The notes under the pieces: model-generated
What the model saw: the letters and a program-made list of their open reading frames with translations, nothing else
Databases searched by the model: none
Told to the model about the DNA's origin: nothing
DNA from: Rhizobium sp. GN54
GTDB taxonomy: Bacteria > Pseudomonadota > Alphaproteobacteria > Rhizobiales > Rhizobiaceae
NCBI RefSeq assembly: GCF_021026345.1
Contig: NZ_JAJNCZ010000001.1
Span: 682,001 to 746,000, forward strand
Direction of reading: 5' to 3'
Length of the DNA: 64,000 nt
Shown here: positions 1 through 64,000 of the stretch, one piece after another
Position numbering within the stretch: position 1 is the first letter of the stretch
Layout: every line of letters begins with the position of its first letter
Position numbers and translations under genes: made by a program

Positions 1-1
1 C

Positions 2-166
2 GAACTGGCCGAGGCGGACGGCAGCTCGACCGTCTGGGAGGAGCTCTTCCCCACCGACCAGGCGGCATGGGAGGAGTTCGAGCAGGGCGTCCGGGAGGTC
101 GGGCTGACCGCGCTCCTCGATGCCGACGAGGACGAGGACGACGACGGGCCGCCGACGCTGCACTGA
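2..166 (+). CDS. C-terminal end of an unidentified protein (5' truncated by window edge)
   Basis: An open frame runs in from the left edge and stops at TGA 164-166, giving the last 54 residues of a protein. The visible part is acidic: a helical-looking stretch rich in Glu, Trp and Phe (EELFPTDQAAWEEF) followed by an Asp/Glu run (DADEDEDDD) and the end PPTLH. I do not recognise the family and no catalytic motif is visible. The acidic tail argues for a soluble cytoplasmic protein. That it is truly coding is inferred from its protein-like composition and the lack of competing frames. Confidence 0.5.
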   Translation, partial: ELAEADGSSTVWEELFPTDQAAWEEFEQGVREVGLTALLDADEDEDDDGPPTLH

Positions 167-427
167 CCGGCCGTTCCGCGCGATGCCCGGACGCGGGGGC
201 GTGCCGGTGCTTCCGGCCGCGTCCTCAAGGTGCGTCGCGATCCTGCGGATTGGCCTTGGGCGCCTCGGGTTCCTGTCTTTTCGCAAACCGTTGGACACGT
301 CTGCGCGACCGTGTGCCACGGGCCGTCGATGCCGGATCGACGGAACGTTTCGATGTGATACACTTGTTGATCGCTTGTGCCGCCAGGGCGGAGGGCGCAC
401 TGTTTTCCACCAGACAGGGAGGTGTCG

Positions 428-652
428 ATGATTACGCGCTTTATCCGAGCCGACGATTTCGTCGGTCCGGGTGATCTCGCCATGCTGCAGCGGGCCTTTG
501 ACGAACTCTGCAAGGAGTGCCTGCTGTCGCAGAGGTCGGCTGCCGCGGACGAACTCGCAAGGCAGGTCATCCAGCTCTACAAGGCCGGCGTCCGCGAGCC
601 GGAGAAGCTCATTTCCATGGCAGGCAACCGCCTGCGGCGCCCGACCGGCTGA
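428..652 (+). CDS. Small conserved-type hypothetical protein (74 aa)
   Basis: The ATG at 428 is chosen because an AGGGAGG Shine-Dalgarno sequence lies about 7 bases upstream (around 415-421); the frame is open further upstream but has no comparable site. The product is a soluble, mostly helical protein of 74 residues with an amphipathic stretch (LQRAFDELCKECLL, then ADELARQVIQLYKAG) and no signal peptide or membrane span. Its look is that of the short stress- or envelope-linked proteins of unknown function common in rhizobia. I cannot assign a role. The 261 bases upstream (167-427) show no other gene. Confidence 0.6.
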   Translation: MITRFIRADDFVGPGDLAMLQRAFDELCKECLLSQRSAAADELARQVIQLYKAGVREPEKLISMAGNRLRRPTG

Positions 653-774
653 ACCGACAGGGCGAACGCACGGGGCCGGCCCCCTCGGCCCGGCCCGTCA
701 TGTCCTACCCGATAGGCCAATGGAGCCGGCGTGAGCCGGCCCGTCTGCGTATCCGATTGCGTTTGAGGCTGGCT

Positions 775-1068
775 TCAGGCGGGATCCGTGGCCGCCTTGG
801 TGCGGCGCTTGGCAGGCGCCTTCCCCGTGGCAGGTTTCGGGGCGGCGGTCTTCGGGGATACCGGCTTCAGGGATGTCGGCTTCGGGGCCGCAGCCTTTGT
901 CGCTGCCGCCTTCCGCGGGGCGGGCCTTGCGGCTGGTGAAGACGTCTCGATCTCTGCCTCGGCCTGTTGCCAATGGCGCTCGTCCTGTCCGTGCGGGCGT
1001 CCTTCCGTCTCCCAGATCGCATAGGCCTTCTTGCGGATCAGGTCCTGCTTCTCGCTGCCGTTCGTCAT
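775..1068 (-). CDS. DUF2934 family protein with Ala/Pro/Lys-rich tail
   Basis: This 97-residue protein has an N-terminal DUF2934-like segment of about 40 residues (IRKKAYAIWETEGRPHG followed by HWQQAEAEI), then a low-complexity tail of Ala, Pro and Lys with repeated PKP/APKP units, like a histone H1 tail. The start at 1068 is preferred over one 27 bases upstream because AGGAGA lies just before it. DUF2934 proteins are small, widespread in rhizobia and of unknown function. The basic tail suggests nucleic acid or polyanion binding, which is inference only. It faces the next small gene divergently. Confidence 0.75.
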   Translation of the reverse strand: MTNGSEKQDLIRKKAYAIWETEGRPHGQDERHWQQAEAEIETSSPAARPAPRKAAATKAAAPKPTSLKPVSPKTAAPKPATGKAPAKRRTKAATDPA

Positions 1069-1332
1069 TCGCTGTCTCCTAGTTTCCCAAGACACGGTTT
1101 CACCTCAAGAGCGCCGCACTGCAACAATGTTCCATGCGGCGCGATCCGTCCACCGTTTCGATGTCGCAGCCGGGCACCCGCTGACACGGCGACAGGCCCT
1201 CGCATCGCGCCTGGCATCGAGGGGCAGGACGCGGGCGTGTTCACGAAACCGTTACCTTCGGTTGCGACACAAATCCGCATGTCTCGCCCGTCTACTTTGA
1301 GTGGGTGGCTCGAAATGGGGCAGGAGGTAGTC

Positions 1333-1500
1333 TTGAGAAAGAACAACGGTCCGGAAAAGGCGGTCACGGTCGTCCAGCAGAGCGGCAAATGGGTCGTCAC
1401 GGTGCGTGTCGACGACAGTACGGTGCATACGGCGTTCATGAGCGAGGACGAGGCGCGGAAATACGAGGCCTATCATCGCAACAGGCTGGGTCTGCGGTAG
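1333..1500 (+). CDS. Small hypothetical protein with probable TTG start (55 aa)
   Basis: The coding frame is clear ([20 protein letters not shown], ending [12 protein letters not shown]), but no ATG in it has a good ribosome site. A perfect AGGAGG at about 1322-1327 lies 5 bases before an in-frame TTG at 1333, so I take TTG as the start; the alternative is the ATG at 1315. The product is a short beta-rich domain followed by a helix. I do not recognise a family. The 264 bases between the DUF2934 gene start and this start hold nothing else I can support. Confidence 0.6.
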
Positions 1501-1768
1501 CGCGCCCGCTCGCCCGTCCGCGTCACGGCCGGTGCCTGGCCGCGCCGTCAAGCGCGTTTCCCTGTTCATAGGCTGCGACGCAGCCCTTCCTGCCGGCAGA
1601 AAGTCACATTTTTCCGCTCTCTATGATTCGTGCGCGACTCGCTGGAGGGAACTGCCGGTTGCGTTCATTTGCGGCGGACATCTGTTATCCAATATCCACG
1701 AACAGGGATGCGGTGATTCGCGATGCGAGCAGGCGCGTGACGCCCCCGATGCTACGAGGAGACGAGAC

Positions 1769-2803
1769 ATGACGAATGCCCGGGTCCATGAGGTCGCGGA
1801 AATGCGGCCGAAGATCACCGTGATCGGCGTCGGCGGCGGTGGCGGCAATGCGGTGAACAACATGATCACCGAAGACCTCCAGGGCGCCGATTTCGTCGTC
1901 GCCAATACCGATGCCCAGGCGCTGACCATGTCGAAGGCGACGCGGATCATCCAGCTCGGCTCCGACATCACCGGCGGCCTCGGCGCCGGCGCGCACCCGG
2001 AAATCGGCCGGGCGGCGGCGGAAGAATCGATCGACGAGATCATGGACCACCTGTCCGGCACGCACATGTGCTTCGTCACCGCCGGCATGGGCGGCGGCAC
2101 GGGGACGGGGGCTGCGGCCGTCATCGCCGAGGCGGCGAAGAAGGCCGGCATCCTCACCGTCGGCGTCGTCACCAAGCCGTTCAGCTTCGAGGGCCGGCGG
2201 CGCATGCAGATGGCGGACGAGGGCATCGCCCGCCTGCGCGAGTGCGCCGACACCGTCATCGTCATCCCCAACCAGAACCTGTTCCGCGTCGCGACCGCCA
2301 ACACCACCTTCGCCGATGCCTTCGTCATGGCCGACCGGGTACTCTACTCCGGCGTCAGTTGCATCACCGACCTGATCGTCAAGGAAGGCCTGATCAATCT
2401 CGACTTCGCCGACGTCCGCGCGGTGATGAAGGACATGGGCCGGGCGATGATGGGCACCGGCGAGGCGAGCGGCGAGGGCAGGGCGATGAAGGCGGCCGAG
2501 GCGGCGATCGCCAATCCGCTGCTGGACGAGGCCTCGATGAAGGGCGCCCAGGGCGTGCTCATCTCGATTTCCGGCGGCACCGACATGACGCTGTTCGAAG
2601 TGGACGAGGCCGCCTCGCGCATCCGCGACGAGGTTCATCACGACGCCAACATCGTCGTCGGCGCGATCTTCGACCAGGATCTGGCCGGCACCTTCCGCGT
2701 CTCGGTCGTGGCGACCGGGCTCGGCGCCGGCGAGGTCGAGGAGACCCAGCCGGGCACCGGTGCGGCCGTCGCACCGGGCATGGTCGTCAATTTCCAGCGC
2801 TGA
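1769..2803 (+). CDS. ftsZ2: FtsZ2: tail-less FtsZ-type GTPase
   Basis: FtsZ is the tubulin-like GTPase that polymerises into the cytokinetic ring. This 344-residue protein has the nucleotide loop [11 protein letters not shown] (20-30), the tubulin signature GGGTGTG (108-114) and the synergy-loop residues NLDFAD (210-215) with both catalytic aspartates, so it should bind and hydrolyse GTP. It stops right after the globular domain: the linker and C-terminal peptide that bind FtsA and ZipA-type partners are absent. That matches the short FtsZ2 paralogue of Sinorhizobium, whose role differs from the essential FtsZ. The ATG at 1769 follows ACGAGGAGAC. No ftsQ/ftsA neighbour is present, so this is not the dcw-cluster copy. 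Confidence 0.93.
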
Positions 2804-2825
2804 CGGCGAACCTCGGCACAGACAG

Positions 2826-2848
2826 GAGGCCCGGTTCCGCCGGGCCTC
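2826..2848. terminator. Hairpin between ftsZ2 and the convergent porin
   Basis: A perfect 9-base-pair GC-rich stem (GAGGCCCGG / CCGGGCCTC) with a 5-base loop starts 22 bases after the ftsZ2 stop, between two convergent genes. There is no T tract, so it is at best a weak or bidirectional terminator. Confidence 0.5.
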
Positions 2849-2946
2849 GACGGCGCCGGAATCCACCCGGCCGGAAGGTGCTGCTCCGCCGTCCTTCCTG
2901 AAACACTCCCGGCACTGGCAGGACACCCATCGCCCCGCATCGGGGG

Positions 2947-3981
2947 TCAGAAACCACGCTGGACGCGGATCACGGCACCCCAGTCCTGCGCCTTCGGGCC
3001 GGACTTCTCGTCCATGCGGTTGCGATAGTTGAGTTCCGGCGTAACGGTGAAGCCGGGGACGACGGTATAGCTCAGGTTCAGCGCGGCTTCCGCGTCGCCG
3101 CCGTCGTCGAAGTTGGCGGATGCGTTCATCGTCGCCTTGTCGGTCATCTTGAACGAGCCGCCGACCCAGAGCGCCCAGTCGCCGTCCCAGCGGGCATAGT
3201 CGTTCGGCTCGCTGCCGCCGATGTTCCAGCCGCCCATGGCGAAGAGCTCGACCGGGCCGAGCATGCCGTCCACCCTGACCTTGGCGGCGCCCGCCTCCAT
3301 CTGCTCGTCATAGCCGCCGGTGGCGCGGATCCGGAAGCTGTCGGTCCCGTAGCCCACGGCCGCGACCAGGTCGGGCATGTAGCTGTCGGTCTCATCGTTG
3401 TCCTGGTTGCTGCTGTCCTCGGCGGAGAAGGCGAAGCTGAAGCCCTTGGCGCTGCCGCGGGTGTAGCGGATCTGCGTCCGGCCGAAATCCCCGTAGTCGA
3501 CGTCGTAGAAGTCGTTGATGGTGTTGCCGGCGTCTCCCATGAACTCCGAATAGAGCGTGTCGGAGAAGCCGACGCGCAGGCCGCCGATCTCGACATAGGC
3601 GTTCTCCAGGTTGATCCCGGTCGGGCCGTTGTCGTCGTTCTGGATCTCGGCCTCGCTGTAGGTCGAAAGCGTGCCGTATTCGGTATCGCTCGCCGTCGAC
3701 AGGCGCAGCGCCAGCCGCGAGCGCGTCGACCAGGAATCGCCGCCGCCGCCGGGAAACGTATCCTGCTCGTTGGCGTCGCCCCCCGACGCCTCGACCCGCA
3801 GGTAGCCGCCGATCTTCAGGCAGGTCTCGGTGCCGGGGATATAGAAGTAGCCGGCGCCGAAGGCGTCGCAGACGCGGACATATTCCAGGAGGCCGGCGTC
3901 TGCCGCGACGATCGCGTCCGCGGCCCGGGCGCTCGCCGCCGCGGCTGCGGCCAGAAGGACTGCAGCGAATAGACGCTTCAT
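2947..3981 (-). CDS. Porin (Omp2b/RopA family), paralogue 1
   Basis: Outer-membrane diffusion porin of the rhizobial Omp2b/RopA type, predicted to form a trimeric beta barrel. The 344-residue product from the ATG at 3981 has a signal peptide (MKRLFAAVLLAAAAAASARA), then the family N-terminal plug with two cysteines (VCDAFGAGYFYIPGTETCLKIGG), alternating hydrophobic strands, and a C-terminal Phe (VQRGF) as needed for BAM insertion. It lies on the opposite strand from the other two porins, and its leader differs from theirs. No good Shine-Dalgarno precedes 3981 or the ATG 6 bases upstream, so expression may be low. Codon choice also looks less tuned than in the 6.4 kb copy. Confidence 0.92.
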   Translation of the reverse strand: MKRLFAAVLLAAAAAASARAADAIVAADAGLLEYVRVCDAFGAGYFYIPGTETCLKIGGYLRVEASGGDANEQDTFPGGGGDSWSTRSRLALRLSTASDTEYGTLSTYSEAEIQNDDNGPTGINLENAYVEIGGLRVGFSDTLYSEFMGDAGNTINDFYDVDYGDFGRTQIRYTRGSAKGFSFAFSAEDSSNQDNDETDSYMPDLVAAVGYGTDSFRIRATGGYDEQMEAGAAKVRVDGMLGPVELFAMGGWNIGGSEPNDYARWDGDWALWVGGSFKMTDKATMNASANFDDGGDAEAALNLSYTVVPGFTVTPELNYRNRMDEKSGPKAQDWGAVIRVQRGF

Positions 3982-4012
3982 GCACATCGCGTTTGTCCCG
4001 CGCGGGCGGAAA

Positions 4013-4309
4013 TCAGTCTCTGGACGGTGCGCGGTCGCCCGACAAGTCGCCGCCGCCGGCATCGAACCGGACGCTGCCGCCAATCTTCATGCAGGTCTGC
4101 GTGCCGGCAAGCCGGAAGTAACCGGGGCCGAAGGACCGACAGAAGTCCGCCTCGGTCGATTCGCGGGCGTCACCGGGCGCGATCGCCTCGTCGGCCATCG
4201 CCACGGTTGCGGCCAGAGTGATCATCGCGCCGGCCAGCACGTAGAATTTGACGCTTCCGCGGCCCATGCGCGTCGAACCTTCAGCTTTCCGATGCCGTTT
4301 CCAAGTCAT
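4013..4309 (-). CDS. Free-standing porin N-terminal-like mini-protein (98 aa)
   Basis: This short secreted protein begins with a basic stretch and a hydrophobic signal (KFYVLAGAMITLAATVAMA), followed by a mature part of about 55 residues resembling the first 40 residues of the porins nearby (FCRSFGPGYFRLAGTQTCMKIGG, then a GGGDLSGD turn). It then stops with no barrel strands. Both family cysteines are kept. The start at 4309 has AAGGA about 10 bases upstream; 4267 is a good alternative. It may be a porin remnant, or a functional mini-protein mimicking the porin plug. It lies 31 bases upstream of paralogue 1 in the same direction. Confidence 0.6.
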   Translation of the reverse strand: MTWKRHRKAEGSTRMGRGSVKFYVLAGAMITLAATVAMADEAIAPGDARESTEADFCRSFGPGYFRLAGTQTCMKIGGSVRFDAGGGDLSGDRAPSRD

Positions 4310-4440
4310 GTTCGCCGATCCTTTCGCCATAGGCAAGGCCGATCCACTGCCGCGAATCTGCCCGCCTCTTCGCCGCCATGCCGTATTTCACCCGGCCTGC
4401 TCCGGAGTACGAGGTTCCCTTCCGGTGTATTCTTCTGACT

Positions 4441-4680
4441 TTTAGTATTTATAAGTATAGAATGGATATTTAGATCGTAAATTAGGGTAAAATTCCCGAT
4501 GATCTAATTTTTGTAGCTCGCATTCATAATAAAGATAAGGAACAAGCATGATACCGAGTATAAAATATGTTATCAATTTCCTCCGAAAATCCGATAAGAA
4601 TCCGATAGATAGCCAAATTCCACTCAAAATGGACGTGTTATTATTGCAACAATTATGACGATCTATTTTAAAACACGGGC
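4441..4680. other. AT-rich island in the porin intergenic region
   Basis: These 240 bases are about 31% GC by direct count, against roughly two-thirds GC around them. They lie in the 528-base gap (4310-4837) between the mini-porin and porin paralogue 2. One weak minus-strand frame crosses them (a hydrophobic stretch LITYFILGIMLVPYLYY), but it has no convincing start site. The island most likely holds porin promoters and binding sites for AT-preferring regulators, or is a scrap of transferred DNA. The remaining 4681-4837 is the GC-rich leader of paralogue 2. Confidence 0.55.
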
Positions 4681-4837
4681 GCCTATTCAATTTTGTTGGT
4701 TGCGCGGCGGCGGTCCGGCTGCAATGTGGCTGCAGCAGGTCAGGGCTTCCCGCCCCGGGCATGCGTCAGTCGGACGGATGGACGAGGAGTTCGCCCGCCG
4801 ACGCAATCGGATCAGAATGTTTGACTGGAGGTCAAAA

Positions 4838-5896
4838 ATGAACATCAAGAGCCTGCTTCTTGGCTCCGCTGCGGCGCTCGCAGCAGTTTCCGGCGCACAG
4901 GCTGCCGACGCTATCGTCGCTGCCGAGCCGGAGCCGATGGAATACGTTCGCGTCTGCGACGCGTTCGGCACCGGCTACTTCTACATCCCCGGCACCGAGA
5001 CCTGCCTGAAGATCGGCGGCTACGTCCGCGTCGACGTTTCCGGCGGTGACGTCAACGGCCAGGACACCTTCCCCGGTGGCGGCGGCGACTCCTGGCGGAG
5101 CCGGACCCGTGTAGCCCTGCGTCTGTCGACGGCGACCGACACCGAATACGGTGCGCTGAAGACCTTCACCGAAGTTCGCTTCGATCGTGACGACAACAGC
5201 GATTCCGACACCTACCTGCAGGAAGGCTACATCGAACTCGGCGGCTTCCTGGTCGGTTACACCGACTCGGCCTATTCGAGCTTCACCGGCTTCGGCAACA
5301 ACAACATCAACGACTACTATGACGTTGACTACGGTGACTTCCAGGCCACGCAGCTGACCTACAAGTACGACACGGGCGCCGGCTTCACCGCCGTCATCTC
5401 GCTCGAAGACGGCAGCGACAGCAACGACGACGGCTACAACACCTACACCGACTACGACAGCTACGTACCCAACGTTATCGCCGGTCTCGGCTACAACGGC
5501 GGCGTATGGCAGCTCCGCGCGGTCGGCGCCTACGACGATTACGCCGAGGAAGGCGCAATCAAGGTTCGCGGCGACGTGACCTTCGGCCCCGTCTCGCTCT
5601 TCGCAATGGGCGGCTGGAACACGGACGGCGACGTCCGGAACAAGTACGCTCGCTGGGACGGCGACTGGGCTGTCTGGCTCGGCGGCACCTACACGCTGAC
5701 CGAAAAGGCGACCATCAACGCCGGTGTCAACTTCGACGACGGTGAAAACGTCGAAGCAGCGCTGAACGTTGCCTACCAGGTCGTTCCGGGCTTCACGATC
5801 ATCCCGGAACTCAACTACCGCAGCGACATGGACGAGAAGGCCGGCGCGGACGCAGAAGACTGGGGCGGCGTCATCCGCTTCCAGCGCAACTTCTAA
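4838..5896 (+). CDS. Porin (Omp2b/RopA family), paralogue 2
   Basis: Outer-membrane porin of 352 residues. A signal peptide (MNIKSLLLGSAAALAAVSGA then QA|AD) precedes the two-cysteine plug motif (VCDAFGTGYFYIPGTETCLK), a series of amphipathic strands and the terminal Phe (FQRNF). The start at 4838 is set by GACTGGAGGTC, a leader shared almost base for base with paralogue 3; the first 50 or so codons of both genes are also nearly identical, which suggests recent duplication or gene conversion. The external loops (around residues 110-200) differ strongly between the copies, as expected if the pores differ in selectivity or phage sensitivity. A strong terminator follows. Confidence 0.95.
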   Translation: MNIKSLLLGSAAALAAVSGAQAADAIVAAEPEPMEYVRVCDAFGTGYFYIPGTETCLKIGGYVRVDVSGGDVNGQDTFPGGGGDSWRSRTRVALRLSTATDTEYGALKTFTEVRFDRDDNSDSDTYLQEGYIELGGFLVGYTDSAYSSFTGFGNNNINDYYDVDYGDFQATQLTYKYDTGAGFTAVISLEDGSDSNDDGYNTYTDYDSYVPNVIAGLGYNGGVWQLRAVGAYDDYAEEGAIKVRGDVTFGPVSLFAMGGWNTDGDVRNKYARWDGDWAVWLGGTYTLTEKATINAGVNFDDGENVEAALNVAYQVVPGFTIIPELNYRSDMDEKAGADAEDWGGVIRFQRNF

Positions 5897-5917
5897 GACC
5901 GCTTCGAATCAGACTGG

Positions 5918-5944
5918 AAAGCCCGGCCATCGGTCGGGCTTTTC
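5918..5944 (+). terminator. Rho-independent terminator of porin paralogue 2
   Basis: A 10-base-pair stem (AAGCCCGGCC / GGTCGGGCTT, one G-T pair) with a 3-base loop ends in TTTT, 22 bases after the stop codon. This is a canonical intrinsic terminator. Confidence 0.85.
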
Positions 5945-6416
5945 GCCGTCCCCGGCTGCGGCGATTCTCGATTCGGGACAGAATCGGACCCGGTCGGCGG
6001 AGGCCGTCCTGTGCGCTTGCGGCCGGTCGCCGGCCTCCGAACGCGCTCCCGCGCCCCTCCCGGCAACGGTTCCCCGTGTGAATCAGCCCTTTCACGGTCC
6101 GCCCATGGCGTCGTCCGAACGTTTTCCGCGCTCCGCTAAGTGCTGGGATCGTAAGGCCTTTTATTAACGTATCGTAAATTTCTCTGTACCCCGGTTACAG
6201 TTTTGTGTCCTTTGCGCAACACGGTAACCGGAAGGGTGTGCCAAACGCTTGCTTCCGACGGTTTCAAGATTGCACCAAGTTCCCCGTTTTGTATTTTCAA
6301 CTCCGGAAGCAGGGGCGGTGATCGTCCGCTTCCTGAAATTGGGGATGGGGCAGGGAACGCTGTCCTTCAGCAAAAAGACCCAGACCCGAATGAAACTTTT
6401 GACTGGAGGTCAGAAA
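5945..6416 (+). other. Long leader/promoter region of porin paralogue 3
   Basis: No gene is supported in this stretch, which spans from the terminator of paralogue 2 to the start of paralogue 3. The first half is GC-rich and featureless. From about 6140 it becomes AT-richer (CTTTTATTAACGTATCGTAA), consistent with a promoter, and is followed by a long-range stem-loop at 6191-6231 and roughly 200 bases of possible untranslated leader. Confidence 0.45.
6191..6231 (+). promoter_or_regulatory. Stem-loop in the leader of porin paralogue 3
   Basis: CCGGTTAC (6191-6198) and GTAACCGG (6224-6231) are perfect inverted copies. Inside them GTGT and ACAC can pair as well, giving an extended hairpin. It has no T tract, so it is not a terminator. 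It may be a regulator-binding site or a structured 5' untranslated RNA; which of these cannot be told from sequence. Confidence 0.4.
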
Positions 6417-7520
6417 ATGAACATCAAGAGCCTTCTTCTCGGCTCCGCTGCTGCTCTCGCAGCAGTATCCGGCGCTCAGGCTGCCGACGCGATCGTCGCC
6501 GCCGAGCCGGAGCCGATGGAATACGTTCGCGTCTGCGACGCGTTCGGCACCGGTTACTTCTACATCCCGGGCACCGAAACCTGCCTCAAGATCGGCGGTT
6601 ACATCCGCGTTGAATGGCGCGGTGGTGACGTCCAGGGTACCGGCCAGAACACCTTCCCGGGTGGCGGCGGCGACTCCTGGCAGACCCGTACCCGTGCAAC
6701 CGTCAAGTTCTCGACGGCTACGGACACCGAATACGGCGCCCTGAAGACCTACGCTGAAGTTGAATTCCAGAAGGACAACAACAACGGCGGCAGCACCAAC
6801 CTGGCGCACGGCTACATCGAATTCGCCGGCTTCCTCATCGGTTACACCGACTCGCTCTTCGCAGGCGGCTACATCGGTGGCGGCAACTCGAACAACGACT
6901 ACATCCTCGTCAACTACGGTGATACGGCTCGCAACCAGATCCGTTACACCTACGGCGACACGAGCAACGGCTTCTCGTTCACGGCCGCTGTTGAAGACAG
7001 CAGCGACGACCATGACGACTTCCTCGGCTCGCACAGCAACGTCGACACCTACGTCCCGAACGTAGTCGGCGGCATGAGCTACTCGACCGGTGGCTTCCAG
7101 GCATTCCTCGTCGGCGGTTACGACGGTGTTGTCGAAGAAGGCGCCCTCAAGGCTCGTATCAACGCTACCTTCGGTGCCTTCAGCGCATACGTCATGGCTG
7201 GCTGGAACACCGACGGCGACTACCAGAACGACTACGCACAGTGGTACGGTGACTGGGCTGTCTGGCTCGGCGCAAGCTACCAGTTCACTGAAAAGCTCGC
7301 TATCTACAGCGACTTCAACTTCATGGACGAAGGTGCAACCAACGCTGCTGGCGACTTCACCGACGCTGGCAAGTTCGAAGCTTCGGTTGGTCTGAACTAC
7401 GCCGTCGTTCCGGGCTTCCGGATCCGTCCTGAAGTCAGCTACGTCTCCGATTACGGCGACATCGCTGGCGACAAGGCTGAAGATTGGGGCGGCATGATCC
7501 GCTTCCAGCGCGACTTCTAA
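6417..7520 (+). CDS. Porin (Omp2b/RopA family), paralogue 3, probably the major one
   Basis: Outer-membrane porin of 367 residues with the same signal peptide and two-cysteine plug as paralogue 2, amphipathic strands throughout and a terminal Phe (FQRDF). The start at 6417 follows GACTGGAGGTCAGAAA. Codon use is skewed towards a small set (GCT, GGC, AAC, TAC, GAC, GAA), with lower GC than neighbouring genes, the pattern expected of a very highly expressed gene. It has a long leader, a strong ribosome site and its own terminator, so I infer it is the dominant porin of the three. Loop regions include extra Asn/Gly-rich segments compared with paralogue 2. Confidence 0.95.
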   Translation: MNIKSLLLGSAAALAAVSGAQAADAIVAAEPEPMEYVRVCDAFGTGYFYIPGTETCLKIGGYIRVEWRGGDVQGTGQNTFPGGGGDSWQTRTRATVKFSTATDTEYGALKTYAEVEFQKDNNNGGSTNLAHGYIEFAGFLIGYTDSLFAGGYIGGGNSNNDYILVNYGDTARNQIRYTYGDTSNGFSFTAAVEDSSDDHDDFLGSHSNVDTYVPNVVGGMSYSTGGFQAFLVGGYDGVVEEGALKARINATFGAFSAYVMAGWNTDGDYQNDYAQWYGDWAVWLGASYQFTEKLAIYSDFNFMDEGATNAAGDFTDAGKFEASVGLNYAVVPGFRIRPEVSYVSDYGDIAGDKAEDWGGMIRFQRDF

Positions 7521-7548
7521 TCTGATCTGACCTCGGTCATTTTGGAGG

Positions 7549-7580
7549 GAGCCCGGCCGCAAGGCCGGGCTCTTGCCGTT
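7549..7580 (+). terminator. Rho-independent terminator of porin paralogue 3
   Basis: A perfect 10-base-pair stem (GAGCCCGGCC / GGCCGGGCTC) with a 4-base GCAA loop is followed by a T-containing tract, 29 bases after the porin stop. Confidence 0.8.
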
Positions 7581-7739
7581 TCAGGCGTGTCGAATCGAAA
7601 TGCTGCCATTCGAAGCTGCTGCAAACTCGATCGAACGGGCTTGACTGAATGGCGATCCTCATTCGGCGGCGGCGGGCAAAGGGGCGGTCTCGGACCGTGG
7701 AGTGCCGGAGGAAGGGCCGCAGGTCTTCGGCGGTCGGCC

Positions 7740-8636
7740 TCAGACGGTCCGCAGGAAATCCCGGATCGCCGCAAGCACGTCCGGCTTGTGCAGGATCGGC
7801 GCGTGCCCCTGGCCACGTGCCGTGAAGGTGGCGAGCCCCGGATGACGCCTTGCCATTGCGGCCAGCGTTTCCGGCGACAGCAGCGAGGAGTGCTCGCCAC
7901 GGATCGCCAGCACGGGGAAGGGGCGGAAAGCGTCGAACTGGGCCCAGAGGTCGGGCAGCGGCTTTGTGAGGTCCGCCGCCAGCAATTGGCGGGCGATCGC
8001 CGGGTCGAAGTCGGCGACGATCGCGCCGCCGCGCTCCACATAGATCGCCTGCGCCATGTCCTGCCAGTCGGCTTGCGACAGCGCCGGAAAGGCCGCGCTA
8101 TGCGTCCCGCGCAGGATCACCGTGGCTTCCTCCCAATTGCCCGGCGTCTGCGGCCGGTTGAGATAGGCGGCGATTTCCTGCAGGCCCTTCGGTTCGATCA
8201 CCGGCCCGATGTCGTTCAGGACGACGCCTTTCAGGCGGTGTGGCGCAGCAGCGGCGAGGAGGTGGAGGATGAGCCCGCCGCGGGAGGTGCCGACGAACAC
8301 CGCGCTGTCGATACCGAGCGCGTCCAGCGCCGTCTCGACGTCGGCGCATTCGACGGCAAGGGTGTAGTTCGCCTTGTTGGCGTCCTCCTCCGAACGTCCC
8401 CTGCCGCGGTAGTCGAGCGCCACGACGCGTCGACCGGGCTCGTCGGCGATCGCGCAGGCAAACTGGTGGAAGTCGCGCGCATTGCGGCTCAGCCCGGGAA
8501 GGCAGACGACCGGCGCCCGGGTGTCATCCTGTATGTCACCCCGGATGGCGGGCCTGTAGTCGCGGGCATGAAGCCTGAGGCCATCGCGGGCGGCGAAGAA
8601 GCGTTCCTGATAAGGCTGCGAGGTCTCGGTCGTCAT
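7740..8636 (-). CDS. Alpha/beta hydrolase
   Basis: A 298-residue alpha/beta-hydrolase-fold protein, predicted cytoplasmic esterase or lactonase-like enzyme of unknown substrate. Visible landmarks are the oxyanion strand (VVCLPGLSRNARDF), the DYRGRGRSE turn, the nucleophile elbow GTSRGG (Ser as nucleophile, preceded by VFV), a cap region with NDIGPVIEP, and a late GQGHAP carrying the catalytic His. The GxSRGG elbow and NDIGP segment are typical of the hydrolase group near 3-oxoadipate enol-lactonase. The ATG at 8636 is preferred over the upstream one because GGCGGAG lies just before it. It is a monocistronic-looking gene upstream of the porins. Confidence 0.85.
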   Translation of the reverse strand: MTTETSQPYQERFFAARDGLRLHARDYRPAIRGDIQDDTRAPVVCLPGLSRNARDFHQFACAIADEPGRRVVALDYRGRGRSEEDANKANYTLAVECADVETALDALGIDSAVFVGTSRGGLILHLLAAAAPHRLKGVVLNDIGPVIEPKGLQEIAAYLNRPQTPGNWEEATVILRGTHSAAFPALSQADWQDMAQAIYVERGGAIVADFDPAIARQLLAADLTKPLPDLWAQFDAFRPFPVLAIRGEHSSLLSPETLAAMARRHPGLATFTARGQGHAPILHKPDVLAAIRDFLRTV

Positions 8637-8841
8637 TCGGTCTCCGCCAAGAGCCTGTCGCGTTGAAACATGCGCCGACTTTGCGACGGCGTCAGGCACA
8701 AGTCAAAGGGCCCGGCGGGCGGAGCGCCCTGAAAGGTTCGCGACGTATTTCAGGCGCTGCATGCCGCACGGCCGGCTTGCCGCGCGGCCTCCGTCGGCAA
8801 GCATACCCTCCGGCTCGATGCCGCAGTGCCGCGGGCGGTGG

Positions 8842-10911
8842 TTACGACCGGCCGACGCGCAGGTCGTGAACGATGTCGGCCTTCTGGCCGAGCCGCGTCT
8901 TGTAGACCTGGTAGTTCTCCATCACCCGCTGGACATAGCTGCGCGTCTCGGAGAACGGGATCTTCTCGACCCAGTCCACCACCTCGTCGATCGGCTTTCC
9001 GCGCGGATCGCCGTAGCGTGCGATCCATTGGCCGACGCGGCGCGGGCCGGCATTGTAGGCGATGAAGGTCAGGATGTAGGAGCCGTCGAAGTCGCTGATC
9101 TGCTCGCCAAGGAAATGCGCGCCGAGCGTCGCATTGTAGGCGGCGTCGCTCGTCAGTTTCTCGGCCGAGTAGGCAAGCCCGTAGCGTTTCGCCACGCCCT
9201 TGGCGGTTCCGGGCAGAAGCTGCAGCAGGCCGCGCGCATTGGCCGGCGAGACGGCTGCGGGGTTGAAGGCGCTCTCCTGCCGGGCGATGGCATAGGCGAG
9301 CGCCTTGCCGGAGCCGGAGATGTTCGCGCTGGCCGGGATGACGCCGACAGGAAAGGCAAGCGCGGCAACGTCGATGCCCCGGCCGAACGCGATCTTGCCG
9401 ATCTGCAGCGAAAGCTGGTGATCGCCGCCGGTCTCCGACCGGGCGGCCAGCAGCGCCAGTTCGCCGGGGCTCTGCAATTCCTCTGCCAGCGCGCGGTAGA
9501 GGCTTGCGGCCCGCCATCCGTGCCCCGCCATGGCCAGACGGTCGATCGCGCGGACGGCCTCGCGCGACTGGAAGCGCGCCCGATCCTCCGGGCTGGCGGT
9601 CGGATAGGCCACGTTCAGCCCGATCTGCCCGATCCGGGCTGCGGCGAGCTGGCCGTAATAGGTGCCGCCGAAGTTCGCAGCCTTCACGAAATATTCGTTC
9701 GCCTGGGCGGAGCCCTCGGCCTCCGCTGCCCGGCCCATCCAGTACCAGGCGCGGGAAACGGCCAGCGGCCGGTTCGAGACGCGCAGAATCTTCTGGAAAT
9801 GCGTCGAAGCGGTCTTCGGGTCGTTCAATCCCCGCAGCGCATACCAGCCGGCATGGAATTCCGCCTCGACGGTGTCGGTCTCGCTCTTGGCGGCGTGATG
9901 GGCGACCAGCCGGTAGGCGGCCGCGTAATTGCCCTTTTCCGTAAGCCCGCGGCTGGCGATGCGCTGTTCCACCCACCAGGCCGAAGAGGCAGCCTTGTCG
10001 TCCGTTCCGGGCGCACCCTTGGACAGAAGCTCCGCTGCGAGCGCATATTTCTCGGCCCGGTTGGCGAGCTCCGCCTGCAGGAACGCATAGGCCGGATCCT
10101 TGTGCCACGAGGGATCGACGGCCTTGACCAGCGCGTCCGCATTCTTTGCCTTGCCGATCACGGCGGCCCAGGCGCGATAGAGGGACTGGCTTTCTGCGAG
10201 ATCGCCGAAGCGCTGCGCCTGCTGTGTCCGCTCCCGGTAGAGCAGCATTTCCATGCGCCGGCGGTGGTCGGCCACCGTCAGGAGCGAGCCGAATTCGGTG
10301 AGGATCTTCGTTTCCGTGTCGCGGTCGAGCGCATCGGCGTACCAGTAGGGCCTGAGCGCGTCGAGCGCCGCCGCCTTGTCGCCCTTGGCGATCCTGGCGC
10401 GCGCCAGCGCCATGGCGCCGTCCACCGTCTCCGCCCGCGTCGTACCGAAGGCGGCGATGACGGCGTCGGGGGCGGGGTTTTCGCGCGCCAGCGCCCGCTC
10501 GGAATTGGCGCGCAGCGATTTCAGCCCGGGCCAGCCCTTCAGGGTCTTCTGCGCGGTCGCGATCTCAAAGGAGGGCACGCCACTCTGGCCGGATACGGCG
10601 ATCGCCCAGGTCAGGATGTGTCTGTCGAGGCTGTCCTGCTGCAGGGTGTCGCGGATGCGTAGCGCCTCCGCCGGATCCCGGTTCGAAAGCGCGTCGAGGC
10701 CGTCCTTCAGCTGTTCGGAGACTGCGTCCGTTCCGGTGACGCTTTCGATCGCGCCCATGGCCTCGTGCGCCGGCATGCCGGCAGCAAAGCCGAGCGGCCG
10801 GGTGCGGGGCAGGGGCAGCCTGTCGTCCGGAACGGTGCCGGCCTGTGCCGACGAGGCGATCGCCGCCGTCGCCAGCAGGATGATCGCCGCATAGCTGGTG
10901 GTCCTGGTCAT
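8842..10911 (-). CDS. slt: Soluble lytic murein transglycosylase (Slt70-like)
   Basis: Periplasmic enzyme that cleaves the MurNAc-GlcNAc bond of peptidoglycan, leaving 1,6-anhydro ends. The 689-residue product has a signal peptide (through SSAQA near residue 24), a long alpha-superhelical TPR-like region (about 60-470) and a C-terminal SLT domain with the catalytic Glu at about 546 (IARQESAF), the SPANARGLLQLLP motif and AYNAGP. This is the Slt70 layout rather than the short MltC type. It stands divergent from dapA, the usual order in Rhizobiaceae. The upstream 298 bases contain the divergent promoters. Confidence 0.92.
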   Translation of the reverse strand: MTRTTSYAAIILLATAAIASSAQAGTVPDDRLPLPRTRPLGFAAGMPAHEAMGAIESVTGTDAVSEQLKDGLDALSNRDPAEALRIRDTLQQDSLDRHILTWAIAVSGQSGVPSFEIATAQKTLKGWPGLKSLRANSERALARENPAPDAVIAAFGTTRAETVDGAMALARARIAKGDKAAALDALRPYWYADALDRDTETKILTEFGSLLTVADHRRRMEMLLYRERTQQAQRFGDLAESQSLYRAWAAVIGKAKNADALVKAVDPSWHKDPAYAFLQAELANRAEKYALAAELLSKGAPGTDDKAASSAWWVEQRIASRGLTEKGNYAAAYRLVAHHAAKSETDTVEAEFHAGWYALRGLNDPKTASTHFQKILRVSNRPLAVSRAWYWMGRAAEAEGSAQANEYFVKAANFGGTYYGQLAAARIGQIGLNVAYPTASPEDRARFQSREAVRAIDRLAMAGHGWRAASLYRALAEELQSPGELALLAARSETGGDHQLSLQIGKIAFGRGIDVAALAFPVGVIPASANISGSGKALAYAIARQESAFNPAAVSPANARGLLQLLPGTAKGVAKRYGLAYSAEKLTSDAAYNATLGAHFLGEQISDFDGSYILTFIAYNAGPRRVGQWIARYGDPRGKPIDEVVDWVEKIPFSETRSYVQRVMENYQVYKTRLGQKADIVHDLRVGRS

Positions 10912-11111
10912 GAGGCGTCCCGCCCGCTGATTGTCCCCTGCGCGAAAGGCGCTTGCGAATCCGTCTTTGATGATTAGCGTCCCGTTTCGTTAATGAAGGG
11001 TTACCGGAAGTTTCGGGACCATGTGAAGACGCCCGTCGGCCGCCCGGCTTTCCGCCGCAGGCGAGGCCGTCCGCGCCTCCGGAGGGAGTGGGAAAACGCC
11101 GCATCCGCCGC

Positions 11112-11150
11112 TTGCCGCCCGACCGCCACATGATTATGGTGCGGCACCAT
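11112..11150 (+). promoter_or_regulatory. Putative dapA promoter with overlapping inverted repeat
   Basis: TTGCCG (11112-11117), 17 bases, then TATGGT (11135-11140) fit a vegetative promoter. The perfect repeat ATGGTG-CGG-CACCAT (11136-11150) overlaps the -10 box and start region and could be an operator. The dapA start is about 60 bases downstream. Confidence 0.45.
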
Positions 11151-11209
11151 TAATCAAGGAATACGGCCAAAGGATGGGTCGCCGCGCCCCCTGGCCTCAG
11201 GAGTTCTCG

Positions 11210-12094
11210 ATGTTCAAGGGGTCCATGCCCGCTCTCGTTACCCCCTTCGCCGAAAGCGGCGCGGTGGATGAAGCCGCTTTCGCAGAACACGTCGAGTGGC
11301 AGATCAAAGAGGGCAGCCACGGCCTGGTCCCGGTCGGCACCACCGGCGAATCGCCCACGCTCTCGCACGCCGAGCACAAGCGGGTGGTCGAGCTCTGCAT
11401 CGAGGTCGCGGCCAAGCGGGTGCCGGTCATCGCCGGCGCGGGCTCGAACAACACCCGCGAGGCGATCGAGCTTGCCCAGCACGCCGAAAAGGCCGGCGCT
11501 GACGCGATCCTGGTCGTCACGCCCTATTACAACAAGCCGACGCAGAAGGGCCTCTTTGCCCACTATGCGGCGATCGCCGAAGCCGTGAAGCTGCCGATCG
11601 TGATCTACAACATTCCCGGCCGCTCCGTGGTCGACATGACGCCGGAGACGATGGGCGCGCTTCACAAGGCCCATCCCTCGATCATGGGCGTCAAGGATGC
11701 GACCGGCAAGCTCGAGCGCGTGTCCGAGCAGCGCATCGCCTGCGGCAGGGAGTTCGTGCAATTGTCGGGCGAGGACGCCACCGCCCTCGGCTTCAACGCC
11801 CATGGCGGCGTCGGCTGCATTTCGGTGACCGCCAACGTCGCTCCGCGTCTCTGCGCCGAATTCCAGATGGCGACGCTGGCTGGCGACTATGCGAAAGCAC
11901 TCGAATACCAGGACCGCCTGATGCCGCTGCACAAGGCGATCTTCCTGGAACCCGGCCTGTGCGGCGCCAAGTATGGCCTACACCGCCTGCGCGGCATGAA
12001 CCGCAAGGTGCGCTCGCCGCTGCTGTCGACGCTGGAGCCCTCGACCGAGGCGGCGATCGATGCGGCGCTGCGGCACGCCGGCCTGTTGAACTGA
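11210..12094 (+). CDS. dapA: 4-hydroxy-tetrahydrodipicolinate synthase
   Basis: Condenses pyruvate with aspartate semialdehyde, the first committed step to lysine and meso-diaminopimelate for peptidoglycan. The 294-residue TIM barrel keeps Thr44/Thr45 (PVGTTGES), Tyr133, Arg138 (YNIPGR) and the Schiff-base Lys162 (GVKDATG). The ATG at 11210 is used because CAGGAG lies 7 bases upstream; the frame is open further upstream without a site. smpB begins 9 bases after the stop, so the two are co-transcribed. A putative promoter and operator lie at 11112-11150. Confidence 0.96.
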
Positions 12095-12102
12095 GGTAAG
12101 TG

Positions 12103-12582
12103 ATGGCGCTCAAGGCCAAGCCTTCGACGGTGAAGAAGGTCGTTGCGGAAAACCGCAGGGCCCGCTTCAACTACGAGATCATGGATACCTACGAGGCCGG
12201 TCTGGTGCTGACCGGCACCGAGGTCAAGTCGTTGCGCGAGGGCAAGGCCAACATCGCCGAATCCTATGCCTCCGACGAGGGCGGCGAGATCTGGCTGATC
12301 AATTCCTACCTGCCGGAATATCTGCAGGCCAATCGCTTCAACCACGAGACCCGCCGCCGCCGCAAGCTGCTCCTGTCCAAGCGCGAGATGCACCGGCTGC
12401 AGAATGCCGTCAATCGCGAGGGCATGACGCTGGTGCCGCTGAAGATCTATTTCAACGATCGCGGCCGGGCGAAGCTGGAACTGGCGTTGGCCAAGGGCAA
12501 GAAGCTGCACGACAAGCGCGAGACCTCCAAGGAGCGCGACTGGAACCGCCAGAAGAGCAGGCTCCTGAAGGACCGCGGCTAG
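12103..12582 (+). CDS. smpB: SsrA-binding protein SmpB
   Basis: SmpB binds tmRNA and delivers it to stalled ribosomes for trans-translation. The 159-residue product has the oligonucleotide-binding barrel ([36 protein letters not shown]) and the basic C-terminal tail ([17 protein letters not shown]) that enters the decoding centre. The ATG at 12103 or the GTG one codon upstream could serve; the GAGGT of the ribosome site overlaps the dapA stop, indicating coupling. No ssrA gene was recognised in this window. Confidence 0.96.
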
Positions 12583-12626
12583 CCGGCCCGTCTCCCGGGA
12601 GACATCGCCCTCACGGCGGAAATGCG

Positions 12627-13088
12627 TCAGAACTGGCGGTAGAACTGGCTGATCAGCGGTTCCGGAGTGGCGGCATTCGCCTGCGGCTGCGCGCCCGCAT
12701 CTGCCTGCTTCGCAGCCGCAGCGCCGGGCGCCATCAGCGACGACAGCAGCGCGGTCACCTGGGTGCTCTCCATCGCAAGCCGTGCGGAGGCGTCGCCGTC
12801 ATTGGCAGACTGCGACGCAGTACTGCCGGTCTGTGCCGGCGGCGGTGCTGCGGGTTGCCCGTTCGGTCCGTACAGGAAGGCCAACGCCTGGCGGCCATCG
12901 TCGGCGCCGTCCGACACCGACGGCACCGGGCGCACCGGCGCAAGCGCAGCGATCGCCGCCGCTGCGGCGTCGGTACGCGCGCTGCGGGGCAGCGGTCGCA
13001 CGTCCGCCGGCGGATAGGCGGCTGCATAGAGGCTTGGAACGGCGCTCAGCATCTTTCCGGGTGTTTCTCCTGTCCAGAAGGGCTGCAT
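12627..13088 (-). CDS. Hypothetical low-complexity protein (153 aa)
   Basis: An Ala/Pro/Gln-rich protein of 153 residues without signal peptide or membrane span. Only the ends look structured: an N-terminal MQPFWTGETPGKMLSAVPSLY and a C-terminal TPEPLISQFYRQF. The middle contains a short conserved-looking patch (GRQALAFLYGPNGQP). The start at 13088 is preceded by AAGGG. It lies convergent with smpB and downstream of the NYN gene in the same direction. I do not recognise a family; the short terminal motifs suggest a disordered interaction partner. Confidence 0.55.
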   Translation of the reverse strand: MQPFWTGETPGKMLSAVPSLYAAAYPPADVRPLPRSARTDAAAAAIAALAPVRPVPSVSDGADDGRQALAFLYGPNGQPAAPPPAQTGSTASQSANDGDASARLAMESTQVTALLSSLMAPGAAAAKQADAGAQPQANAATPEPLISQFYRQF

Positions 13089-13154
13089 AGCACCCTTTCA
13101 TGGAAAAAGGATAAGCCGGAAGCTTCACATTTTATCGATCTGCTGCCGCCAGGC

Positions 13155-13736
13155 TCAGGTCTGCACGTCTTCCGCCGGATGCGGCTCGGTCTGCCGCGGC
13201 GGGCGTTCGGACGGGTCGCGACCGATTTCGGCCTTCAGCGAAACGAGGTCGATGAAATAATCGGCCTGCCGGCGAAGGTCGTCGGCGATCATCGGCGGCT
13301 GCGTCGACATGGTCGAGACGACCGAAACCTTGCGGCCCCTGCGCTGCAGCGCTTCCACCAGCGTCGTGAAGTCGCCGTCGCCGGAGAAGATCACCAGGTG
13401 ATCGACGGTTTCGGACTGCTCCATGGCGTCGATCGCAAGCTCGATGTCCATGTTGCCCTTGATCTTGCGGCGCCCGAGGGAGTCGGTGAATTCCTTGGCC
13501 GGCTTGGTCACGACCTTGTAGCCGTTATAGTCCAGCCAGTCGATCAGCGGGCGGATCGAGGAATATTCCTGGTCCTCGATCAGGGCGGTGTAATAGTAGG
13601 CGCGCAGCAGGTACCCACGCTTCTGGAAGGCCTTCAGCAGCTTGCGGTAGTCGATGTCGAACCCGAGTGTGCGCGATGCGGCATAGAGATTTGCGCCGTC
13701 GATAAAGAGTGCGATCTTCTCGCGGGGGTCAAACAT
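13155..13736 (-). CDS. NYN domain protein (LabA/DUF88 type)
   Basis: The 193-residue product is a PIN-like NYN domain, the fold of predicted RNA-processing nucleases. Acidic residues expected in the metal site are visible: ALFIDGANLY near the N terminus (Asp14), NMDIELAIDAM in the middle and IFSGDGDFTTLVEAL (SGDxDF motif). After the domain comes a short charged tail (PPRQTEPHPAEDVQT). The start at 13736 follows AAGGATAGG. It lies divergent to rpoZ, as is usual in Rhizobiales. RNase activity is a family inference; the substrate is unknown. Confidence 0.88.
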   Translation of the reverse strand: MFDPREKIALFIDGANLYAASRTLGFDIDYRKLLKAFQKRGYLLRAYYYTALIEDQEYSSIRPLIDWLDYNGYKVVTKPAKEFTDSLGRRKIKGNMDIELAIDAMEQSETVDHLVIFSGDGDFTTLVEALQRRGRKVSVVSTMSTQPPMIADDLRRQADYFIDLVSLKAEIGRDPSERPPRQTEPHPAEDVQT

Positions 13737-14032
13737 TCATTCCTATCCTTTTTCTTGGAAAGCGCTTGAAATATCTGCGCAAGTCGGGAAGTGGCCACAA
13801 ATATCCACATCCCAAACATTACGAAGCGATGATATACAGGAATTAGGGCAGACCCTAGAAATTTCCAAGCAAACTTAGGTTGAATGCGCTGAAATTGCGC
13901 GTCGGTCCCCGTGCGACCTTGTCGCCCTCGGCCAGCGAAGGTGCAAGGTCAAGGAAAAACTTGAATTCGCCGGCCATTGATTGTATCGGGGCATCCAAGC
14001 TCCAGAATTTCCAAGACCGCAAAGGACAGGCA

Positions 14033-14437
14033 ATGGCCCGTGTCACCGTTGAAGATTGCATTGACAAGGTAGACAACCGCTTCGAGCTGGTTCTCCTTGC
14101 AAGCCACCGCGCCCGCCTCATCTCGCAGGGCGCATCGATCACCGTCGACCGCGACAACGACAAGAACCCGGTCGTGGCGCTGCGCGAGATCGCTGACGAG
14201 ACGCTGTCGCCCGACGACCTGAAGGAAGACCTCATCCACTCGCTGCAGAAGCATGTCGAGGTGGACGAGCCGGAACCCGATGCCGCCTCGATCGCCACGG
14301 CCGAAGAGACCGGCTTCGTGGTCGCCGAGGAGGACGAGGACCAGCCGGAAGTCGTGACCTTCGACCGCATGTCGGAAGAAGAACTGCTCGCCGGCATCGA
14401 GGGCCTTGTGCCGCCGGAGAAGAGCGACGATTATTGA
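14033..14437 (+). CDS. rpoZ: RNA polymerase omega subunit
   Basis: Omega assists assembly of beta' and carries part of the ppGpp-binding site of RNA polymerase. The 134-residue product starts [20 protein letters not shown] and has the conserved [10 protein letters not shown] segment, followed by the acidic C-terminal extension typical of alphaproteobacteria ([21 protein letters not shown]). ATG at 14033 follows AAAGGACAGG. It is followed by a strong terminator and then the ppGpp synthetase gene, so the alarmone enzyme and part of its target are neighbours but separately transcribed. Confidence 0.96.
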
Positions 14438-14472
14438 TGACGGCCTAGCCGTTACATATATGTGAAATGTGC

Positions 14473-14505
14473 AGTGCGCCGTCCTCATGATCGGCGCACT
14501 TTTTC
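14473..14505 (+). terminator. Rho-independent terminator of rpoZ
   Basis: AGTGCGCCG (14473-14481) pairs perfectly with CGGCGCACT (14492-14500) and is followed by TTTTTC. This canonical terminator separates rpoZ from rsh. Confidence 0.88.
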
Positions 14506-14623
14506 GTTGCCGTGCAGGACTTGGAGAGCGACGGACCGGCTCTTTGGGCGATGTGCAAGACAGGGGAAGCGACTGCGCTCCTTGCCGTCCGCGGACGCCA
14601 GGCGCAGAGGGAGCTCAAGCCGG

Positions 14624-16846
14624 ATGATGCGCCAATATGAACTCGTCGAGCGGGTTCAGAAATACAAGCCCGATGCGAACGAGGCCCTGCTGAACAAGGC
14701 CTACGTCTATGCGATGCAGAAGCATGGCCAGCAGAAGCGGGCGAGCGGCGACCCTTACATCTCCCATCCGCTCGAAGTGGCGGCGATCCTGACCGACATG
14801 AAGCTCGACGAGTCGACCATCGCGGTCGCGCTCCTGCACGACACGATTGAAGACACGACGGCGACGCGCGCCGAGATCGACGAGATCTTCGGGGAGGATA
14901 TCGGCCGTCTCGTCGAGGGTCTGACCAAGATCAAGAAGCTCGACCTCGTCTCCAAGAAGGCCAAGCAGGCCGAAAACCTGCGCAAGCTGCTTTTGGCGAT
15001 CTCCGACGACGTGCGCGTCCTGCTCGTCAAGCTCGCCGACCGCCTGCACAATATGCGCACCCTCGATCACATGTCGCAGGAGAAGAAGGCGCGCATCTCC
15101 GAGGAGACGATGGACATCTATGCGCCGCTCGCCGGCCGCATGGGCATGCAGGACATGCGCGAGGAACTGGAAGACCTCGCCTTCCGCCACATCAACCCCG
15201 AAGCCTACGACACGGTGACGCGCAAGCTTGCCGAAATGTCCCAGCGCAACGAGGGGCTGATCCGCAAGATCGAGGCCGAGCTCGGCGACCTCTTGGTCGC
15301 AAACGGCCTTCCGACGGCGATCGTCAAGGGCCGCCAGAAGAAGCCCTATTCGGTGTTTCGCAAGATGCAGTCGAAATCGCTGTCGTTCGAGCAGCTCTCC
15401 GACGTCTATGCCTTCCGCATCCTCGTCGACGACGTGCCCTCCTGCTACCGCGCGCTCGGCATCGTCCACACCCGCTGGCGCGTCGTCCCCGGCCGCTTCA
15501 AGGACTATGTCTCGACGCCGAAGCAGAACGACTACCAGTCGCTCCACACCACGATCATCGGCCCCTCGCGCCAGCGCATCGAGCTGCAAATCCGCACAAG
15601 GCGCATGCACGAGATCGCCGAATACGGCATCGCCGCGCATGCGCTCTACAAGGATCCGGAGGCGGTGGCGAACGGCGAGAAGCCGCCGTCCAATGCCTAT
15701 GCGCTCCTGCGCCGCACGATCGAATCGCTGGCCGAAGGCGACAATCCGGAAGAATTTCTGGAGCATACCAAGCTGGAGCTGTTCCAGGACCAGGTCTTCT
15801 GCTTCACCCCGAAGGGCCAGCTGATCGCGCTGCCGCGCGGGGCGACGCCGATCGACTTCGCCTATGCCGTCCACACCAACATCGGCGACACCTGCGTCGG
15901 CGCCAAGATCAACGGCCGGATCATGCCGCTGGTGACGCGGCTGAACAATGGCGACGAGGTGGAGATCATCCGCTCCGGCATCCAGGTGCCGCCACCGGCT
16001 TGGGAAGAGATCGTGGTGACCGGCAAGGCGCGCGCCGCCATCCGCCGCGCCACGCGCGCCGCCGTCCGCAAGCAATATGCCGGCCTCGGCTACCGCATCA
16101 TCGAGCGCACCTTCGACCGCGCCGGCAAGCCGTTCTCGCGCGATGCGCTGAAGCCCGTCCTGCACCGGCTCGGCCAGAAGGACGTCGAGGATGCGATCGC
16201 CGCCGTCGGCCGCGGCGAGCTTTCCTCGCTGGACGTGCTGCGGGCGGTCTATCCCGACCACCAGGACGAGCGCGTCACCGTCAAGCCGAGCCAGGAGGAG
16301 GGCTGGTTCCCCATGCGCAGTGCCTCGGGCATGGTGTTCAAGCTGCCCGGCAAGTCGAAGGCCCAGCTCGACGCGGCGATGGCCACGGCAGGCCCCGAGG
16401 CGCTGCCGATCCGCGGCCTCTCCGGCAACGCCGAGGTGCATTTCTCCGCCGGCGGCGCCGTGCCCGGGGACCGGATCATCGGCATCATGGAGAAGGACAA
16501 GGGGATCACCATCTACCCGATCCAGTCGCCGGCGCTGCAGAGGTTCGACGACGAGCCCGAGCGCTGGATCGACGTCCGCTGGGATCTCGACGAGGCCAAC
16601 AACACCCGCTTCATGGCCCGCATCGTCCTCAACGAGCTGAACGAGCCGGGTTCGCTGGCCGAGGTGACGCAGGTGCTGGCGACCGGCGACGTGAACATCC
16701 GCTCGCTGACGATGAACCGGATCGCAGCCGATTTCACCGAGGTGCAGATGGACCTCGAAGTCTGGGACCTTCGCCAGCTGAACCAGATCATCAGCCAGCT
16801 CAAGGAACTTCCCTGCGTCTCGACCGTCAGCCGCGTCTTCGCCTGA
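14624..16846 (+). CDS. rsh: Bifunctional (p)ppGpp synthetase/hydrolase Rsh
   Basis: The long RelA/SpoT homologue that makes and degrades the stringent-response alarmone. Domain order in the 740 residues: HD hydrolase (LLHDTIEDT near 71-78 keeps the HDxxED motif), synthetase domain (GRFKDYVSTPKQNDYQSLHT and ELQIRTRRMHEIAEYG), TGS (about 395-455, VFCFTPKGQLIALPRGATP), a helical/zinc-finger-like region, and a C-terminal ACT domain (RIVLNELNEPGSLAEVTQVL). Both catalytic halves look intact. Either of the two ATGs at 14624/14627 may start it, with GGGAG upstream. In alphaproteobacteria this single long Rsh does both jobs; the locus name is relA or rsh. Confidence 0.95.
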   Translation: MMRQYELVERVQKYKPDANEALLNKAYVYAMQKHGQQKRASGDPYISHPLEVAAILTDMKLDESTIAVALLHDTIEDTTATRAEIDEIFGEDIGRLVEGLTKIKKLDLVSKKAKQAENLRKLLLAISDDVRVLLVKLADRLHNMRTLDHMSQEKKARISEETMDIYAPLAGRMGMQDMREELEDLAFRHINPEAYDTVTRKLAEMSQRNEGLIRKIEAELGDLLVANGLPTAIVKGRQKKPYSVFRKMQSKSLSFEQLSDVYAFRILVDDVPSCYRALGIVHTRWRVVPGRFKDYVSTPKQNDYQSLHTTIIGPSRQRIELQIRTRRMHEIAEYGIAAHALYKDPEAVANGEKPPSNAYALLRRTIESLAEGDNPEEFLEHTKLELFQDQVFCFTPKGQLIALPRGATPIDFAYAVHTNIGDTCVGAKINGRIMPLVTRLNNGDEVEIIRSGIQVPPPAWEEIVVTGKARAAIRRATRAAVRKQYAGLGYRIIERTFDRAGKPFSRDALKPVLHRLGQKDVEDAIAAVGRGELSSLDVLRAVYPDHQDERVTVKPSQEEGWFPMRSASGMVFKLPGKSKAQLDAAMATAGPEALPIRGLSGNAEVHFSAGGAVPGDRIIGIMEKDKGITIYPIQSPALQRFDDEPERWIDVRWDLDEANNTRFMARIVLNELNEPGSLAEVTQVLATGDVNIRSLTMNRIAADFTEVQMDLEVWDLRQLNQIISQLKELPCVSTVSRVFA

Positions 16847-17243
16847 GGCCGCTTCCGCCGGCGCAGGCTGCCACCGGCCTGTCGCGTTGAGATGCGTCAA
16901 TGCCGGGGGAGCGGCGCTGGACTATAGTATCCGCTGCGTCAGGAGGCGCATCGGTTCTGCTTCCCGCTCAGCGCATGGCAGGTCGTCATTTGCGTGCAGG
17001 GGTACCGCTGCAGTGCGCGCCGGCGCTTCCTCCTGTTTGCCGGTCCGGACGCGGCGTGCCGGATTTTCAGCTGTTTTCCGTGCAATCGGCACTGCGCCTG
17101 CCTGCGAAACATGCACGATTGCCTAAATGTTAGCGCAAGATATGCGCCTGTAGCATGGCTGAGGTCTATTCCTGGCGCTGGTGGTTTTTGCTGCTTTTAC
17201 TATCTTTGTACTCGGGAGGTCGAACCGAACAAGGGTTTTACCG
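16847..17243 (+). other. Intergenic region upstream of the DUF1127 gene
   Basis: No gene is supported in these 397 bases; short frames present have no ribosome site and look like GC-driven shadows. A TATAGT at 16923-16928 could be a -10 box, but only a poor -35 fits. The last 100 bases are pyrimidine-rich and AT-richer (TGCTTTTACTATCTTTGTAC) and probably form the leader of the small DUF1127 gene. Confidence 0.4.
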
Positions 17244-17396
17244 ATGTTGAAGCAGATCAGAAATTTCACCCGCGCCCTGCGCGTACCGAATGCCGCCGAA
17301 CGCGAGACGGCCTATCTGAACGGTGCGATCGACCGCATCGATCTCGAATACCGCCAGCGCCAGATCGACCGCGGCCTCTTCCGCAAGTACTACTAA
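17244..17396 (+). CDS. DUF1127 domain small protein (YjiS-like, 50 aa)
   Basis: A 50-residue Arg-rich protein. The C-terminal motif DLEYRQRQIDRGLFRKYY matches the DUF1127 family, of which Agrobacterium and Rhizobium carry several. Published work links short arginine-rich members to phosphate and carbon metabolism and to RNA binding. The start at 17244 is used because AAGGG lies about 10 bases upstream and the frame before it would add a poorly conserved segment. It stands alone between rsh and the DUF2062 gene. Confidence 0.85.
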   Translation: MLKQIRNFTRALRVPNAAERETAYLNGAIDRIDLEYRQRQIDRGLFRKYY

Positions 17397-17505
17397 GGCC
17401 ATGCCGCTCCGTGGCGCAACGACCTGATTGCGCCACCCCCTGGCCGCGTGCGGTTTCGCGTCGCGGTCATTGAAATGCCACCAATCGATCGGCTATGTCT
17501 GGACC

Positions 17506-18084
17506 ATGCTGTTTAGACGCCGCAAGCCGGCAACCTGGCGCGACCGGGTCCGAGATCTGTTCTGGCCCAGAAAGGGCCTCAGCCGCCCGTTCCGCTATCT
17601 CGGAAAACGGATCCTGAGGCTGTCCTCCTCTCCGCATTCCGTGGCGACGGGCGTTGCCGTCGGCATGTTGTCGGCATTGACGCCGTTTCTGGGGCTCCAT
17701 GTCGTCATGGCGGTCGCCGTCTCCTACCTCCTGTCCGGCAATATCGTTGCCGCGGCCCTTGCGACCGCCGTCGCCAATCCTTTGACCCTACCGTTCATCT
17801 GGGCCGGAACGTTCCGGACGGGCGAACTCGTGCTCGGGGTCGCCCCGGAACACAGCGGCGGCCTCGTCGACCTTGCGCACCTGCTCGACCATCTGACTTT
17901 CGCAGACCTCTGGGTGCCGGTCCTCAAGCCGATGCTCGTGGGCTCGCTCGTGCTCGGGGTGCCGCTGGCCGCCGCCGCCTATCTCGTCACGCGGGTCGCC
18001 GTCCGGGCCTTCCGCAGGCGCCGTCTCCAGAGGGTGCCGGGCCGCGAGCCGGAGGCGGGCCTGCCGCCGGCTTCGTGGAAGTGA
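17506..18084 (+). CDS. DUF2062 inner-membrane protein
   Basis: A 192-residue membrane protein with the DUF2062 signature: a basic N terminus ([21 protein letters not shown]), the motif [20 protein letters not shown], a hydrophobic hairpin ([20 protein letters not shown]) with the conserved NPLT element, and a final membrane span before a basic tail. Function of the family is unknown. Its place directly before acpS-lepB-rnc-era is typical of Rhizobiaceae. The ATG at 17506 has only a weak ribosome site; upstream in-frame starts are no better. Confidence 0.88.
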
Positions 18085-18127
18085 TGCGCCCGGCAATGCA
18101 ACCCCGCACCGAAACAGGAAGAAGAGC

Positions 18128-18535
18128 ATGATCATCGGCATCGGCAGCGACCTGATCGACATCCGCCGCGTGGAAAAGTCGCTCGAACGCTTCGGCGAAC
18201 GTTTCACCCATCGCTGCTTCACCGAGATCGAGCGAAGGAAGTCCGATGCCCGCAAGAACCGCGCCGCCTCCTATGCCAAGCGCTTCGCCGCCAAGGAGGC
18301 CTGCTCCAAGGCGCTGGGGACGGGGCTGGCGCAGGGGGTGTTCTGGAAGGACATGGGCGTCGTCAACCTTCCCGGCGGCAAGCCGACGATGAAGCTCACC
18401 GGCGGGGCCGGGGAGCGGCTGAAGGCGATGACGCCGCCCGGCCACGAGGCCCATATCCACATCACCATCACCGACGATTTCCCGCTGGCGCAGGCCTTCG
18501 TCATCATCGAGGCACTGCCTGTCACGGCACCGTGA
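18128..18535 (+). CDS. acpS: Holo-[acyl-carrier-protein] synthase
   Basis: Transfers 4'-phosphopantetheine from CoA to acyl carrier protein. The 135-residue product has the Mg-binding Asp8 in [14 protein letters not shown] and Glu58 in [15 protein letters not shown], the two hallmark motifs of the AcpS family, and the usual length. Start ATG at 18128 follows AGGAAGAAGAGC. It heads the acpS-lepB-rnc-era run. Confidence 0.96.
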
Positions 18536-18612
18536 TCGGGCGCCGGCAACGGGCAGGCGGCATTTTCGCCGGTCGCATTTCAATTCGGCAGGACTTGGTT
18601 TAAGAGGGCGGC

Positions 18613-19383
18613 ATGGTTGCACAAGAGGACAAATCAGGCGTGACAGAGAAGACTAAGAAGGCCGAGAGCGGCCTGTGGGAAAACGTCAAGGTCATCATCC
18701 AGGCGCTCCTGCTCGCGGTGGTCATCCGCACCGTCCTTTTCCAGCCCTTCACCATTCCGTCGGGATCGATGATGCCGACGCTGCTCGTCGGCGACTACCT
18801 GTTCGTCAACAAGTTTTCCTACGGCTATTCGAAGTATTCGCTGCCGTTCTCGCCCGATCTCTTCTCCGGGCGCATCTTCGGAAGCGACCCGGAACGCGGC
18901 GACATCGTCGTCTTCCGCTTCCCGCCGAACCCGGACATCGACTACATCAAGCGCGTGATCGGCCTTCCCGGCGACCGCGTGCAGGTGCGCGACAGCGTCC
19001 TCTACATCAACGACAAGGCCGTGCCGCGCCAGCCGGCCGGCTTCTTCCGCGCCGACGGCCAATATGACAACGGCGAGAACATCCCGGTCTTCCGCGAGAC
19101 GCTGGACAACGACGTCTCCTTCGATACGCTCGATACCCGCATCGGCACGATCGGCGACAACACCCGCGAGTTCATCGTGCCCGAGGGCCACTACTTCATG
19201 ATGGGCGACAACCGTGACAACTCGGCCGACAGCCGCTTCGACGTCGGCTTCGTCCCGGCCGAGAACCTGATCGGCCGCGCCAGCCTGATCTTCTTCTCGC
19301 TCGGCAACGACACCGCCTTCCGCGAGATCTGGAAGTGGCCGACCAACCTGCGCTGGGATCGCCTGTTCAAGGTCGTCGAATGA
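18613..19383 (+). CDS. lepB: Signal peptidase I
   Basis: Membrane-bound serine-lysine protease that removes signal peptides from secreted proteins. In the 256 residues there is one N-terminal membrane span (about 25-42), the nucleophile Ser52 in PSGSMMPTL, the general base Lys113 in DYIKRVIGLPGD, and the later GDNRDNSADSR box. Only one N-terminal span is present, as is usual in alphaproteobacteria. The stop overlaps the rnc start by 4 bases (ATGA), so translation is coupled. Confidence 0.96.
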   Translation: MVAQEDKSGVTEKTKKAESGLWENVKVIIQALLLAVVIRTVLFQPFTIPSGSMMPTLLVGDYLFVNKFSYGYSKYSLPFSPDLFSGRIFGSDPERGDIVVFRFPPNPDIDYIKRVIGLPGDRVQVRDSVLYINDKAVPRQPAGFFRADGQYDNGENIPVFRETLDNDVSFDTLDTRIGTIGDNTREFIVPEGHYFMMGDNRDNSADSRFDVGFVPAENLIGRASLIFFSLGNDTAFREIWKWPTNLRWDRLFKVVE

Positions 19384-20093
19384 AATCGGCCAAGCCGCTG
19401 AACGAGGAGAATCGCGGCCGTCTCGAGGCCGCGATCGGTTACGCCTTCGCAGCCAAGGACCGGCTCGACCGGGCGATCACCCATGCGAGCGCCCGGCCCG
19501 CCAAGGGCAGCAACTACGAGCGGCTCGAGTTCCTCGGCGACCGCGTCCTCGGCCTGTGCGTGGCGGAAATGCTGTTCCAGACCTTCCGCGAGGCGAGCGA
19601 GGGCGAACTGTCGGTGCGGCTCAACCATCTCGTCAGCGCCGAGACCTGCGCGAAAGTCTCCGACGATCTCGGCCTGCACCAGTTCATCCGCACCGGCGCC
19701 GACGTGAAGAAGCTGACCGCCAAGCCGATGATGAACGTGCGCGCCGACGTGGTCGAGGCGCTGATCGCGGCGATCTATCTCGACGGCGGGCTGGAGGCGG
19801 CGCGCGGCTTCATCCTGCGCAACTGGCAGGACCGGGCCAGAAGCGAGCACGGCGGCCGGCGCGACGCCAAGACCGAACTGCAGGAATGGGCGCACGCGAA
19901 GTTTTCGACCACGCCGGTCTACCGCATCGACGAACGCACCGGCCCCGATCACGATCCGCGCTTCACCGTGACGGTCGAGATTGCCGGCGCGGCACCCGCG
20001 ACCGGCTCCGAGCGCTCCAAGCGGGCGGCCGAGCAGGCCGCGGCGACGAAAGTGCTGGAGCGGGAAGGTATCTGGCAGAAGCCGGAAGACTGA
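19380..20093 (+). CDS. rnc: Ribonuclease III
   Basis: Double-strand-specific endoribonuclease for rRNA and mRNA processing. The 237-residue protein has the RNase III signature ERLEFLGDRVLGL (48-60), the second acidic site near RADVVEALIAAIYLDGG, and a C-terminal double-stranded RNA-binding domain (KTELQEWAHAKF to the ERSKRAAEQAAATKVLE helix). The ATG at 19380 overlaps the lepB stop; an upstream in-frame start inside lepB is unlikely. Confidence 0.97.
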   Translation: MKSAKPLNEENRGRLEAAIGYAFAAKDRLDRAITHASARPAKGSNYERLEFLGDRVLGLCVAEMLFQTFREASEGELSVRLNHLVSAETCAKVSDDLGLHQFIRTGADVKKLTAKPMMNVRADVVEALIAAIYLDGGLEAARGFILRNWQDRARSEHGGRRDAKTELQEWAHAKFSTTPVYRIDERTGPDHDPRFTVTVEIAGAAPATGSERSKRAAEQAAATKVLEREGIWQKPED

Positions 20094-20209
20094 ACCGCGG
20101 CCGGGGCAGGGGCGTCCGCCGGCCGAATGCCATTGGAAACGATTGAGTGCGGCCGCGACCTGTGCGCATCATGAGGTGCGGCGCGAGCAGCCAGAGAGAC
20201 GGATTTGTC

Positions 20210-21139
20210 ATGACAGAACAAGAAACCGAGGCCACCGAGGGCAGTGTACCGACCCGTTCCGGCTTCGTCGCCCTGATCGGCGCCACCAATGCCGGCAAGT
20301 CGACGCTGGTCAACCGGCTCGTCGGCGCCAAGGTCTCGATCGTCAGCCACAAGGTGCAGACGACCCGGGCGATCGTGCGCGGCATCGCCATCCACGACAA
20401 TGCCCAGATCGTCTTCATGGATACGCCCGGCATCTTCAAGCCGCGCCGCCGGCTCGACCGCGCCATGGTCACGACCGCCTGGGGCGGGGCGAAGGACGCC
20501 GATTTCATCATGTTCCTGATCGACAGTGAGCGCGGCCTGAAGGGTGATGCGGAGACGATCCTGGAGGGACTGAAGGAGGTCAGGCAGCCGAAGATCCTGG
20601 TCCTGAACAAGGTCGACCAGGTTTCGCCGGAAAACCTCCTGACGCTGGCCAAGGCCACCAACGACGCCGTCGCCTTCGATCGCACCTTCATGGTCTCGGC
20701 GCTGAACGGCTCGGGCTGCGACGACGTCATGGACTATCTGGCCAAGGCCCTGCCGGAAGGCCCGTGGTACTATCCGGAAGACCAGATCTCCGACCTGCCG
20801 ATGCGCCAGCTCGCAGCCGAGATCACCCGCGAGAAACTGTTCCTGCGCCTGCACCAGGAGCTTCCCTATTCCTCCCACGTGGAGACGGAGAAATGGGAGG
20901 AGCGCAAGGACGGCTCGGTCAGGATCGAGCAGGTGATCTATGTCGAGCGCGACAGCCAGAAGAAGATCGCGCTCGGCAAGAACGGCGAGGCGATCAAGGC
21001 GATCTCCATGGCCTCGCGCAAGGAGCTGTCGGAGATCCTCGAGCAGCCGGTGCACCTCTTCCTGTTCGTCAAGGTCCGCGAGAACTGGGGCGACGACCCG
21101 GCGCGCTTCCGCGAGATGGGCCTCGAATTCCCGCAGTGA
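20210..21139 (+). CDS. era: GTPase Era
   Basis: Essential GTPase that binds the 3' end of 16S rRNA during small-subunit assembly. The 309-residue product has G1 GATNAGKST (24-32), G3 DTPG (71-74), G4 NKVD (133-136) and a C-terminal KH domain (about 210-290, with ALGKNGEAIKAI). The start at 20210 (MTEQETEATEG) is preferred because upstream residues are not Era-like. In related genomes recO often follows directly; here the next gene is on the other strand and recO is 10.8 kb away. Confidence 0.96.
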   Translation: MTEQETEATEGSVPTRSGFVALIGATNAGKSTLVNRLVGAKVSIVSHKVQTTRAIVRGIAIHDNAQIVFMDTPGIFKPRRRLDRAMVTTAWGGAKDADFIMFLIDSERGLKGDAETILEGLKEVRQPKILVLNKVDQVSPENLLTLAKATNDAVAFDRTFMVSALNGSGCDDVMDYLAKALPEGPWYYPEDQISDLPMRQLAAEITREKLFLRLHQELPYSSHVETEKWEERKDGSVRIEQVIYVERDSQKKIALGKNGEAIKAISMASRKELSEILEQPVHLFLFVKVRENWGDDPARFREMGLEFPQ

Positions 21140-21151
21140 CGGCGGACGGCG

Positions 21152-22123
21152 TCACTGCTGCTGCGGACGCAGGAGTGGCGCCGTCTCGACGATCCGGTTC
21201 GTCCAGATGTAACCGGGAAAGGGGGAGGGCAGGGCCGCCACGTCCTCCGGCCAGTCGACGCCGGCATTGGCGTCGCCACCATAGGGGCCGAACACCACCA
21301 CCTCGCTGCCGGCCTCCTGCATGCGCTGCACGAACCGGTTCGGCCAGCCCCACAACAGCCAGGCATAGTTCTGCGGCACCGGCACGATCGTGTCGCGGCA
21401 ACTTTCGGGGACGAAACCGATCCAGCCGGTGGCGAGATAGCCGAGCAGGCAGGATTTGGCCGATGCGGCGGTAAATCCCGACAGGCCGTCGATCTGCGCC
21501 AACGCCGCCTCGGTCGGCTCGCCGCCGCCATAGACGGCCCAGATCGCCGGTCGCCAGTCCGGCCGCGCCTGCAGGAGCGCGGCGAGTGCCTCGCCTTCCT
21601 CTGCCCGTCGGCTCTTGAAATTGACGATGAACCGGCCATCCGGAAACGCCTCAAGCACATCGTCGAGCGTCGGCATCAGCCCGACGCCCTTGCCGCGGAA
21701 GGGGAAGGTCTTGCCGCCGTCGGCAGTGTAGCCATAGCCGATGTCGAGCCCCTTGAGCACCGCCATCGAGGTCTCTTCGGTGACGCCCCTGCCGTCCGTT
21801 CGGCAGTCCAGCGTCCAGTCGTGGAAGACGGCGAATTTCTTGTCCGGCGTGAGGTGCACGTCGAGTTCGACGACGTCGGCGCCGGCGTCGAATGCGGCCC
21901 GCATGCTGTCGATGGTGTTTTCCAGATAGGGATTTTCCGGCGGCAGGATCCGTGTCGCGGTGCAGGTGTCGTTGTCGATACCGCCCGGGGAAAAGATCTG
22001 GTGGACGCCACGATGGGCGATGAGCCGCGTCTCGCCCTCCGGCATGTCCGCAATCAGGTTCGAATTGAAGGACCACACGAGGAGGCCGCAGCCGCCGAGG
22101 TACAGAAGGACATTTCGGAACAT
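21152..22123 (-). CDS. Membrane-anchored glycerophosphodiester phosphodiesterase family protein
   Basis: A 323-residue GDPD-family TIM barrel behind one N-terminal hydrophobic segment (VLLYLGGCGLLVWSFNS), so probably periplasmic and anchored or exported. Catalytic landmarks are present: LIAHRGV (His-Arg-Gly), ENT, VVELDVHLTPD (metal-binding Glu/Asp) and the second His in FHDWTLD. Expected reaction: hydrolysis of glycerophosphodiesters to glycerol-3-phosphate and an alcohol. The insert with GIDNDTCTATRI between strand 1 and ENT is longer than in GlpQ and UgpQ, so the substrate may differ. Start 22123 has only a weak site. It converges on era with a 12-base gap. Confidence 0.88.
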   Translation of the reverse strand: MFRNVLLYLGGCGLLVWSFNSNLIADMPEGETRLIAHRGVHQIFSPGGIDNDTCTATRILPPENPYLENTIDSMRAAFDAGADVVELDVHLTPDKKFAVFHDWTLDCRTDGRGVTEETSMAVLKGLDIGYGYTADGGKTFPFRGKGVGLMPTLDDVLEAFPDGRFIVNFKSRRAEEGEALAALLQARPDWRPAIWAVYGGGEPTEAALAQIDGLSGFTAASAKSCLLGYLATGWIGFVPESCRDTIVPVPQNYAWLLWGWPNRFVQRMQEAGSEVVVFGPYGGDANAGVDWPEDVAALPSPFPGYIWTNRIVETAPLLRPQQQ

Positions 22124-22208
22124 CACTCGTCTTTCGTGATCTATGAAACACGCATGACGTGCAGCGCGAATCGGCGAAATTGCGGCAGGTGGCCCGAAAT
22201 CGGCCGCC

Positions 22209-24587
22209 TCATGCCCGGCTAGACTTGCGTCCCTTTGCGGGCGCCTTCGCGCCGGCATTCTCACGCGCCTGTTCGAGCAGCCGCTGCATCGCCCAGATGC
22301 CGAGATCGTCGACGGTGCGCGGCTCGCTGATCAGGTAGCCCTGGTAGAGGTCGCAGCCCGCAGCCGCCAGCAGCGACATCTTGTCCGTCGTGTCGACGCC
22401 CTCGGCCACCACCTGCATGTCCTGCGCGTGGCAGAGCGCGATCAGCGCGCGCAGCGTCGGCAGCGCTGCCGCATTCGTCAGGCTCTCGACGAGCGCCCGG
22501 TCGAGTTTGATCGTCTCGGCCGGATAATCGATGATCTGCTGGACCGAGGTGTAGCCGGCGCCGAAGTCGTCGATGGAGATGCGGAAGCCTTTCGACCGGA
22601 GCATATCGATGTTGCGCTGCGACTGGTCGCCGAGCTTGACGGCGAAGGTCTCGGTCAGCTCGATCTCGATCGAGCGCGCCTCGAGCGTGTGCCTTGCCAG
22701 CGCGTCGCTGAACCGATCGGCGATCGACCGGTTATAGAGCTCCGCCGAGGAGATGTTGATGCAGAGGATGGTCTCCGCACCGAACAGCTGCTTGATCCGG
22801 TGGCAATTGGCCATCGCCGTGTCGATGACCCAGGAATCGATCTTGCTGAACAGGCCGGTGGTTTCCGCGATCGGGATGAACTCGTCCGGCGTGACCCTGC
22901 CGAGCAGGGGCGACGTCCAGCGCAACAGCGCCTCGCAGGCCGTCACCTTGCCGCGGCCGTCGACGATCGGCATGAAGACGAGGTGCATCTCGTCGTCCGG
23001 GTTCATCGCTCGCAGTTCTTCCTCGATCAGCCGCTGCCGCGTCCGCGTCTCGTGCAGCGAGCGCGAATAGCGCGCCGAGCCGTTCTTGCCCTGCGCCTTG
23101 GCCTGGTACATGGCCGCATCCGCATTGGCGAGCAGTTCCGGCAGATCGGCCGCATCCTCCGGGAACACTGCGATCCCGATGCTGGCGGTGACCGGATAGG
23201 ACTGTTCGAGCACCTCGAAGCCGCCGTCGAACAGCCGCACGATCGCCTCGGATATCTCGCTGACGGTGCCGTCGCCCGGATGCGACTGCACCATGATCGC
23301 GAACTCGTCGCCGGACAGACGCGCCACCAGCGCATCCGGCAGCACGCGGCGCTCCGTCACCGCCTTGACGCGCATCTCCAGCCTCGCTGCGAGCGTCGTC
23401 AGCAGCTCGTCGCCGACCTTGTGACCATATTTGTCGTTGACGAACTTGAAGTTGTCGACGTCGATGAAGAGCAGCGTGCAGCCGGCGCTGGAGGCGCGCG
23501 CCACCTCCAGGATCTCGGTGGAGCGGGCATTGAAATGCGCCCGGTTGGAGATGCCGGTCAGCGTGTCGGTCCAGGATGCCGTCCGCACCAGCCCGAAGGA
23601 TTCGACCGCATCGTCGTGAAGCTGCTTCATGTTCATCGAAAGCCGGCCGATCTCGCCGAGCTCCTCGACCGGCATCAGCTCGCTGCGCTGGCCGGACATG
23701 ACGTCGGTCAACTGCCGGTCGAGGCGCGCGATCGGATTGGTGATGAACCGGCGCACCAGCAGCAATACGAGGCCGATGGTGAAGAGGCTGAGGCCGATGG
23801 CGCCGACCGCGAGCAACGCCTTCAGGTTCGTCAGCTTGTCCTCGACATGGCCCTGCTGCGGCGTCAGGCGCGCATAGAGCGCCGGGCCGAGCCTGGCGGT
23901 GGCGGACACGGCCCCCGCTGCCGTCAGGGGATGCGTCGAGATCTCGACCTCGGCACCGTACTCCTGCTCGAGCTTCGCCTTCATTTCGAGGAACTGGCGA
24001 GGACGCACGGCCGTCTGGATCAGGATCGAGCTGGCCTTGGCGCTGGAGACCGGGCGGTTGAAGGTGTGCTGGTCGAGAAATTCCGAATGGACGATCAGCG
24101 GCTCGGCACCCTCCGGCTTCAGATAGGTCCAGTCGGAGAGCTTGGGGCTTTCAAACAGCCGCCGCGCATGCTCGACCTGCACCTTCGGAATTTCCGCGAA
24201 CGGATCGTCGCTGTTCTCGTAGTAGTAGTCGATCGACAGCGGCGGGCGGATGACGGTCAGCGAGACGAAGCGGGTCGGATCCTCCGACAGCGATCTGATG
24301 CTCTGCTGCATCATCACGCCGATGGCGTTCGAGCGGTAGCTGGCATCCGGTTCGTTGACGAACAGCCGCACCGCCGTCCCTTCGACCAGCGAATAGATCA
24401 GGCTCCTGTTCTGCGTCACGTCGTTCTGGAACACCGCGTCGAGCAGGCCCAGCTGCTGCCACAGGCGCGCTCGTTCGAGCGCCCGGATGGAGTCGCTCTG
24501 GCTCATGTAGAGCAGGGTGGCGGCGACGACATAGCCTGCGAGGACGACCGGGAAGATGAGAAGGAAGGCGCGCTTACCGAGTGTCAC
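22209..24587 (-). CDS. Membrane sensor c-di-GMP enzyme: periplasmic domain-HAMP-SGDEF-EAL (MbaA-like layout)
   Basis: The 792 residues read: membrane span 1 (7-27), a periplasmic domain of about 230 residues, membrane span 2 (258-280), HAMP (281-335), GGDEF-type domain (340-505) and EAL domain (525-775). The GGDEF motif is SGDEF (425-429), a variant with reduced or uncertain cyclase activity. The EAL half keeps the key residues: EAL 552-554, Asn611, the ELTE glutamate near 646, Asp673/Asp674 in IDDFGAG, Lys694 in IKLDRA and Glu729 in AEGV, so phosphodiesterase activity is likely. The gene starts 14 bases inside the upstream PotD-like gene, so the two are coupled. This matches MbaA, whose activity is set by a periplasmic polyamine-binding partner. 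Confidence 0.9.
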   Translation of the reverse strand: MTLGKRAFLLIFPVVLAGYVVAATLLYMSQSDSIRALERARLWQQLGLLDAVFQNDVTQNRSLIYSLVEGTAVRLFVNEPDASYRSNAIGVMMQQSIRSLSEDPTRFVSLTVIRPPLSIDYYYENSDDPFAEIPKVQVEHARRLFESPKLSDWTYLKPEGAEPLIVHSEFLDQHTFNRPVSSAKASSILIQTAVRPRQFLEMKAKLEQEYGAEVEISTHPLTAAGAVSATARLGPALYARLTPQQGHVEDKLTNLKALLAVGAIGLSLFTIGLVLLLVRRFITNPIARLDRQLTDVMSGQRSELMPVEELGEIGRLSMNMKQLHDDAVESFGLVRTASWTDTLTGISNRAHFNARSTEILEVARASSAGCTLLFIDVDNFKFVNDKYGHKVGDELLTTLAARLEMRVKAVTERRVLPDALVARLSGDEFAIMVQSHPGDGTVSEISEAIVRLFDGGFEVLEQSYPVTASIGIAVFPEDAADLPELLANADAAMYQAKAQGKNGSARYSRSLHETRTRQRLIEEELRAMNPDDEMHLVFMPIVDGRGKVTACEALLRWTSPLLGRVTPDEFIPIAETTGLFSKIDSWVIDTAMANCHRIKQLFGAETILCINISSAELYNRSIADRFSDALARHTLEARSIEIELTETFAVKLGDQSQRNIDMLRSKGFRISIDDFGAGYTSVQQIIDYPAETIKLDRALVESLTNAAALPTLRALIALCHAQDMQVVAEGVDTTDKMSLLAAAGCDLYQGYLISEPRTVDDLGIWAMQRLLEQARENAGAKAPAKGRKSSRA

Positions 24588-25629
24588 GGAACTGGACCAG
24601 GCTGCTGATGATGCGACGGCGGGATTGCACCGAGGAAACGCTCAGTTCCTCCTGATACTGGCTCTTCGCCAGGATTTCGGGTGCGGTGTAGATTTCGGCG
24701 TTCTCCCGCATGTCGGCGGGGATGAGGTCGAGAGCCGCCCGGTTCGCGGTCGGCATCTTGAGGGCGATGGCGTTGCGCGCCGCACTTTGGGCGCCGGCGA
24801 TGTGGTTCAGGAGATCCGTTGCTGCCTCGCTATGCTTGGAGCGGGTGCTGATCGCCATGCAGTCGAGCCAGAAGAGCGTCCCCTCGGACGGCACGGCATA
24901 GCGCCACAGCCGCTCCTTGCCCGTCATTTCGTTCAGGACGTGCTGGTCGCCGCTGTAGCCGAGCGCCATGTGCACGCCGGGGCCGACATCCGGGTTCTGG
25001 ATCGAGGTGATGACGTAGTCGTAGGTGAGCACGTAGGGCGCCTGCGCCTTCATCGTCTGGAAGGCCTCCCGCAGCGTCGGCTCGTCGTTCGCATTGATCG
25101 ACTTGCCGAGCAGGATCAGCGCCGGCACGAAGGCCTCGTTGTGGTCGTCGAACATGGCGATGTGGCGCCGCAGCGGTTCGCCGGGCTTCATCAGATCGGC
25201 CCAGGAGGTCGGCGCCGTGGCGACGGCGTCCGACCGGTAGAGGACGCCCATGGTTCCCCAGAGATAGGGCACGCCGTAGCCGCCGCAGCGCCTGGTCCAG
25301 CTTTCGTCGTACTCGCTGAGCGAGGGAAGCGTGTCGGGCGAGAGTGCCTTCAGGATGCCGCGGTCGCCGAAGAGTTTGGCGCCGTTCTCGCCGGTGACGA
25401 CGAGATCGATGTCGCTGCTGGGATTGGACAGAACCTCGTCGCGCGCGTCGCCGCTGTCGTAATAGGTCTGGTGGACGTCGATGCCCGTCCGCGCCGTCCA
25501 GTCCGACAGGATCGACGGATCGATATAGGCCTGCCAGATCAGGAGATTGATCGTGCCGGCGGCCTCCGCAGGCGCCGACGTCGACAGGGCGGCCGCCGCT
25601 GCTGCCGCCATCAGCATGGATCTTCGCAT
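24574..25629 (-). CDS. Periplasmic polyamine-type (PotD/NspS-like) substrate-binding protein
   Basis: A 351-residue type-2 periplasmic binding protein. After a signal peptide (MRRSMLMAAAAAAALSTSAPA) come PotD-like elements: INLLIWQAYIDPSILSDWTARTG, DLVVTGENGAKLF, the hinge strand YGVPYLWGTMGVLY, ALGYSGDQHV and SEGTLFWLDCMAI. This is the spermidine/putrescine-binding class. No ABC permease or ATPase gene lies on either side; instead the stop overlaps the start of the membrane SGDEF-EAL gene by 14 bases. I infer a ligand-sensing rather than an uptake role, as for NspS with MbaA. The ligand is not certain: polyamine by family, but related proteins bind other cations. The ribosome site at 25629 is weak. 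Confidence 0.88.
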   Translation of the reverse strand: MRRSMLMAAAAAAALSTSAPAEAAGTINLLIWQAYIDPSILSDWTARTGIDVHQTYYDSGDARDEVLSNPSSDIDLVVTGENGAKLFGDRGILKALSPDTLPSLSEYDESWTRRCGGYGVPYLWGTMGVLYRSDAVATAPTSWADLMKPGEPLRRHIAMFDDHNEAFVPALILLGKSINANDEPTLREAFQTMKAQAPYVLTYDYVITSIQNPDVGPGVHMALGYSGDQHVLNEMTGKERLWRYAVPSEGTLFWLDCMAISTRSKHSEAATDLLNHIAGAQSAARNAIALKMPTANRAALDLIPADMRENAEIYTAPEILAKSQYQEELSVSSVQSRRRIISSLVQFRDTR

Positions 25630-25797
25630 CCGCAAGCCCCGCGTTGCATCAAGAAGGGCAGGATAGGCAGCAAGAATTGAGGAACTGTTACGGGGAAACC
25701 GCACGTTGCGCCTATCTCGGCTCCGGTGCAGCTTGCGTCGCGCCAGCAGATCGCTAGGCTCGCCTTCGCATCGATGCCGAGGGCAGGGGAACGACAG

Positions 25798-27051
25798 ATG
25801 GCTTCCGACTTTTCCGCAATGCTTGGCCGCGTGATCAGGACCGGCCAGTTGCAGGTCGTCGACGCGGCGGGGAGCGTGGTCACCTATGGCGACGGCACCG
25901 GCCGCCCCTTGCGCATCCGCCTTGCCGACGACGCCGTGGGGGGCGAGATCGCCGCCGACCCGGCGCTGAAGCTCGGCGAGGCCTATATGGACGGGCGGCT
26001 GGTCGTGGAGGAGGGCGACGTCTTCGAACTGCTTTCCCTTCTGCGCCGCAACGGCATCCGCCGCGCCGCCACGCCGGGCCTCAAGGCGAAGGCGGTGCTG
26101 AGGCTGCTGGCCTATCAGGTCTCCGCCCGCGTGCCCGTCAACCACAACCGCCGCAACGTCGCCCATCACTACGATCTCGACGCGCGGCTGTTCGATCTCT
26201 TCCTCGACCATGACTGGCAGTATTCCTGTGCCTATTTCGAGCCGCGCGGCATCTCGCTGGACGAGGCGCAGACCGCCAAGAAGCGGCACATCACCGCAAA
26301 GCTCCTGCTTCAACCGGGCCAGCGGGTGCTGGAGGTCGGCTCCGGCTGGGGCGGGCTCGGCATGTACATGGCCGAAAGCTCCGGCGTCGACGTCACCGGC
26401 ATCACGCTCAGCGAGGAACAGCTTGCGGTCTCGCGCGCACGGGTCGCCGGGCGCGGCCTGTCCGATCGCGTCCGCTTCGAGCTGACCGACTATGTCGACC
26501 TGAAGGGCGAGTTCGACCGCATCGTTTCCGTCGGCATGTTCGAGCATGTCGGCCTTGCCAATTACGGCAGGTTCTTCAAGACGATGGCGCGGGTTCTTAA
26601 GAAGGAGGGCGTGTTCGTCCTGCACTATATCGGACGGGTGAAGCCGGCCCGCGCCATCAATCCGTGGATCGAGAAATACATCTTTCCCGGCGGCTACCTG
26701 CCGGCCCTGTCGGAGGTGCTGCCGTCGATCGAGCGCGCCGGTTTCCTCGTCAAGGACATCGAGATGCTGCCGATGCACTATGCCTGGACGCTGAAGGCCT
26801 GGCGCGAGCGCTTCGTCGCCCGCTGGGACGACGCGGCCAGGCTCTACGACGAGCGCTTCTGCCGCATGTGGGAGTTCTATCTCGCCGCCATGGAGGCCGC
26901 CTTCCGCCACGACCGCCTGCCGATCATCCAGCTCCAGCTCGCCCGCCACCAGGACGCCGTGCCCTACGCCCGCGACTATATCGGCGAGGCCGAGACCCGC
27001 CTACGCGCCTTCGAAGCCGCCCGCCCGCCGCTGGAGCCGGTGCGGTTCTGA
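25798..27051 (+). CDS. cfa: Cyclopropane-fatty-acyl-phospholipid synthase family protein
   Basis: SAM-dependent methylene transfer to unsaturated acyl chains of membrane phospholipids. The 417-residue protein has an N-terminal lipid-binding part (MASDFSAMLGRVIRTGQL) and a methyltransferase domain with the SAM loop LEVGSGWGGLG, and the family segments YSCAYFEP, HYDLDARLFDLFLD, FDRIVSVGMFEHVG and the bicarbonate-site region near ARAINPWIEKYIFPGGYLP. Start at 25798 follows AGGGGAAC. It diverges from the PotD-like gene, sharing a 168-base promoter region. Rhizobia usually carry more than one cfa paralogue, so the exact substrate is open. Confidence 0.92.
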   Translation: MASDFSAMLGRVIRTGQLQVVDAAGSVVTYGDGTGRPLRIRLADDAVGGEIAADPALKLGEAYMDGRLVVEEGDVFELLSLLRRNGIRRAATPGLKAKAVLRLLAYQVSARVPVNHNRRNVAHHYDLDARLFDLFLDHDWQYSCAYFEPRGISLDEAQTAKKRHITAKLLLQPGQRVLEVGSGWGGLGMYMAESSGVDVTGITLSEEQLAVSRARVAGRGLSDRVRFELTDYVDLKGEFDRIVSVGMFEHVGLANYGRFFKTMARVLKKEGVFVLHYIGRVKPARAINPWIEKYIFPGGYLPALSEVLPSIERAGFLVKDIEMLPMHYAWTLKAWRERFVARWDDAARLYDERFCRMWEFYLAAMEAAFRHDRLPIIQLQLARHQDAVPYARDYIGEAETRLRAFEAARPPLEPVRF

Positions 27052-27108
27052 ACGTCGCCGCGACAGCCGCCGGGTAGCCAGTTGCATCGCCGGGGCGCGA
27101 ACATGGCG

Positions 27109-27423
27109 TCAGCTCTCGAAGTCGAAGTCATCGTCAATTGGGAGACCCGGCGGTCGCTGCCGCCCGTGCCGTATGGCAAGAATGACGATCGTTGATGCAC
27201 GAATTTCGTAGTCGAACAGATACGAGCCGAGGACGAATCGCCGGACGCCCGGAAAAGGCAGATCATCCGGCGCATGTCCCAATTGGGGAAAGCGCGCCAG
27301 CTCCTGTTGCAGCCGCCTGAGGCTATCGCGAAACTCAAGGGCCGTGCGCGGGCTTCGTGCCATGAGGTACGAAGCTTCCGTCTTCACATAGTCCCTGGCG
27401 TCCGGCGACAGGACGACCTTCAA
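27109..27423 (-). CDS. RelE/ParE-family toxin
   Basis: A 104-residue RelE/ParE-fold protein: VVLSPDARDYVKTEASYL (helix pair), ALEFRDSLRRLQQELARFPQLGHAPDD, VRRFVLGSYLFDYEI and the final strand IVILAIRHGRQRP. The family poisons either mRNA on the ribosome (RelE) or DNA gyrase (ParE); the sequence alone does not tell which. Its start overlaps the antitoxin stop by 4 bases. It converges on cfa. Confidence 0.87.
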   Translation of the reverse strand: MKVVLSPDARDYVKTEASYLMARSPRTALEFRDSLRRLQQELARFPQLGHAPDDLPFPGVRRFVLGSYLFDYEIRASTIVILAIRHGRQRPPGLPIDDDFDFES

Positions 27424-27680
27424 GCAGCCGCACCCTTGATGATCGCATCCAGCTCTTCGATTGCCTCGTCAAGGTCGCTGCCGCGTCCATCGTCGATGTC
27501 CCGGCGGGCTTTTGCCAGCGCAACGATCTCCCGCCCCTCGGCAGCGAGATAGGACTTGAGCGCCCGAACGACGACCCAACTGCGGCTGCGTTCGCAGACG
27601 GCGGCGATCTCCTCGATCTCGGCCAGCACATCCAAGGGCAGACGCATCGTGATCGGATCGGACAATTCCCGTTCTGACAT
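27420..27680 (-). CDS. Ribbon-helix-helix antitoxin
   Basis: An 86-residue CopG/ParD-like antitoxin: an RHH DNA-binding N terminus (SDPITMRLPLDVLAEIEEIAAVCERSRSWVVVRALKSYL) and a toxin-wrapping acidic C terminus (GSDLDEAIEELDAIIKG). ATG at 27680 is fixed by GGAGG eight bases upstream. The 13-base palindrome at 27695-27707 lies directly before that site and should be the autoregulatory operator. Confidence 0.88.
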   Translation of the reverse strand: MSERELSDPITMRLPLDVLAEIEEIAAVCERSRSWVVVRALKSYLAAEGREIVALAKARRDIDDGRGSDLDEAIEELDAIIKGAAA

Positions 27681-27694
27681 CGTTTTTGCCTCCG

Positions 27695-27707
27695 TTTGTA
27701 ATACAAA
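27695..27707. promoter_or_regulatory. Palindromic operator of the RelE/ParE-type toxin-antitoxin operon
   Basis: TTTGTA-A-TACAAA is a perfect 13-base palindrome immediately upstream of the antitoxin Shine-Dalgarno sequence on the minus strand. RHH antitoxins usually bind such sites and repress their own operon; binding here is inferred. Confidence 0.6.
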
Positions 27708-27889
27708 TCTAGTTCGGACCATCCAAATCGTCAAACAGGTCCTTTCCCGGCATTCACTCATAACTGTGGACCCGGCCCGGTCCGGTGATTGGCGGGCGGG
27801 CGGTGGCGCACTATGGTCGCCGCCCGCCGCAGCGTTTGACCGGCAACGGTCGTCATCGTCTGCGCGCAATCATCGCATAGGAGACGTTC

Positions 27890-30199
27890 ATGGCCGCCAC
27901 CCCGCTCAAGATCGCCAACATGATCGCCGCCGAGATCAAGGCGAATGCTGCGCAGGTCACCGCGGCTGTCGGCCTGCTCGACGAGGGGGCGACCGTGCCC
28001 TTCATCGCCCGCTACCGCAAGGAAGTGACCGGCGGGCTCGACGATACCCAGTTGCGCACGCTCTCCGAACGGCTCGTCTATCTGCGCGAACTGGAAGCCC
28101 GTCGCGCCGCGATCCTCGATACGATTGCCGGCCAGGGCAAGCTCACCGACGAGATTTCGGCCAAGATCGCCGCCGTCTCCACCAAGGCCGAGCTCGAGGA
28201 CATCTACCTGCCCTTCAAGCCCAAGCGCCGCACCAAGGCGGAGATCGCTCGCGAGCGCGGGCTCGGGCCGCTGGCCGAGCAGATCCTTGCCGAACGCGAA
28301 AAGGTGCCTGCGGAGCTTGCCGCCAGCTTCCTCTCCGCCGACGTGCCCGATGCCAAGACAGCACTCGAGGGTGCGCGCGACATCGTCGCCGAACAGATCA
28401 CCGAGAATGCCGATCTTCTGAAGCGGCTGCGAGAGTACATGAAGGACAATGCCTGGCTGCGCTCGCGCGTCGTCGACGGCAAGAAGGAGGCGGGCGCCAA
28501 GTTCTCCGATTATTTCGAGCACACCGAGCGCTGGTCCGGCGTCCCGAGCCATCGGGCGCTCGCCATGCTGCGCGGCTGGAACGAGGAGGTGCTGTCGGTC
28601 GATATCGTCGTCGACCTCGACAACACCGATGCCGTCAAGCCCGTGGAGCGCATCATCGCGTCCTTCTATGCACTCGGCCAGAAGCCGGGCGACAAGTGGC
28701 TTTCTGACGTCATCGGCTGGACCTGGCGGGTGAAGCTCTCCATGTCGCTGTCGCTCGACCTGATGCGCGAGATGCGCGAGCGCTCCGAGGAAGAAGCGAT
28801 CCGCGTCTTCGCCCGCAACCTCAAGGACCTGTTGCTCGCAGCCCCCGCCGGCACCCGCGCCACCATGGGCCTCGATCCGGGCATCCGCACCGGCGTCAAG
28901 GTGGCGGTCGTCGACAACACCGGCAAACTGCTGGAGACGACGACGGTCTATCCCTTCCCGCCGAAGAACGATATCCGCGGCACCCAGGCCGAACTCGCCG
29001 CCCTTGTCCGCAAGCACAAGGTCGAGCTGATCGCCATCGGCAACGGCACCGGCAGCCGCGAGACGGAGAAGCTGGTCGCCGACATGCTGGCGCAACTGCC
29101 GGCGCCGAAGCCGACCAAGGTGATCGTGTCCGAGGCCGGCGCCTCGGTCTATTCGGCCTCGGAAACCGCGGCCGCCGAGTTCCCGAACCTCGACGTCTCG
29201 CTGCGCGGCGCCGTCTCCATCGCCCGCCGCCTGCAGGATCCGCTGGCCGAACTCGTCAAGATCGAGCCGAAGTCGATCGGCGTCGGCCAGTACCAGCACG
29301 ACGTCGACCAGGGCCGCTTGTCGCGCTCGCTCGACGCCGTGGTCGAGGATGCGGTGAACGCCGTCGGCGTCGATCTCAACACGGCGTCGCCGCCGCTGCT
29401 CGCCCGCGTTTCCGGCCTCGGCAGATCGTCGGCCGATGCGATCGTCGCCCACCGCGATGCCAACGGCCCGTTCCAGAGCCGGCAGGAACTGTTGAAGGTC
29501 TCCCGCCTCGGCGCGCGCACCTTCGAGCAATGCGCCGGCTTCCTGCGTATCCCGAACGGCAGGGAGCCGCTCGACGCGTCCTCCGTTCACCCGGAAGCCT
29601 ATGGCGTCGCCAAGAAGATCGTCGCCGCCTGCGGTCGCGACGTGCGCGCCCTGATGGGCGATAGCGCGGCGTTGAAGACGCTCGACCCGAAGCTCTTCGT
29701 CGACGATCGCTTCGGCCTGCCGACGGTGAAGGACATCCTGGCCGAGCTGGAGAAGCCCGGCCGCGACCCGCGCCCGGAGTTCCGGACCGCGACCTTTGCC
29801 GACGGCGTCGACGACATCAAGGACCTCAAGCCCGGCATGCTGCTGGAGGGCACGGTGACGAACGTCGCCGCCTTCGGTGCCTTCGTCGACATCGGTGTTC
29901 ATCAGGACGGGCTCGTCCACGTCTCCCAGCTCGCCGACCGTTTCGTCAAGGATCCGCATGAGGTGGTCAAGGCCGGCGACGTGGTGAAGGTGCGGGTGAC
30001 GGAGGTGGACGTGCCGCGCAAGCGCATCGGCCTTTCCATGCGCAAGGACGGCGGCGCGCCCGCCGCCCGCGACAACGGCCCGCGCAACGATCGCAACCAG
30101 CCGGCGAAGCCGAAGTCCGGCCAGCCGGCGCCCAGGCAGCAGGCGCCTGCGCAAGGCGCGTTCGGCGCGGCGCTGGCGGAGGCGATGAAGCGGAAATAA
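27890..30199 (+). CDS. tex: Tex family transcription accessory / RNA-binding protein
   Basis: A 769-residue Tex protein, the bacterial relative of Spt6, which binds nucleic acids and affects transcription and stress tolerance. Order: N-terminal helical region with [17 protein letters not shown], the YqgF-like RNase-H fold ([18 protein letters not shown]), helix-hairpin-helix motifs ([20 protein letters not shown]) and a C-terminal S1 domain ([20 protein letters not shown], then [12 protein letters not shown]), ending in a basic Gln/Pro/Ala tail. Start ATG 27890 follows AGGAGAC. Full family length with no gap. Confidence 0.96.
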
Positions 30200-30338
30200 G
30201 CCCAAGTTTTCCTAATGGCTGCCGACAGAAATCGTCGTTTGCCCCGATCTGCTTCATCACCGATAGTCGCGGTGTGGGCGGGCTCAAACGAACCGGCGAT
30301 GCTAGGCAGGCCGGTGTCCGACAGACAGGAAATTTGAC

Positions 30339-31232
30339 ATGACGATCACGATTTCACGCCGGCAGGCCATGGCCGGCGCACTCTTTGCCATTCCCGCGGT
30401 GTCCGCGCTCTCAGCCGGCGCCAGCGCCGCCGCCGGCGGCAATTTGGAAGCGCGGCTTGCCGAACTGGAGGCCAGGCACGATGGCCGCATCGGCGTTGCC
30501 ATACTAAATCTCGCGACGGGCGCCCGGCTCGGCCACAGAACGGATGAGCGCTTCCTGATGTGCAGCACCTTCAAGGCGCTGTTGGCGGGACATATCCTCG
30601 CCCGGGTGGACCGGGAAGAGGAAACGCTGGACCGGCGTATCGTCGTGCGCGAGGCAGACCTCGTGGACTGGTCGCCGGTAGTGGAGAAGAACGTCGGCGC
30701 AAGAGGCATTTCGATTGCCGAGCTTTGCGAGGCGACGATCACGCTCAGCGACAACGCCGCCGCCAACCTGCTGCTCGCGGCCTCCGGCGGGCCGCAGGCG
30801 GTCACCGGCTTCCTGCGCGGCTTCGGGGACGGGGTGACGCGCCTCGACCGTACGGAGCCGGCCCTCAACTACCACGAGAGCCCGGACGACGAGCGCGACA
30901 CCACGACACCGGCCACGATGGTGGAGACGCTGCGCAAGCTGATCTTCACCGACGTGCTGTCGGCGCGCTCGAAGGCGCAGCTCGCGGCCTGGCTGGTGAT
31001 GAACAAGACGGGCGACACGCGGCTGCGCGCCGGCTTCCCGGCCGACTGGATGACGGCCGACAAGACCGGCACGAACGGCGACAGGGCCGGCAACGCCAAT
31101 GACGTCGCCGTGGCCTGGTCGCCGGATCGCGGCGCCGTCATCGTTGCGGCCTTCTGCGAAATACCGGGCATTTCCGGCGACGAGCGCAATGCCGTCATCG
31201 CCGAGATCGGGCGCATCGCGGCCGAAGTCTGA
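30339..31232 (+). CDS. bla: Class A beta-lactamase
   Basis: A 297-residue serine beta-lactamase exported to the periplasm. It keeps the full catalytic set: STFK (Ser76, Lys79), SDN (137-139), the omega-loop Glu173 in EPALN and KTG (242-244). The N terminus (ISRRQAMAGALFAIPAVSAL) has a twin-arginine start, so export by Tat is likely. A Cys precedes the catalytic Ser, as in some class A enzymes. No LysR-type AmpR regulator adjoins it, so expression is probably constitutive or low. It is on the chromosome among non-mobile genes, which suggests an intrinsic enzyme rather than a recent acquisition. The spectrum cannot be read from sequence. Confidence 0.95.
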   Translation: MTITISRRQAMAGALFAIPAVSALSAGASAAAGGNLEARLAELEARHDGRIGVAILNLATGARLGHRTDERFLMCSTFKALLAGHILARVDREEETLDRRIVVREADLVDWSPVVEKNVGARGISIAELCEATITLSDNAAANLLLAASGGPQAVTGFLRGFGDGVTRLDRTEPALNYHESPDDERDTTTPATMVETLRKLIFTDVLSARSKAQLAAWLVMNKTGDTRLRAGFPADWMTADKTGTNGDRAGNANDVAVAWSPDRGAVIVAAFCEIPGISGDERNAVIAEIGRIAAEV

Positions 31233-31238
31233 TCTGCG

Positions 31239-31268
31239 GGGGCGCCGCTGCCGTCGCGGCGGCGTCCC
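31239..31268. terminator. Hairpin between convergent bla and acetyltransferase genes
   Basis: GGGGCGCCGC (31239-31248) pairs with GCGGCGTCCC (31259-31268) with one G-T pair and a 10-base loop. It lacks a T tract but sits exactly between two convergent stop codons. Confidence 0.45.
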
Positions 31269-31270
31269 GT

Positions 31271-31831
31271 TCAGCGCAACGCCAGCCGCATCAGCACCCG
31301 GTTGGAGGAGGGGCGGTCGATGGCGTGAAAGCCGGCCCGACGGAACAGCGCCTCGGTCCCCACCTGCCGGTCGGCGTTGCCCGTCCTTCCAGCGAGCGGA
31401 AATCCCTCGATCGCGGTGGCGCCGCTCCGCCGGGCGAGCTCGACGGCTGCGGCCAGCAGCAGCCCGGAGATCGCCTGGCCCCTTCGCTCCGGCCGGACGA
31501 ACAGGCACGGGACGAGCCAGACTGCGGCGTCCTCCGCCCTGTCGGTGGCCTTCAGGGTCGGCGTCTTCACCGCGCGGGCATAGCGCGCCCGCGGCCCGGC
31601 GGCCACCCAGCCGACCGGCTCGTCGTCGTCGAAAGCAAGGAGGCCGAGCGGCAGCGGCGAGGTCTCGCCGTGTGCTTCGAACGCGGCCCTGTTCGCCGCC
31701 GCCCCGCCGGCATGGAAGTCCTTCACCCGGCGGATGAACCACATGCACCAGCAATGGGCGGCCGAGCGTTCGCCGGAAAGAAGCCGGCCGAAGGCTTCCA
31801 TGTCGCGCTGCGCCAGCGGGCGTACCTGCAT
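31271..31831 (-). CDS. GNAT-family N-acetyltransferase
   Basis: A 186-residue GNAT protein, transferring an acetyl group from acetyl-CoA to an unknown amine. The acetyl-CoA loop is seen in VPCLFVRPERRGQAISGLLL (Q/RxxGxG/A-type with RRGQAI) and the late strand in ALFRRAGFHAI. Upstream is an unusual SAAHCWCMWFIRRVKDFHAGG segment with two Cys and paired aromatics, found in a subgroup of environmental GNATs. Start 31831 has GGAG about 11 bases before. It diverges from recO with a 149-base gap. Confidence 0.82.
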   Translation of the reverse strand: MQVRPLAQRDMEAFGRLLSGERSAAHCWCMWFIRRVKDFHAGGAAANRAAFEAHGETSPLPLGLLAFDDDEPVGWVAAGPRARYARAVKTPTLKATDRAEDAAVWLVPCLFVRPERRGQAISGLLLAAAVELARRSGATAIEGFPLAGRTGNADRQVGTEALFRRAGFHAIDRPSSNRVLMRLALR

Positions 31832-31980
31832 CGTCGTCCGTCGCTCCGTCTTCGTCGCCCGAAGTCTGACCGAAGGCGGGCAGGATGACCAGCCCGACCG
31901 CCGGCGGCGGCGATCCCGTCGCGACCCGCGCCGCGCTGCATCGCTTGCCGAACCGCCCTGCCGGGGGTAAGGCTTTGCCC

Positions 31981-32736
31981 ATGCAGTGGACCGATGAGGC
32001 AATCGTGCTCGGCGTGCGCCGCCATGGCGAGACATCCGTCATCGCGGAGATGATGACGCGCAGCCATGGCCGCCATCTCGGCGTGATCCGCTCCGGGCGA
32101 TCGCGCACCATGCAGCCGGTGCTCCAACCCGGCAACACGGTGGAGGCGACCTGGCGCGCGCGCCTCGACGAGCACATCGGCGAGTATCGCGTCGAGCCGC
32201 TGGAACTGCGGGCGGGCAGGCTGATGGAGGCGGCAATCGCCGTCTATGGCGTGCAGGCGATGGCGGCACTCCTGCGTTTCCTGCCCGAGCGCGACCCGCA
32301 TCCGCACCTCTTTGAAATGTTAGGCGTGATCCTGGACCACCTCGAAGATCCCGCCGATGCCGGCGAGCTTTTTGTCCGCTTCGAGCTGGCGGTGCTGGAG
32401 GATCTCGGCTTCGGTCTCGATCTTGCCCGCTGTGCTGCGACCGGCGAGGCGGACGACCTTGTCTTCGTCTCGCCGAAATCGGGCCGGGCCGTCTGCCGTA
32501 CCGCCGGCGCCCCCTGGGCCGACCGGATGCTGGCGCTGCCGGTCTTCCTCGGCGCGGGCGGCAGCAGCGCCGCCGACGGCCAGGCGCTCTCCGACGGCTT
32601 CCGGCTGACCGCCTATTTTCTCAACCGGCACGTCTGCGAGCCGCGCGGGCTCGAACTTTCGAGCGCCCGCGACGGCTTCGTCCAGGCGACGCTCAAGGCG
32701 CTTGCCGCCGCCAATCCACCGGAGACCGTTTCATGA
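31981..32736 (+). CDS. recO: DNA repair protein RecO
   Basis: RecO anneals single strands and loads RecA with RecR. The 251-residue product begins with the typical [27 protein letters not shown] and has the OB-fold and helical C-terminal half ([22 protein letters not shown], then [12 protein letters not shown]). The zinc-ribbon region keeps only part of the classical Cys set, as common in alphaproteobacteria. Start 31981 has GGGGGTAAGG upstream. The stop overlaps the next start by 4 bases. In rhizobia recO often follows era; here it stands apart. Confidence 0.94.
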
Positions 32737-33242
32737 ATGTCGAACTCTATCCGGGCCTTGCCGTCTCGGGCATAGGCACGCTGCCGCTCGACGTGGTCGC
32801 GCGCGACGGCGGGCTGAAGGTGATGCAGGCGATGCTTGAGGGGCTGCTTCCGGCGCCGCCGATGGCGCAGACGCTGAAGTTCGGCATGACCGAGGTCGAG
32901 GAGGGCAGGGTGGTCTTCAAGGGCCTGCCGGACGAAACCCATCTCAATCCGCTCGGCACCGTCCATGGTGGCTGGACGGCGACGATCATGGATTCGGCGC
33001 TTGGCTGCGCCGTGTTCTCGGCGATCAGTCCGGGCGAGGCCTATACCACGGTCGAGTTCAAGGTGAACCTCGTGCGCCCGGTGCTGCCGGGAATGGGCGA
33101 GGTGACGTGCGAGGGCCGGCTGGTGCATCGCGGCCGCACCATCGCCACCTCCGAGGCCTGGCTGCGCGACGGCGCCGGCAAGCTGCTCGCCCACGGCACC
33201 GAGACCTGCGCGATCTTCCCGATCGCCAATCTCATGCGCTGA
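32733..33242 (+). CDS. PaaI-type hotdog-fold thioesterase
   Basis: A 169-residue acyl-CoA thioesterase-like protein of the hotdog fold. Family markers are [24 protein letters not shown] (the conserved HGG and acidic residue on the long helix), [17 protein letters not shown] and [21 protein letters not shown]. The start overlaps the recO stop by 4 bases, so it is translated with recO. The acyl substrate is unknown. Confidence 0.9.
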
Positions 33243-33345
33243 TTGCAATCCATTTTTAAAAAGCCGGCATGCGGGTTAGGGTTGTGCCGGATCGTCCGGC
33301 GCAGGGCGACAGGCAGGCGCTGGCGGAAGGATCAGGCGGAGAGAT

Positions 33346-36264
33346 ATGGCGGAAATACTGGCTCTGGTCGCCATCGTGCTCGCGATCGCCGCGATGAACA
33401 GGAATGGCAAGAACACGGCGAAACTCACTGAAGAGATTCGCAAACTTCGCCAGGAACTCGACACGATCAGGTCCGGCGGCACCGTGCTTGCCGCGCGTCC
33501 CGCCGAGGGCGGCGAGGCGCTCGCGTCGGGACTCGCGGAAGCGAGCCCGGGCGACGCGGATGAGGCGACCGCCGAGCCGCCGTTCCCGAGCCCGTGGCTG
33601 CGCGCGCGCGCAACGGTTGACGAGGCCGGGAGCGCGACGGAGGCGGCGACGCCCGAAACCGCCGCTGCCAGCGCCGAAGCGCTCGCCGCCGCTGTGAACC
33701 CGCCGGAGCGAGAGAGCCTGGAAAGCCGGATCGGCGCACGCTGGGCGGTCTGGGTCGGCGGGCTGGCGCTCGCGCTCGGCGGCGTCTTCATGGTCAAGTA
33801 TGCGGTCGAGAGCGGCGTCCTGAGCCCGGCCGTCCGGCTGGCGCTGGCGGCCCTGTTCGGCCTCGTGCTCGTGGCGGCCGGCGAGGTCATCCGCAGGCGC
33901 GGGCAGCCGGCGGAAGCCGTCCCCTTCGGCAACGCGATGATCCCCGGCGTGCTGACAGCGGCCGGCGCACTGACGCTGTTCGGCGTCACCTATGCCGCCC
34001 ACGGCTTCTACGGCTTCATCGGCGCGCCCCTGTCGTTCCTGACGCTGGCGGCCATCGCGCTGGCGACGATCGCGCTGTCGCTCCTGCACGGGCAGGCGCT
34101 CGCCGGCCTCGGCCTGCTCGGTTCGATGGCGACGCCGCTTCTCGTCTCCACCGCCGAACCCGATCCCTGGCGCCTGTTCGCCTATCTTTCGATCGCCTGG
34201 CTTGCGACGGCGGCAGCCTCGCGCCTGCGCCGTTGGCGGGCCGTGCCGGCGCTCGCAAACGTCGCCATCGGCCTGTGGGCGCTGATCTACCTCGCTGCGG
34301 CCGAGCCCATCGAGACGCTTCCGGTGACGCTGGCGCTCCTTGTCGTGCTGGCCGGTGCAGCACTGCTCTGGCCGGGCGGCGGCATTGACGGCGCCGCGGC
34401 GACAGACCACCCCGCCGGCGCGGGCAGTGAGACCGCGGTGCCGGACGGGGAAGCCGGGCACACCGACGCCGCCGTCGCAGACAGGATCCCCGCGGCCGCC
34501 GCGCCCGGCGCCGGGAGCCGCAGTGCCGTATCCCGCTGGCGGCGGGTGCTGGCGCCCGCCTTCCTGGCCGTCTCCCTCAGTGCGGCGCTGGCCGTGTCCG
34601 TCCCGGCCATCGTGCTCGCCTTCCTGCACCCTTTGCCGCTCTCCGCTGCGGCGGCCTTCGTGGCCCTGGTCCTGGCGCTGGCCGTGCTCGGGGCAGGGCG
34701 GTCGTGGGCGCTCTATCCCGCCGTCCTCGGCAATCTCTGCGCCCTGGCCGGAACGATGGTGCTGGCGGGGATCTCCGGCCGGCTGGCGCTGGGGGCGCTG
34801 GTCGCACTGCCCGGGCAGCCGGATTTCGATACCGCGGTGCCGGTCGCCGCAGGCGCCGGCCCGGTCGACCTGATCCTGCTTCTGGCCGCGGGCCTGTCTG
34901 TGGCCGGCGGCGGCGCGATCTGGCTGTGGAAAGACAGGGCGCCCGCCCATGCGGCGCTCGGCGGCGTGCTGATGGCCGTCTTCCCGGTGGCGATTGCCAC
35001 GGTCAGTTTCCTCGCCTTCGGCAATCTCACCTTCGACCTGCGGCACGGCCTGTTCGCGCTGGTGCTGGGGCTCGCCTATCTGGGCGGGGCGGAGGTCCAT
35101 TCCCGGAGCGTTCCGGAAGGCCGCGCACCGGTGCCGCAATGGACGCTCGTGGCGGGCGGCTTCGCCTTTCTCGTGCTCGCGCTCTTTGCATGGACGGACG
35201 GGCTGGCAACGACGCTGCTCGTCGCCGTCCTCGGCTTCGCCATGGTGCTTGCGACGCGAGTGCGGCCGTGGGCGGTCCTGCCGTGGATGATGGCGGGTGC
35301 GGCCCTTGTCGTTGCCGTCCGCATCGGCTGGGAGCCGACGATTGTCGGCGCTGCGAACCTGTCGAAGACGCCGGTCTTCAACCAGTTGCTGCCCGGCTAC
35401 GGCATTCCGGCGCTGCTGCTTGCAGGGGCGGCCTGGCTGCTTCGTCGCTGGCCCGGCGAGCGGGTGCGAAACCTGCTGCAGGCGCTGGCCTGCCTGTTCG
35501 TCCTGCTGGCCGTCGCCATCCTCGTCCGTCACGCCATGAACGGCGGCGTGCTCGACAGCGCGGCCCCGACGCTCGGCGAGCAGGCGATTTACACGCTTCT
35601 CGCCGCCGGCGCCTCCGCCGTCCTGATGACCTTCGACCTGAAGCAGCCGAGCCCGGTCTTCCGCTACGGGTCGATGGTCATAGGCGTGCTGTCGATGCTG
35701 TCGATCCTGTCGGCGCACTTCTTCGCGCTCAATCCCTATTTCAGCGGCGAACTGACCGGCCGCTGGCCGTTCTTCAATCTGCTCCTCATCGGCTACCTGC
35801 TGCCCGGTCTCGCCTTTGCCGGCCTTGCCTGGTATGCGCGCGGCAGGCGCCCGGCGACCTATGTGACGCTGCTGGCGCTGACCGGCGCCCTGCTCGTCTT
35901 CGCCTGGGTGACGCTGTCGGTCCGCCGCTACTGGCACGGGGAAGGCATCGCCAGCTGGAAGGGCTTTCTCGAGGGCGAGACCTATACCTACTCGGTCGTC
36001 TGGCTGCTGCTTGGCGTGGCGTTGCTGGCGCTCGGTTCGCGCTTCGCGGCCAGGAGCCTGCGCCTGGCCTCGGCGGCGCTGGTGCTGATCGCCGTGGTCA
36101 AGGTGTTCCTGGTCGATATGTCCAACCTGCAGGGCATCCTGCGCGCGCTCTCCTTCATCGGCCTCGGCGCCGTCCTGATCGGCATCGGCCTGTTCTACCA
36201 GCGGATCCTGTCCGCAGGTACGGGCATCGAGACATCGCGCCAGCCGGAGCCGCCCCCGCAGTAG
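33346..36264 (+). CDS. Large DUF2339 polytopic inner-membrane protein (972 aa)
   Basis: A 972-residue membrane protein of the DUF2339 family, function unknown. The N terminus has one membrane span (ILALVAIVLAIAAM), a short coiled coil (KLTEEIRKLRQELDTI) and an Ala/Glu/Pro-rich linker to about residue 125. Then comes ESRIGARWAVWVGGLALALGG, the hallmark that opens the family's array of some 24-26 predicted membrane spans. The C-terminal end is VKVFLVDMSNLQGILRALSF, also typical. A cytoplasmic linker near residues 345-395 is low complexity. It looks like a multi-span transporter or envelope scaffold, but no transport motif is visible. A perfectly open 1003-residue antisense frame is a GC artefact. 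Confidence 0.9.
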   Translation: MAEILALVAIVLAIAAMNRNGKNTAKLTEEIRKLRQELDTIRSGGTVLAARPAEGGEALASGLAEASPGDADEATAEPPFPSPWLRARATVDEAGSATEAATPETAAASAEALAAAVNPPERESLESRIGARWAVWVGGLALALGGVFMVKYAVESGVLSPAVRLALAALFGLVLVAAGEVIRRRGQPAEAVPFGNAMIPGVLTAAGALTLFGVTYAAHGFYGFIGAPLSFLTLAAIALATIALSLLHGQALAGLGLLGSMATPLLVSTAEPDPWRLFAYLSIAWLATAAASRLRRWRAVPALANVAIGLWALIYLAAAEPIETLPVTLALLVVLAGAALLWPGGGIDGAAATDHPAGAGSETAVPDGEAGHTDAAVADRIPAAAAPGAGSRSAVSRWRRVLAPAFLAVSLSAALAVSVPAIVLAFLHPLPLSAAAAFVALVLALAVLGAGRSWALYPAVLGNLCALAGTMVLAGISGRLALGALVALPGQPDFDTAVPVAAGAGPVDLILLLAAGLSVAGGGAIWLWKDRAPAHAALGGVLMAVFPVAIATVSFLAFGNLTFDLRHGLFALVLGLAYLGGAEVHSRSVPEGRAPVPQWTLVAGGFAFLVLALFAWTDGLATTLLVAVLGFAMVLATRVRPWAVLPWMMAGAALVVAVRIGWEPTIVGAANLSKTPVFNQLLPGYGIPALLLAGAAWLLRRWPGERVRNLLQALACLFVLLAVAILVRHAMNGGVLDSAAPTLGEQAIYTLLAAGASAVLMTFDLKQPSPVFRYGSMVIGVLSMLSILSAHFFALNPYFSGELTGRWPFFNLLLIGYLLPGLAFAGLAWYARGRRPATYVTLLALTGALLVFAWVTLSVRRYWHGEGIASWKGFLEGETYTYSVVWLLLGVALLALGSRFAARSLRLASAALVLIAVVKVFLVDMSNLQGILRALSFIGLGAVLIGIGLFYQRILSAGTGIETSRQPEPPPQ

Positions 36265-36337
36265 CACACGCGCCCTGTTCCGGCCGGCGCCGAAATCGGC
36301 TAGAGCATGTTGCGCAACGACACACGAGGATCAGGAC

Positions 36338-37213
36338 ATGGCGACCCATAACGCGAAGGCGGAAGACATGACGGTCGCCGGCTTGAACATCCACCCGCTG
36401 AAGAGCGGCCGCGCCATCCCGGTGCAGGCGGCGTCGGTCGGCCTCGACGGTTTCGTCGGCGACCGCCGTTTCATGGTGACCGAGCCGGACGGGCGCTTCA
36501 TCACCCAGCGCGAATTGCAGGCGCTGGCCCAGGTCGAGGCCCATCCGATGGACGGCACCGTTCGCCTTGCCATGAACGGCCGCGAACTGGTCCCCGCCTT
36601 CGACGCCGGCCGCCGCCTTCCGGTCACAGTCTGGGACAGCGCCGTCGACGCAGCCCTCGCCGACGAGGCGGCGAATGCGACGCTGTCGGACTGGCTCGGG
36701 CGCGAGGTGCGGCTGGTCCACATGGACGGGCAGGCGAGCCGCCATGTCGGCGAGAAATGGGCCGGCAATCCGGTGCCGGTCGGCTTTGCCGACGGCTTTC
36801 CGGTGCTGATCACCACCACCGGCTCGCTTGCCGACCTGAACCGGACGCTGGCCGAGAAGGGCCAGGAGCCAGTCGGCATGGACCGCTTCCGCACCAATAT
36901 CCTGGTCGAGCACGACGGCGCCTGGGACGAGGACCTGTGGGAAGCAGTCGAGATCGGCGGTATCGTCTTCGATCTCGTCAAGCCCTGCGCCCGCTGCATC
37001 ATGACCACGCAGGACCAGATCACCGGCGAGCGCATCGGCGGCAACCCGATCCAGGGGCTCGCCGAAAAGCGCATGTCGGCCGACCGCAGCGTCGCCGGCG
37101 TCCTGTTCGGCTGGAATGCCGTGCCGCGCGGCGAGGGCGAACTGCGCCTCGGCGATGCGGTCAGGGTCCTGGGTGAGCGGACCGATCGCTGGCCGATGAA
37201 GGTTCGCGCCTGA
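36338..37213 (+). CDS. MOSC domain protein (YcbX-like)
   Basis: A 291-residue protein with an N-terminal MOSC_N beta barrel (VAGLNIHPLKSGRAIPV, GDRRFMV) and a C-terminal MOSC domain including the conserved Cys in DLVKPCARCIMTTQD. MOSC proteins bind the molybdenum cofactor; YcbX and relatives reduce N-hydroxylated compounds. The ferredoxin domain found at the end of YcbX in enterobacteria is absent, so an external electron donor is needed. Start at 36338 follows AGGATCAGGAC. Confidence 0.88.
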   Translation: MATHNAKAEDMTVAGLNIHPLKSGRAIPVQAASVGLDGFVGDRRFMVTEPDGRFITQRELQALAQVEAHPMDGTVRLAMNGRELVPAFDAGRRLPVTVWDSAVDAALADEAANATLSDWLGREVRLVHMDGQASRHVGEKWAGNPVPVGFADGFPVLITTTGSLADLNRTLAEKGQEPVGMDRFRTNILVEHDGAWDEDLWEAVEIGGIVFDLVKPCARCIMTTQDQITGERIGGNPIQGLAEKRMSADRSVAGVLFGWNAVPRGEGELRLGDAVRVLGERTDRWPMKVRA

Positions 37214-37235
37214 GGCGGGTCGCCGGCGTCCTGGC

Positions 37236-37258
37236 ATCCATCAAGGCCGTTGATGGAT
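37236..37258. promoter_or_regulatory. Perfect inverted repeat upstream of the MFS transporter gene
   Basis: ATCCATCAA (37236-37244), GGCCG, TTGATGGAT (37250-37258): 9-base arms without mismatch. No T tract follows, so a regulator-binding site for the downstream transporter is more likely than a terminator for the MOSC gene. Confidence 0.45.
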
Positions 37259-37332
37259 CGCCGCAAATTAATTCACTTTCTGACATGGGTCGGCGCGGTT
37301 ATCTTCGCGGCTGACCAACCGGAGCAGAGCAG

Positions 37333-38565
37333 ATGTCCGCCCCCACCTCGACCCTGGCCGCAGGCCGCGCCCACATGCCCTGGATGATCATCGCGGCGGG
37401 ATCGATCGTCGCCATGCTGACCTTCGGGCCGCGCTCGGCCATGGGCTTCTTCCAGTTGCCAATGCTGCAGGATACCGGCTGGGACCGCACCACCTTCGGC
37501 CTCGCCATGGCGATGCAGAACCTCTGCTGGGGGCTCAGCCAGCCGATCTTCGGCGCCATCGCCGACAAGTACGGCACCTGGCGGGTGCTCGCCATGTCCG
37601 GCGTCATCTATGCCTGCGGCCTCTTTCTGATGTCGCTCGGCGGCGCGCCCTGGACGCTGCATGTCGGCGGCGGCGTGCTCGTCGGCCTCGGCGTCGGCTC
37701 CGGCTCCTTCGGCATCGTCCTTTCCGCCTTCGCCCGCAACGTCACGCCGCAGCAGCGCTCCATGGCCTTCGGCCTCGGCACGGCCGCAGGCTCCGCCGGC
37801 ATGTTCCTGTTCGCGCCGCTGAGCCAGGGGCTGATCTCGGCGCTCGGCTGGTCGGACAGCCTTGTCGTGCTCGGCGCGCTGATGCTGCTCGTGCCGCTGT
37901 TTGCGATCCCCCTGCGCGGCAATTCCGCGTCCGGCATCCAGCGGGAGGCGGAGTTCAAGCAGACCGTCGGCCAGGCGCTTTCGGAAGCCTTTGGACACCG
38001 GAGCTATCTCCTGCTCGTCGCCGGCTTCTTCGTCTGCGGCTACCAGGTCGCCTTCATCACCGCCCATTTCCCCGCCTATATCGGCGATATCGGCATTGAC
38101 GCGCGCTATGCGGTCATCGCGCTGGCACTGATCGGCTTCTTCAACATCATCGGCTCGCTTGCCTCCGGCGTCATCAGCCAGCGCTATTCCAAGCCCTATT
38201 TCCTGGCATACATCTATCTCGCCCGCTCCGTGGCGGTCGCCGCCTTCCTGCTTCTGCCGCAGTCGCCGCTGTCGGTCATCATCTTCGCCATCGTCATGGG
38301 GCTCCTGTGGCTTTCGACCGTGCCGCCGACGAATACACTGGTGGTGATCATGTTCGGCACGCGCCATCTCGGCCTGCTCGGCGGCGTCGTGTTCCTGTCC
38401 CACCAGGTGGGCTCGTTCCTGGGGGTCTGGATGGGCGGCTATCTCTACGACCGCTTCGGCACCTACGATCCGGTCTGGTGGTTCGGTGCAGCGCTCGGCA
38501 TCTTCGCGGCCGTGGTCCACTGGCCGATCCGCGAGCAGGCGGTCGCCCGCCCGGCCGCGGCCTGA
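37333..38565 (+). CDS. MFS transporter (monocarboxylate/oxalate-formate type)
   Basis: A 410-residue 12-span major facilitator. The N-terminal half opens with WMIIAAGSIVAMLTFGPRSAMGFF, then the loop 2-3 motif ADKYGTWRVL; the second half has SQRYSKPYFLAYIYLAR and the conserved TVPPTNTLVVIMFG and HQVGSFLGVWMGGYLYD. This pattern is that of the OFA/MCT branch that moves small organic acids. The substrate is unknown. No regulator gene adjoins it; a perfect inverted repeat lies at 37236-37258, about 75 bases before the start. Confidence 0.87.
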   Translation: MSAPTSTLAAGRAHMPWMIIAAGSIVAMLTFGPRSAMGFFQLPMLQDTGWDRTTFGLAMAMQNLCWGLSQPIFGAIADKYGTWRVLAMSGVIYACGLFLMSLGGAPWTLHVGGGVLVGLGVGSGSFGIVLSAFARNVTPQQRSMAFGLGTAAGSAGMFLFAPLSQGLISALGWSDSLVVLGALMLLVPLFAIPLRGNSASGIQREAEFKQTVGQALSEAFGHRSYLLLVAGFFVCGYQVAFITAHFPAYIGDIGIDARYAVIALALIGFFNIIGSLASGVISQRYSKPYFLAYIYLARSVAVAAFLLLPQSPLSVIIFAIVMGLLWLSTVPPTNTLVVIMFGTRHLGLLGGVVFLSHQVGSFLGVWMGGYLYDRFGTYDPVWWFGAALGIFAAVVHWPIREQAVARPAAA

Positions 38566-38652
38566 CGACGCATACTGCGCGGTGCGGGCAAAAATGTCCG
38601 CGCCGGCTCCTTGCAAACTGTCACAAAACTTTCTAAATCACCCGGGCCGGCC

Positions 38653-38693
38653 TTGCCGGTTTTATTTGGCTCCAGTTATGCTCAATGTGAGCA
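38653..38693 (+). promoter_or_regulatory. nadA promoter with palindromic operator (candidate NadQ site)
   Basis: TTGCCG (38653-38658) and TATGCT (38677-38682) form a vegetative promoter with 18-base spacing. The perfect palindrome TGCTCA-ATG-TGAGCA (38679-38693) covers the -10 box and the likely start point, the classic position for a repressor. The downstream genes make NAD de novo and the candidate regulator NadQ is encoded at 46.4 kb, so I infer this is its operator. Confidence 0.65.
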
Positions 38694-38736
38694 AATAGGG
38701 GCGCCGCCGATGGGCGGACAGTCAAGGGAGGGGTTC

Positions 38737-39816
38737 ATGACCCAGCTTGCCACCGGTTCGAGTGCCGCACGGGAGGCCGCGCCGCTTTCGGCCGCCGAGC
38801 GCTTCGGCGTCGTCGACATGCCCGATCTCGCCTTCACGCCCGCCGTGGCCCGGGAGACGGAGCATCTCTACGAGCGGGTGAAGCAGTTCATCCCGGCGAT
38901 CGAGTGGCCCGTCTATGCGCCCTACGTCCATGCCATCAACCGGCTGAAGAAGGAGCGCGGCGCGGTCATCCTCGCCCACAACTACCAGACGCCGGAAATC
39001 TTCCACTGCGTCGCCGACATCGTCGGCGATTCGCTGCAGCTTGCCCGCGATGCGACCAAGGTCGATGCCGAGATCATCGTCCAGTGCGGCGTCCACTTCA
39101 TGGCCGAGACGTCGAAGCTGCTGAACCCGGAAAAGACCGTCCTCATTCCGGACGCGAAGGCCGGCTGCTCGCTGTCGGAATCGATCACCGGCGCCGACGT
39201 GCGCCTGTTGAAGCAGCGTTATCCGGGCGTCCCCGTCGTCACCTATGTCAACACCTCCGCCGACGTGAAGGCCGAGACCGACATCTGCTGCACCTCCTCC
39301 AACGTGCTCGCCGTCGTCGAGAGCCTGGAGAGCGACACGGTGCTGTGCATCCCCGACGAATACCTGGCGATGAACGTCGCCCGCCAGACCAACAAGAAGA
39401 TCCTCACCTGGAAGGGCCACTGTGAGGTGCACGAGCGCTTCACCGCGGCCGAACTGCTGGCCTACAAGGAGGCCGATCCTTCGATCGAGATCATCGGCCA
39501 TCCGGAGTGCCACCCCGACGTGATCGCGGTCTGCGACTTCTCCGGCTCGACCGCCGGCATGATCAACTACGTCAAGGACAACCGCCCGCCGCGCGTCCTC
39601 CTCGTCACCGAATGCTCGATGGCCTCCAATATCCAGGCCGAGGTCGAGGGTGTCGATTTCATCAAGCCCTGCAATCTCTGTCCGCACATGAAGCGCATCA
39701 CGCTGCCGAAGATCCTGGAGAGCCTGGTGAGCATGACGGACGAGGTCCTGGTCGATCCGGCGATTGCCGCCCGCGCCCGCCTCGCCGTCGAGCGGATGGT
39801 GAATTTGAAGCAGTGA
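38737..39816 (+). CDS. nadA: Quinolinate synthase
   Basis: 4Fe-4S enzyme condensing iminoaspartate with dihydroxyacetone phosphate to quinolinate, in de novo NAD synthesis. The 359-residue product has the expected motifs: [26 protein letters not shown] (first cluster Cys), DICCTSSNV (second) and the C-terminal [14 protein letters not shown] (CxxC with the third). The start at 38737 is set by AAGGGAGGGG; an upstream in-frame ATG lacks a site. The promoter and operator sit 50-80 bases upstream. Confidence 0.96.
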
Positions 39817-39898
39817 CGTGGGGACATCCCGCGCAAACAGTTTGGAGAGAGGCCGCATAACTGACCGTTCCGCCATATCCTTGACCTTGGCCGGCTTG

Positions 39899-40016
39899 GC
39901 CCCTCATCCCCCTGCCGGGACCTTCTCCCCGCAGGCGGGGAGAAGGAGCAAGGCGGCGCGCCCATCGCTCCTCGCCCCGCCTGCGGGGAGAGGATGCCGG
40001 CAGGCAGGTGAGGGGC
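39899..40016. repeat. GC-rich rhizobial intergenic mosaic repeat, copy 1
   Basis: An imperfect 118-base palindromic element between nadA and nadB. Its ends are inverted (GCCCCTCATCCCCCTGCC and GGCAGGTGAGGGGC) and it contains two internal hairpins built on CTCCCCGCAGGCGGGGAG and CCCCGCCTGCGGGG. A second copy lies at 57356-57468. Elements like this are scattered in rhizobial genomes (RIME-like). It is transcribed within the nad operon and may form strong RNA structure between the two cistrons. Confidence 0.8.
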
Positions 40017-40046
40017 GGTCGTGAGCGCGCGGAGGAGGAATAGGAC

Positions 40047-41645
40047 ATGCCATCGGAGAGTTTTCGTCCCCAGTCCTGGAATGCCATCGATGACATCGTC
40101 ATCGTCGGCGGCGGGCTCGCCGGCCTGTTCTGCGCGCTGAAGCTCAGCCCGCGGCCGGTGACGATCCTGGCGGCCGCGCCGATCGGGCAGGGAGCCTCGT
40201 CGGCCTGGGCGCAGGGCGGCATCGCCGCCGCGATGAGCCCCGGCGACACCTTCGACAAGCATGTGGCCGATACGCTGGAAGCCGGCGCCGGCATCGTCGA
40301 CGAGAAGATGGCGCGCTCGATGGTCGCCGAAGGCCCGGCCCGCATCGCCGACCTGCTCGAATACGGCGTCCCCTTCGACCGCGATCTCGAAGGCAAGCTG
40401 CTGCTGTCGCGCGAAGCCGCCCATTCCGAGCGCCGCATCGTCCGCGTTCGCGGCGACATGGCCGGCAAGGCGATCATGGAGGCCCTGATCGCGGCCGTCC
40501 GCAACACCCCCTCGATCCGCGTACTGGAAGGCTATGTCGTCGAGGAACTGGTGCGCGAGGGCCGTTTCGTCTCCGGCGTCGTCGCCCGTCCCGATGCCGG
40601 CCAGTCGAAGAAGCGCGTGCATTTTCCGGCGCGCGCCGTCGTGCTCTGCTCCGGCGGCGTCGGCCATCTCTATGCCGTCACCACCAACCCCTGGGAGGCC
40701 TGCGGCCAGGGCATGGGCATGGCGGCCCGCGCCGGCGCCATCATCGCCGATCCGGAATTCGTCCAGTTCCATCCGACCGCGATCGACATCGGCCGCGATC
40801 CCGCGCCGCTGGCGACCGAGGCGCTGCGCGGCGACGGCGCCCATCTCGTCAATGCGGCCGGCCACCGCTTCATGCCCGATATCCATCCCGACGGCGAACT
40901 CGCCCCCCGCGACATCGTCTCGCGCGGCGTCTTCGCCGAGGTCCAGGCCGGCCGCGGCGCCTTCCTCGATTGCACCAGGGCGGTGGGCAAGCACTTCCCG
41001 GAGATGTTCCCGACCGTTTACGCCTCCTGCATGGCTGCCGGCATCGATCCGGTGACGCAGCCGATCCCGGTCGTGCCGGCAGTGCACTACCACATGGGCG
41101 GCGTGCTCACGGACGCGGAGGGCCGCACCTCGATCGACGGCCTGTGGGCGGCGGGCGAGGTGACCTCCACCGGCGTCCACGGCGCCAATCGCCTGGCCTC
41201 CAACTCCCTGCTCGAGGCGGTTGTCTTCGCCGGCCGCATCGCCGACAACATCAAGGGCATGCTGCCCGAACCCAAGACTGGCGACTGGGGCCAGAACGCC
41301 GGCGAGAGCGACGACCTCGTCACGCTGGAGGACAGCCCGGCGCTGACCCGGCTGCGCCGGCTGATGAGCGCCCATGCCGGCGTGATCCGCAGCCGGGAAG
41401 GGCTGGCCGAGGCGATCGGCATGATCGCCACGCTGGAGCGCGAGAACACCCGCATGCGCTTCCACAACATCGTCACCACCGCCAAGCTGATCGCCGCCGG
41501 CGCCTACCTGCGCGAGGAAAGCCGCGGCGGCCATTTCCGTGCCGATTTCCCCGAACAACGCGCCACTTGGCGGCACCGCACCTACATGACGCTCGAAGAC
41601 GCCGACCGTCTGGTCGCCGAACTCTCCGAGACGAAAGCGGCGTAA
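40047..41645 (+). CDS. nadB: L-aspartate oxidase
   Basis: FAD enzyme oxidising aspartate to iminoaspartate, the substrate of NadA. The 532 residues contain the dinucleotide fold [18 protein letters not shown], the [18 protein letters not shown] loop, the substrate-site [10 protein letters not shown] and the second FAD motif [19 protein letters not shown], then a helical C-terminal domain. Start at 40047 follows GGAGGAGGAATAGGAC. It follows nadA after the mosaic repeat and is followed by an inserted parDE pair, not by nadC directly. Confidence 0.95.
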
Positions 41646-41677
41646 AGTGTGCAACGACGGGGTGTTTGGATCAGGGA

Positions 41678-41715
41678 TTGTCAAAAATTGACAACGGTTC
41701 GCGCAAGCGTAGAAT
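41678..41715 (+). promoter_or_regulatory. parDE promoter/operator inside the nad cluster
   Basis: TTGACA (41688-41693), a 16-base spacer and TAGAAT (41710-41715) make a strong promoter 22 bases before parD. The perfect repeat TTGTCAA-AAA-TTGACAA (41678-41694) overlaps the -35 box and is the likely ParD/ParDE operator. The toxin-antitoxin pair thus brings its own control between nadB and nadC. Confidence 0.65.
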
Positions 41716-41737
41716 TGATGGCAAGGAGACAGAAGCC

Positions 41738-41995
41738 ATGCCGACTCTGAATGTGAGCCTGACCCCGGAATTCTCGGATTTCATTGAAGAATCCGTCGCG
41801 AGCGGTTCCTATGTCTCCGCCAGCGAGGTCGTGCGCGAAGCCCTGCGGATCATGCGCGACGACCGCGACAGCGAGGCGGTGAAGATCGCCGTCCTGCGCA
41901 ATGCCGTGGAGACGGGGCTGGCCCAGTCGCGCCGCGGCGAGCTTTCAGACCGCTCGGTTCGCGATATCTTTTCCGCCGTCGCTGATGGTGAGTGA
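41738..41995 (+). CDS. parD: ParD-family antitoxin
   Basis: An 85-residue ribbon-helix-helix antitoxin: TLNVSLTPEFSDFIEESVASGSYVSASEVVREALRIM is the ParD signature (DNA-binding strand, the SGxYxSASEVVREALR helix pair), followed by a C-terminal toxin-binding helix. ATG at 41738 follows AAGGAGAC. Its stop overlaps the parE start by one base. The pair separates nadB from nadC. Confidence 0.92.
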   Translation: MPTLNVSLTPEFSDFIEESVASGSYVSASEVVREALRIMRDDRDSEAVKIAVLRNAVETGLAQSRRGELSDRSVRDIFSAVADGE

Positions 41996-42354
41996 TGGCG
42001 TGGCGGCTGACGAAGGAGGCAGAGCGGGACCTGATGGAGATCGCCCGCTACACGATCACGGCCTTCGGACCAGACCAGGCGATGCGATATGCCGCCCTCA
42101 TCGAGAAAGGGCTTGATATGCTTGCCGAAAACCCGTTGCGAGCAGCCTCGCGCCCGCGCGGCGAACTGGCCCCGGATGTCCGATCCTTCCATCTTGCGCA
42201 GGCCGCAGCGTCGCGGCATGCCGCCGCCCACATTGTCTATTATCACCTCGCCCGCGGCAGCCGGGATCTGGTCGTGCTCCGTATCCTCCATGAACGGATG
42301 GAACCGAAGACGCGGCTTTCCGATGCCAAGCGGCGAGACAAAACGCAGGAATGA
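41995..42354 (+). CDS. parE: ParE-family toxin
   Basis: A 119-residue RelE/ParE-superfamily toxin: WRLTKEAERDLMEIARYTITAFGPDQAMRYAALIEKGLDML, NPLRAASRP, VRSFHLAQAAASRH and the final strands HIVYYHLARGSRDLVVLRILHERME are family features. ParE toxins inhibit DNA gyrase. Start is ATG 41995 (or the GTG one codon earlier). The last codons overlap the nadC start by 4 bases, so ribosomes finishing the toxin can begin NadC. Confidence 0.9.
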   Translation: MAWRLTKEAERDLMEIARYTITAFGPDQAMRYAALIEKGLDMLAENPLRAASRPRGELAPDVRSFHLAQAAASRHAAAHIVYYHLARGSRDLVVLRILHERMEPKTRLSDAKRRDKTQE

Positions 42355-43265
42355 CCACGATGACCAAGGCCCATCTTCCCGTCCTCTCGCCGCTTCTCGT
42401 CGAAGACCAGGTGCGGGCCGCGCTCAATGAGGATCTCGGGCGCGCCGGCGACATCACCAGCCAGGCGACGATCGCGCCCAAACTCTCTGCGACCGCGGAA
42501 CTGAACGTCCGCGAGGACGGCGTGATCGCCGGGATGGCGCTCGCCGCCGCCGCCTTCCGGCTGATGGATCCGGCGATCGTCTTCGAGGCTTTCGTTGCCG
42601 ACGGCGACCGGGTCGCGCCCGGCACGGTGCTGGCGCGGGTGAGCGGACCGGCGCGGGCCATGCTGTCGGCCGAGCGCGTCGGCCTCAATTTCCTCATGCA
42701 TCTGTCGGGGGTCGCGACCTACACCGCCACCTTCGCCGACGAGATCGCCCACACGGCGGCAAAGGTCTGCTGCACCCGCAAGACCATCCCCGGCCTGCGG
42801 GCGCTGGAGAAATATGCCGTGCGCATGGGCGGCGGTTCCTCGCACCGCTACGGCCTGGACGATGCGATCTTGATCAAGGACAACCATATCGCCGTCTCCC
42901 GCGGCGTCGCGGGCGCGGTGCGCGCGGCGCGCGCCTTTGCCGGCCACTTGGTCAGGGTCGAGGTCGAGGTGTCGACGCTGGAGGAACTGGAGGAGGCGCT
43001 GGAAGCGTCGCCCGACGTGATCCTGCTCGACAATATGGGGCCGGAACTCCTGCGCCGCGCCGTCGAGATCAACCGCGACTGCGCCGGCCTGTCCGACGAG
43101 GCCTACCCGGCCGACCCGCGGCGGGTGAAGCTCGAGGCATCCGGCAACGTCAACATCAAGACGATCCGCGCAATCGCCGAAACGGGCGTCGACTACATCT
43201 CGACCTCGAAGATCACCATGGCCGCCCCCACGCTCGACATCGGCCTCGACATCGCGGTCGGCTGA
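42351..43265 (+). CDS. nadC: Nicotinate-nucleotide diphosphorylase (carboxylating)
   Basis: Converts quinolinate and PRPP to nicotinate mononucleotide, third step of de novo NAD synthesis. The 304-residue product shows VRAALNEDLGRAGDITS, the PRPP-site stretch CCTRKTIPGLRALEKYAVRMGGGSSHR, the acidic VEVEVSTLEELEEAL, LDNMG and IKTIRAIAETGVDYISTSK. The ATG at 42351 overlaps the parE stop by 4 bases; a second ATG at 42360 is possible. Expression is therefore tied to the toxin-antitoxin transcript as well as to nadA. Confidence 0.95.
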   Translation: MTTMTKAHLPVLSPLLVEDQVRAALNEDLGRAGDITSQATIAPKLSATAELNVREDGVIAGMALAAAAFRLMDPAIVFEAFVADGDRVAPGTVLARVSGPARAMLSAERVGLNFLMHLSGVATYTATFADEIAHTAAKVCCTRKTIPGLRALEKYAVRMGGGSSHRYGLDDAILIKDNHIAVSRGVAGAVRAARAFAGHLVRVEVEVSTLEELEEALEASPDVILLDNMGPELLRRAVEINRDCAGLSDEAYPADPRRVKLEASGNVNIKTIRAIAETGVDYISTSKITMAAPTLDIGLDIAVG

Positions 43266-43451
43266 ACGGCAATTTCTGCCCGCCTTGCGGAACACGCGGC
43301 GGACGGGTGAGTTGATATCCTGACACCATGTCCGAGGCACGTCGCGATCGTCCGTCTGGATGAGCGCCTGTGCCTTGGACTTAGTTTCTGCCCCGTCGTC
43401 GCAGGACCACGGTACGGTTTTGCGCGACCTGCATTCGATGGAAGGACCGTC

Positions 43452-43970
43452 ATGACCCGACTTGCCACCGCAACGCTCGCCGCCGCACTGCTGTGTGCCA
43501 CCGCCGCCACCGCCACCGCCCAGGACAGCAATACCGCGCAGGCGAACTTCCTCGGCCTCGGCGGGACGGAAAGCGGCCGCGCCACGCTGACCGAGAGCAA
43601 TGGCGGCGTGCTGTTCGAGATCGAGCTGACCGGCCTGCCGCCGCGCAAGTGGGTGGCACTGCATATCCATGAGACCGGCGCCTGCGACCCGACATCGTCG
43701 CACGAATCCGCCGGCGGGCACTTCAATCCGGACGAGAAGGAGCACGGCTTCCTCGCCGCCGACGGCCCCCATGCCGGCGACATGCCGAACCAGTATGTCG
43801 GAGACGACGGCGTCATGCGCGCGCAGGTCTTCAACGGCATGGTGACGCTGAAGGAGGGCGACAACGGCATCCGCGGCCGCGCCATCGTCATACACGCCGG
43901 CTTCGACGACTACCGCACCGCCCCCGCCGGCGGCGCCGGCGACCGCCTGGCCTGTGCGGTGATCCAGTAG
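43452..43970 (+). CDS. sodC: Periplasmic Cu,Zn superoxide dismutase
   Basis: Dismutates superoxide in the periplasm. After a signal peptide (MTRLATATLAAALLCATAATATAQ) the 172-residue product keeps the copper ligands HIH (71, 73), the disulphide Cys78 and partner near the C terminus (LACAVIQ), the GGHFNP zinc-loop His90, and later His in VIHAGFDDY. This is the bacterial SodC pattern. Start 43452 follows GGAAGGA. It stands alone between nadC and the RTX gene. Confidence 0.94.
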   Translation: MTRLATATLAAALLCATAATATAQDSNTAQANFLGLGGTESGRATLTESNGGVLFEIELTGLPPRKWVALHIHETGACDPTSSHESAGGHFNPDEKEHGFLAADGPHAGDMPNQYVGDDGVMRAQVFNGMVTLKEGDNGIRGRAIVIHAGFDDYRTAPAGGAGDRLACAVIQ

Positions 43971-44190
43971 TAGCGAACCGCCTGTTCACTCCGACAGCAG
44001 GCGCGCCGGCAAGGTTCGCCATTCGTTTGCGAGCCGTGCTACTGACAGTCTAACGCCAGGATCGGGTCGGGGACGAAATTGCGCGCTTGGAGGTAGCATT
44101 CGGCTGTCCGATCAAACCGTTGACGGTGGGCGGAACAGCCAATACAGCTTGCATTCAGGCTGCAATTTTTAGTCGCAAGGGTGAGGGCAC

Positions 44191-46332
44191 ATGGCTTTGG
44201 TCAAAGGAACGGACAAGGCCGACAGACTGTCGGGGACCGAAGCCAATGACAGCATCCACGGCAAGGGTGGAGACGACGTGCTGAATGGCGGCCATGGCGA
44301 CGATGACCTCCGTGGCGGAAGCGGCGACGATATCCTGAACGGCGGCCGCGGCAACGATACGCTCGTCGGTGGCCAGGGCGACGATACGATGAAGGGCGAC
44401 GCCGGCGACGACGTTTACTTTATAGAACGGGGCCGGGTCAGGATCGTCGATTCCAGTGGCCGCGACAGCCTCATCATGAGCCTGGCCGAAAACCTGGCAG
44501 TGCTGTCGGCGGACCAGACCACCACGCTTGCGAATGGCACGACCTTCAAGGGCATCGAAAGCCTGCACATTGCTGTCGACGGGACCGCCGATCGCGAAAT
44601 CGTCACCAACTCCGGCAATGATTCCGTCAGGTTCGGTACGCCGCGTGAATTCGGCGATGATCCCGTCGCCCCCCCGGTTAAGGCCGAGGGGATGACATAT
44701 ATGGTCGATCTCGGCGCGGGCGACGACTTCTTCTTCAGTTCCTACAGCAATGCCGCGCATGTTATCGACGGCGGCGCCGGCCTCGACCGGGCCGAGTTGG
44801 ACTTTTTCTATGCCGAGTCCGCGCTCACCGTCTCGCTTGCGGGAAAGGTCCAGGACAGCGGATCGCCGGTGAGGCTGACGAACTTCGAAAGCCTCGACGT
44901 GGTCGGCGGTTCCGGTGACGATACCTTCGTCGGCGGCGCGCTGTCGGACAGCCTCACCGGCGGCGAGGGCGACGATGTGCTTGACGGCGGCGGCGATAGA
45001 GACTTTCTCTACGGGAACGGCGGCATCGATACGCTGAACGGAGGTGCCGGTAACGACTGGCTCGTCGGGGGCGGCGGAGGCGACACGCTGGACGGGGGTG
45101 GCGGTGACGACTGGTTCATCGGAGGAGACGGCAGCGACACGATCCGGGGCGGCGCGGGCGACGACGGGATCTATGGCGGTGGCGACCGCACCGAACTCTA
45201 CTACAGTGCCGGTGATGGCCCCGATCGGCTCTACGGCGATGACGGAGACGACTTCATCTCCACCACCAGCGGCGACAGCGCCGACGGCGGGGCGGACATC
45301 GATCGCCTGTTCTTTGCCGCCGAAGGCGACACGACATTCGTGTTGACGACAGGCACCGCCTCGATCGATGCCGACACGACGGTCGCCAATTTCGAGGAGC
45401 TCTCCTGGGCCGGCGGTTCGGGCAGTGACGAGGTGACCGGCGGCACGCGCTCCGACTTTCTGGAGGGCAACGATGGGGACGACACGCTGAAGGGTGGCGG
45501 CGGCGGCGACATGCTGGCCGACGGTCGCGGCAACGACCGGCTGTTCGGTGGCCTGGGCGACGACGTCCTCGTGCGCGCTGCCGAATATTACGACCGCGAT
45601 GGCAGTTGGACCGGCACCGAGGTGTTCAACGGAGGCGCCGGTACCGATACCGTACGTTTCGGCACCTTCGGCCTGTCCTATCACTATGCCGGCCACTATG
45701 TGGGCCCGACGGATTCGATGAAGGAACTGCTGGAGCTCTACGACCTGCACGACGTTCGCCAGTCAGTGACGGTCGATCTCGCCGCCCAGCACAAGAATGA
45801 CGGCCTGGCCAAGGGACTGACGCTGAAGAGCGTCGAGCTCATCTACGGTGCCGGCGGCAAGGATTCCCTATTCGGCGACGACGGCGATCAAACCCTCAAC
45901 GGCCGCGGCGGCGACGACCGGCTCTATGGCCGCGCTGGCGACGACAGCCTTCTCGGCGGCAGCGGCCGTGACGTCCTGCAGGGCGGCGCCGGTGGCGACA
46001 CCTTGACCGGCGGCTCCGGGACGGACGTGTTCCGCTTCACGTCTGTGCGGGACACGACACCCGGCAAATCCGGCCGGGACACGATCCTCGATTTCCGGGG
46101 CGCGGACAGAATCGACCTGTCGGCCATCGACGCCAGCACCAAGACAAAGGGCAATCAGGCGCTCACGTTCATCGGAACGGATGCGTTCTCCAAGCAGGCC
46201 GGCGAACTGCGTTACGACAAGGGCAAGTCCGGCAGCTACATCCGCGCGGATGTGGACGGGGACGGCAAGTCGGATTTCGCGATCGAACTTGACGGGGTTC
46301 ATTCACTTGTGAAGGGCGACTTCATTCTGTGA
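44191..46332 (+). CDS. RTX calcium-binding protein, predicted type I secretion substrate (713 aa)
   Basis: A secreted-type protein without an N-terminal signal. GGxGxDxUx nonapeptide blocks occur at about residues 15-75, 237-330, 407-462 and 553-610. They fold into parallel beta rolls when calcium binds. Spacer segments (100-235, 335-405, 465-550) have no recognised catalytic motif. The end from about 611 (GGSGTDVFRF, GRDTILDFRGADRIDLSAID, ending HSLVKGDFIL) is the serralysin-type C-terminal secretion domain. No ABC exporter, membrane-fusion protein or TolC gene adjoins it, so it must use a transporter encoded elsewhere. Likely an extracellular adhesin or matrix protein, by analogy only. Start 44191 has AAGGGTGAGGG. 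Confidence 0.92.
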   Translation: MALVKGTDKADRLSGTEANDSIHGKGGDDVLNGGHGDDDLRGGSGDDILNGGRGNDTLVGGQGDDTMKGDAGDDVYFIERGRVRIVDSSGRDSLIMSLAENLAVLSADQTTTLANGTTFKGIESLHIAVDGTADREIVTNSGNDSVRFGTPREFGDDPVAPPVKAEGMTYMVDLGAGDDFFFSSYSNAAHVIDGGAGLDRAELDFFYAESALTVSLAGKVQDSGSPVRLTNFESLDVVGGSGDDTFVGGALSDSLTGGEGDDVLDGGGDRDFLYGNGGIDTLNGGAGNDWLVGGGGGDTLDGGGGDDWFIGGDGSDTIRGGAGDDGIYGGGDRTELYYSAGDGPDRLYGDDGDDFISTTSGDSADGGADIDRLFFAAEGDTTFVLTTGTASIDADTTVANFEELSWAGGSGSDEVTGGTRSDFLEGNDGDDTLKGGGGGDMLADGRGNDRLFGGLGDDVLVRAAEYYDRDGSWTGTEVFNGGAGTDTVRFGTFGLSYHYAGHYVGPTDSMKELLELYDLHDVRQSVTVDLAAQHKNDGLAKGLTLKSVELIYGAGGKDSLFGDDGDQTLNGRGGDDRLYGRAGDDSLLGGSGRDVLQGGAGGDTLTGGSGTDVFRFTSVRDTTPGKSGRDTILDFRGADRIDLSAIDASTKTKGNQALTFIGTDAFSKQAGELRYDKGKSGSYIRADVDGDGKSDFAIELDGVHSLVKGDFIL

Positions 46333-46346
46333 AGCATCGCGCGACC

Positions 46347-46374
46347 ACCGGCCCGCGCCGCGCACCGGGCCGGT
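46347..46374. terminator. Bidirectional hairpin between the RTX gene and nadQ
   Basis: ACCGGCCCG (46347-46355) pairs perfectly with CGGGCCGGT (46366-46374) over a 10-base loop, centred between the two convergent stops. It has no clear T tract on the plus strand. Confidence 0.5.
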
Positions 46375-46386
46375 AGATTACCCCTT

Positions 46387-47355
46387 CTATCGCCCCCCGA
46401 CCTTCAGTCCCGGCGCCGGGCGTTCTTCCAGGATCTGCTTGCGGAAGCGGAAGAGGGCGGCGGGGCGGCCGCCGGTGGCGGAACTCGTCGCTCCCGTCGG
46501 CTCCACCAGTTCGGCGCCTTCGACGAGGCGGCGGAAGTTCTGCTTGTGCAGGTGGCGGCCGGAGATCGCCTCCACGGTCGCCTGCAGGTCCGTCAGGGTG
46601 AACTCCGCCGGCATCAGCTCGAAGACGACCGGGCGGTACTTGATCTTGCCGCGCAGGCGCGCGACCGCGGTCGCAAGGATCCGGCGATGGTCGTGGCGCA
46701 TGGCGACGCCGACGCCGGGCCTGCCGGGCGGCGCCCAGCCGTCCGTGACCGCCTCCGCCGCAAGGCCGCCCTCGTAGAGCAGTTCGTAGCGCTCCAGTAC
46801 CCGCTCCTCGTCCCAGGGGAAGTCGTCGAGCCCGAAGGCGAGCCGCAGGCGCGCCTTGCGGCCGGGCAGCGCCTTGCTGTCATGAGCGGCACTTTCCGCC
46901 GCCCAGGCGGTCAGCGCCGGGAGGATCGTCCGGTCGAGAATCGCCGGCCGGCCGGAGCGCCAGTCCTCCCAGGGCAGGAAGGCATACCAGTCGCGCCAGC
47001 GGGCGCCGGCCGCCTCCAGCCGCTCCGTGGCTTCGGCGTCCATGCGCGTCAGCGCCAGGTAGCCGACGGAGACCATGTGCGTGCCGGCCTCGTCCGGCGC
47101 CTTCTGCCGGCCGCGGTCGCCGAAGGTGTAGAGCTGCTCGATATAGCCGAGCTTCAGCGCCGTCTGCGCCTCGACGCTGGCGCGAAGGCTAGTCTCGAAG
47201 GTGCGGTGGCGCGTCGGCTCGAACGGGCCGAAGGGCAGGGCGTCGCGCGCGCCCCGTTCGCCCGCGATCGCAAGGATCGCCGGCGCGCGGCTGTCGATCG
47301 CCACCACCGCCGCGTTCAGGCCGATCTCGACCGGAGGCGAGGCCGGGATGCTCAC
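46387..47355 (-). CDS. nadQ: NadQ-type NAD regulator (Nudix-like domain plus winged helix)
   Basis: A 322-residue protein built like NrtR-family regulators: an N-terminal Nudix-like fold in which the catalytic box is missing (the place of GxxxxxExxxxREUxEE reads FETSLRASVEAQTAL) but the NrtR marks YIEQLYTFGD and MVSVGYLALT are kept, a linker with a helical insertion, and a C-terminal winged helix (FTLTDLQATVEAISGRHLHKQNFRRLV). In alphaproteobacteria NadQ of this type represses nadABC. A perfect palindrome lies on the nadA promoter in this window. It is the last gene of an operon of four joined by 4-base overlaps. The exact family name is from memory. Confidence 0.75.
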   Translation of the reverse strand: MSIPASPPVEIGLNAAVVAIDSRAPAILAIAGERGARDALPFGPFEPTRHRTFETSLRASVEAQTALKLGYIEQLYTFGDRGRQKAPDEAGTHMVSVGYLALTRMDAEATERLEAAGARWRDWYAFLPWEDWRSGRPAILDRTILPALTAWAAESAAHDSKALPGRKARLRLAFGLDDFPWDEERVLERYELLYEGGLAAEAVTDGWAPPGRPGVGVAMRHDHRRILATAVARLRGKIKYRPVVFELMPAEFTLTDLQATVEAISGRHLHKQNFRRLVEGAELVEPTGATSSATGGRPAALFRFRKQILEERPAPGLKVGGR

Positions 47356-47936
47356 GGTCCGGCTCCTTCACCGGCAAGTGCGTCGGCGGGCGGTTCGACT
47401 GGCAGGGAGAAGGGCTGGTCGCCCGCATAGTCCGCGCCGCGGCCGATCTTCGCCACCGCGGCGACGAGCCGTCCCTGCCGCTGAAGCAGCGCGTCGCCGA
47501 TCGCAACGATCCGGGCATTGGGCGTTGCCTGCCGGGAGACCGCGCGCAGGCGCTGTGCCAGTGCTGCGTCGTCCTGGTCGGGCACGACCGCCAGCGCCGC
47601 GATCAGGGCGGCCGCCGGCGAGCGCGAGACGCCCATCATGCAATGGATCAAAAGCGGCGCCGTCCGGTCCCAGCCGCGGGCGAAGGCGATCACCGCCTCG
47701 ACATGGGCTTCCTGCGGGGCGACCAGCGCACCGGTGCCGGCAAAGGCGATGTCGTTCAGGGACAGGAGCAGGTGGCGGGCCGGGTCGATCACCGCCGGGC
47801 GATGGAAATGCTGCTTCGGCGCCACCAGGCTGATCATCTCGCGGCAGCGGTTGCGGACCGCCATCTCGGCGACCTTCGGCAGCGGCGCGACGACGATGCG
47901 GCTCGTGGCGCCATCGAGATTTGCACCGGCGCTCAT
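47352..47936 (-). CDS. Tyrosine/dual-specificity phosphatase-like protein
   Basis: A 194-residue protein with the cysteine phosphatase loop LLIHCMMGVSRSPAAALIAAL (HCxxGxSRS), and an acidic DIAFAGTGALVAP segment upstream that can supply the general acid. Expected chemistry is Cys-dependent phosphate monoester hydrolysis; substrate unknown. It overlaps the HD gene before it and nadQ after it by 4 bases each, so it belongs to their operon. A link to nucleotide or NAD metabolism is suggested by context only. Confidence 0.83.
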   Translation of the reverse strand: MSAGANLDGATSRIVVAPLPKVAEMAVRNRCREMISLVAPKQHFHRPAVIDPARHLLLSLNDIAFAGTGALVAPQEAHVEAVIAFARGWDRTAPLLIHCMMGVSRSPAAALIAALAVVPDQDDAALAQRLRAVSRQATPNARIVAIGDALLQRQGRLVAAVAKIGRGADYAGDQPFSLPVEPPADALAGEGAGP

Positions 47937-48568
47937 GCCTGCCGTTCCCCGGTCGCGCCCGGGCGCTGCGCCTCCAGCGCCTCAAAGCGCTCGACGAAAA
48001 GCCGCTGCGCCTGCAGCGCCGGCAGCGGGGCGACCGGCAGCGTCTCGACCGCAATTCCGCGCGGCTCGCCGAAGAACTTCGCCGCCTCCGTGCGCGAGAA
48101 GCCGGCAAGCTCGGTCGCCTCGAAGAAGGCGGCGATGCGGTCGGCCTTCTTGATCTTGTCCTTCAGGGCGCGCGGTGTCTCGGCCGGCAGCCCGAAGCGC
48201 AGGTGCACGGCCGCCTCCAGCCGCTTCTCCACGGTCTTGTAGCCGCCGCCGACCACCGCCTTGAACGGCGAGATCATGTCGCCGATGACATATTCCGGCG
48301 CGTCGTGCAGCAGCGCCATCAGGCACTCGTCGGGTCCGCAGCGGTTCTGCTCGCGGAAGATCGCCTCGACCACAAGCGAATGCTGGGCGACCGAAAAGGC
48401 GTGGTCGCCGGCAGTCTGGCCGTTCCAGCGGGCGACGCGGGCAAGGCCGTGCGCGATGTCGGAAAGCTCCACGTCCAGCGGCGAAGGGTTCAAAAGATCG
48501 AGCCTGCGGCCGGACAGCATGCGCTGCCAGGCGCGCGGCTCGGTCCTCGTCCGTCCGGTTCCGCTCAT
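47933..48568 (-). CDS. HD-domain phosphohydrolase (YfbR-like)
   Basis: A 211-residue HD-superfamily metal phosphohydrolase. The metal ligands are visible as DHAFSVAQHSLVV (first His), ALLHDAPEYVIGD (HD pair) and KIKKADRIAAFFEATELAGF (late Asp). The layout matches the YfbR group of 5'-nucleotidases acting on deoxynucleoside monophosphates, though activity is not assured. Start 48568 overlaps the ygfZ stop by 4 bases; its own stop overlaps the phosphatase start. Confidence 0.87.
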   Translation of the reverse strand: MSGTGRTRTEPRAWQRMLSGRRLDLLNPSPLDVELSDIAHGLARVARWNGQTAGDHAFSVAQHSLVVEAIFREQNRCGPDECLMALLHDAPEYVIGDMISPFKAVVGGGYKTVEKRLEAAVHLRFGLPAETPRALKDKIKKADRIAAFFEATELAGFSRTEAAKFFGEPRGIAVETLPVAPLPALQAQRLFVERFEALEAQRPGATGERQA

Positions 48569-49419
48569 TGCGCGGGCGCCCCGGCGCTCTCTTCGGGAAA
48601 AGAAAGCCCCGTCCATTCCGGCAGCCGCACGGTCACTTCCACCGCGCCGGCAAGGATCGGCGCGCCGGCCCGCTGCGCCTCGGCGACGCGGTCGATCCGG
48701 ACGATCGCAAGCCCTCTTTCGCCGGCAACGGTGCCGAGCGTGCCGATCGTCTTCCCCTCCGCCACGATCTCGGTGCCGGAGGGCGGCAGTGCAGCCCGCG
48801 CCTGAACGATCACCGGCCGGCGGCGGGCGGTGCTGCGGTGCTGCATGCGCGAGACCACCTCCTGGCCGACATAGCAGCCCTTGCGGAAGGAGAGCCCGCC
48901 GGAAAGGTCGAGCAGCACGTCATGCGGAAACGCGTCCGACAGCGCATAGTCGGCGCCTGATTCGACAATGCCGCAATCGACCCGCAGCGCGTCGTAGACC
49001 GAAGCCGCAGCGTTGCCGCCGCCGCCCGGCCGGCGCAACACCTTTCGTCCGGCCCTGGCGAAGCGGTCGTCGGTGATTGCCTCGCCATCGTCGTCCCCTT
49101 CGCCATCCCAGGAGACGGTCGCCTCGGTTTCGCCGGTCGTCGCGATCGTCACCTGCGCGCGCAGCTTGTACATGGTCAGCCGCTTGACGAGCGCGTCGCT
49201 CTGGGAGCCGGTGGTTTCCAGGCAAAGCCCGCCGCCGGGGAGGCGGAAGACGAGAAAGTCGAACAGGATCTTGCCCTGCGGGGTCAGAAGCGCCCCGGCC
49301 CGCGCCTCGCGCTGCGGCAGCGCGGCAAGGTCGGTCGTGATCAGCCCCTGCAGGAAGTCTTCGGCATCGGGCCCGGTGATCGTCACGAAGGCGCGTCCGG
49401 AAAGGGTAGTGGCGGGCAT
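48565..49419 (-). CDS. ygfZ: YgfZ/GcvT-like folate-binding protein
   Basis: A 284-residue GcvT-like protein that supports iron-sulfur cluster enzyme maturation with tetrahydrofolate. The hallmark KGCYVGQEVVSRM motif with its conserved Cys is present, as are LQGLITTDLAALP near the N terminus and the C-terminal barrel (GTLGTVAGERGLAIVRID). It is the first gene of an operon running ygfZ-HD-phosphatase-nadQ, all joined by 4-base overlaps. NadA, encoded elsewhere in the window, is an Fe-S enzyme, which may explain the grouping with nadQ. Confidence 0.93.
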   Translation of the reverse strand: MPATTLSGRAFVTITGPDAEDFLQGLITTDLAALPQREARAGALLTPQGKILFDFLVFRLPGGGLCLETTGSQSDALVKRLTMYKLRAQVTIATTGETEATVSWDGEGDDDGEAITDDRFARAGRKVLRRPGGGGNAAASVYDALRVDCGIVESGADYALSDAFPHDVLLDLSGGLSFRKGCYVGQEVVSRMQHRSTARRRPVIVQARAALPPSGTEIVAEGKTIGTLGTVAGERGLAIVRIDRVAEAQRAGAPILAGAVEVTVRLPEWTGLSFPEESAGAPAQ

Positions 49420-49589
49420 GGTTCAATCCAGTCCTGGCCAGTTCCCGGCCAGCCTTGTCCATTCTCTTGGGCGAACGCCGTGACCGGCGCGCCGAAATCA
49501 GGTTCGTGATCAGAGGTAGAATGCCGGTCGGGCCAGCGCAAGCCCCGCAAGCGCCCGGCGCAATCGGTCAATATCAGTGCAGGTTGGTA

Positions 49590-50381
49590 TCAGTCGCCGG
49601 CGACGAAGAATTTCCACTGGCCATCGGGGGAGATGCCGACGCGATAGAAGTTGTAGCCGCCGAATTCCTGCATGTCGGCAAAATCGCCGGCCGTGACGAT
49701 CCGCAGCAGCTCCACCTTTTCGGGCGGAGACAGCGTATCGAGCGATTTGGCGGCGAAATAGGGCCAGACATAGGTCTCGTTCGGGGTGCCGGCGTCGACC
49801 TTGACGAAGCCGGTCGCCAGGACGTCGAGCAGGATCGCCAGGATCTCGATGCCGTCCGGGTCGCCGGACAGGCCCTTCAGCATCGTGACCGGATCGTCGG
49901 CGCCTTCGACGACGGAGACCTGCGTCTGCGTCGGTCCCTTGCCGAGCAGCGGGCGCAGCCGCTCGATGTCGCCGGATGCGGCCGCCTCGACAATCAGCTC
50001 GCGCATACGACGGACCTGTTCGGGCGCCTTGGTGATGTCGTAGAGAACCTCGACCGGCGGCTCGGGTTCGGTGACCGCCGTGTCGTCCGCAGGCTCGGTC
50101 ACGGCTTCGTCGCCGGCGCCTCTGCGAATCAGCGGGTCGGGCAGGGGCAGCTGCAGCCCTTCGCCGGCATCGGGCTCGGCCTCTTCGGACGGCGGCGTCT
50201 GCGCGGTCGGCCCGCCGTCGCGCTCCGGCTGTTCCTGCGTCGTCTGTCCGGGAATCTGCTTCAGTTCGCTGAGGGCGAAGGCGGGAGTGCCGGTGCCGGG
50301 GCTTGCCGTGATCGCCAGCACGAACGAGACGGCGAACACGCTGCCGCGAAGCAGCCTGATGCGGTCGTACAAGCTCAGCAT
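49590..50381 (-). CDS. Secreted or membrane-anchored rhizobial protein of unknown function
   Basis: A 263-residue protein with an N-terminal hydrophobic segment (GSVFAVSFVLAITASPG), a Pro/Glu-rich linker (about 40-110) and a compact C-terminal domain (YDITKAPEQVRRMRELIVEAA to the end GISPDGQWKFFVAGD). The pattern fits a periplasmic protein; I do not know the family. Start is uncertain: the ATG at 50381 is too close to AGAAGG, whereas an in-frame TTG at 50372 has that site at ideal distance. It follows the 92-residue gene by 17 bases, probably in one operon. Confidence 0.7.
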   Translation of the reverse strand: MLSLYDRIRLLRGSVFAVSFVLAITASPGTGTPAFALSELKQIPGQTTQEQPERDGGPTAQTPPSEEAEPDAGEGLQLPLPDPLIRRGAGDEAVTEPADDTAVTEPEPPVEVLYDITKAPEQVRRMRELIVEAAASGDIERLRPLLGKGPTQTQVSVVEGADDPVTMLKGLSGDPDGIEILAILLDVLATGFVKVDAGTPNETYVWPYFAAKSLDTLSPPEKVELLRIVTAGDFADMQEFGGYNFYRVGISPDGQWKFFVAGD

Positions 50382-50398
50382 CCTTCTGGCCTTTTCGC

Positions 50399-50677
50399 CT
50401 ATTGAAGCGTGCGTTCCGGGGAAAACTCGCCGGCGAGCATGCGCTCGCGCAGGGAAGTCAACATGGCCTCGGCACCGTCTTCACCGAGCAGGCGGATCGT
50501 CTCGCGCATGGCAAGCGCAATCGCGGCGTCGGCAATGATTTCCGGCTCGATGCCGTCGGCCATCCCGTCCGCCCAGGCCTCGTTCTGGTGTTCCAGCGCG
50601 GCCTGCATCTTCTCGTGTACGATCATCTCGTCGATATCGTTCAGGCTTGGTTCCATCATGTGATCCATGCGAGGCAT
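50399..50677 (-). CDS. Small acidic hypothetical protein (92 aa)
   Basis: A 92-residue helical, acidic protein: MEPSLNDIDEMIVHEKMQAALEHQNEAWADGMADGIEPEIIADAAIALAMRE is its core, with no signal or membrane span. The start could be 50677 or the Met-6 region; no strong ribosome site decides. It precedes the secreted-protein gene by 17 bases. I do not recognise it, though the even helical periodicity and conserved-looking acidic patches support coding. Confidence 0.65.
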   Translation of the reverse strand: MPRMDHMMEPSLNDIDEMIVHEKMQAALEHQNEAWADGMADGIEPEIIADAAIALAMRETIRLLGEDGAEAMLTSLRERMLAGEFSPERTLQ

Positions 50678-50761
50678 CTACTTCTTTACCAGACTGTTAA
50701 TGAGCTTAGCAGCCTTTTATCAAAACGACACGGGTGCGGCGAAAAAGAGGTTAATTATCCG

Positions 50762-51229
50762 CTAATTTCCAAACCGGGCGGTAATTTCGGTGGCAAGTGT
50801 TGCACCTTCGTTACGGTAGCGTTGTTCTGCGACAACGGCCTGTTCGGTGCAAGAGGCATAGACGGAGGCGAACGAACGATATCCCCGGTTGAAGGCCGCG
50901 GTGAGCCGTTCCTTGCGCGCCTGCTCGCTGCCAGCCTCCATCGCGATCAGGTCTTCCATCGCCGTGCGCCAGGTGTCTTCCTTCGCCTTCAGGCAGAGAT
51001 TGCGCAGGTAGTGGACGCCGCCCAGGATCTCCGAAAGCCGTTCCAGCCGCCCGTCATAGGGTGCGGGCTTGCTCTCGGCCGCCGGTGCGGTGGCGGGAGC
51101 CGGCTGCCCGGATGCGGCAGGGGCGGTTGCCTCCTGTGCCGCGGCGGCATGCGGGGCCACGGACAGGACAAGCGCCAGAACCGCTGCGAGGGCCGGAGAC
51201 ATGAGGGCGGGGCGGGGGCTGTGCATCAT
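50762..51229 (-). CDS. TIGR02301-type periplasmic protein
   Basis: A 155-residue exported protein: signal peptide (PALAAVLALVLSVAPHAAAAQ), Ala/Pro-rich linker, then the compact domain YDGRLERLSEILGGVHYLRNLC with W, FNRGYRSFASVYASCTEQAV and a final helix. The two cysteines and FNRGY match the rhizobial family TIGR02301, function unknown. The start at 51229 (or 51226) lies 5 bases before the end of the upstream Nudix gene in transcription order, so they form a pair. Confidence 0.82.
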   Translation of the reverse strand: MMHSPRPALMSPALAAVLALVLSVAPHAAAAQEATAPAASGQPAPATAPAAESKPAPYDGRLERLSEILGGVHYLRNLCLKAKEDTWRTAMEDLIAMEAGSEQARKERLTAAFNRGYRSFASVYASCTEQAVVAEQRYRNEGATLATEITARFGN

Positions 51230-51233
51230 CGCT

Positions 51234-51674
51234 TCACCGGAGGCCGCCTGGCTGCGGCGGGGCGACATCGGCCCGGCCACGATCGGCCTCCAGCCGCCGG
51301 ATGCAGTCGCGCACGCTTTCCGGCGCCGGCAGGGACGAGATCTCTTCGGCGGTGAACCAGCCGAGATCGGCCGCATCGTCGGCGGCAACGGCGACCGCGT
51401 CCGCATCGGCCTCGACGCGAAACACCGACAGGAAGAAGTGGCTGGCGGTCGACCGGCTGTTCAGGTCGTAGGTCGCATAAAGCCGGGGATCGCGGGCGGA
51501 AATGCCGGTCTCCTCCCGGAATTCGCGCAGCGCCGTCTCCGCCGGGCTCTCACCCGGCTCCGCCCGCCCGCCGGGAAAGGCATACATGTCCGCTGCCGGG
51601 GGATTGCGCCGCAACACGAGCAGATAGCGCCCGTCGCGCTCGAGAATGGCAGAGGAGGCTGGTTTTGCGGTCAT
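51234..51674 (-). CDS. Nudix hydrolase
   Basis: A 146-residue Nudix enzyme with an intact box (GGRAEPGESPAETALREFRE followed by ETGI), so it should hydrolyse a nucleoside diphosphate linked to another group. Aromatic and hydrophobic strands flank it (YAFPGG before, FFLSVFRVEAD after). Size and box resemble ADP-ribose or 8-oxo-dGTP type enzymes; substrate is not decidable. It precedes the TIGR02301 gene in the same direction and diverges from the SRAP gene. Confidence 0.9.
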   Translation of the reverse strand: MTAKPASSAILERDGRYLLVLRRNPPAADMYAFPGGRAEPGESPAETALREFREETGISARDPRLYATYDLNSRSTASHFFLSVFRVEADADAVAVAADDAADLGWFTAEEISSLPAPESVRDCIRRLEADRGRADVAPPQPGGLR

Positions 51675-51830
51675 CGGCGGTTCCGACTCTTCATCTTCCC
51701 CTTATAGGGGCCGCCGCCCGATTGTTCCAGACGTGCCGCGACTGCGGTCCGCAAACGGCGCTTCGGCGTTGAAAACGGCCCGCACGCCGTCTATCTCGGG
51801 GACTGGTTGCAAAACAGGCGGGCGATCATC

Positions 51831-52661
51831 ATGTGCGGACGATTTGCGTTGACGGAACCGACCGCGAGATTGAAGGAGTTCCTCGACGTCGTGGACGTTG
51901 AGGAGTTTCCCGAGCGCTACAACATCGCGCCGACCCAGCCGATCCTGGTGGTGATTGCCGGCGACCGGCAGGAGCCCGGAAGCAATCTTCCCGACCGCAG
52001 GGCGCTGCTGGTGCGCTGGGGGTTCACGCCCTCCTGGGTGAAGGATCCGCGCGAATTTCCCCTTCTCATCAATGCCCGGGCGGAGACGGCGATCGGCAAG
52101 GCGTCCTTCCGCGCCGCCATGCGCCATCGGCGCATCCTCGTTCCGGCAAGCGGCTTCTACGAGTGGCACCGTCCGCCCAAAGGATCCAGGGAGACGTCCC
52201 AGGCCTACTGGATCCGCCCGAGGAACGGCGGGATCGTCGCTTTCGCCGGGCTGATGGAAACCTGGTCATCCGCAGACGGTTCCGAGGTGGATACGGGCGC
52301 GATCCTGACGACCGCCGCCAATAGGGCGATCGGCGGCATCCATGACCGGATGCCGGTCGTGATCGAGCCGCAGGACTTTGCCCGCTGGCTGGATTGCAAG
52401 ACGCAGGAGCCGCGCGAGGTCGAGGATCTGCTGCGGCCGATCGACGATGCGTTCTTCGAGGCGATCCCCGTCTCCGACAGGGTCAACAAGGTCGCCAATG
52501 TCGGCCCGGAGATCCAGGAGCCGGTTGCCCCGGCGCTCGCCGGGGCCGCAGCATCCCCTGCGGGCAGGGGGCAGCAGGGTGCACGTCGGAAAGCCGGCAA
52601 GGCCGGTTCCGGAAATGACGACGGCGGGCCGGACGATGGCGGCCAGCTGTCGTTGCTCTGA
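51831..52661 (+). CDS. SRAP/HMCES-type abasic-site DNA-protein crosslink protein (YedK-like)
   Basis: Shields abasic sites in single-stranded DNA by a thiazolidine crosslink through its N-terminal Cys. The 276-residue product begins Met-Cys-Gly-Arg-Phe, and catalysis residues are in place: Cys2, Asn81 (LLINARAET), Glu111 (SGFYEWH) and His171 (IHDRMPVV). The start must be 51831, since Cys2 has to become residue 1; an upstream in-frame ATG would bury it. A low-complexity Gly/Ala/Lys tail of about 45 residues follows the domain and ends QLSLL, a possible beta-clamp-binding motif. Confidence 0.95.
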   Translation: MCGRFALTEPTARLKEFLDVVDVEEFPERYNIAPTQPILVVIAGDRQEPGSNLPDRRALLVRWGFTPSWVKDPREFPLLINARAETAIGKASFRAAMRHRRILVPASGFYEWHRPPKGSRETSQAYWIRPRNGGIVAFAGLMETWSSADGSEVDTGAILTTAANRAIGGIHDRMPVVIEPQDFARWLDCKTQEPREVEDLLRPIDDAFFEAIPVSDRVNKVANVGPEIQEPVAPALAGAAASPAGRGQQGARRKAGKAGSGNDDGGPDDGGQLSLL

Positions 52662-52715
52662 AGGCTGCGGTGTCGTCAAGGCGACAAGGCCGCGCCCGCC
52701 GGCGATCTGCGCCGG

Positions 52716-52901
52716 TCAGGCTTCCGCCGCGTCCTTCAGGCAGGCCGGCAGCTCTCCCTTCGCCGGCTTGTCGCCCTTCGGCTTGCGCTGGCTGGCTGCC
52801 GCCAGTACCGCCTTCAGCCGCAGCGGCTTGTATTGTTCCTCGAGCTTCTCCGACTTTCGCCCGCGCGGCGAAGTTGATCGCTTCGCACCTTCAGTAAACA
52901 T
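52716..52901 (-). CDS. Small basic hypothetical protein (61 aa)
   Basis: A 61-residue basic protein (SPRGRKSEKLEEQYKPLRLKAVLAAASQRKPKGDKPAKG, ending ACLKDAAEA). GGGAG lies about 8 bases before the ATG at 52901, and an AT-rich promoter-like region (52905-53056) follows upstream. These two signals, rather than homology, support it. I do not recognise the family; size and charge would suit a nucleic-acid-binding or ribosome-associated small protein. Confidence 0.5.
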   Translation of the reverse strand: MFTEGAKRSTSPRGRKSEKLEEQYKPLRLKAVLAAASQRKPKGDKPAKGELPACLKDAAEA

Positions 52902-53038
52902 TCTTTACTCCCATTAATAATTCCGGAACACCAAGATACGCTTATGTACTACCCGGTGCGCGATCGGAATATAGAGGCCGATTTTGGTGAAATTCTGCCG
53001 AGATGTCGAATTATGTTGGACCTGTCGGGCTTGATATT

Positions 53039-53079
53039 TGTTAACAATCATTAACATGCGCACAATATAAATGTGCGCA
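53039..53079. promoter_or_regulatory. Two abutting inverted repeats in an AT-rich promoter region
   Basis: TGTTAA-CAATCA-TTAACA (53039-53056) is directly followed by TGCGCACA-ATATAAA-TGTGCGCA (53057-53079). Both are perfect. They lie between two divergent small genes (starts 52901 and, facing away, 53255-53115). They look like a double operator; no regulator gene is adjacent. Confidence 0.5.
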
Positions 53080-53114
53080 AGGCGTGCGCCGGAAGCCGCT
53101 TCCCGGCTGCCCGG

Positions 53115-53255
53115 TCAGGCGTTCGGAACGGATTTCTCCTGTCGCCGGGCGTTCAGGTGCAATGCCGCGGCGATTACTGCCCGCAGCCCTGCCGGTCGGA
53201 CCCGTTTGCCGGTGCCGTTGGCCGGCGTCAGTCTGGCGGCAATCTTCGTGCTCAT
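53115..53255 (-). CDS. Very small basic hypothetical protein (46 aa)
   Basis: A 46-residue Arg/Lys-rich frame (MSTKIAARLTPANGTGKRV to the end RRQEKSVPNA). GGAGG sits 9 bases before the ATG at 53255, which is the main support. It reads towards the double inverted repeat at 53039-53079. There is no recognised domain; composition (Ala, Arg) also fits chance translation of GC-rich DNA, so this is tentative. Confidence 0.4.
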   Translation of the reverse strand: MSTKIAARLTPANGTGKRVRPAGLRAVIAAALHLNARRQEKSVPNA

Positions 53256-53633
53256 CGTCGTTGTCCTCCGTCGCTTTGGTGGATGGGCTGTGACGTCTTT
53301 TTGCCAGCGCCGGGATGCCTGCGGTGTTTCCGAAGGAACAGGGCGGATGCTAGCCCTCTTGCCGCTGGGCGGCGAAGCGCCGGGCGCGCGTCTCGCACTT
53401 CCACCGAAGCGGGCGACGATTTTGTCGATCGCGGGCGCGTGGCGGCCTTGACCGTCGCGGATTCCGGCGCGATAAAGCGAGCCATGAAAACGGAACTCTG
53501 CATTATTTGCCGGAGCATTATTCGCTAGCCTCACCGCTGGCTTGGCCGTTTTCGTCTCCTGAAATCCCCAGATGACAAACGGACCGGGCCGGCCGGACGC
53601 TTGCCTCCGCACGACTGCCCTGGGAGAATTTCG
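53256..53633 (+). other. Intergenic region upstream of cysS
   Basis: No gene is supported in these 378 bases. Overlapping plus-strand frames (one with a hydrophobic segment VSLAAIFVLIVVVLRRF running through 53219-53290) lack ribosome sites. The last 150 bases contain an AT-richer spot (CTGCATTATTTGC then GCATTATTCGC, an imperfect direct repeat at about 53498-53526), which may be part of the cysS promoter. Confidence 0.4.
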
Positions 53634-55061
53634 ATGGCCGAGAAGCCGGTCCTGACCCTCTACAACACGCTGACGCGGTCGAAGGCGCCGTTTGCGCCGA
53701 TCGCTCCTGACAACGTGCGCCTGTATGTCTGCGGCCCGACCGTCTACGACTTCGCCCATATCGGCAATGCGCGGCCCGTCATCGTCTTCGACGTGCTCTT
53801 CCGGCTGCTGCGACATGTCTATGGCGAGAGCAACGTCACCTATGTCCGCAACATCACCGACGTCGACGACAAGATCAACGCCCGCGCGCTGCGCGATTTC
53901 GGCCATGATATCGAGGCCGGCACCGTCAGCCTCAACGAGGCGATCCGCCGGGTGACGGAGAAGACCGCCGATCAGTTCCACGCCGACGTCGCAGCCCTCG
54001 GCACGCTGCCGCCGACGCACGAACCGCGCGCCACCGAATTCGTGCAGAAGCGCCAGGACGGCCGCGCCGACATGGTCACGCTGATCGAGCGGCTGATCGC
54101 ACGCGGCCATGCCTATGAGGCCGGTGGCGAGGTGCTGTTCGACACCTCCTGGGCGGAATATGGCGAGCTGTCGAAGCGCAATCTCGACGAGCAGCAGGCC
54201 GGCGCCCGCGTCGCCGTCGACAGCCACAAGAAGAACCCTGGCGATTTCGTGCTGTGGAAGCAATCTTCGCCGGAAGAGCCCGGCTGGGACAGCCCCTGGG
54301 GCCGGGGACGTCCCGGCTGGCACATCGAGTGCTCGGCGATGTCGGCCGCCTATCTCGGCGAGACCTTCGACATCCACGGCGGCGGGCTGGACCTGATCTT
54401 CCCCCACCACGAAAACGAGATCGCCCAGTCGCGCTGCGCCCACGGCACGAGTGTCATGGCCAACGTCTGGATGCACAACGGCTTCGTCCAGGTCGAGGGC
54501 CGCAAGATGTCGAAGTCGGAAGGCAACTTCGTCACCATCCACGACCTGCTCGAAACCGACACCTTCGGCGGCCGCACATGGCCGGGCGAGGTGCTGCGGC
54601 TTGCCATGCTGATGACGCACTACCGCGAGCCGATCGACTTCTCGGTCAAGCGGCTGGAGGAGGCCGAGCGCCTGCTTGCCAAGTGGCCGGTGGCCGAGGC
54701 GGGAGAGGGGAGCGTTGATCCGGCCGTTCTCGCGGCATTGGCCGACGACCTGAACACGGTCGCCGCGGTGCAGGCGCTGCATGCGCTGGCCCACAGGGCC
54801 TCGACCGACCCGGCTGCGGCCGCCTCCTTCCGGGCCAGCGCGGCGCTGCTCGGCGTGAAGCCGAAAAAGGCCGAGATTTCAGAGGTCTTGGAGGCGGGCG
54901 TTGAATCGATCATTCAGCTTCGCCTCGAAATGCTGAAGGCGAAGAACTTCGCAGAAGCCGACAGGATCCGCGACGATCTTCTTTCCAAGGGCATCCAGCT
55001 CAAGGACGGCAAGGACCCGGCCACCGGCGAGCGGGTGACGACGTGGGAGGTCAGGCGGTGA
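53634..55061 (+). CDS. cysS: Cysteinyl-tRNA synthetase
   Basis: Charges tRNA-Cys. The 475-residue class I enzyme has the zinc-binding Cys33 in [14 protein letters not shown] (42-45), the HIECSAM and [15 protein letters not shown] substrate region, and the KMSKSEGN loop. The C-terminal helical domain is complete ([26 protein letters not shown]). Start 53634 follows GGGAG. It is not linked by overlap to the vapBC genes, whose operator begins 21 bases after its stop. Confidence 0.96.
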
Positions 55062-55081
55062 GGTTTGCCACCGCATGGTGA

Positions 55082-55105
55082 TTGGCATATGCTTTGGCAT
55101 ATGCC
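55082..55105. promoter_or_regulatory. vapBC operator: tandem 12-base repeats of a palindrome
   Basis: TTGGCATATGC occurs at 55082-55092 and again at 55094-55104, each containing the perfect palindrome GCATATGC. VapB-type antitoxins bind such paired sites upstream of their own gene, which starts 20 bases on. Confidence 0.65.
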
Positions 55106-55124
55106 ACTTCGGATGGAGGCTGCG

Positions 55125-55403
55125 ATGAATGTCGTCCGCGTAGAGAAGGATGCCGGCAGGGAGACCGGCGAAAGGGTCGTCAAGCTGTTCCGCAACGGCC
55201 GCAACCAGGCTGTGCGCATTCCCGTGGAATTCGAGCTGCCGGGTGACGAGGCGGTGATGCGCAAGGAAGGCGACCGGCTGATCATCGAGCCGAAAAAGAA
55301 GAAGAGCGATCTTCTGGAGTGGCTCGCGACGCTGGAGCCTTGGGATGAGGATTTCCCGGATCTGGACGAGAAGCAGCCGCCCCCGGAGGATGTCGACCTG
55401 TGA
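55125..55403 (+). CDS. vapB: VapB-family antitoxin (SpoVT/AbrB-like fold)
   Basis: A 92-residue antitoxin. The N-terminal swapped-hairpin DNA-binding fold is recognisable in VVKLFRNGRNQAVRIPVEFELPGDEAVMRKEGDRLIIEP, with GRNQAVRIP as the family mark; the C-terminal acidic segment (LEPWDEDFPDLDEKQPPPEDVDL) should wrap the toxin. The start at 55125 is chosen because GGAGG lies 5 bases upstream. Its last codon overlaps the GTG start of vapC by 4 bases. Confidence 0.9.
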   Translation: MNVVRVEKDAGRETGERVVKLFRNGRNQAVRIPVEFELPGDEAVMRKEGDRLIIEPKKKKSDLLEWLATLEPWDEDFPDLDEKQPPPEDVDL

Positions 55404-55816
55404 CGGAGTTCCGCTACATGCTTGACACCAATGTCATTTCACAGATGGTGCGCAACCCCGACGGTGCAGTGACGCAGCGCGTTTTCGAGGCGGGAATCGA
55501 CAGCCTTTGTACGAGCGCGATTGTGGCCTCGGAGTTGCGCTACGGCCTCAGGAAGAAGGGGTCGAACCGGCTCTCTAGTCTCGTCGAGAATGCCTTGGAG
55601 CGGATCGCCATCGTCCCCTACGACGAGGACGTCTCCTGGAAATATGCCCAGGCACGGTTCGAGCTTGAGAAGATCGGCCAGCCGATCGGCTATACGGACC
55701 TGTTCATCGCCGCACATGCGCTTGCGCTCGACGTGACGCTCGTGACGGACAATGTTCGGGAATTCGGTCGCGTCAGGGGCCTCAGGGTCGAGAACTGGCA
55801 GGAGCTCGCCCCATGA
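55400..55816 (+). CDS. vapC: VapC-family PIN-domain toxin
   Basis: A 138-residue PIN-domain ribonuclease toxin, which typically cuts initiator tRNA or rRNA. All four acidic residues are present: Asp9 (MLDTNVIS), Glu45 (SELRYG), Asp100 (YTDLFIAAHA) and Asp117 (VTDNVREF). GTG start at 55400 overlaps the vapB stop. Its own stop overlaps the first GFA gene by 4 bases, so the toxin is translated together with metabolic genes. Confidence 0.93.
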   Translation: MTEFRYMLDTNVISQMVRNPDGAVTQRVFEAGIDSLCTSAIVASELRYGLRKKGSNRLSSLVENALERIAIVPYDEDVSWKYAQARFELEKIGQPIGYTDLFIAAHALALDVTLVTDNVREFGRVRGLRVENWQELAP

Positions 55817-56358
55817 CCGTCCCCCTCTACACCGGTGGTTGCCAGTGCGGCGCGGTCCGGTTCCGGGTCCGCGGGGCGCTGGCCGACAGTTCGATCTGCC
55901 ATTGTCGCATGTGCCAGAAGGCCTTCGGCGCCTATTATGCGCCGCTGGTCTCCACTCGCGGCGCCGAACTCGTCTGGACGCGGGGGGAGCCCAAGAAATT
56001 CCGCTCCTCGAATTTCGCCTCCCGCGGCTTCTGCGCCGATTGCGGCACGCCGCTGACCTATGAGGCCCCCGACGGGGTCGCGCTGGCGGCCGGCGCCTTC
56101 GACGATCCCTCGGCGCTGCCGCCGGTGGTGCAGTTCGGCACCGAGGCGAAGATCGGCTTCGTCGATGTGCTGCACACCTTGCCGGGCCATACGACCGAGG
56201 AGGATGCCGAAGAGGCGCCTTTCGTGCTCGATGTCGTTTCCTTCCAGCATCCCGACCACGACACGACCGTCTGGCCGCCGCCAAGGGCAGGCGAAGCGCA
56301 GGGCCAAGATGACGGGGCCCGGGTAGGGGCATCCGCCCCGCCGGAGGGGCGCCGATGA
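55813..56358 (+). CDS. GFA/CENP-V family zinc protein, copy 1
   Basis: A 181-residue member of the Gfa-like (glutathione-dependent formaldehyde-activating / CENP-V) fold. Zinc-binding Cys motifs: GGCQCGAVRF, CHCRMCQKAFG and CADCGTPLTY. The family binds zinc; some members act in formaldehyde or thiol chemistry, but many have no proven reaction. It overlaps vapC by 4 bases upstream and GFA copy 2 by 4 bases downstream. The last 25 residues are low complexity. Confidence 0.92.
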   Translation: MTVPLYTGGCQCGAVRFRVRGALADSSICHCRMCQKAFGAYYAPLVSTRGAELVWTRGEPKKFRSSNFASRGFCADCGTPLTYEAPDGVALAAGAFDDPSALPPVVQFGTEAKIGFVDVLHTLPGHTTEEDAEEAPFVLDVVSFQHPDHDTTVWPPPRAGEAQGQDDGARVGASAPPEGRR

Positions 56359-56849
56359 GCATCGCGCGGATCTACACCGGCGGCTGCCAGTGCGGCGCGG
56401 TGCGCTACCGCGCCGAGGGCGTGCTGGAGGATCCGCACCTGTGCCACTGCCGCATGTGCCAGAAGGCGGCCGGCAACTATTTCCTGCCGCTTGCCAATGT
56501 CGCGCGCGGCAGTTTCAGCGTGACGCGCGGCGAGCCGGGCTGGTTCCGTTCGTCCGAGCACGTCCGCCGCGGCTTCTGCCGCGATTGCGGCACGCCGCTG
56601 TTCTACGACATGCCCGGGGAAGGCTTCATCAACGTCGTGCTCGGCTCGCTCGACGATCCCGAGGACGTCCGCCCGCATGCGCAGTCGGGCGTCGAATCGC
56701 GCATGTTCTGGTTTGCCCAGCTTGCCCGCCTGCCGGAGAAGGAGACCGACGCTGCGGGACCCGCCGGCCGGGAACACCACCTCGCCATCCTGGAATCGAA
56801 CCGCCAGCACCCGGACTACGACACCGATCACTGGCCACCGGAGGACTGA
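56355..56849 (+). CDS. GFA/CENP-V family zinc protein, copy 2
   Basis: A 164-residue paralogue with the same three Cys motifs (GGCQCGAVRY, CHCRMCQKAAG, CRDCGTPLFY) and the family end NRQHPDYDTDHWPPED. It overlaps copy 1 by 4 bases. Sequence distance from copies 1 and 3 is large enough (roughly half identical by eye) that the triplication is not recent, so distinct substrates are likely. Confidence 0.92.
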   Translation: MSIARIYTGGCQCGAVRYRAEGVLEDPHLCHCRMCQKAAGNYFLPLANVARGSFSVTRGEPGWFRSSEHVRRGFCRDCGTPLFYDMPGEGFINVVLGSLDDPEDVRPHAQSGVESRMFWFAQLARLPEKETDAAGPAGREHHLAILESNRQHPDYDTDHWPPED

Positions 56850-56850
56850 C

Positions 56851-57327
56851 ATGACAGATACCCCCCGCACCGGAGGCTGCCAGTGCGGCGCCGTCCGCTT
56901 CCGCATCCACGGCACGCTCGGCCGCCCGTCGATCTGCCATTGCCGCATGTGCCAGAAGCAGTTCGGCGGCCTGTTCTCCGCCCTCGTCACCGCGCCGAAG
57001 GACGGCGTGGAGTGGACGCGCGAGGAACCGAGCTACTTCCAGTCCTCGGTCAACATCGACCGCGGCTTCTGCGGCAATTGCGGCACGCCGATGACCTATC
57101 GCCATCCGGACGGGCTGGAGATCGCCATCGGCACCTTCGACGACCGCACCGACCTGGCGCCGCAGATCCAGGTCAACCGCGCCGCCCGCCTGCCCTGGGT
57201 CGAGACCATCTTCGACCAGCCGGGGCTGGACGACCCGGACTATTATTCGCGCCAGGAGAAGATCATCTCCTTCCAGCACCCCGACCACGAGACCGACAAC
57301 TGGCCGGCGCACGGGCTGAAGATTTGA
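56851..57327 (+). CDS. GFA/CENP-V family zinc protein, copy 3
   Basis: A 158-residue paralogue with GGCQCGAVRF, CHCRMCQKQFG and CGNCGTPMTY, ending FQHPDHETDNWPAH. The start at 56851 follows a perfect GGAGG located in the last codons of copy 2, 1 base after that stop. Its end is followed by a mosaic repeat and then cimA. Confidence 0.92.
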   Translation: MTDTPRTGGCQCGAVRFRIHGTLGRPSICHCRMCQKQFGGLFSALVTAPKDGVEWTREEPSYFQSSVNIDRGFCGNCGTPMTYRHPDGLEIAIGTFDDRTDLAPQIQVNRAARLPWVETIFDQPGLDDPDYYSRQEKIISFQHPDHETDNWPAHGLKI

Positions 57328-57355
57328 GAAGCGTTCGACCGGACGGCTGAGAATT

Positions 57356-57468
57356 GCCCCTCACCCTGACCCTCTCCCCGCAGGCGGGGAGAGGGGACGC
57401 GGACGGCGCGGCGAGTATCCTTCTCCCTGCTTGCGGGGAGAAGGTGGCCGGCAGGCCGGATGAGGGGC
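57356..57468. repeat. GC-rich rhizobial intergenic mosaic repeat, copy 2
   Basis: A 113-base element with inverted ends (GCCCCTCACCCTGACCC and GGCCGGATGAGGGGC) and internal hairpins CTCTCCCCGCAGGCGGGGAGAG and CTCCCTGCTTGCGGGGAG. It is the second copy of the element at 39899-40016, again in a gap between same-direction genes. Confidence 0.8.
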
Positions 57469-57515
57469 GGCAGGACTGAAGACGCATGACATCGTTCCCA
57501 GGGAGGGAACACGCA

Positions 57516-59132
57516 ATGACCAAGGAACGCATCTATCTCTTCGACACGACGCTGCGCGACGGCCAGCAGACGCCGGGCGTCGATTTTTCGGTCGAGGACA
57601 AGATCGCGATCGCCGCGATGCTGGACGATTTTGGCATCGACTATGTCGAGGGCGGCTACCCGGGCGCGAACCCGACCGACACGGCGTTCTTCGAGAGCAG
57701 GCGCACGACCGCCGCCCGCTTTGTCGCCTTCGGCATGACCAAGCGCGCCGGCGTCTCGGCTTCCAACGACCCCGGCCTTGCGGCGCTGATCGAGGCGTCG
57801 GGCGATGCGGTCTGTCTCGTCGCCAAGAGCTGGGACTATCACGTCCGCGTCGCGCTCGGCTGTACGAACGAGGAGAACCTGGAATCGATTTCGGCCTCGG
57901 TGAAGGCCGTCGTCGCAGCCGGCAAGGAAGCGATGGTCGATTGCGAGCACTTCTTCGACGGCTACAGGGCCAATCCCCAATATGCGCTCGCCTGCGCGAA
58001 GACCGCCTATGACGCCGGCGCGCGCTGGGTGGTGCTCTGCGACACCAACGGCGGCACGCAGCCGCCGGAGATCCGCGACATCGTCGCAGCCGTCATCGCC
58101 GCCGGCATTCCGGGGGCGAGCCTCGGCATCCACGCCCACAACGATACCGGACAGGCGGTCGCCAATTCGCTGGCCGCCGTCGAGGCCGGCGTGCGCCAGA
58201 TCCAGGGCACGTTGAACGGCATCGGCGAGCGCTGCGGCAATGCCAACCTCGTCGCCATCATCCCGACGCTGGTGCTGAAGGAGGCCTATAACACCCGTTT
58301 CGAGGTTTCGATCGACCGCGAGCGGCTGGAGGGACTGACGCAGCTGTCGCACCGCTTCGACGAACTCCTGAACCGTTCGCCCGACCACCAGATGCCCTAT
58401 GTCGGCGCCTCCGCCTTCGCCACAAAGGCCGGCATCCATGCGTCTGCGCTCCTGAAGGACCCGCGCACCTACGAGCATGTACCGCCGGAAAGCGTCGGCA
58501 ACCTGCGCAAGGTCATGGTCTCCGACCAGGGCGGCAAGGCCAATTTCATCAACGCGCTGAAGCTGCGCGGCATCGTCGTCGCCAAGGACGATCCCAAGCT
58601 CGACCGGCTGATCGAGATCGTCAAGGAGCGCGAGGCGACCGGCTATGCCTATGAGGGGGCGGATGCGAGTTTCGCGCTTCTGGCCCATCGCACGCTCGGC
58701 GCGATCCCGGATTTCTTCCACGTCGACAGCTTCCGCGTCATGGTCGAGCGCCGCTACGATGCCAATGGCAACCTGAAGACGGTCTCCGAGGCGGTGGTCA
58801 AGGTGGTGGTCGACGGCGAGACGATGATGTCGGTCGCCGAGGGCCACGGCCCGGTCAACGCGCTGGACCTGGCCCTGCGCAAGGACCTCGGCAAGTACCA
58901 GGCCGAGATCGCCGATCTCGAGCTTGCCGACTACAAGGTCCGCATCCTCAACGGCGGCACCGAGGCGATTACCCGCGTCCTGATCGAATCGGCCGACGCG
59001 ACGGGCGCCAGATGGTGGACGGTCGGGGTATCGGACAATATCATCGACGCCTCCTTCCAGGCGCTGATGGACAGCATCGTCTACAAGCTCCTGAAGAACC
59101 GCGGCGAGGCCGGTCGGGTGGCGGCGGAATGA
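57516..59132 (+). CDS. cimA: (R)-citramalate synthase
   Basis: Condenses pyruvate and acetyl-CoA to citramalate, a threonine-independent route to 2-oxobutyrate for isoleucine. The 538-residue protein has the DTTLRDGQQTPGVDFSVEDK catalytic start, ACAKTAYDAGARWVVLCDTNGG, the metal motif GIHAHNDTGQAVAN, NGIGERCGN and a C-terminal regulatory LeuA-type domain (from about 420). Length and the DTTLRDGxQxxGVxFS variant favour CimA over 2-isopropylmalate synthase; substrate choice is inferred. Start at 57516 follows GGGAGGGAAC. Confidence 0.9.
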   Translation: MTKERIYLFDTTLRDGQQTPGVDFSVEDKIAIAAMLDDFGIDYVEGGYPGANPTDTAFFESRRTTAARFVAFGMTKRAGVSASNDPGLAALIEASGDAVCLVAKSWDYHVRVALGCTNEENLESISASVKAVVAAGKEAMVDCEHFFDGYRANPQYALACAKTAYDAGARWVVLCDTNGGTQPPEIRDIVAAVIAAGIPGASLGIHAHNDTGQAVANSLAAVEAGVRQIQGTLNGIGERCGNANLVAIIPTLVLKEAYNTRFEVSIDRERLEGLTQLSHRFDELLNRSPDHQMPYVGASAFATKAGIHASALLKDPRTYEHVPPESVGNLRKVMVSDQGGKANFINALKLRGIVVAKDDPKLDRLIEIVKEREATGYAYEGADASFALLAHRTLGAIPDFFHVDSFRVMVERRYDANGNLKTVSEAVVKVVVDGETMMSVAEGHGPVNALDLALRKDLGKYQAEIADLELADYKVRILNGGTEAITRVLIESADATGARWWTVGVSDNIIDASFQALMDSIVYKLLKNRGEAGRVAAE

Positions 59133-59167
59133 CGGGCGGCGACAGGCAAGGACGAGGGACGACATCC

Positions 59168-59608
59168 ATGCGCATCGTGACGAAACTCCTGCTGGTGCTG
59201 GCCGCGGTCGGGCTCGCGGCCCTGCTGTTCGTGGTCACCGCCAAGCTCTCGACCCCGGTCGAGGACATCCTCTACGGCAAGCCGCTGCGCCTCGATCCCG
59301 ACGACGGGCTGGCGCTCCTGATGCTGGCGATCATCCTGGCGCCGGGCGCGCTGACGGCGTGGCTCGCCGAACTCGTCGCCGCCCGCAAGGCCGGCCGCGT
59401 CGTCCGTGCCGCCCTGGTGCTCGCCTGCAACGGTCTCGTGACCGGCTTCCTGTTCGGCCTGTTCGCCACGCTCGACGACTATTTCACGGCACCCGGGCTG
59501 GAGCCCGCCTATGCCGCGATCGGGGCCGTCGCCGGCGGGCTCTGCGGCCTGCTCCAGTGGTCGATCGCCGCGCGCCTCGAGGCGCGCGGGCATTGTGAGC
59601 GCCGCTGA
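59168..59608 (+). CDS. Four-span inner-membrane protein of unknown function
   Basis: A 146-residue hydrophobic protein with about four membrane spans: LLLVLAAVGLAALLFVVTA, GLALLMLAIILAPGALTAWLA, AALVLACNGLVTGFLFGLFA and AYAAIGAVAGGLCGLLQWSIA. Between them are short basic loops (ARKAGRVVRA). No functional motif is visible. ATG 59168 has AAGGACGAGGG upstream; a start overlapping the cimA stop is also possible. It follows cimA by 35 bases and may be in its operon. Confidence 0.75.
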   Translation: MRIVTKLLLVLAAVGLAALLFVVTAKLSTPVEDILYGKPLRLDPDDGLALLMLAIILAPGALTAWLAELVAARKAGRVVRAALVLACNGLVTGFLFGLFATLDDYFTAPGLEPAYAAIGAVAGGLCGLLQWSIAARLEARGHCERR

Positions 59609-59725
59609 TCCTTCCTTCACCGAAATGAATTGGTACATTCTGCGCCGTTGCAGTAGGAACGCGGCCAGAGGTGCGGCGTGGGGTTGGCCCCGCCAGTCCA
59701 CCGGTGAGCAACAGGAACCAGCGCC

Positions 59726-60670
59726 ATGGCCGAAGTCAAGAACGCTCCCGCAGCGACGAACGGCGATTCCCTGCAAGGCTTTCTATTCGCGCTGACAGCC
59801 TATCTGCTCTGGGGCTTCCTGCCCTTCTTCATGAAGGCGGTCGCCCACATCCCGGCATCCGAGGTGGTAGCGCACCGGATCCTCTGGTCGGTGCCGCTGG
59901 CGGGCCTCGTGCTCGTCATCCTCGGCCGCACCGCCGATATCCGCGCGGCGCTGCGTTCGCCGCGCATGCTCGCCATGGCGACGCTGACGGCGGTGCTGAT
60001 CACCGTCAACTGGGGCATCTATGTCTGGGCGATCGGCGCGGGCAGGGCGATCGAGACGGCGCTCGGCTACTATATCAACCCGCTCTTTTCGATCTTCCTC
60101 GGCGCAGTGTTGCTGAAGGAGAAGCTGACGCGTGCGCAGATCGTCGCGATCGTGCTTGCCGCGGCCGCCGTCCTGGTGCTGGCGCTCGAGGCGGGCGGGC
60201 TGCCCTGGGTGTCGCTGGCGCTCTGCGTCTCCTGGGGCTTCTACGCCTTCTTCCGCAAGACGCTGCCGATCGGGCCGAACCAGGGCTTCTTCCTGGAGGT
60301 GCTGCTGCTCAGCGTTCCCGCGCTCGGCTACATCGTCTACCTGGAGACGACCGGCCGGGGCCATTTCGGCGACACCGGTACTGCCGACGTGCTGTGGCTG
60401 CTCGCCTGCGGCCTGGTCACCGCGGTGCCGCTGATGATCTATGCCAACGGCGCCAAGCTCCTGAAGCTCTCGACCATCGGCATCATGCAGTACATCGCGC
60501 CGACGATGATCTTCGTCATCGCCGTCTTCTTCTTCCACGAGCCCTTCGGCCACGCGCAGATGCTGGCCTTCGGGCTGATCTGGCTGGCGTTGATCGTCTA
60601 TTCGGGATCGATGCTGACCTCGGCCCGCGCCCAGCGCGCCGCGGCCGCGAGCCTCAAGCCGGCCGAATAG
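59726..60670 (+). CDS. rarD: EamA-family transporter RarD
   Basis: A 314-residue membrane protein with ten predicted spans in two EamA repeats. The opening GFLFALTAYLLWGFLPFFMKAV and the HRILWSVPLAGLVL, SWGFYAFFRKTLPIGPNQGFF and IGIMQYIAPTMIFVIAVFFF blocks match the RarD subgroup. Chloramphenicol sensitivity was linked to rarD in other genera, but the transport substrate is unknown. Start 59726 follows CAGGA. Confidence 0.93.
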   Translation: MAEVKNAPAATNGDSLQGFLFALTAYLLWGFLPFFMKAVAHIPASEVVAHRILWSVPLAGLVLVILGRTADIRAALRSPRMLAMATLTAVLITVNWGIYVWAIGAGRAIETALGYYINPLFSIFLGAVLLKEKLTRAQIVAIVLAAAAVLVLALEAGGLPWVSLALCVSWGFYAFFRKTLPIGPNQGFFLEVLLLSVPALGYIVYLETTGRGHFGDTGTADVLWLLACGLVTAVPLMIYANGAKLLKLSTIGIMQYIAPTMIFVIAVFFFHEPFGHAQMLAFGLIWLALIVYSGSMLTSARAQRAAAASLKPAE

Positions 60671-60712
60671 GGACCGGCGGAGCAGGGCAGGCCGCAACAG
60701 GGCAAGGAGGTC

Positions 60713-61333
60713 TCAGAGCCGGGCGATGATGCCGGCCTCGCCCTCTCGGTCGATGGTGCCGGCCCAGTGCTCGATCAGCGCCGGCACGATCTGCTCCGGT
60801 TCGTCGATCACGAGCGGCTGCACCAGATGGGCGGCATGCACGAAGCCGGCATCGGCCATGTGGCGGATCAGCTTCAGCATCGGGTCCCAGAAGCCGCCGA
60901 TATTAGCGAAGACGATCGGCTTGCGATGCCGGCCGAGCTGCGCCCAGGTCATGATCTCGACGATCTCCTCCAGCGTGCCGATGCCGCCCGGCAGCGCCAC
61001 GAAGGCGTCGGCCCGCTCGAACATCTTGTGCTTGCGCTCGTGCATGTCGGCGGTGACGATCAGTTCGGAGAGCTGGCCGAGCGAGTGGCGCGTGGCCTCC
61101 ATGTCCATCAGGAATTGCGGTATAATGCCGGTAACGCGGCCGCCGGCGGCCAGGACCCCGCTCGCGACGGCGCCCATGATGCCCTTCGTGCCGCCGCCAT
61201 AGACCAGCCGCAAGTGATTCGTTGCGATCGATCGGCCGAGCGCGCGGCCGGCATTGATATATGAGGAATCGCGGCCCGGCTGGGAACCGCAATAGACGCA
61301 GATGGACCGAATGGGCATGGATTCGTCGTTCAT
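60713..61333 (-). CDS. LOG-family (TIGR00730) nucleoside-5'-monophosphate phosphoribohydrolase-like protein
   Basis: A 206-residue Rossmann-fold protein of the LOG / TIGR00730 family, often mislabelled lysine decarboxylase. The hallmark PGGIGTLEEIVEIMTWAQLG is intact, with VYCGSQPG and GGGTKGIMGAVA for nucleotide binding. Related enzymes release the base from cytokinin or purine nucleotides. Start could be 61333 or 61318 (MPIRSICVYCGS), neither with a strong site. It converges on rarD. Confidence 0.9.
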   Translation of the reverse strand: MNDESMPIRSICVYCGSQPGRDSSYINAGRALGRSIATNHLRLVYGGGTKGIMGAVASGVLAAGGRVTGIIPQFLMDMEATRHSLGQLSELIVTADMHERKHKMFERADAFVALPGGIGTLEEIVEIMTWAQLGRHRKPIVFANIGGFWDPMLKLIRHMADAGFVHAAHLVQPLVIDEPEQIVPALIEHWAGTIDREGEAGIIARL

Positions 61334-61489
61334 GAGACGATTGAGCCATCCGATGCGGCCCTTGGTCAAGAAAAATGACGAAAAAGGCCGGGCCAAACCT
61401 TGAGCAAGGGTTGCGCAAGCTTGTGGAAACCCTTGGAAATCGCTAGCAATTCAAGGGTAACGGCGGGTGCTGCTGGGAGAATTCGCGAC

Positions 61490-63679
61490 ATGAAATACAA
61501 GACCGGCCTGATCGCTTTGGGCGTGCTGGCAGCGGCAACGGCGCTGATGGTGTTCTTCGTCCTCCCGAACATCGACAAGGACAAGGCCGTCGAAGGCACG
61601 CAGCAATCGGCGCAAAAGGACGCGCCGGCCGCGGCAGGGGCGCCCGCAGCAACCACCTCCGAGGCCGGTACGGCTGAGGCGGGTTCGGCCGGCGGCAAGA
61701 CCGCACGTTCCGAAGCCCCGGCAGCGGAAGGCACGGCTGACGCCGGTACAGCTGCGCAGGGGGCGCCAGCTGGCGATGCCAGCGGCTGGCAGGCTCCGTC
61801 CTTCGATGTCCTGCGCGTCGAGCCCGATGGTTCCACCGTCGTCGCCGGCAGGGCCGAGCCCAACAAGACCGTGCAGATTCTCAACGGCGAGACCGTGGTC
61901 GCGACGACCGACGTCAACCCGTCCGGCGAATTCGCCGCCGTCTTCGATAAGCCGCTCGCCGCCGGCGACCACGAGCTCACCCTGCGCGTTCTCGGCGAGG
62001 GCGGTTCCGCAAAGGCCTCCGAAGAGGTCGCCACCGTCTCGATCCCGAAGGACAAGGGCGGGGAACTGCTGGCCATGGTCTCCAAGCCCGGAGCCGCGAG
62101 CCGGCTGATCACCGTGCCCGAAGCCGGTTCCGGGGCTGCCGCCCCGGCAGGGTCGGCGACCGGGCAGGGCGCTGCTTCCTCCGCCGCGCAACCCTCGGCC
62201 ACGGGGGGCGCCGAGACCGCAGCCGTCGCGCCGCAAACCGATGCCCAGGCTCCGGCCGGCGAGGCGGCCTCCGCAGCGACCGCGGCCACAGGGGGCGCCG
62301 CCCCGAACGTGCGCATTTCCGCCGTCGAGCTGGAGGGCGACCATATGTTCGTCGCCGGCAGCACCAGGCCGGGCGCGCTGGTACGCATCTATGCCAATGA
62401 CAAGCTGCTCGGCGAGATGAAGGCCGATTCGGATGGCCGCTACGTGGTCGACGGCGTGATGCCGCTGGCGGTCGGCCGCCACGTGATCCGCGCCGACGTC
62501 ATGAGCGCCGATGCGGCCACCGTCGAGCTCCGCGCCTCCGTCCCCTTCGACCGGCCCGAGGGCGAACAGGTGGCGGTCGTCGCCCAGGAGCCCGCCGCTC
62601 CCAGCGACGCCCCGACGCTCGGCCTGATCGACAACGGCAGCTTCGACAAGCTGCGCGCCGAGGCCAACAAGGCCGTCGGCCTGCTCGGCGGCCTCTACGG
62701 CGAGGGTCGCCAGCCGACCGCGGAAGAACTGGCGGCGGCACGCTCGGCGACCGAAATCGCCCTGCAGTCGCTGGCCGAGTACAAGGCGCCGCCCGGCAGC
62801 GCCGGCGAGCCGATCGCGGCAAAGACCGCAGCCGTCGCCGCCGATGCGCTCGCCAAGCTGAAGGCGCTGCCGAAGGATGCCGCAAGCGTCGGCCAGTCCG
62901 TCGGCGAGATCTCGGCCGCCGTGAAGGACGCGCTGACGCCGGCGACCAATGGCGATCCCCCGCCGAAGGTTGCCGTTCCCGTCGTCGACATCACCGCCCT
63001 CGAGGCGCGCGCGCTGGAACTCGGCCGGCAGTTCACCGGCTTGTTCGACGCCGGCCGCAATGCGACGCCGGCAGACATCGCGACGGCCCGTGGAGGCCTG
63101 CAGCAGGCGCTCGACGGGATTGCGGCCTATGCCGCGCCGACCGGCACCGATGCGGCCCGCCTGGCGCTGATAGACCGGCTGAAGCTCTGGGCGCGGACGG
63201 CCGCCGCGGCCCTTTCCGGCGTGCCCGCGGATGCGGCGAAGGAAGGCTATGCGGACGCGGTGGCGGCGCTGAAGGCGGCGCCGGACGCGCTGCTGTCGCA
63301 GGCGCAGGTCGCCGCAGCCGGAAACGAGCCGGCACCGGCCCCTGGCACCGCCTCGGACGGCGGCGCACCGGTTGCGGGCGATGCCAGGCCGGACACAGGC
63401 GAGACGCAGGCCGCGGCCGGCCAGCCGCAGACCGTCGAGCAGGAGCCGCTTCAGCAGAGCAAGAACTCCGTGATCATCCGCCGCGGCGACACGCTGTGGC
63501 AGATCGCCCGCCGGGTCTACGGCCAGGGCGTGCGCTACACCACGATCTATCTCGCCAACGAGGGCCAGATCAACAACCCGGACCGGATCCTGCCCGGCCA
63601 GGTCTTCGGCGTTCCGGACGAGGCGATGCCGGAGGCCGAGGCCGAGCAGATCCACCGCAAGCACGTCAAGGGCGATTGA
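61490..63679 (+). CDS. Large LysM-domain cell-envelope protein (729 aa)
   Basis: An N-terminal signal anchor (YKTGLIALGVLAAATALMVFFVLP) is followed by a long Ala/Gly/Glu-rich linker with two Ig-like segments (about 105-195, VEPDGSTVVAGRAEPNKTV; about 275-380, VAGSTRPGALVRIYANDKLL). Then come helical repeats, and a C-terminal LysM domain at about 659-712 (NSVIIRRGDTLWQIARRVYG to ILPGQVFGVP). LysM binds peptidoglycan. The layout is that of envelope scaffolds in rhizobia, function unproven. Start 61490 follows GGGAG. It diverges from the LOG gene. Confidence 0.88.
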   Translation: MKYKTGLIALGVLAAATALMVFFVLPNIDKDKAVEGTQQSAQKDAPAAAGAPAATTSEAGTAEAGSAGGKTARSEAPAAEGTADAGTAAQGAPAGDASGWQAPSFDVLRVEPDGSTVVAGRAEPNKTVQILNGETVVATTDVNPSGEFAAVFDKPLAAGDHELTLRVLGEGGSAKASEEVATVSIPKDKGGELLAMVSKPGAASRLITVPEAGSGAAAPAGSATGQGAASSAAQPSATGGAETAAVAPQTDAQAPAGEAASAATAATGGAAPNVRISAVELEGDHMFVAGSTRPGALVRIYANDKLLGEMKADSDGRYVVDGVMPLAVGRHVIRADVMSADAATVELRASVPFDRPEGEQVAVVAQEPAAPSDAPTLGLIDNGSFDKLRAEANKAVGLLGGLYGEGRQPTAEELAAARSATEIALQSLAEYKAPPGSAGEPIAAKTAAVAADALAKLKALPKDAASVGQSVGEISAAVKDALTPATNGDPPPKVAVPVVDITALEARALELGRQFTGLFDAGRNATPADIATARGGLQQALDGIAAYAAPTGTDAARLALIDRLKLWARTAAAALSGVPADAAKEGYADAVAALKAAPDALLSQAQVAAAGNEPAPAPGTASDGGAPVAGDARPDTGETQAAAGQPQTVEQEPLQQSKNSVIIRRGDTLWQIARRVYGQGVRYTTIYLANEGQINNPDRILPGQVFGVPDEAMPEAEAEQIHRKHVKGD

Positions 63680-63743
63680 GGCGGCGAACGGCTTTTCCCG
63701 CGCCGGCCCGTTGTTTCGGACGGCGATCGGTCCTATCTCTCCC

Positions 63744-63774
63744 ATGCGGCGTCCTCGGGGCGCCGCATTTTTTC
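63744..63774 (+). terminator. Rho-independent terminator of the LysM gene
   Basis: ATGCGGCG (63744-63751) pairs perfectly with CGCCGCAT (63761-63768) over a 9-base loop and is followed by TTTTTTC. A canonical terminator between the LysM gene and the ABC exporter. Confidence 0.87.
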
Positions 63775-63816
63775 TTGAACGCATGAGCCGGCGCCGGTCG
63801 GCACCCGGAGGCGCGC

Positions 63817-64000
63817 GTGGCGGCCACAACGAAGAAGACGGTTTCTGCCGACAGCAGCAATCCGTTCGGAACCATCGTCAACCTCTGGCCCTATATGTGG
63901 CCCTCCGACCGGCCGGACCTGAAGATGCGGGTGGTCTGGGCGACGCTGTTCCTGCTCGCCTCCAAGATCGTGCTGCTGCTCGTTCCCTATTTCTTCAAGT
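63817..64000 (+). CDS. Atm1-type ABC exporter, N-terminal fragment (cut by window edge)
   Basis: The first 61 residues of a protein starting at GTG 63817, chosen because GGAGG lies 6 bases upstream. The visible part (NPFGTIVNLWPYMWPSDRP, then DLKMRVVWATLFLLASKIVL) reaches the first membrane span. WPYMWPxDRPDLKxRV is characteristic of Atm1/HMT-type half-transporters that export glutathione-metal or sulphur species, encoded in many alphaproteobacteria. The ATPase part lies outside the window, so the call rests on this start only. Confidence 0.75.
   Translation, partial: MAATTKKTVSADSSNPFGTIVNLWPYMWPSDRPDLKMRVVWATLFLLASKIVLLLVPYFFK

Follow-up and report, generated by a model that had tools for sequence, protein, structure and literature searches.

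The nspS-mbaA locus and its products

The window, that is, the whole 64-kb stretch of DNA analysed, contains on its reverse strand a gene for a PotD-type binding protein followed by a gene for a membrane receptor (Table 1), and both reading frames are open at these positions. The earlier note had described a PotD-class gene overlapping by 14 bases the gene of a HAMP-SGDEF-EAL membrane protein with two spans. The overlap was confirmed, and the architecture was borne out, with a HAMP match below the Pfam cut-off (15 versus 25 bits) and with spans measured on relatives of the receptor.

Table 1. Features of the locus (positions in the window)
Feature	Positions	Strand	Description
mbaA-like gene	22209..24587	-	792 aa, GTG start, two-span membrane protein, HAMP-like/SGDEF/EAL
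MbaA periplasmic sensor region	23820..24515	-	about residues 27-258
nspS stop / mbaA GTG start overlap	24574..24587	-	14 nt
nspS-like gene	24574..25629	-	PotD-type solute-binding protein, 351 aa, secreted (predicted)

The N terminus of NspS is rich in Ala and, on inspection by eye, resembles a signal peptide. The protein matched the SBP_bac_8 profile (1e-24), and with the NCBIfam PotD model it scored 119 bits, far under the equivalog cut-off of 582 bits. In MbaA, profile searches found the EAL (3e-61) and GGDEF (2e-36) domains, with the SGDEF motif at residues 425-429 and the EAL motif at residues 552-554. Hydrophobic spans were sought in the GGDEF-EAL receptors of 31 relatives whose MbaA label was intact, and each had two, at approximately residues 1-26 and 247-281. 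This set comprises relatives of the window protein, among them the receptor of locus L009, which is 94% identical to it.

Alignment of 32 MbaA rows showed K381, D427 and E428 to be conserved in all of them, and D376, E552, N611, E643 and D674 in 31. These data bear on the possibility that the receptor is only a phosphodiesterase with a regulatory SGDEF domain, as the Ser in the first position of the motif and the purified cytoplasmic domain of Vibrio cholerae MbaA, active in vitro solely as a phosphodiesterase (PMC8079147), might suggest. We consider this improbable, given that the motif residues D427 and E428, as well as D376, are kept and that in V. cholerae the SGDEF motif is required in vivo, where the evidence favours c-di-GMP synthesis, according to the same paper.

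Conservation of the gene pair

The co-occurrence of PotD-like and GGDEF-EAL genes, which the earlier note had proposed as a check, was strict in the sample. Among 247 genomes sampled from the family, the window's own included, 27 had an NspS-like protein (E ≤ 1e-60 in the family search; 1e-40 in the order and phylum searches), and the MbaA periplasmic region (E ≤ 1e-15) was found in exactly the same 27, with the two genes adjacent in every case and the start of mbaA falling inside nspS in 27/27 loci. The pairing thus goes beyond chance. The overlap was 4 nt long in 16 loci and 14 nt in 12, the 28 loci comprising the 27 from the family plus one more from the order, and we infer that it couples the translation of both genes.

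Of the 27 loci from the family, 16 were analysed with wide flanks. A merely inherited gene order (shared synteny) was rejected as the cause of this conservation: among the loci with wide flanks, the era-tex neighbourhood was present only in L009, L010/L131 and L126-L130. The glycerophosphodiester phosphodiesterase gene that follows mbaA (21152-22264, reverse strand) was weighed as a possible third component and discarded; it is found in L010 and absent from L009, where era comes after mbaA.

Comparison with known NspS-MbaA systems

The claim that such a pair had not been described in this lineage proved wrong. A study of 2023 described the pair SMc00991-SMc00992 of Sinorhizobium meliloti, reporting mutants with biofilm, exopolysaccharide and motility phenotypes and a survey that names Sinorhizobium, Ensifer, Shinella and Pseudomonas (PMC9993111). 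The S. meliloti pair shares with the window pair the gene order, the overlap, the SGDEF and EAL motifs and the two spans, and its neighbours, like those in the window, are unrelated to polyamines or c-di-GMP (PMC9993111). The overlap in the Sinorhizobium/Ensifer loci is 4 nt (3 by the count in PMC9993111), in contrast to 14 nt in the window, and the genomic neighbourhood also differs. Sequence comparison with S. meliloti and V. cholerae was indirect, via Sinorhizobium/Ensifer loci and loci L084 and L085, respectively; with seven Sinorhizobium/Ensifer pairs, the identities were 58-60% for NspS and 58-59% for MbaA. A nearer relative of the window NspS, at 92% identity, is that of Mycoplana azooxidifex DSM 100211.

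As for V. cholerae, its receptor has EVL in place of the EAL motif of the window protein. Its NspS-MbaA locus, which presumably carries the tag VC0703 besides VC0704, has the same architecture, SGDEF motif and overlapping genes. These likenesses are taken from PMC9993111, the source of the tag VC0704, and PMC8967002.

Ligand contacts

Six of the eight ligand contacts predicted for V. cholerae NspS were identical in the window protein (W32, D61, Y225, D228, W254 and D256), the positions having been aligned via L084 and L085, in which all eight occur at constant spacing and whose NspS proteins share 29-30% identity with that of the window. The two remaining predicted norspermidine contacts, D90 and F131, were changed to G80 and L123. 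Both changes prevail in the rhizobial branch, where 21 of 26 rows have the G and 22 have the L; in the same 26 rows W32, Y225, D228, W254 and D256 are invariant and D61 is kept in 25. Because two contacts are changed across most of the branch, the ligand of the window NspS may, judging from sequence, be other than norspermidine.

These changes could also be taken to mean that the module responds to a non-polyamine ligand, such as gamma-aminobutyrate (GABA), 5-aminovalerate or another amine, all the more so since SBP_bac_8 proteins of Pseudomonas aeruginosa predicted to bind polyamines prefer GABA or 5-aminovalerate (PMC11113362). We regard this as unlikely, since the other six contact positions are conserved in the rhizobial branch and an S. 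meliloti nspS mutant lost its responses to putrescine and spermine (PMC9993111). The same P. aeruginosa study reports no interaction of AgtS and AruS with the neighbouring receptors (PMC11113362), so that adjacency of a binding protein to a receptor does not always mean linkage.

Relationship to polyamine transporters

No match to Escherichia coli PotA, PotB, PotC, PotG, PotH or PotI was found by tblastn in the 64-kb window at E ≤ 1e-5, which agrees with the earlier claim that ABC transporter genes are absent nearby; the cognate permease and ATPase genes that would accompany the binding protein in a PotABCD transporter do not lie beside nspS. That NspS is an orphan transporter component feeding a distant Pot-type permease, with the GGDEF-EAL gene adjacent by accident, is very improbable: several Pot-type transporters are present in the genome, but all eight of its other PotD-like places listed (E ≤ 0.001) have permease and ATPase matches within the surrounding 10-11 kb, and nspS and mbaA are unsplit in the 27 carriers at the thresholds used and stay together in unrelated neighbourhoods.

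In the tree, the window NspS fell inside a GGDEF-EAL-linked group (support, 99/95), which was nested in a receptor-linked group of PotD-like proteins (100/100) separate from the transporter-linked ones. In the sister half of the receptor-linked group, most members had a histidine kinase or a SpoIIE-type phosphatase as genomic neighbour. Neighbours were analysed for the 43 of 48 listed phylum matches that were retrieved (G000 and G054 aside), the partner being whichever gene a script took to follow immediately downstream, with no partner label in 6 of the 43. The final tree omitted 5 transporter rows with long branches as well as 9 near-copies, and a quick tree of 79 rows showed the same split. 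Since the search profile was built from alphaproteobacterial rows, near relatives were favoured and transporter PotD proteins were under-sampled.

E. coli PotD and PotF belong to the same family as the window NspS (24.8-26.5% identity) and have in common with it the positions of W32, W254 (PotD) and D256. However, they fall in the separate tree group, are encoded alongside permease and ATPase genes, and carry Trp-x-x-Ser (PotD) or Trp-x-x-Asp (PotF) where the window protein has Tyr225-x-x-Asp228.

The periplasmic sensor region of MbaA

The periplasmic region gave no Pfam match at E ≤ 0.01. Its AlphaFold2 model, built from 11 sequences, was of low confidence (mean pLDDT, 63), and a fold search with it returned no PDB match at E ≤ 0.001. 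Near the top of the resulting weak list stood dCache-type sensors, KinD, McpU and LuxQ, with V. cholerae LuxQ at rank 16. The model bears a weak resemblance to dCache sensors, which we take as a lead only. In the comparable LuxP-LuxQ system, the binding protein works through a periplasmic tandem-PAS sensor; that binding protein belongs to another family, and the output is a histidine kinase.

Profile-profile comparison did not show homology of the MbaA sensor with those of the kinases and phosphatases (score, 25.0; E, 0.0097; probability, 4), the reversed-sequence control scoring 28.3, nor did it show homology of the rhizobial MbaA sensor with that of degenerate-GGDEF receptors (probability, 0.1). 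When the rhizobial MbaA sensors were compared with six others of MbaA as a positive control, the probability was 100. An exchange of outputs on one common sensor domain is therefore not demonstrated.

Proposed function and significance

The reading of the pair as an NspS-MbaA-type module held up on its relationship, gene order, overlap, SGDEF motif, lack of transporter genes and six of eight contacts. On these grounds the pair looks like a new, Mycoplana-related example of NspS-MbaA, a biofilm-sensing system already known. It is very probably such a system, in which external amines would set c-di-GMP; its ligand, docking and direction of response in this organism are inferred. NspS would be secreted to the periplasm and close around a small cationic amine, for which a polyamine is the likeliest candidate, and one of its conformational states would dock on MbaA at the periplasmic domain, which is probably dCache-like. 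Docking would shift the cytoplasmic half from c-di-GMP breakdown by EAL towards synthesis by SGDEF, so that amines outside the cell would control c-di-GMP and, through it, exopolysaccharide, biofilm and motility. The mechanism has been shown in V. cholerae (PMC8967002, PMC8079147), and in S. meliloti polyamine phenotypes depend on nspS (PMC9993111). According to the latter study, no polyamine regulated the phenotypes reciprocally in the V. cholerae fashion, and the V. cholerae output is therefore not simply transferable.

What is new here is the placement of NspS, by its sequence, in a well-supported receptor-linked group of PotD-like proteins apart from the transporter-linked ones, with kinase and phosphatase genes beside most of the sister half, together with the two contact positions altered in most rhizobial rows. 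We give even chances to a wider reading, in which NspS represents a branch of a PotD-derived lineage turned from transport to signalling, with c-di-GMP enzymes, histidine kinases or SpoIIE-type phosphatases as outputs through dCache-like domains, and with a rhizobial pocket (G80 and L123) tuned to an amine other than the norspermidine of vibrios.

These results add Mycoplana-related bacteria to the known carriers of this amine-sensing c-di-GMP system, which has been little studied. In the genomes sampled, nspS and mbaA were met only as a unit. The differences in contact residues give residue-level predictions on ligand specificity, and the position of NspS in a wider group with kinase and phosphatase neighbours makes the conversion of a transport protein into a signalling protein a testable question.

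The gene pair and its genomic setting

The window pair is a real, conserved NspS-MbaA module, another member of a described system. The genes for the periplasmic binding protein (P0001) and the receptor (P0002) were found arranged as the earlier note had described, with an overlap of 14 nt. By sequence, the best solved relatives of P0001 were spermidine/putrescine-binding proteins (8y5h, 5e-31; 7xjm; 1pot). The closest named genome found was that of Mycoplana azooxidifex DSM 100211 (NspS, 92%; MbaA, 94%; era, 94%). At lower window coordinates, rsh, acpS, lepB, rnc, and era lie on the forward strand, with recO further on, names given by reading of the translations, without family search. The ParE-like/antitoxin-like pair beside tex was nearly complete in the related locus L010, and L009 has an antitoxin fragment only.

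Features of the window (own genome, G000:C1:682001-746000)
Feature	Position	Strand	Matches and remarks
nspS-like binding-protein gene (P0001)	24574-25629	-	Pfam SBP_bac_8
mbaA-like receptor gene (P0002)	22209-24587	-	Pfam GGDEF, EAL, HAMP below cut-off
ParE toxin-like and ribbon-helix-helix antitoxin-like gene pair	27109-27869	-	Adjoins tex
Beta-lactamase family gene	30339-31232	+	Beside tex; Beta-lactamase2, 3.6e-41; class A by reading

The earlier remark that no ABC transporter genes lie near the pair was borne out for Pot-type genes: across the 64-kb window, no match at an E value of ≤1e-5 was obtained with PotA, B, C, G, H, and I of E. coli as queries. The same queries found permease and ATPase matches around all eight other listed PotD-like places of the genome. 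At ≤1e-8, these queries matched nothing in the receptor-linked loci that were retrieved (L009-L018, L080-L115, and L120-L136). The window binding protein is very probably not a transporter component.

Pairing across the family and order

Of 247 genomes sampled from the family to which the window belongs, 27 matched the binding-protein profile (≤1e-60, a threshold that would have hidden weaker matches), and the same 27 matched the receptor-sensor profile (≤1e-15). The named members among these carriers were Rhizobiaceae, and the receptor started inside the binding-protein gene in 27/27. The order search (297 genomes) added one pair, in G455; the other four matches besides the window's own genome (141 to 154 bits) had no MbaA match in their stretches, and the score range from 487 down to 154 bits was empty. 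Of the 28 loci, 16 have a 4-nt overlap and 12 a 14-nt one. The published overlaps of 3, 13, or 16 bp (PMC9993111) are taken to be 4, 14, and 17 nt in the present counting.

Wide flanks were available for 16 of the 27 family loci and G455, besides the named loci L009-L018. The era-tex neighborhood was kept in L009, L010/L131, and L126-L130, and in the other loci with wide flanks, among them all seven from Sinorhizobium/Ensifer, none of the 17 window neighbors tested was found, except for a 42% beta-lactamase match in L121. Thus, the two genes stay together in differing genomic surroundings. According to PMC2628731, Nautilia profundicola, which lies outside this family, has an mbaA homologue but no nspS; there the pairing would not be strict.

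Predicted ligand site

Eight residues of Vibrio cholerae NspS are predicted to contact norspermidine (PMC9993111), and they were carried over through L084 and L085, loci of the same phylum with all eight at constant spacing. The window protein keeps six (W32, D61, Y225, D228, W254, and D256), whereas D90 and F131 are replaced by G80 and L123. In the rhizobial branch, 21 of the 26 members have G at the first of these positions, and 22 have L at the second. All eight contacts are reported as conserved in S. meliloti (PMC9993111), whereas the aligned Sinorhizobium protein L011 has G and L at these two positions; the discrepancy may come from how the paper counts or aligns residues. Position 228 was Asp in all 58 receptor-linked rows versus 5 of 15 transporter rows, and position 225 was Tyr or Phe in 58/58 receptor-linked rows and Trp in 11/15 transporter rows.

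Receptor enzyme and sensor domains

The cyclase motif was SGDEF in 30 of 32 MbaA rows and AGDEF in the other 2. E552, N611, E643, and D674, the window counterparts, by motif, of four metal-binding EAL residues named in PMC9993111, were kept in 31/32, the exception being that of G088, which ends after the cyclase domain. This rhizobial receptor (L121, from 5492) is 512 aa long, with an AGDEF motif, and no EAL match was found in its stretch. The window's genome has 25 GGDEF places. What we take to be the allosteric RxxD slot reads LPDA in the window receptor. This site is reported absent in S. meliloti and V. cholerae (PMC9993111).

The MbaA periplasmic region gave no Pfam match at ≤0.01. Its AlphaFold2 model was of low confidence (63.4) and had no PDB match at ≤0.001, most of the top rows being dCache-type sensors or their relatives (KinD, Mlp24, TlpQ, McpU, and LuxQ).

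A wider receptor-linked group

In the phylum, 39 of 398 genomes had a binding-protein match at ≤1e-40, and 43 of the 48 listed matches were fetched (not counting G000 and G054). The next gene downstream codes for a GGDEF-EAL protein at 6 of these loci, for one whose cyclase motif is degenerate at 3, for a histidine kinase at 19, and for a SpoIIE-type phosphatase at 4; another 5 have a Pot transporter nearby, and no partner was assigned at 6. By Pfam (≤0.001), the kinases had HisKA and HATPase in 19/19 and dCache_1 in 16/19; the phosphatases had SpoIIE and dCache_1 in 4/4. Of five dCache_1 scores shown, four were under the 45-bit cut-off and one was over it. A profile comparison of the MbaA sensor with the kinase/phosphatase sensors did no better than the reversed control.

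At L086-L088, L097, and 19 kinase loci among L090-L115, all in genomes of the same phylum, the sister-group PotD-like gene stands just before the kinase (19) or phosphatase (4) gene. The related pairs at L089, L092, and L095 have Asn at the D427 position in 3/3 and keep the checked EAL residues; these receptors are probably phosphodiesterase only.

In the careful tree of 65 proteins, a 100/100 branch set 53 rows (all 49 receptor-linked rows plus 4 without an assigned partner) apart from 10 transporter-linked rows and 2 without an assigned partner. The larger side splits into a GGDEF-EAL part (30 rows, 99/95) and a kinase/phosphatase part (23 rows, 99/97); MbaA-linked rows without the degenerate group reached only 81/78. 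A quick tree of 79 rows agreed (SH-aLRT 99, 97, and 97). A review notes that GGDEF/EAL proteins commonly contain binding-protein domains (PMC8846402). In the portions of literature covered by a limited search, which says little beyond itself, no description of the wider group was found.

Polyamine supply and relation to published systems

The genome has one NspC-like (carboxynorspermidine decarboxylase) match, at G000:C23:193071-194153, which at 392 bits lies just under the NCBIfam cut-off of 409 bits and makes triamine production by the organism plausible. The polyamines that S. meliloti produces are reported to include spermidine and norspermidine as well as putrescine and homospermidine (PMC13293326). 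In V. cholerae, norspermidine-NspS docks on MbaA, favoring synthesis, and with spermidine present or norspermidine absent MbaA degrades c-di-GMP (PMC8967002, PMC8079147).

The earlier note's suggestion that the pair was undescribed in this lineage was not borne out, since S. meliloti SMc00991-SMc00992 has already been studied (PMC9993111). In an nspS mutant of strain 1021, the effects of putrescine and spermine on biofilm and EPS were lost; the authors regard their nspS mutants as effectively double mutants. The paper reports that no polyamine regulated the phenotypes reciprocally. By its count, 222 proteobacterial genomes out of 16,076 have the pair, among them those of Shinella, Ensifer, and Pseudomonas. 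The main caution on the ligand and on the linkage of binding protein and receptor is PMC11113362. Of the side results, the broader set of receptor-linked PotD-like proteins and the changed pocket of the rhizobial members are the most interesting.
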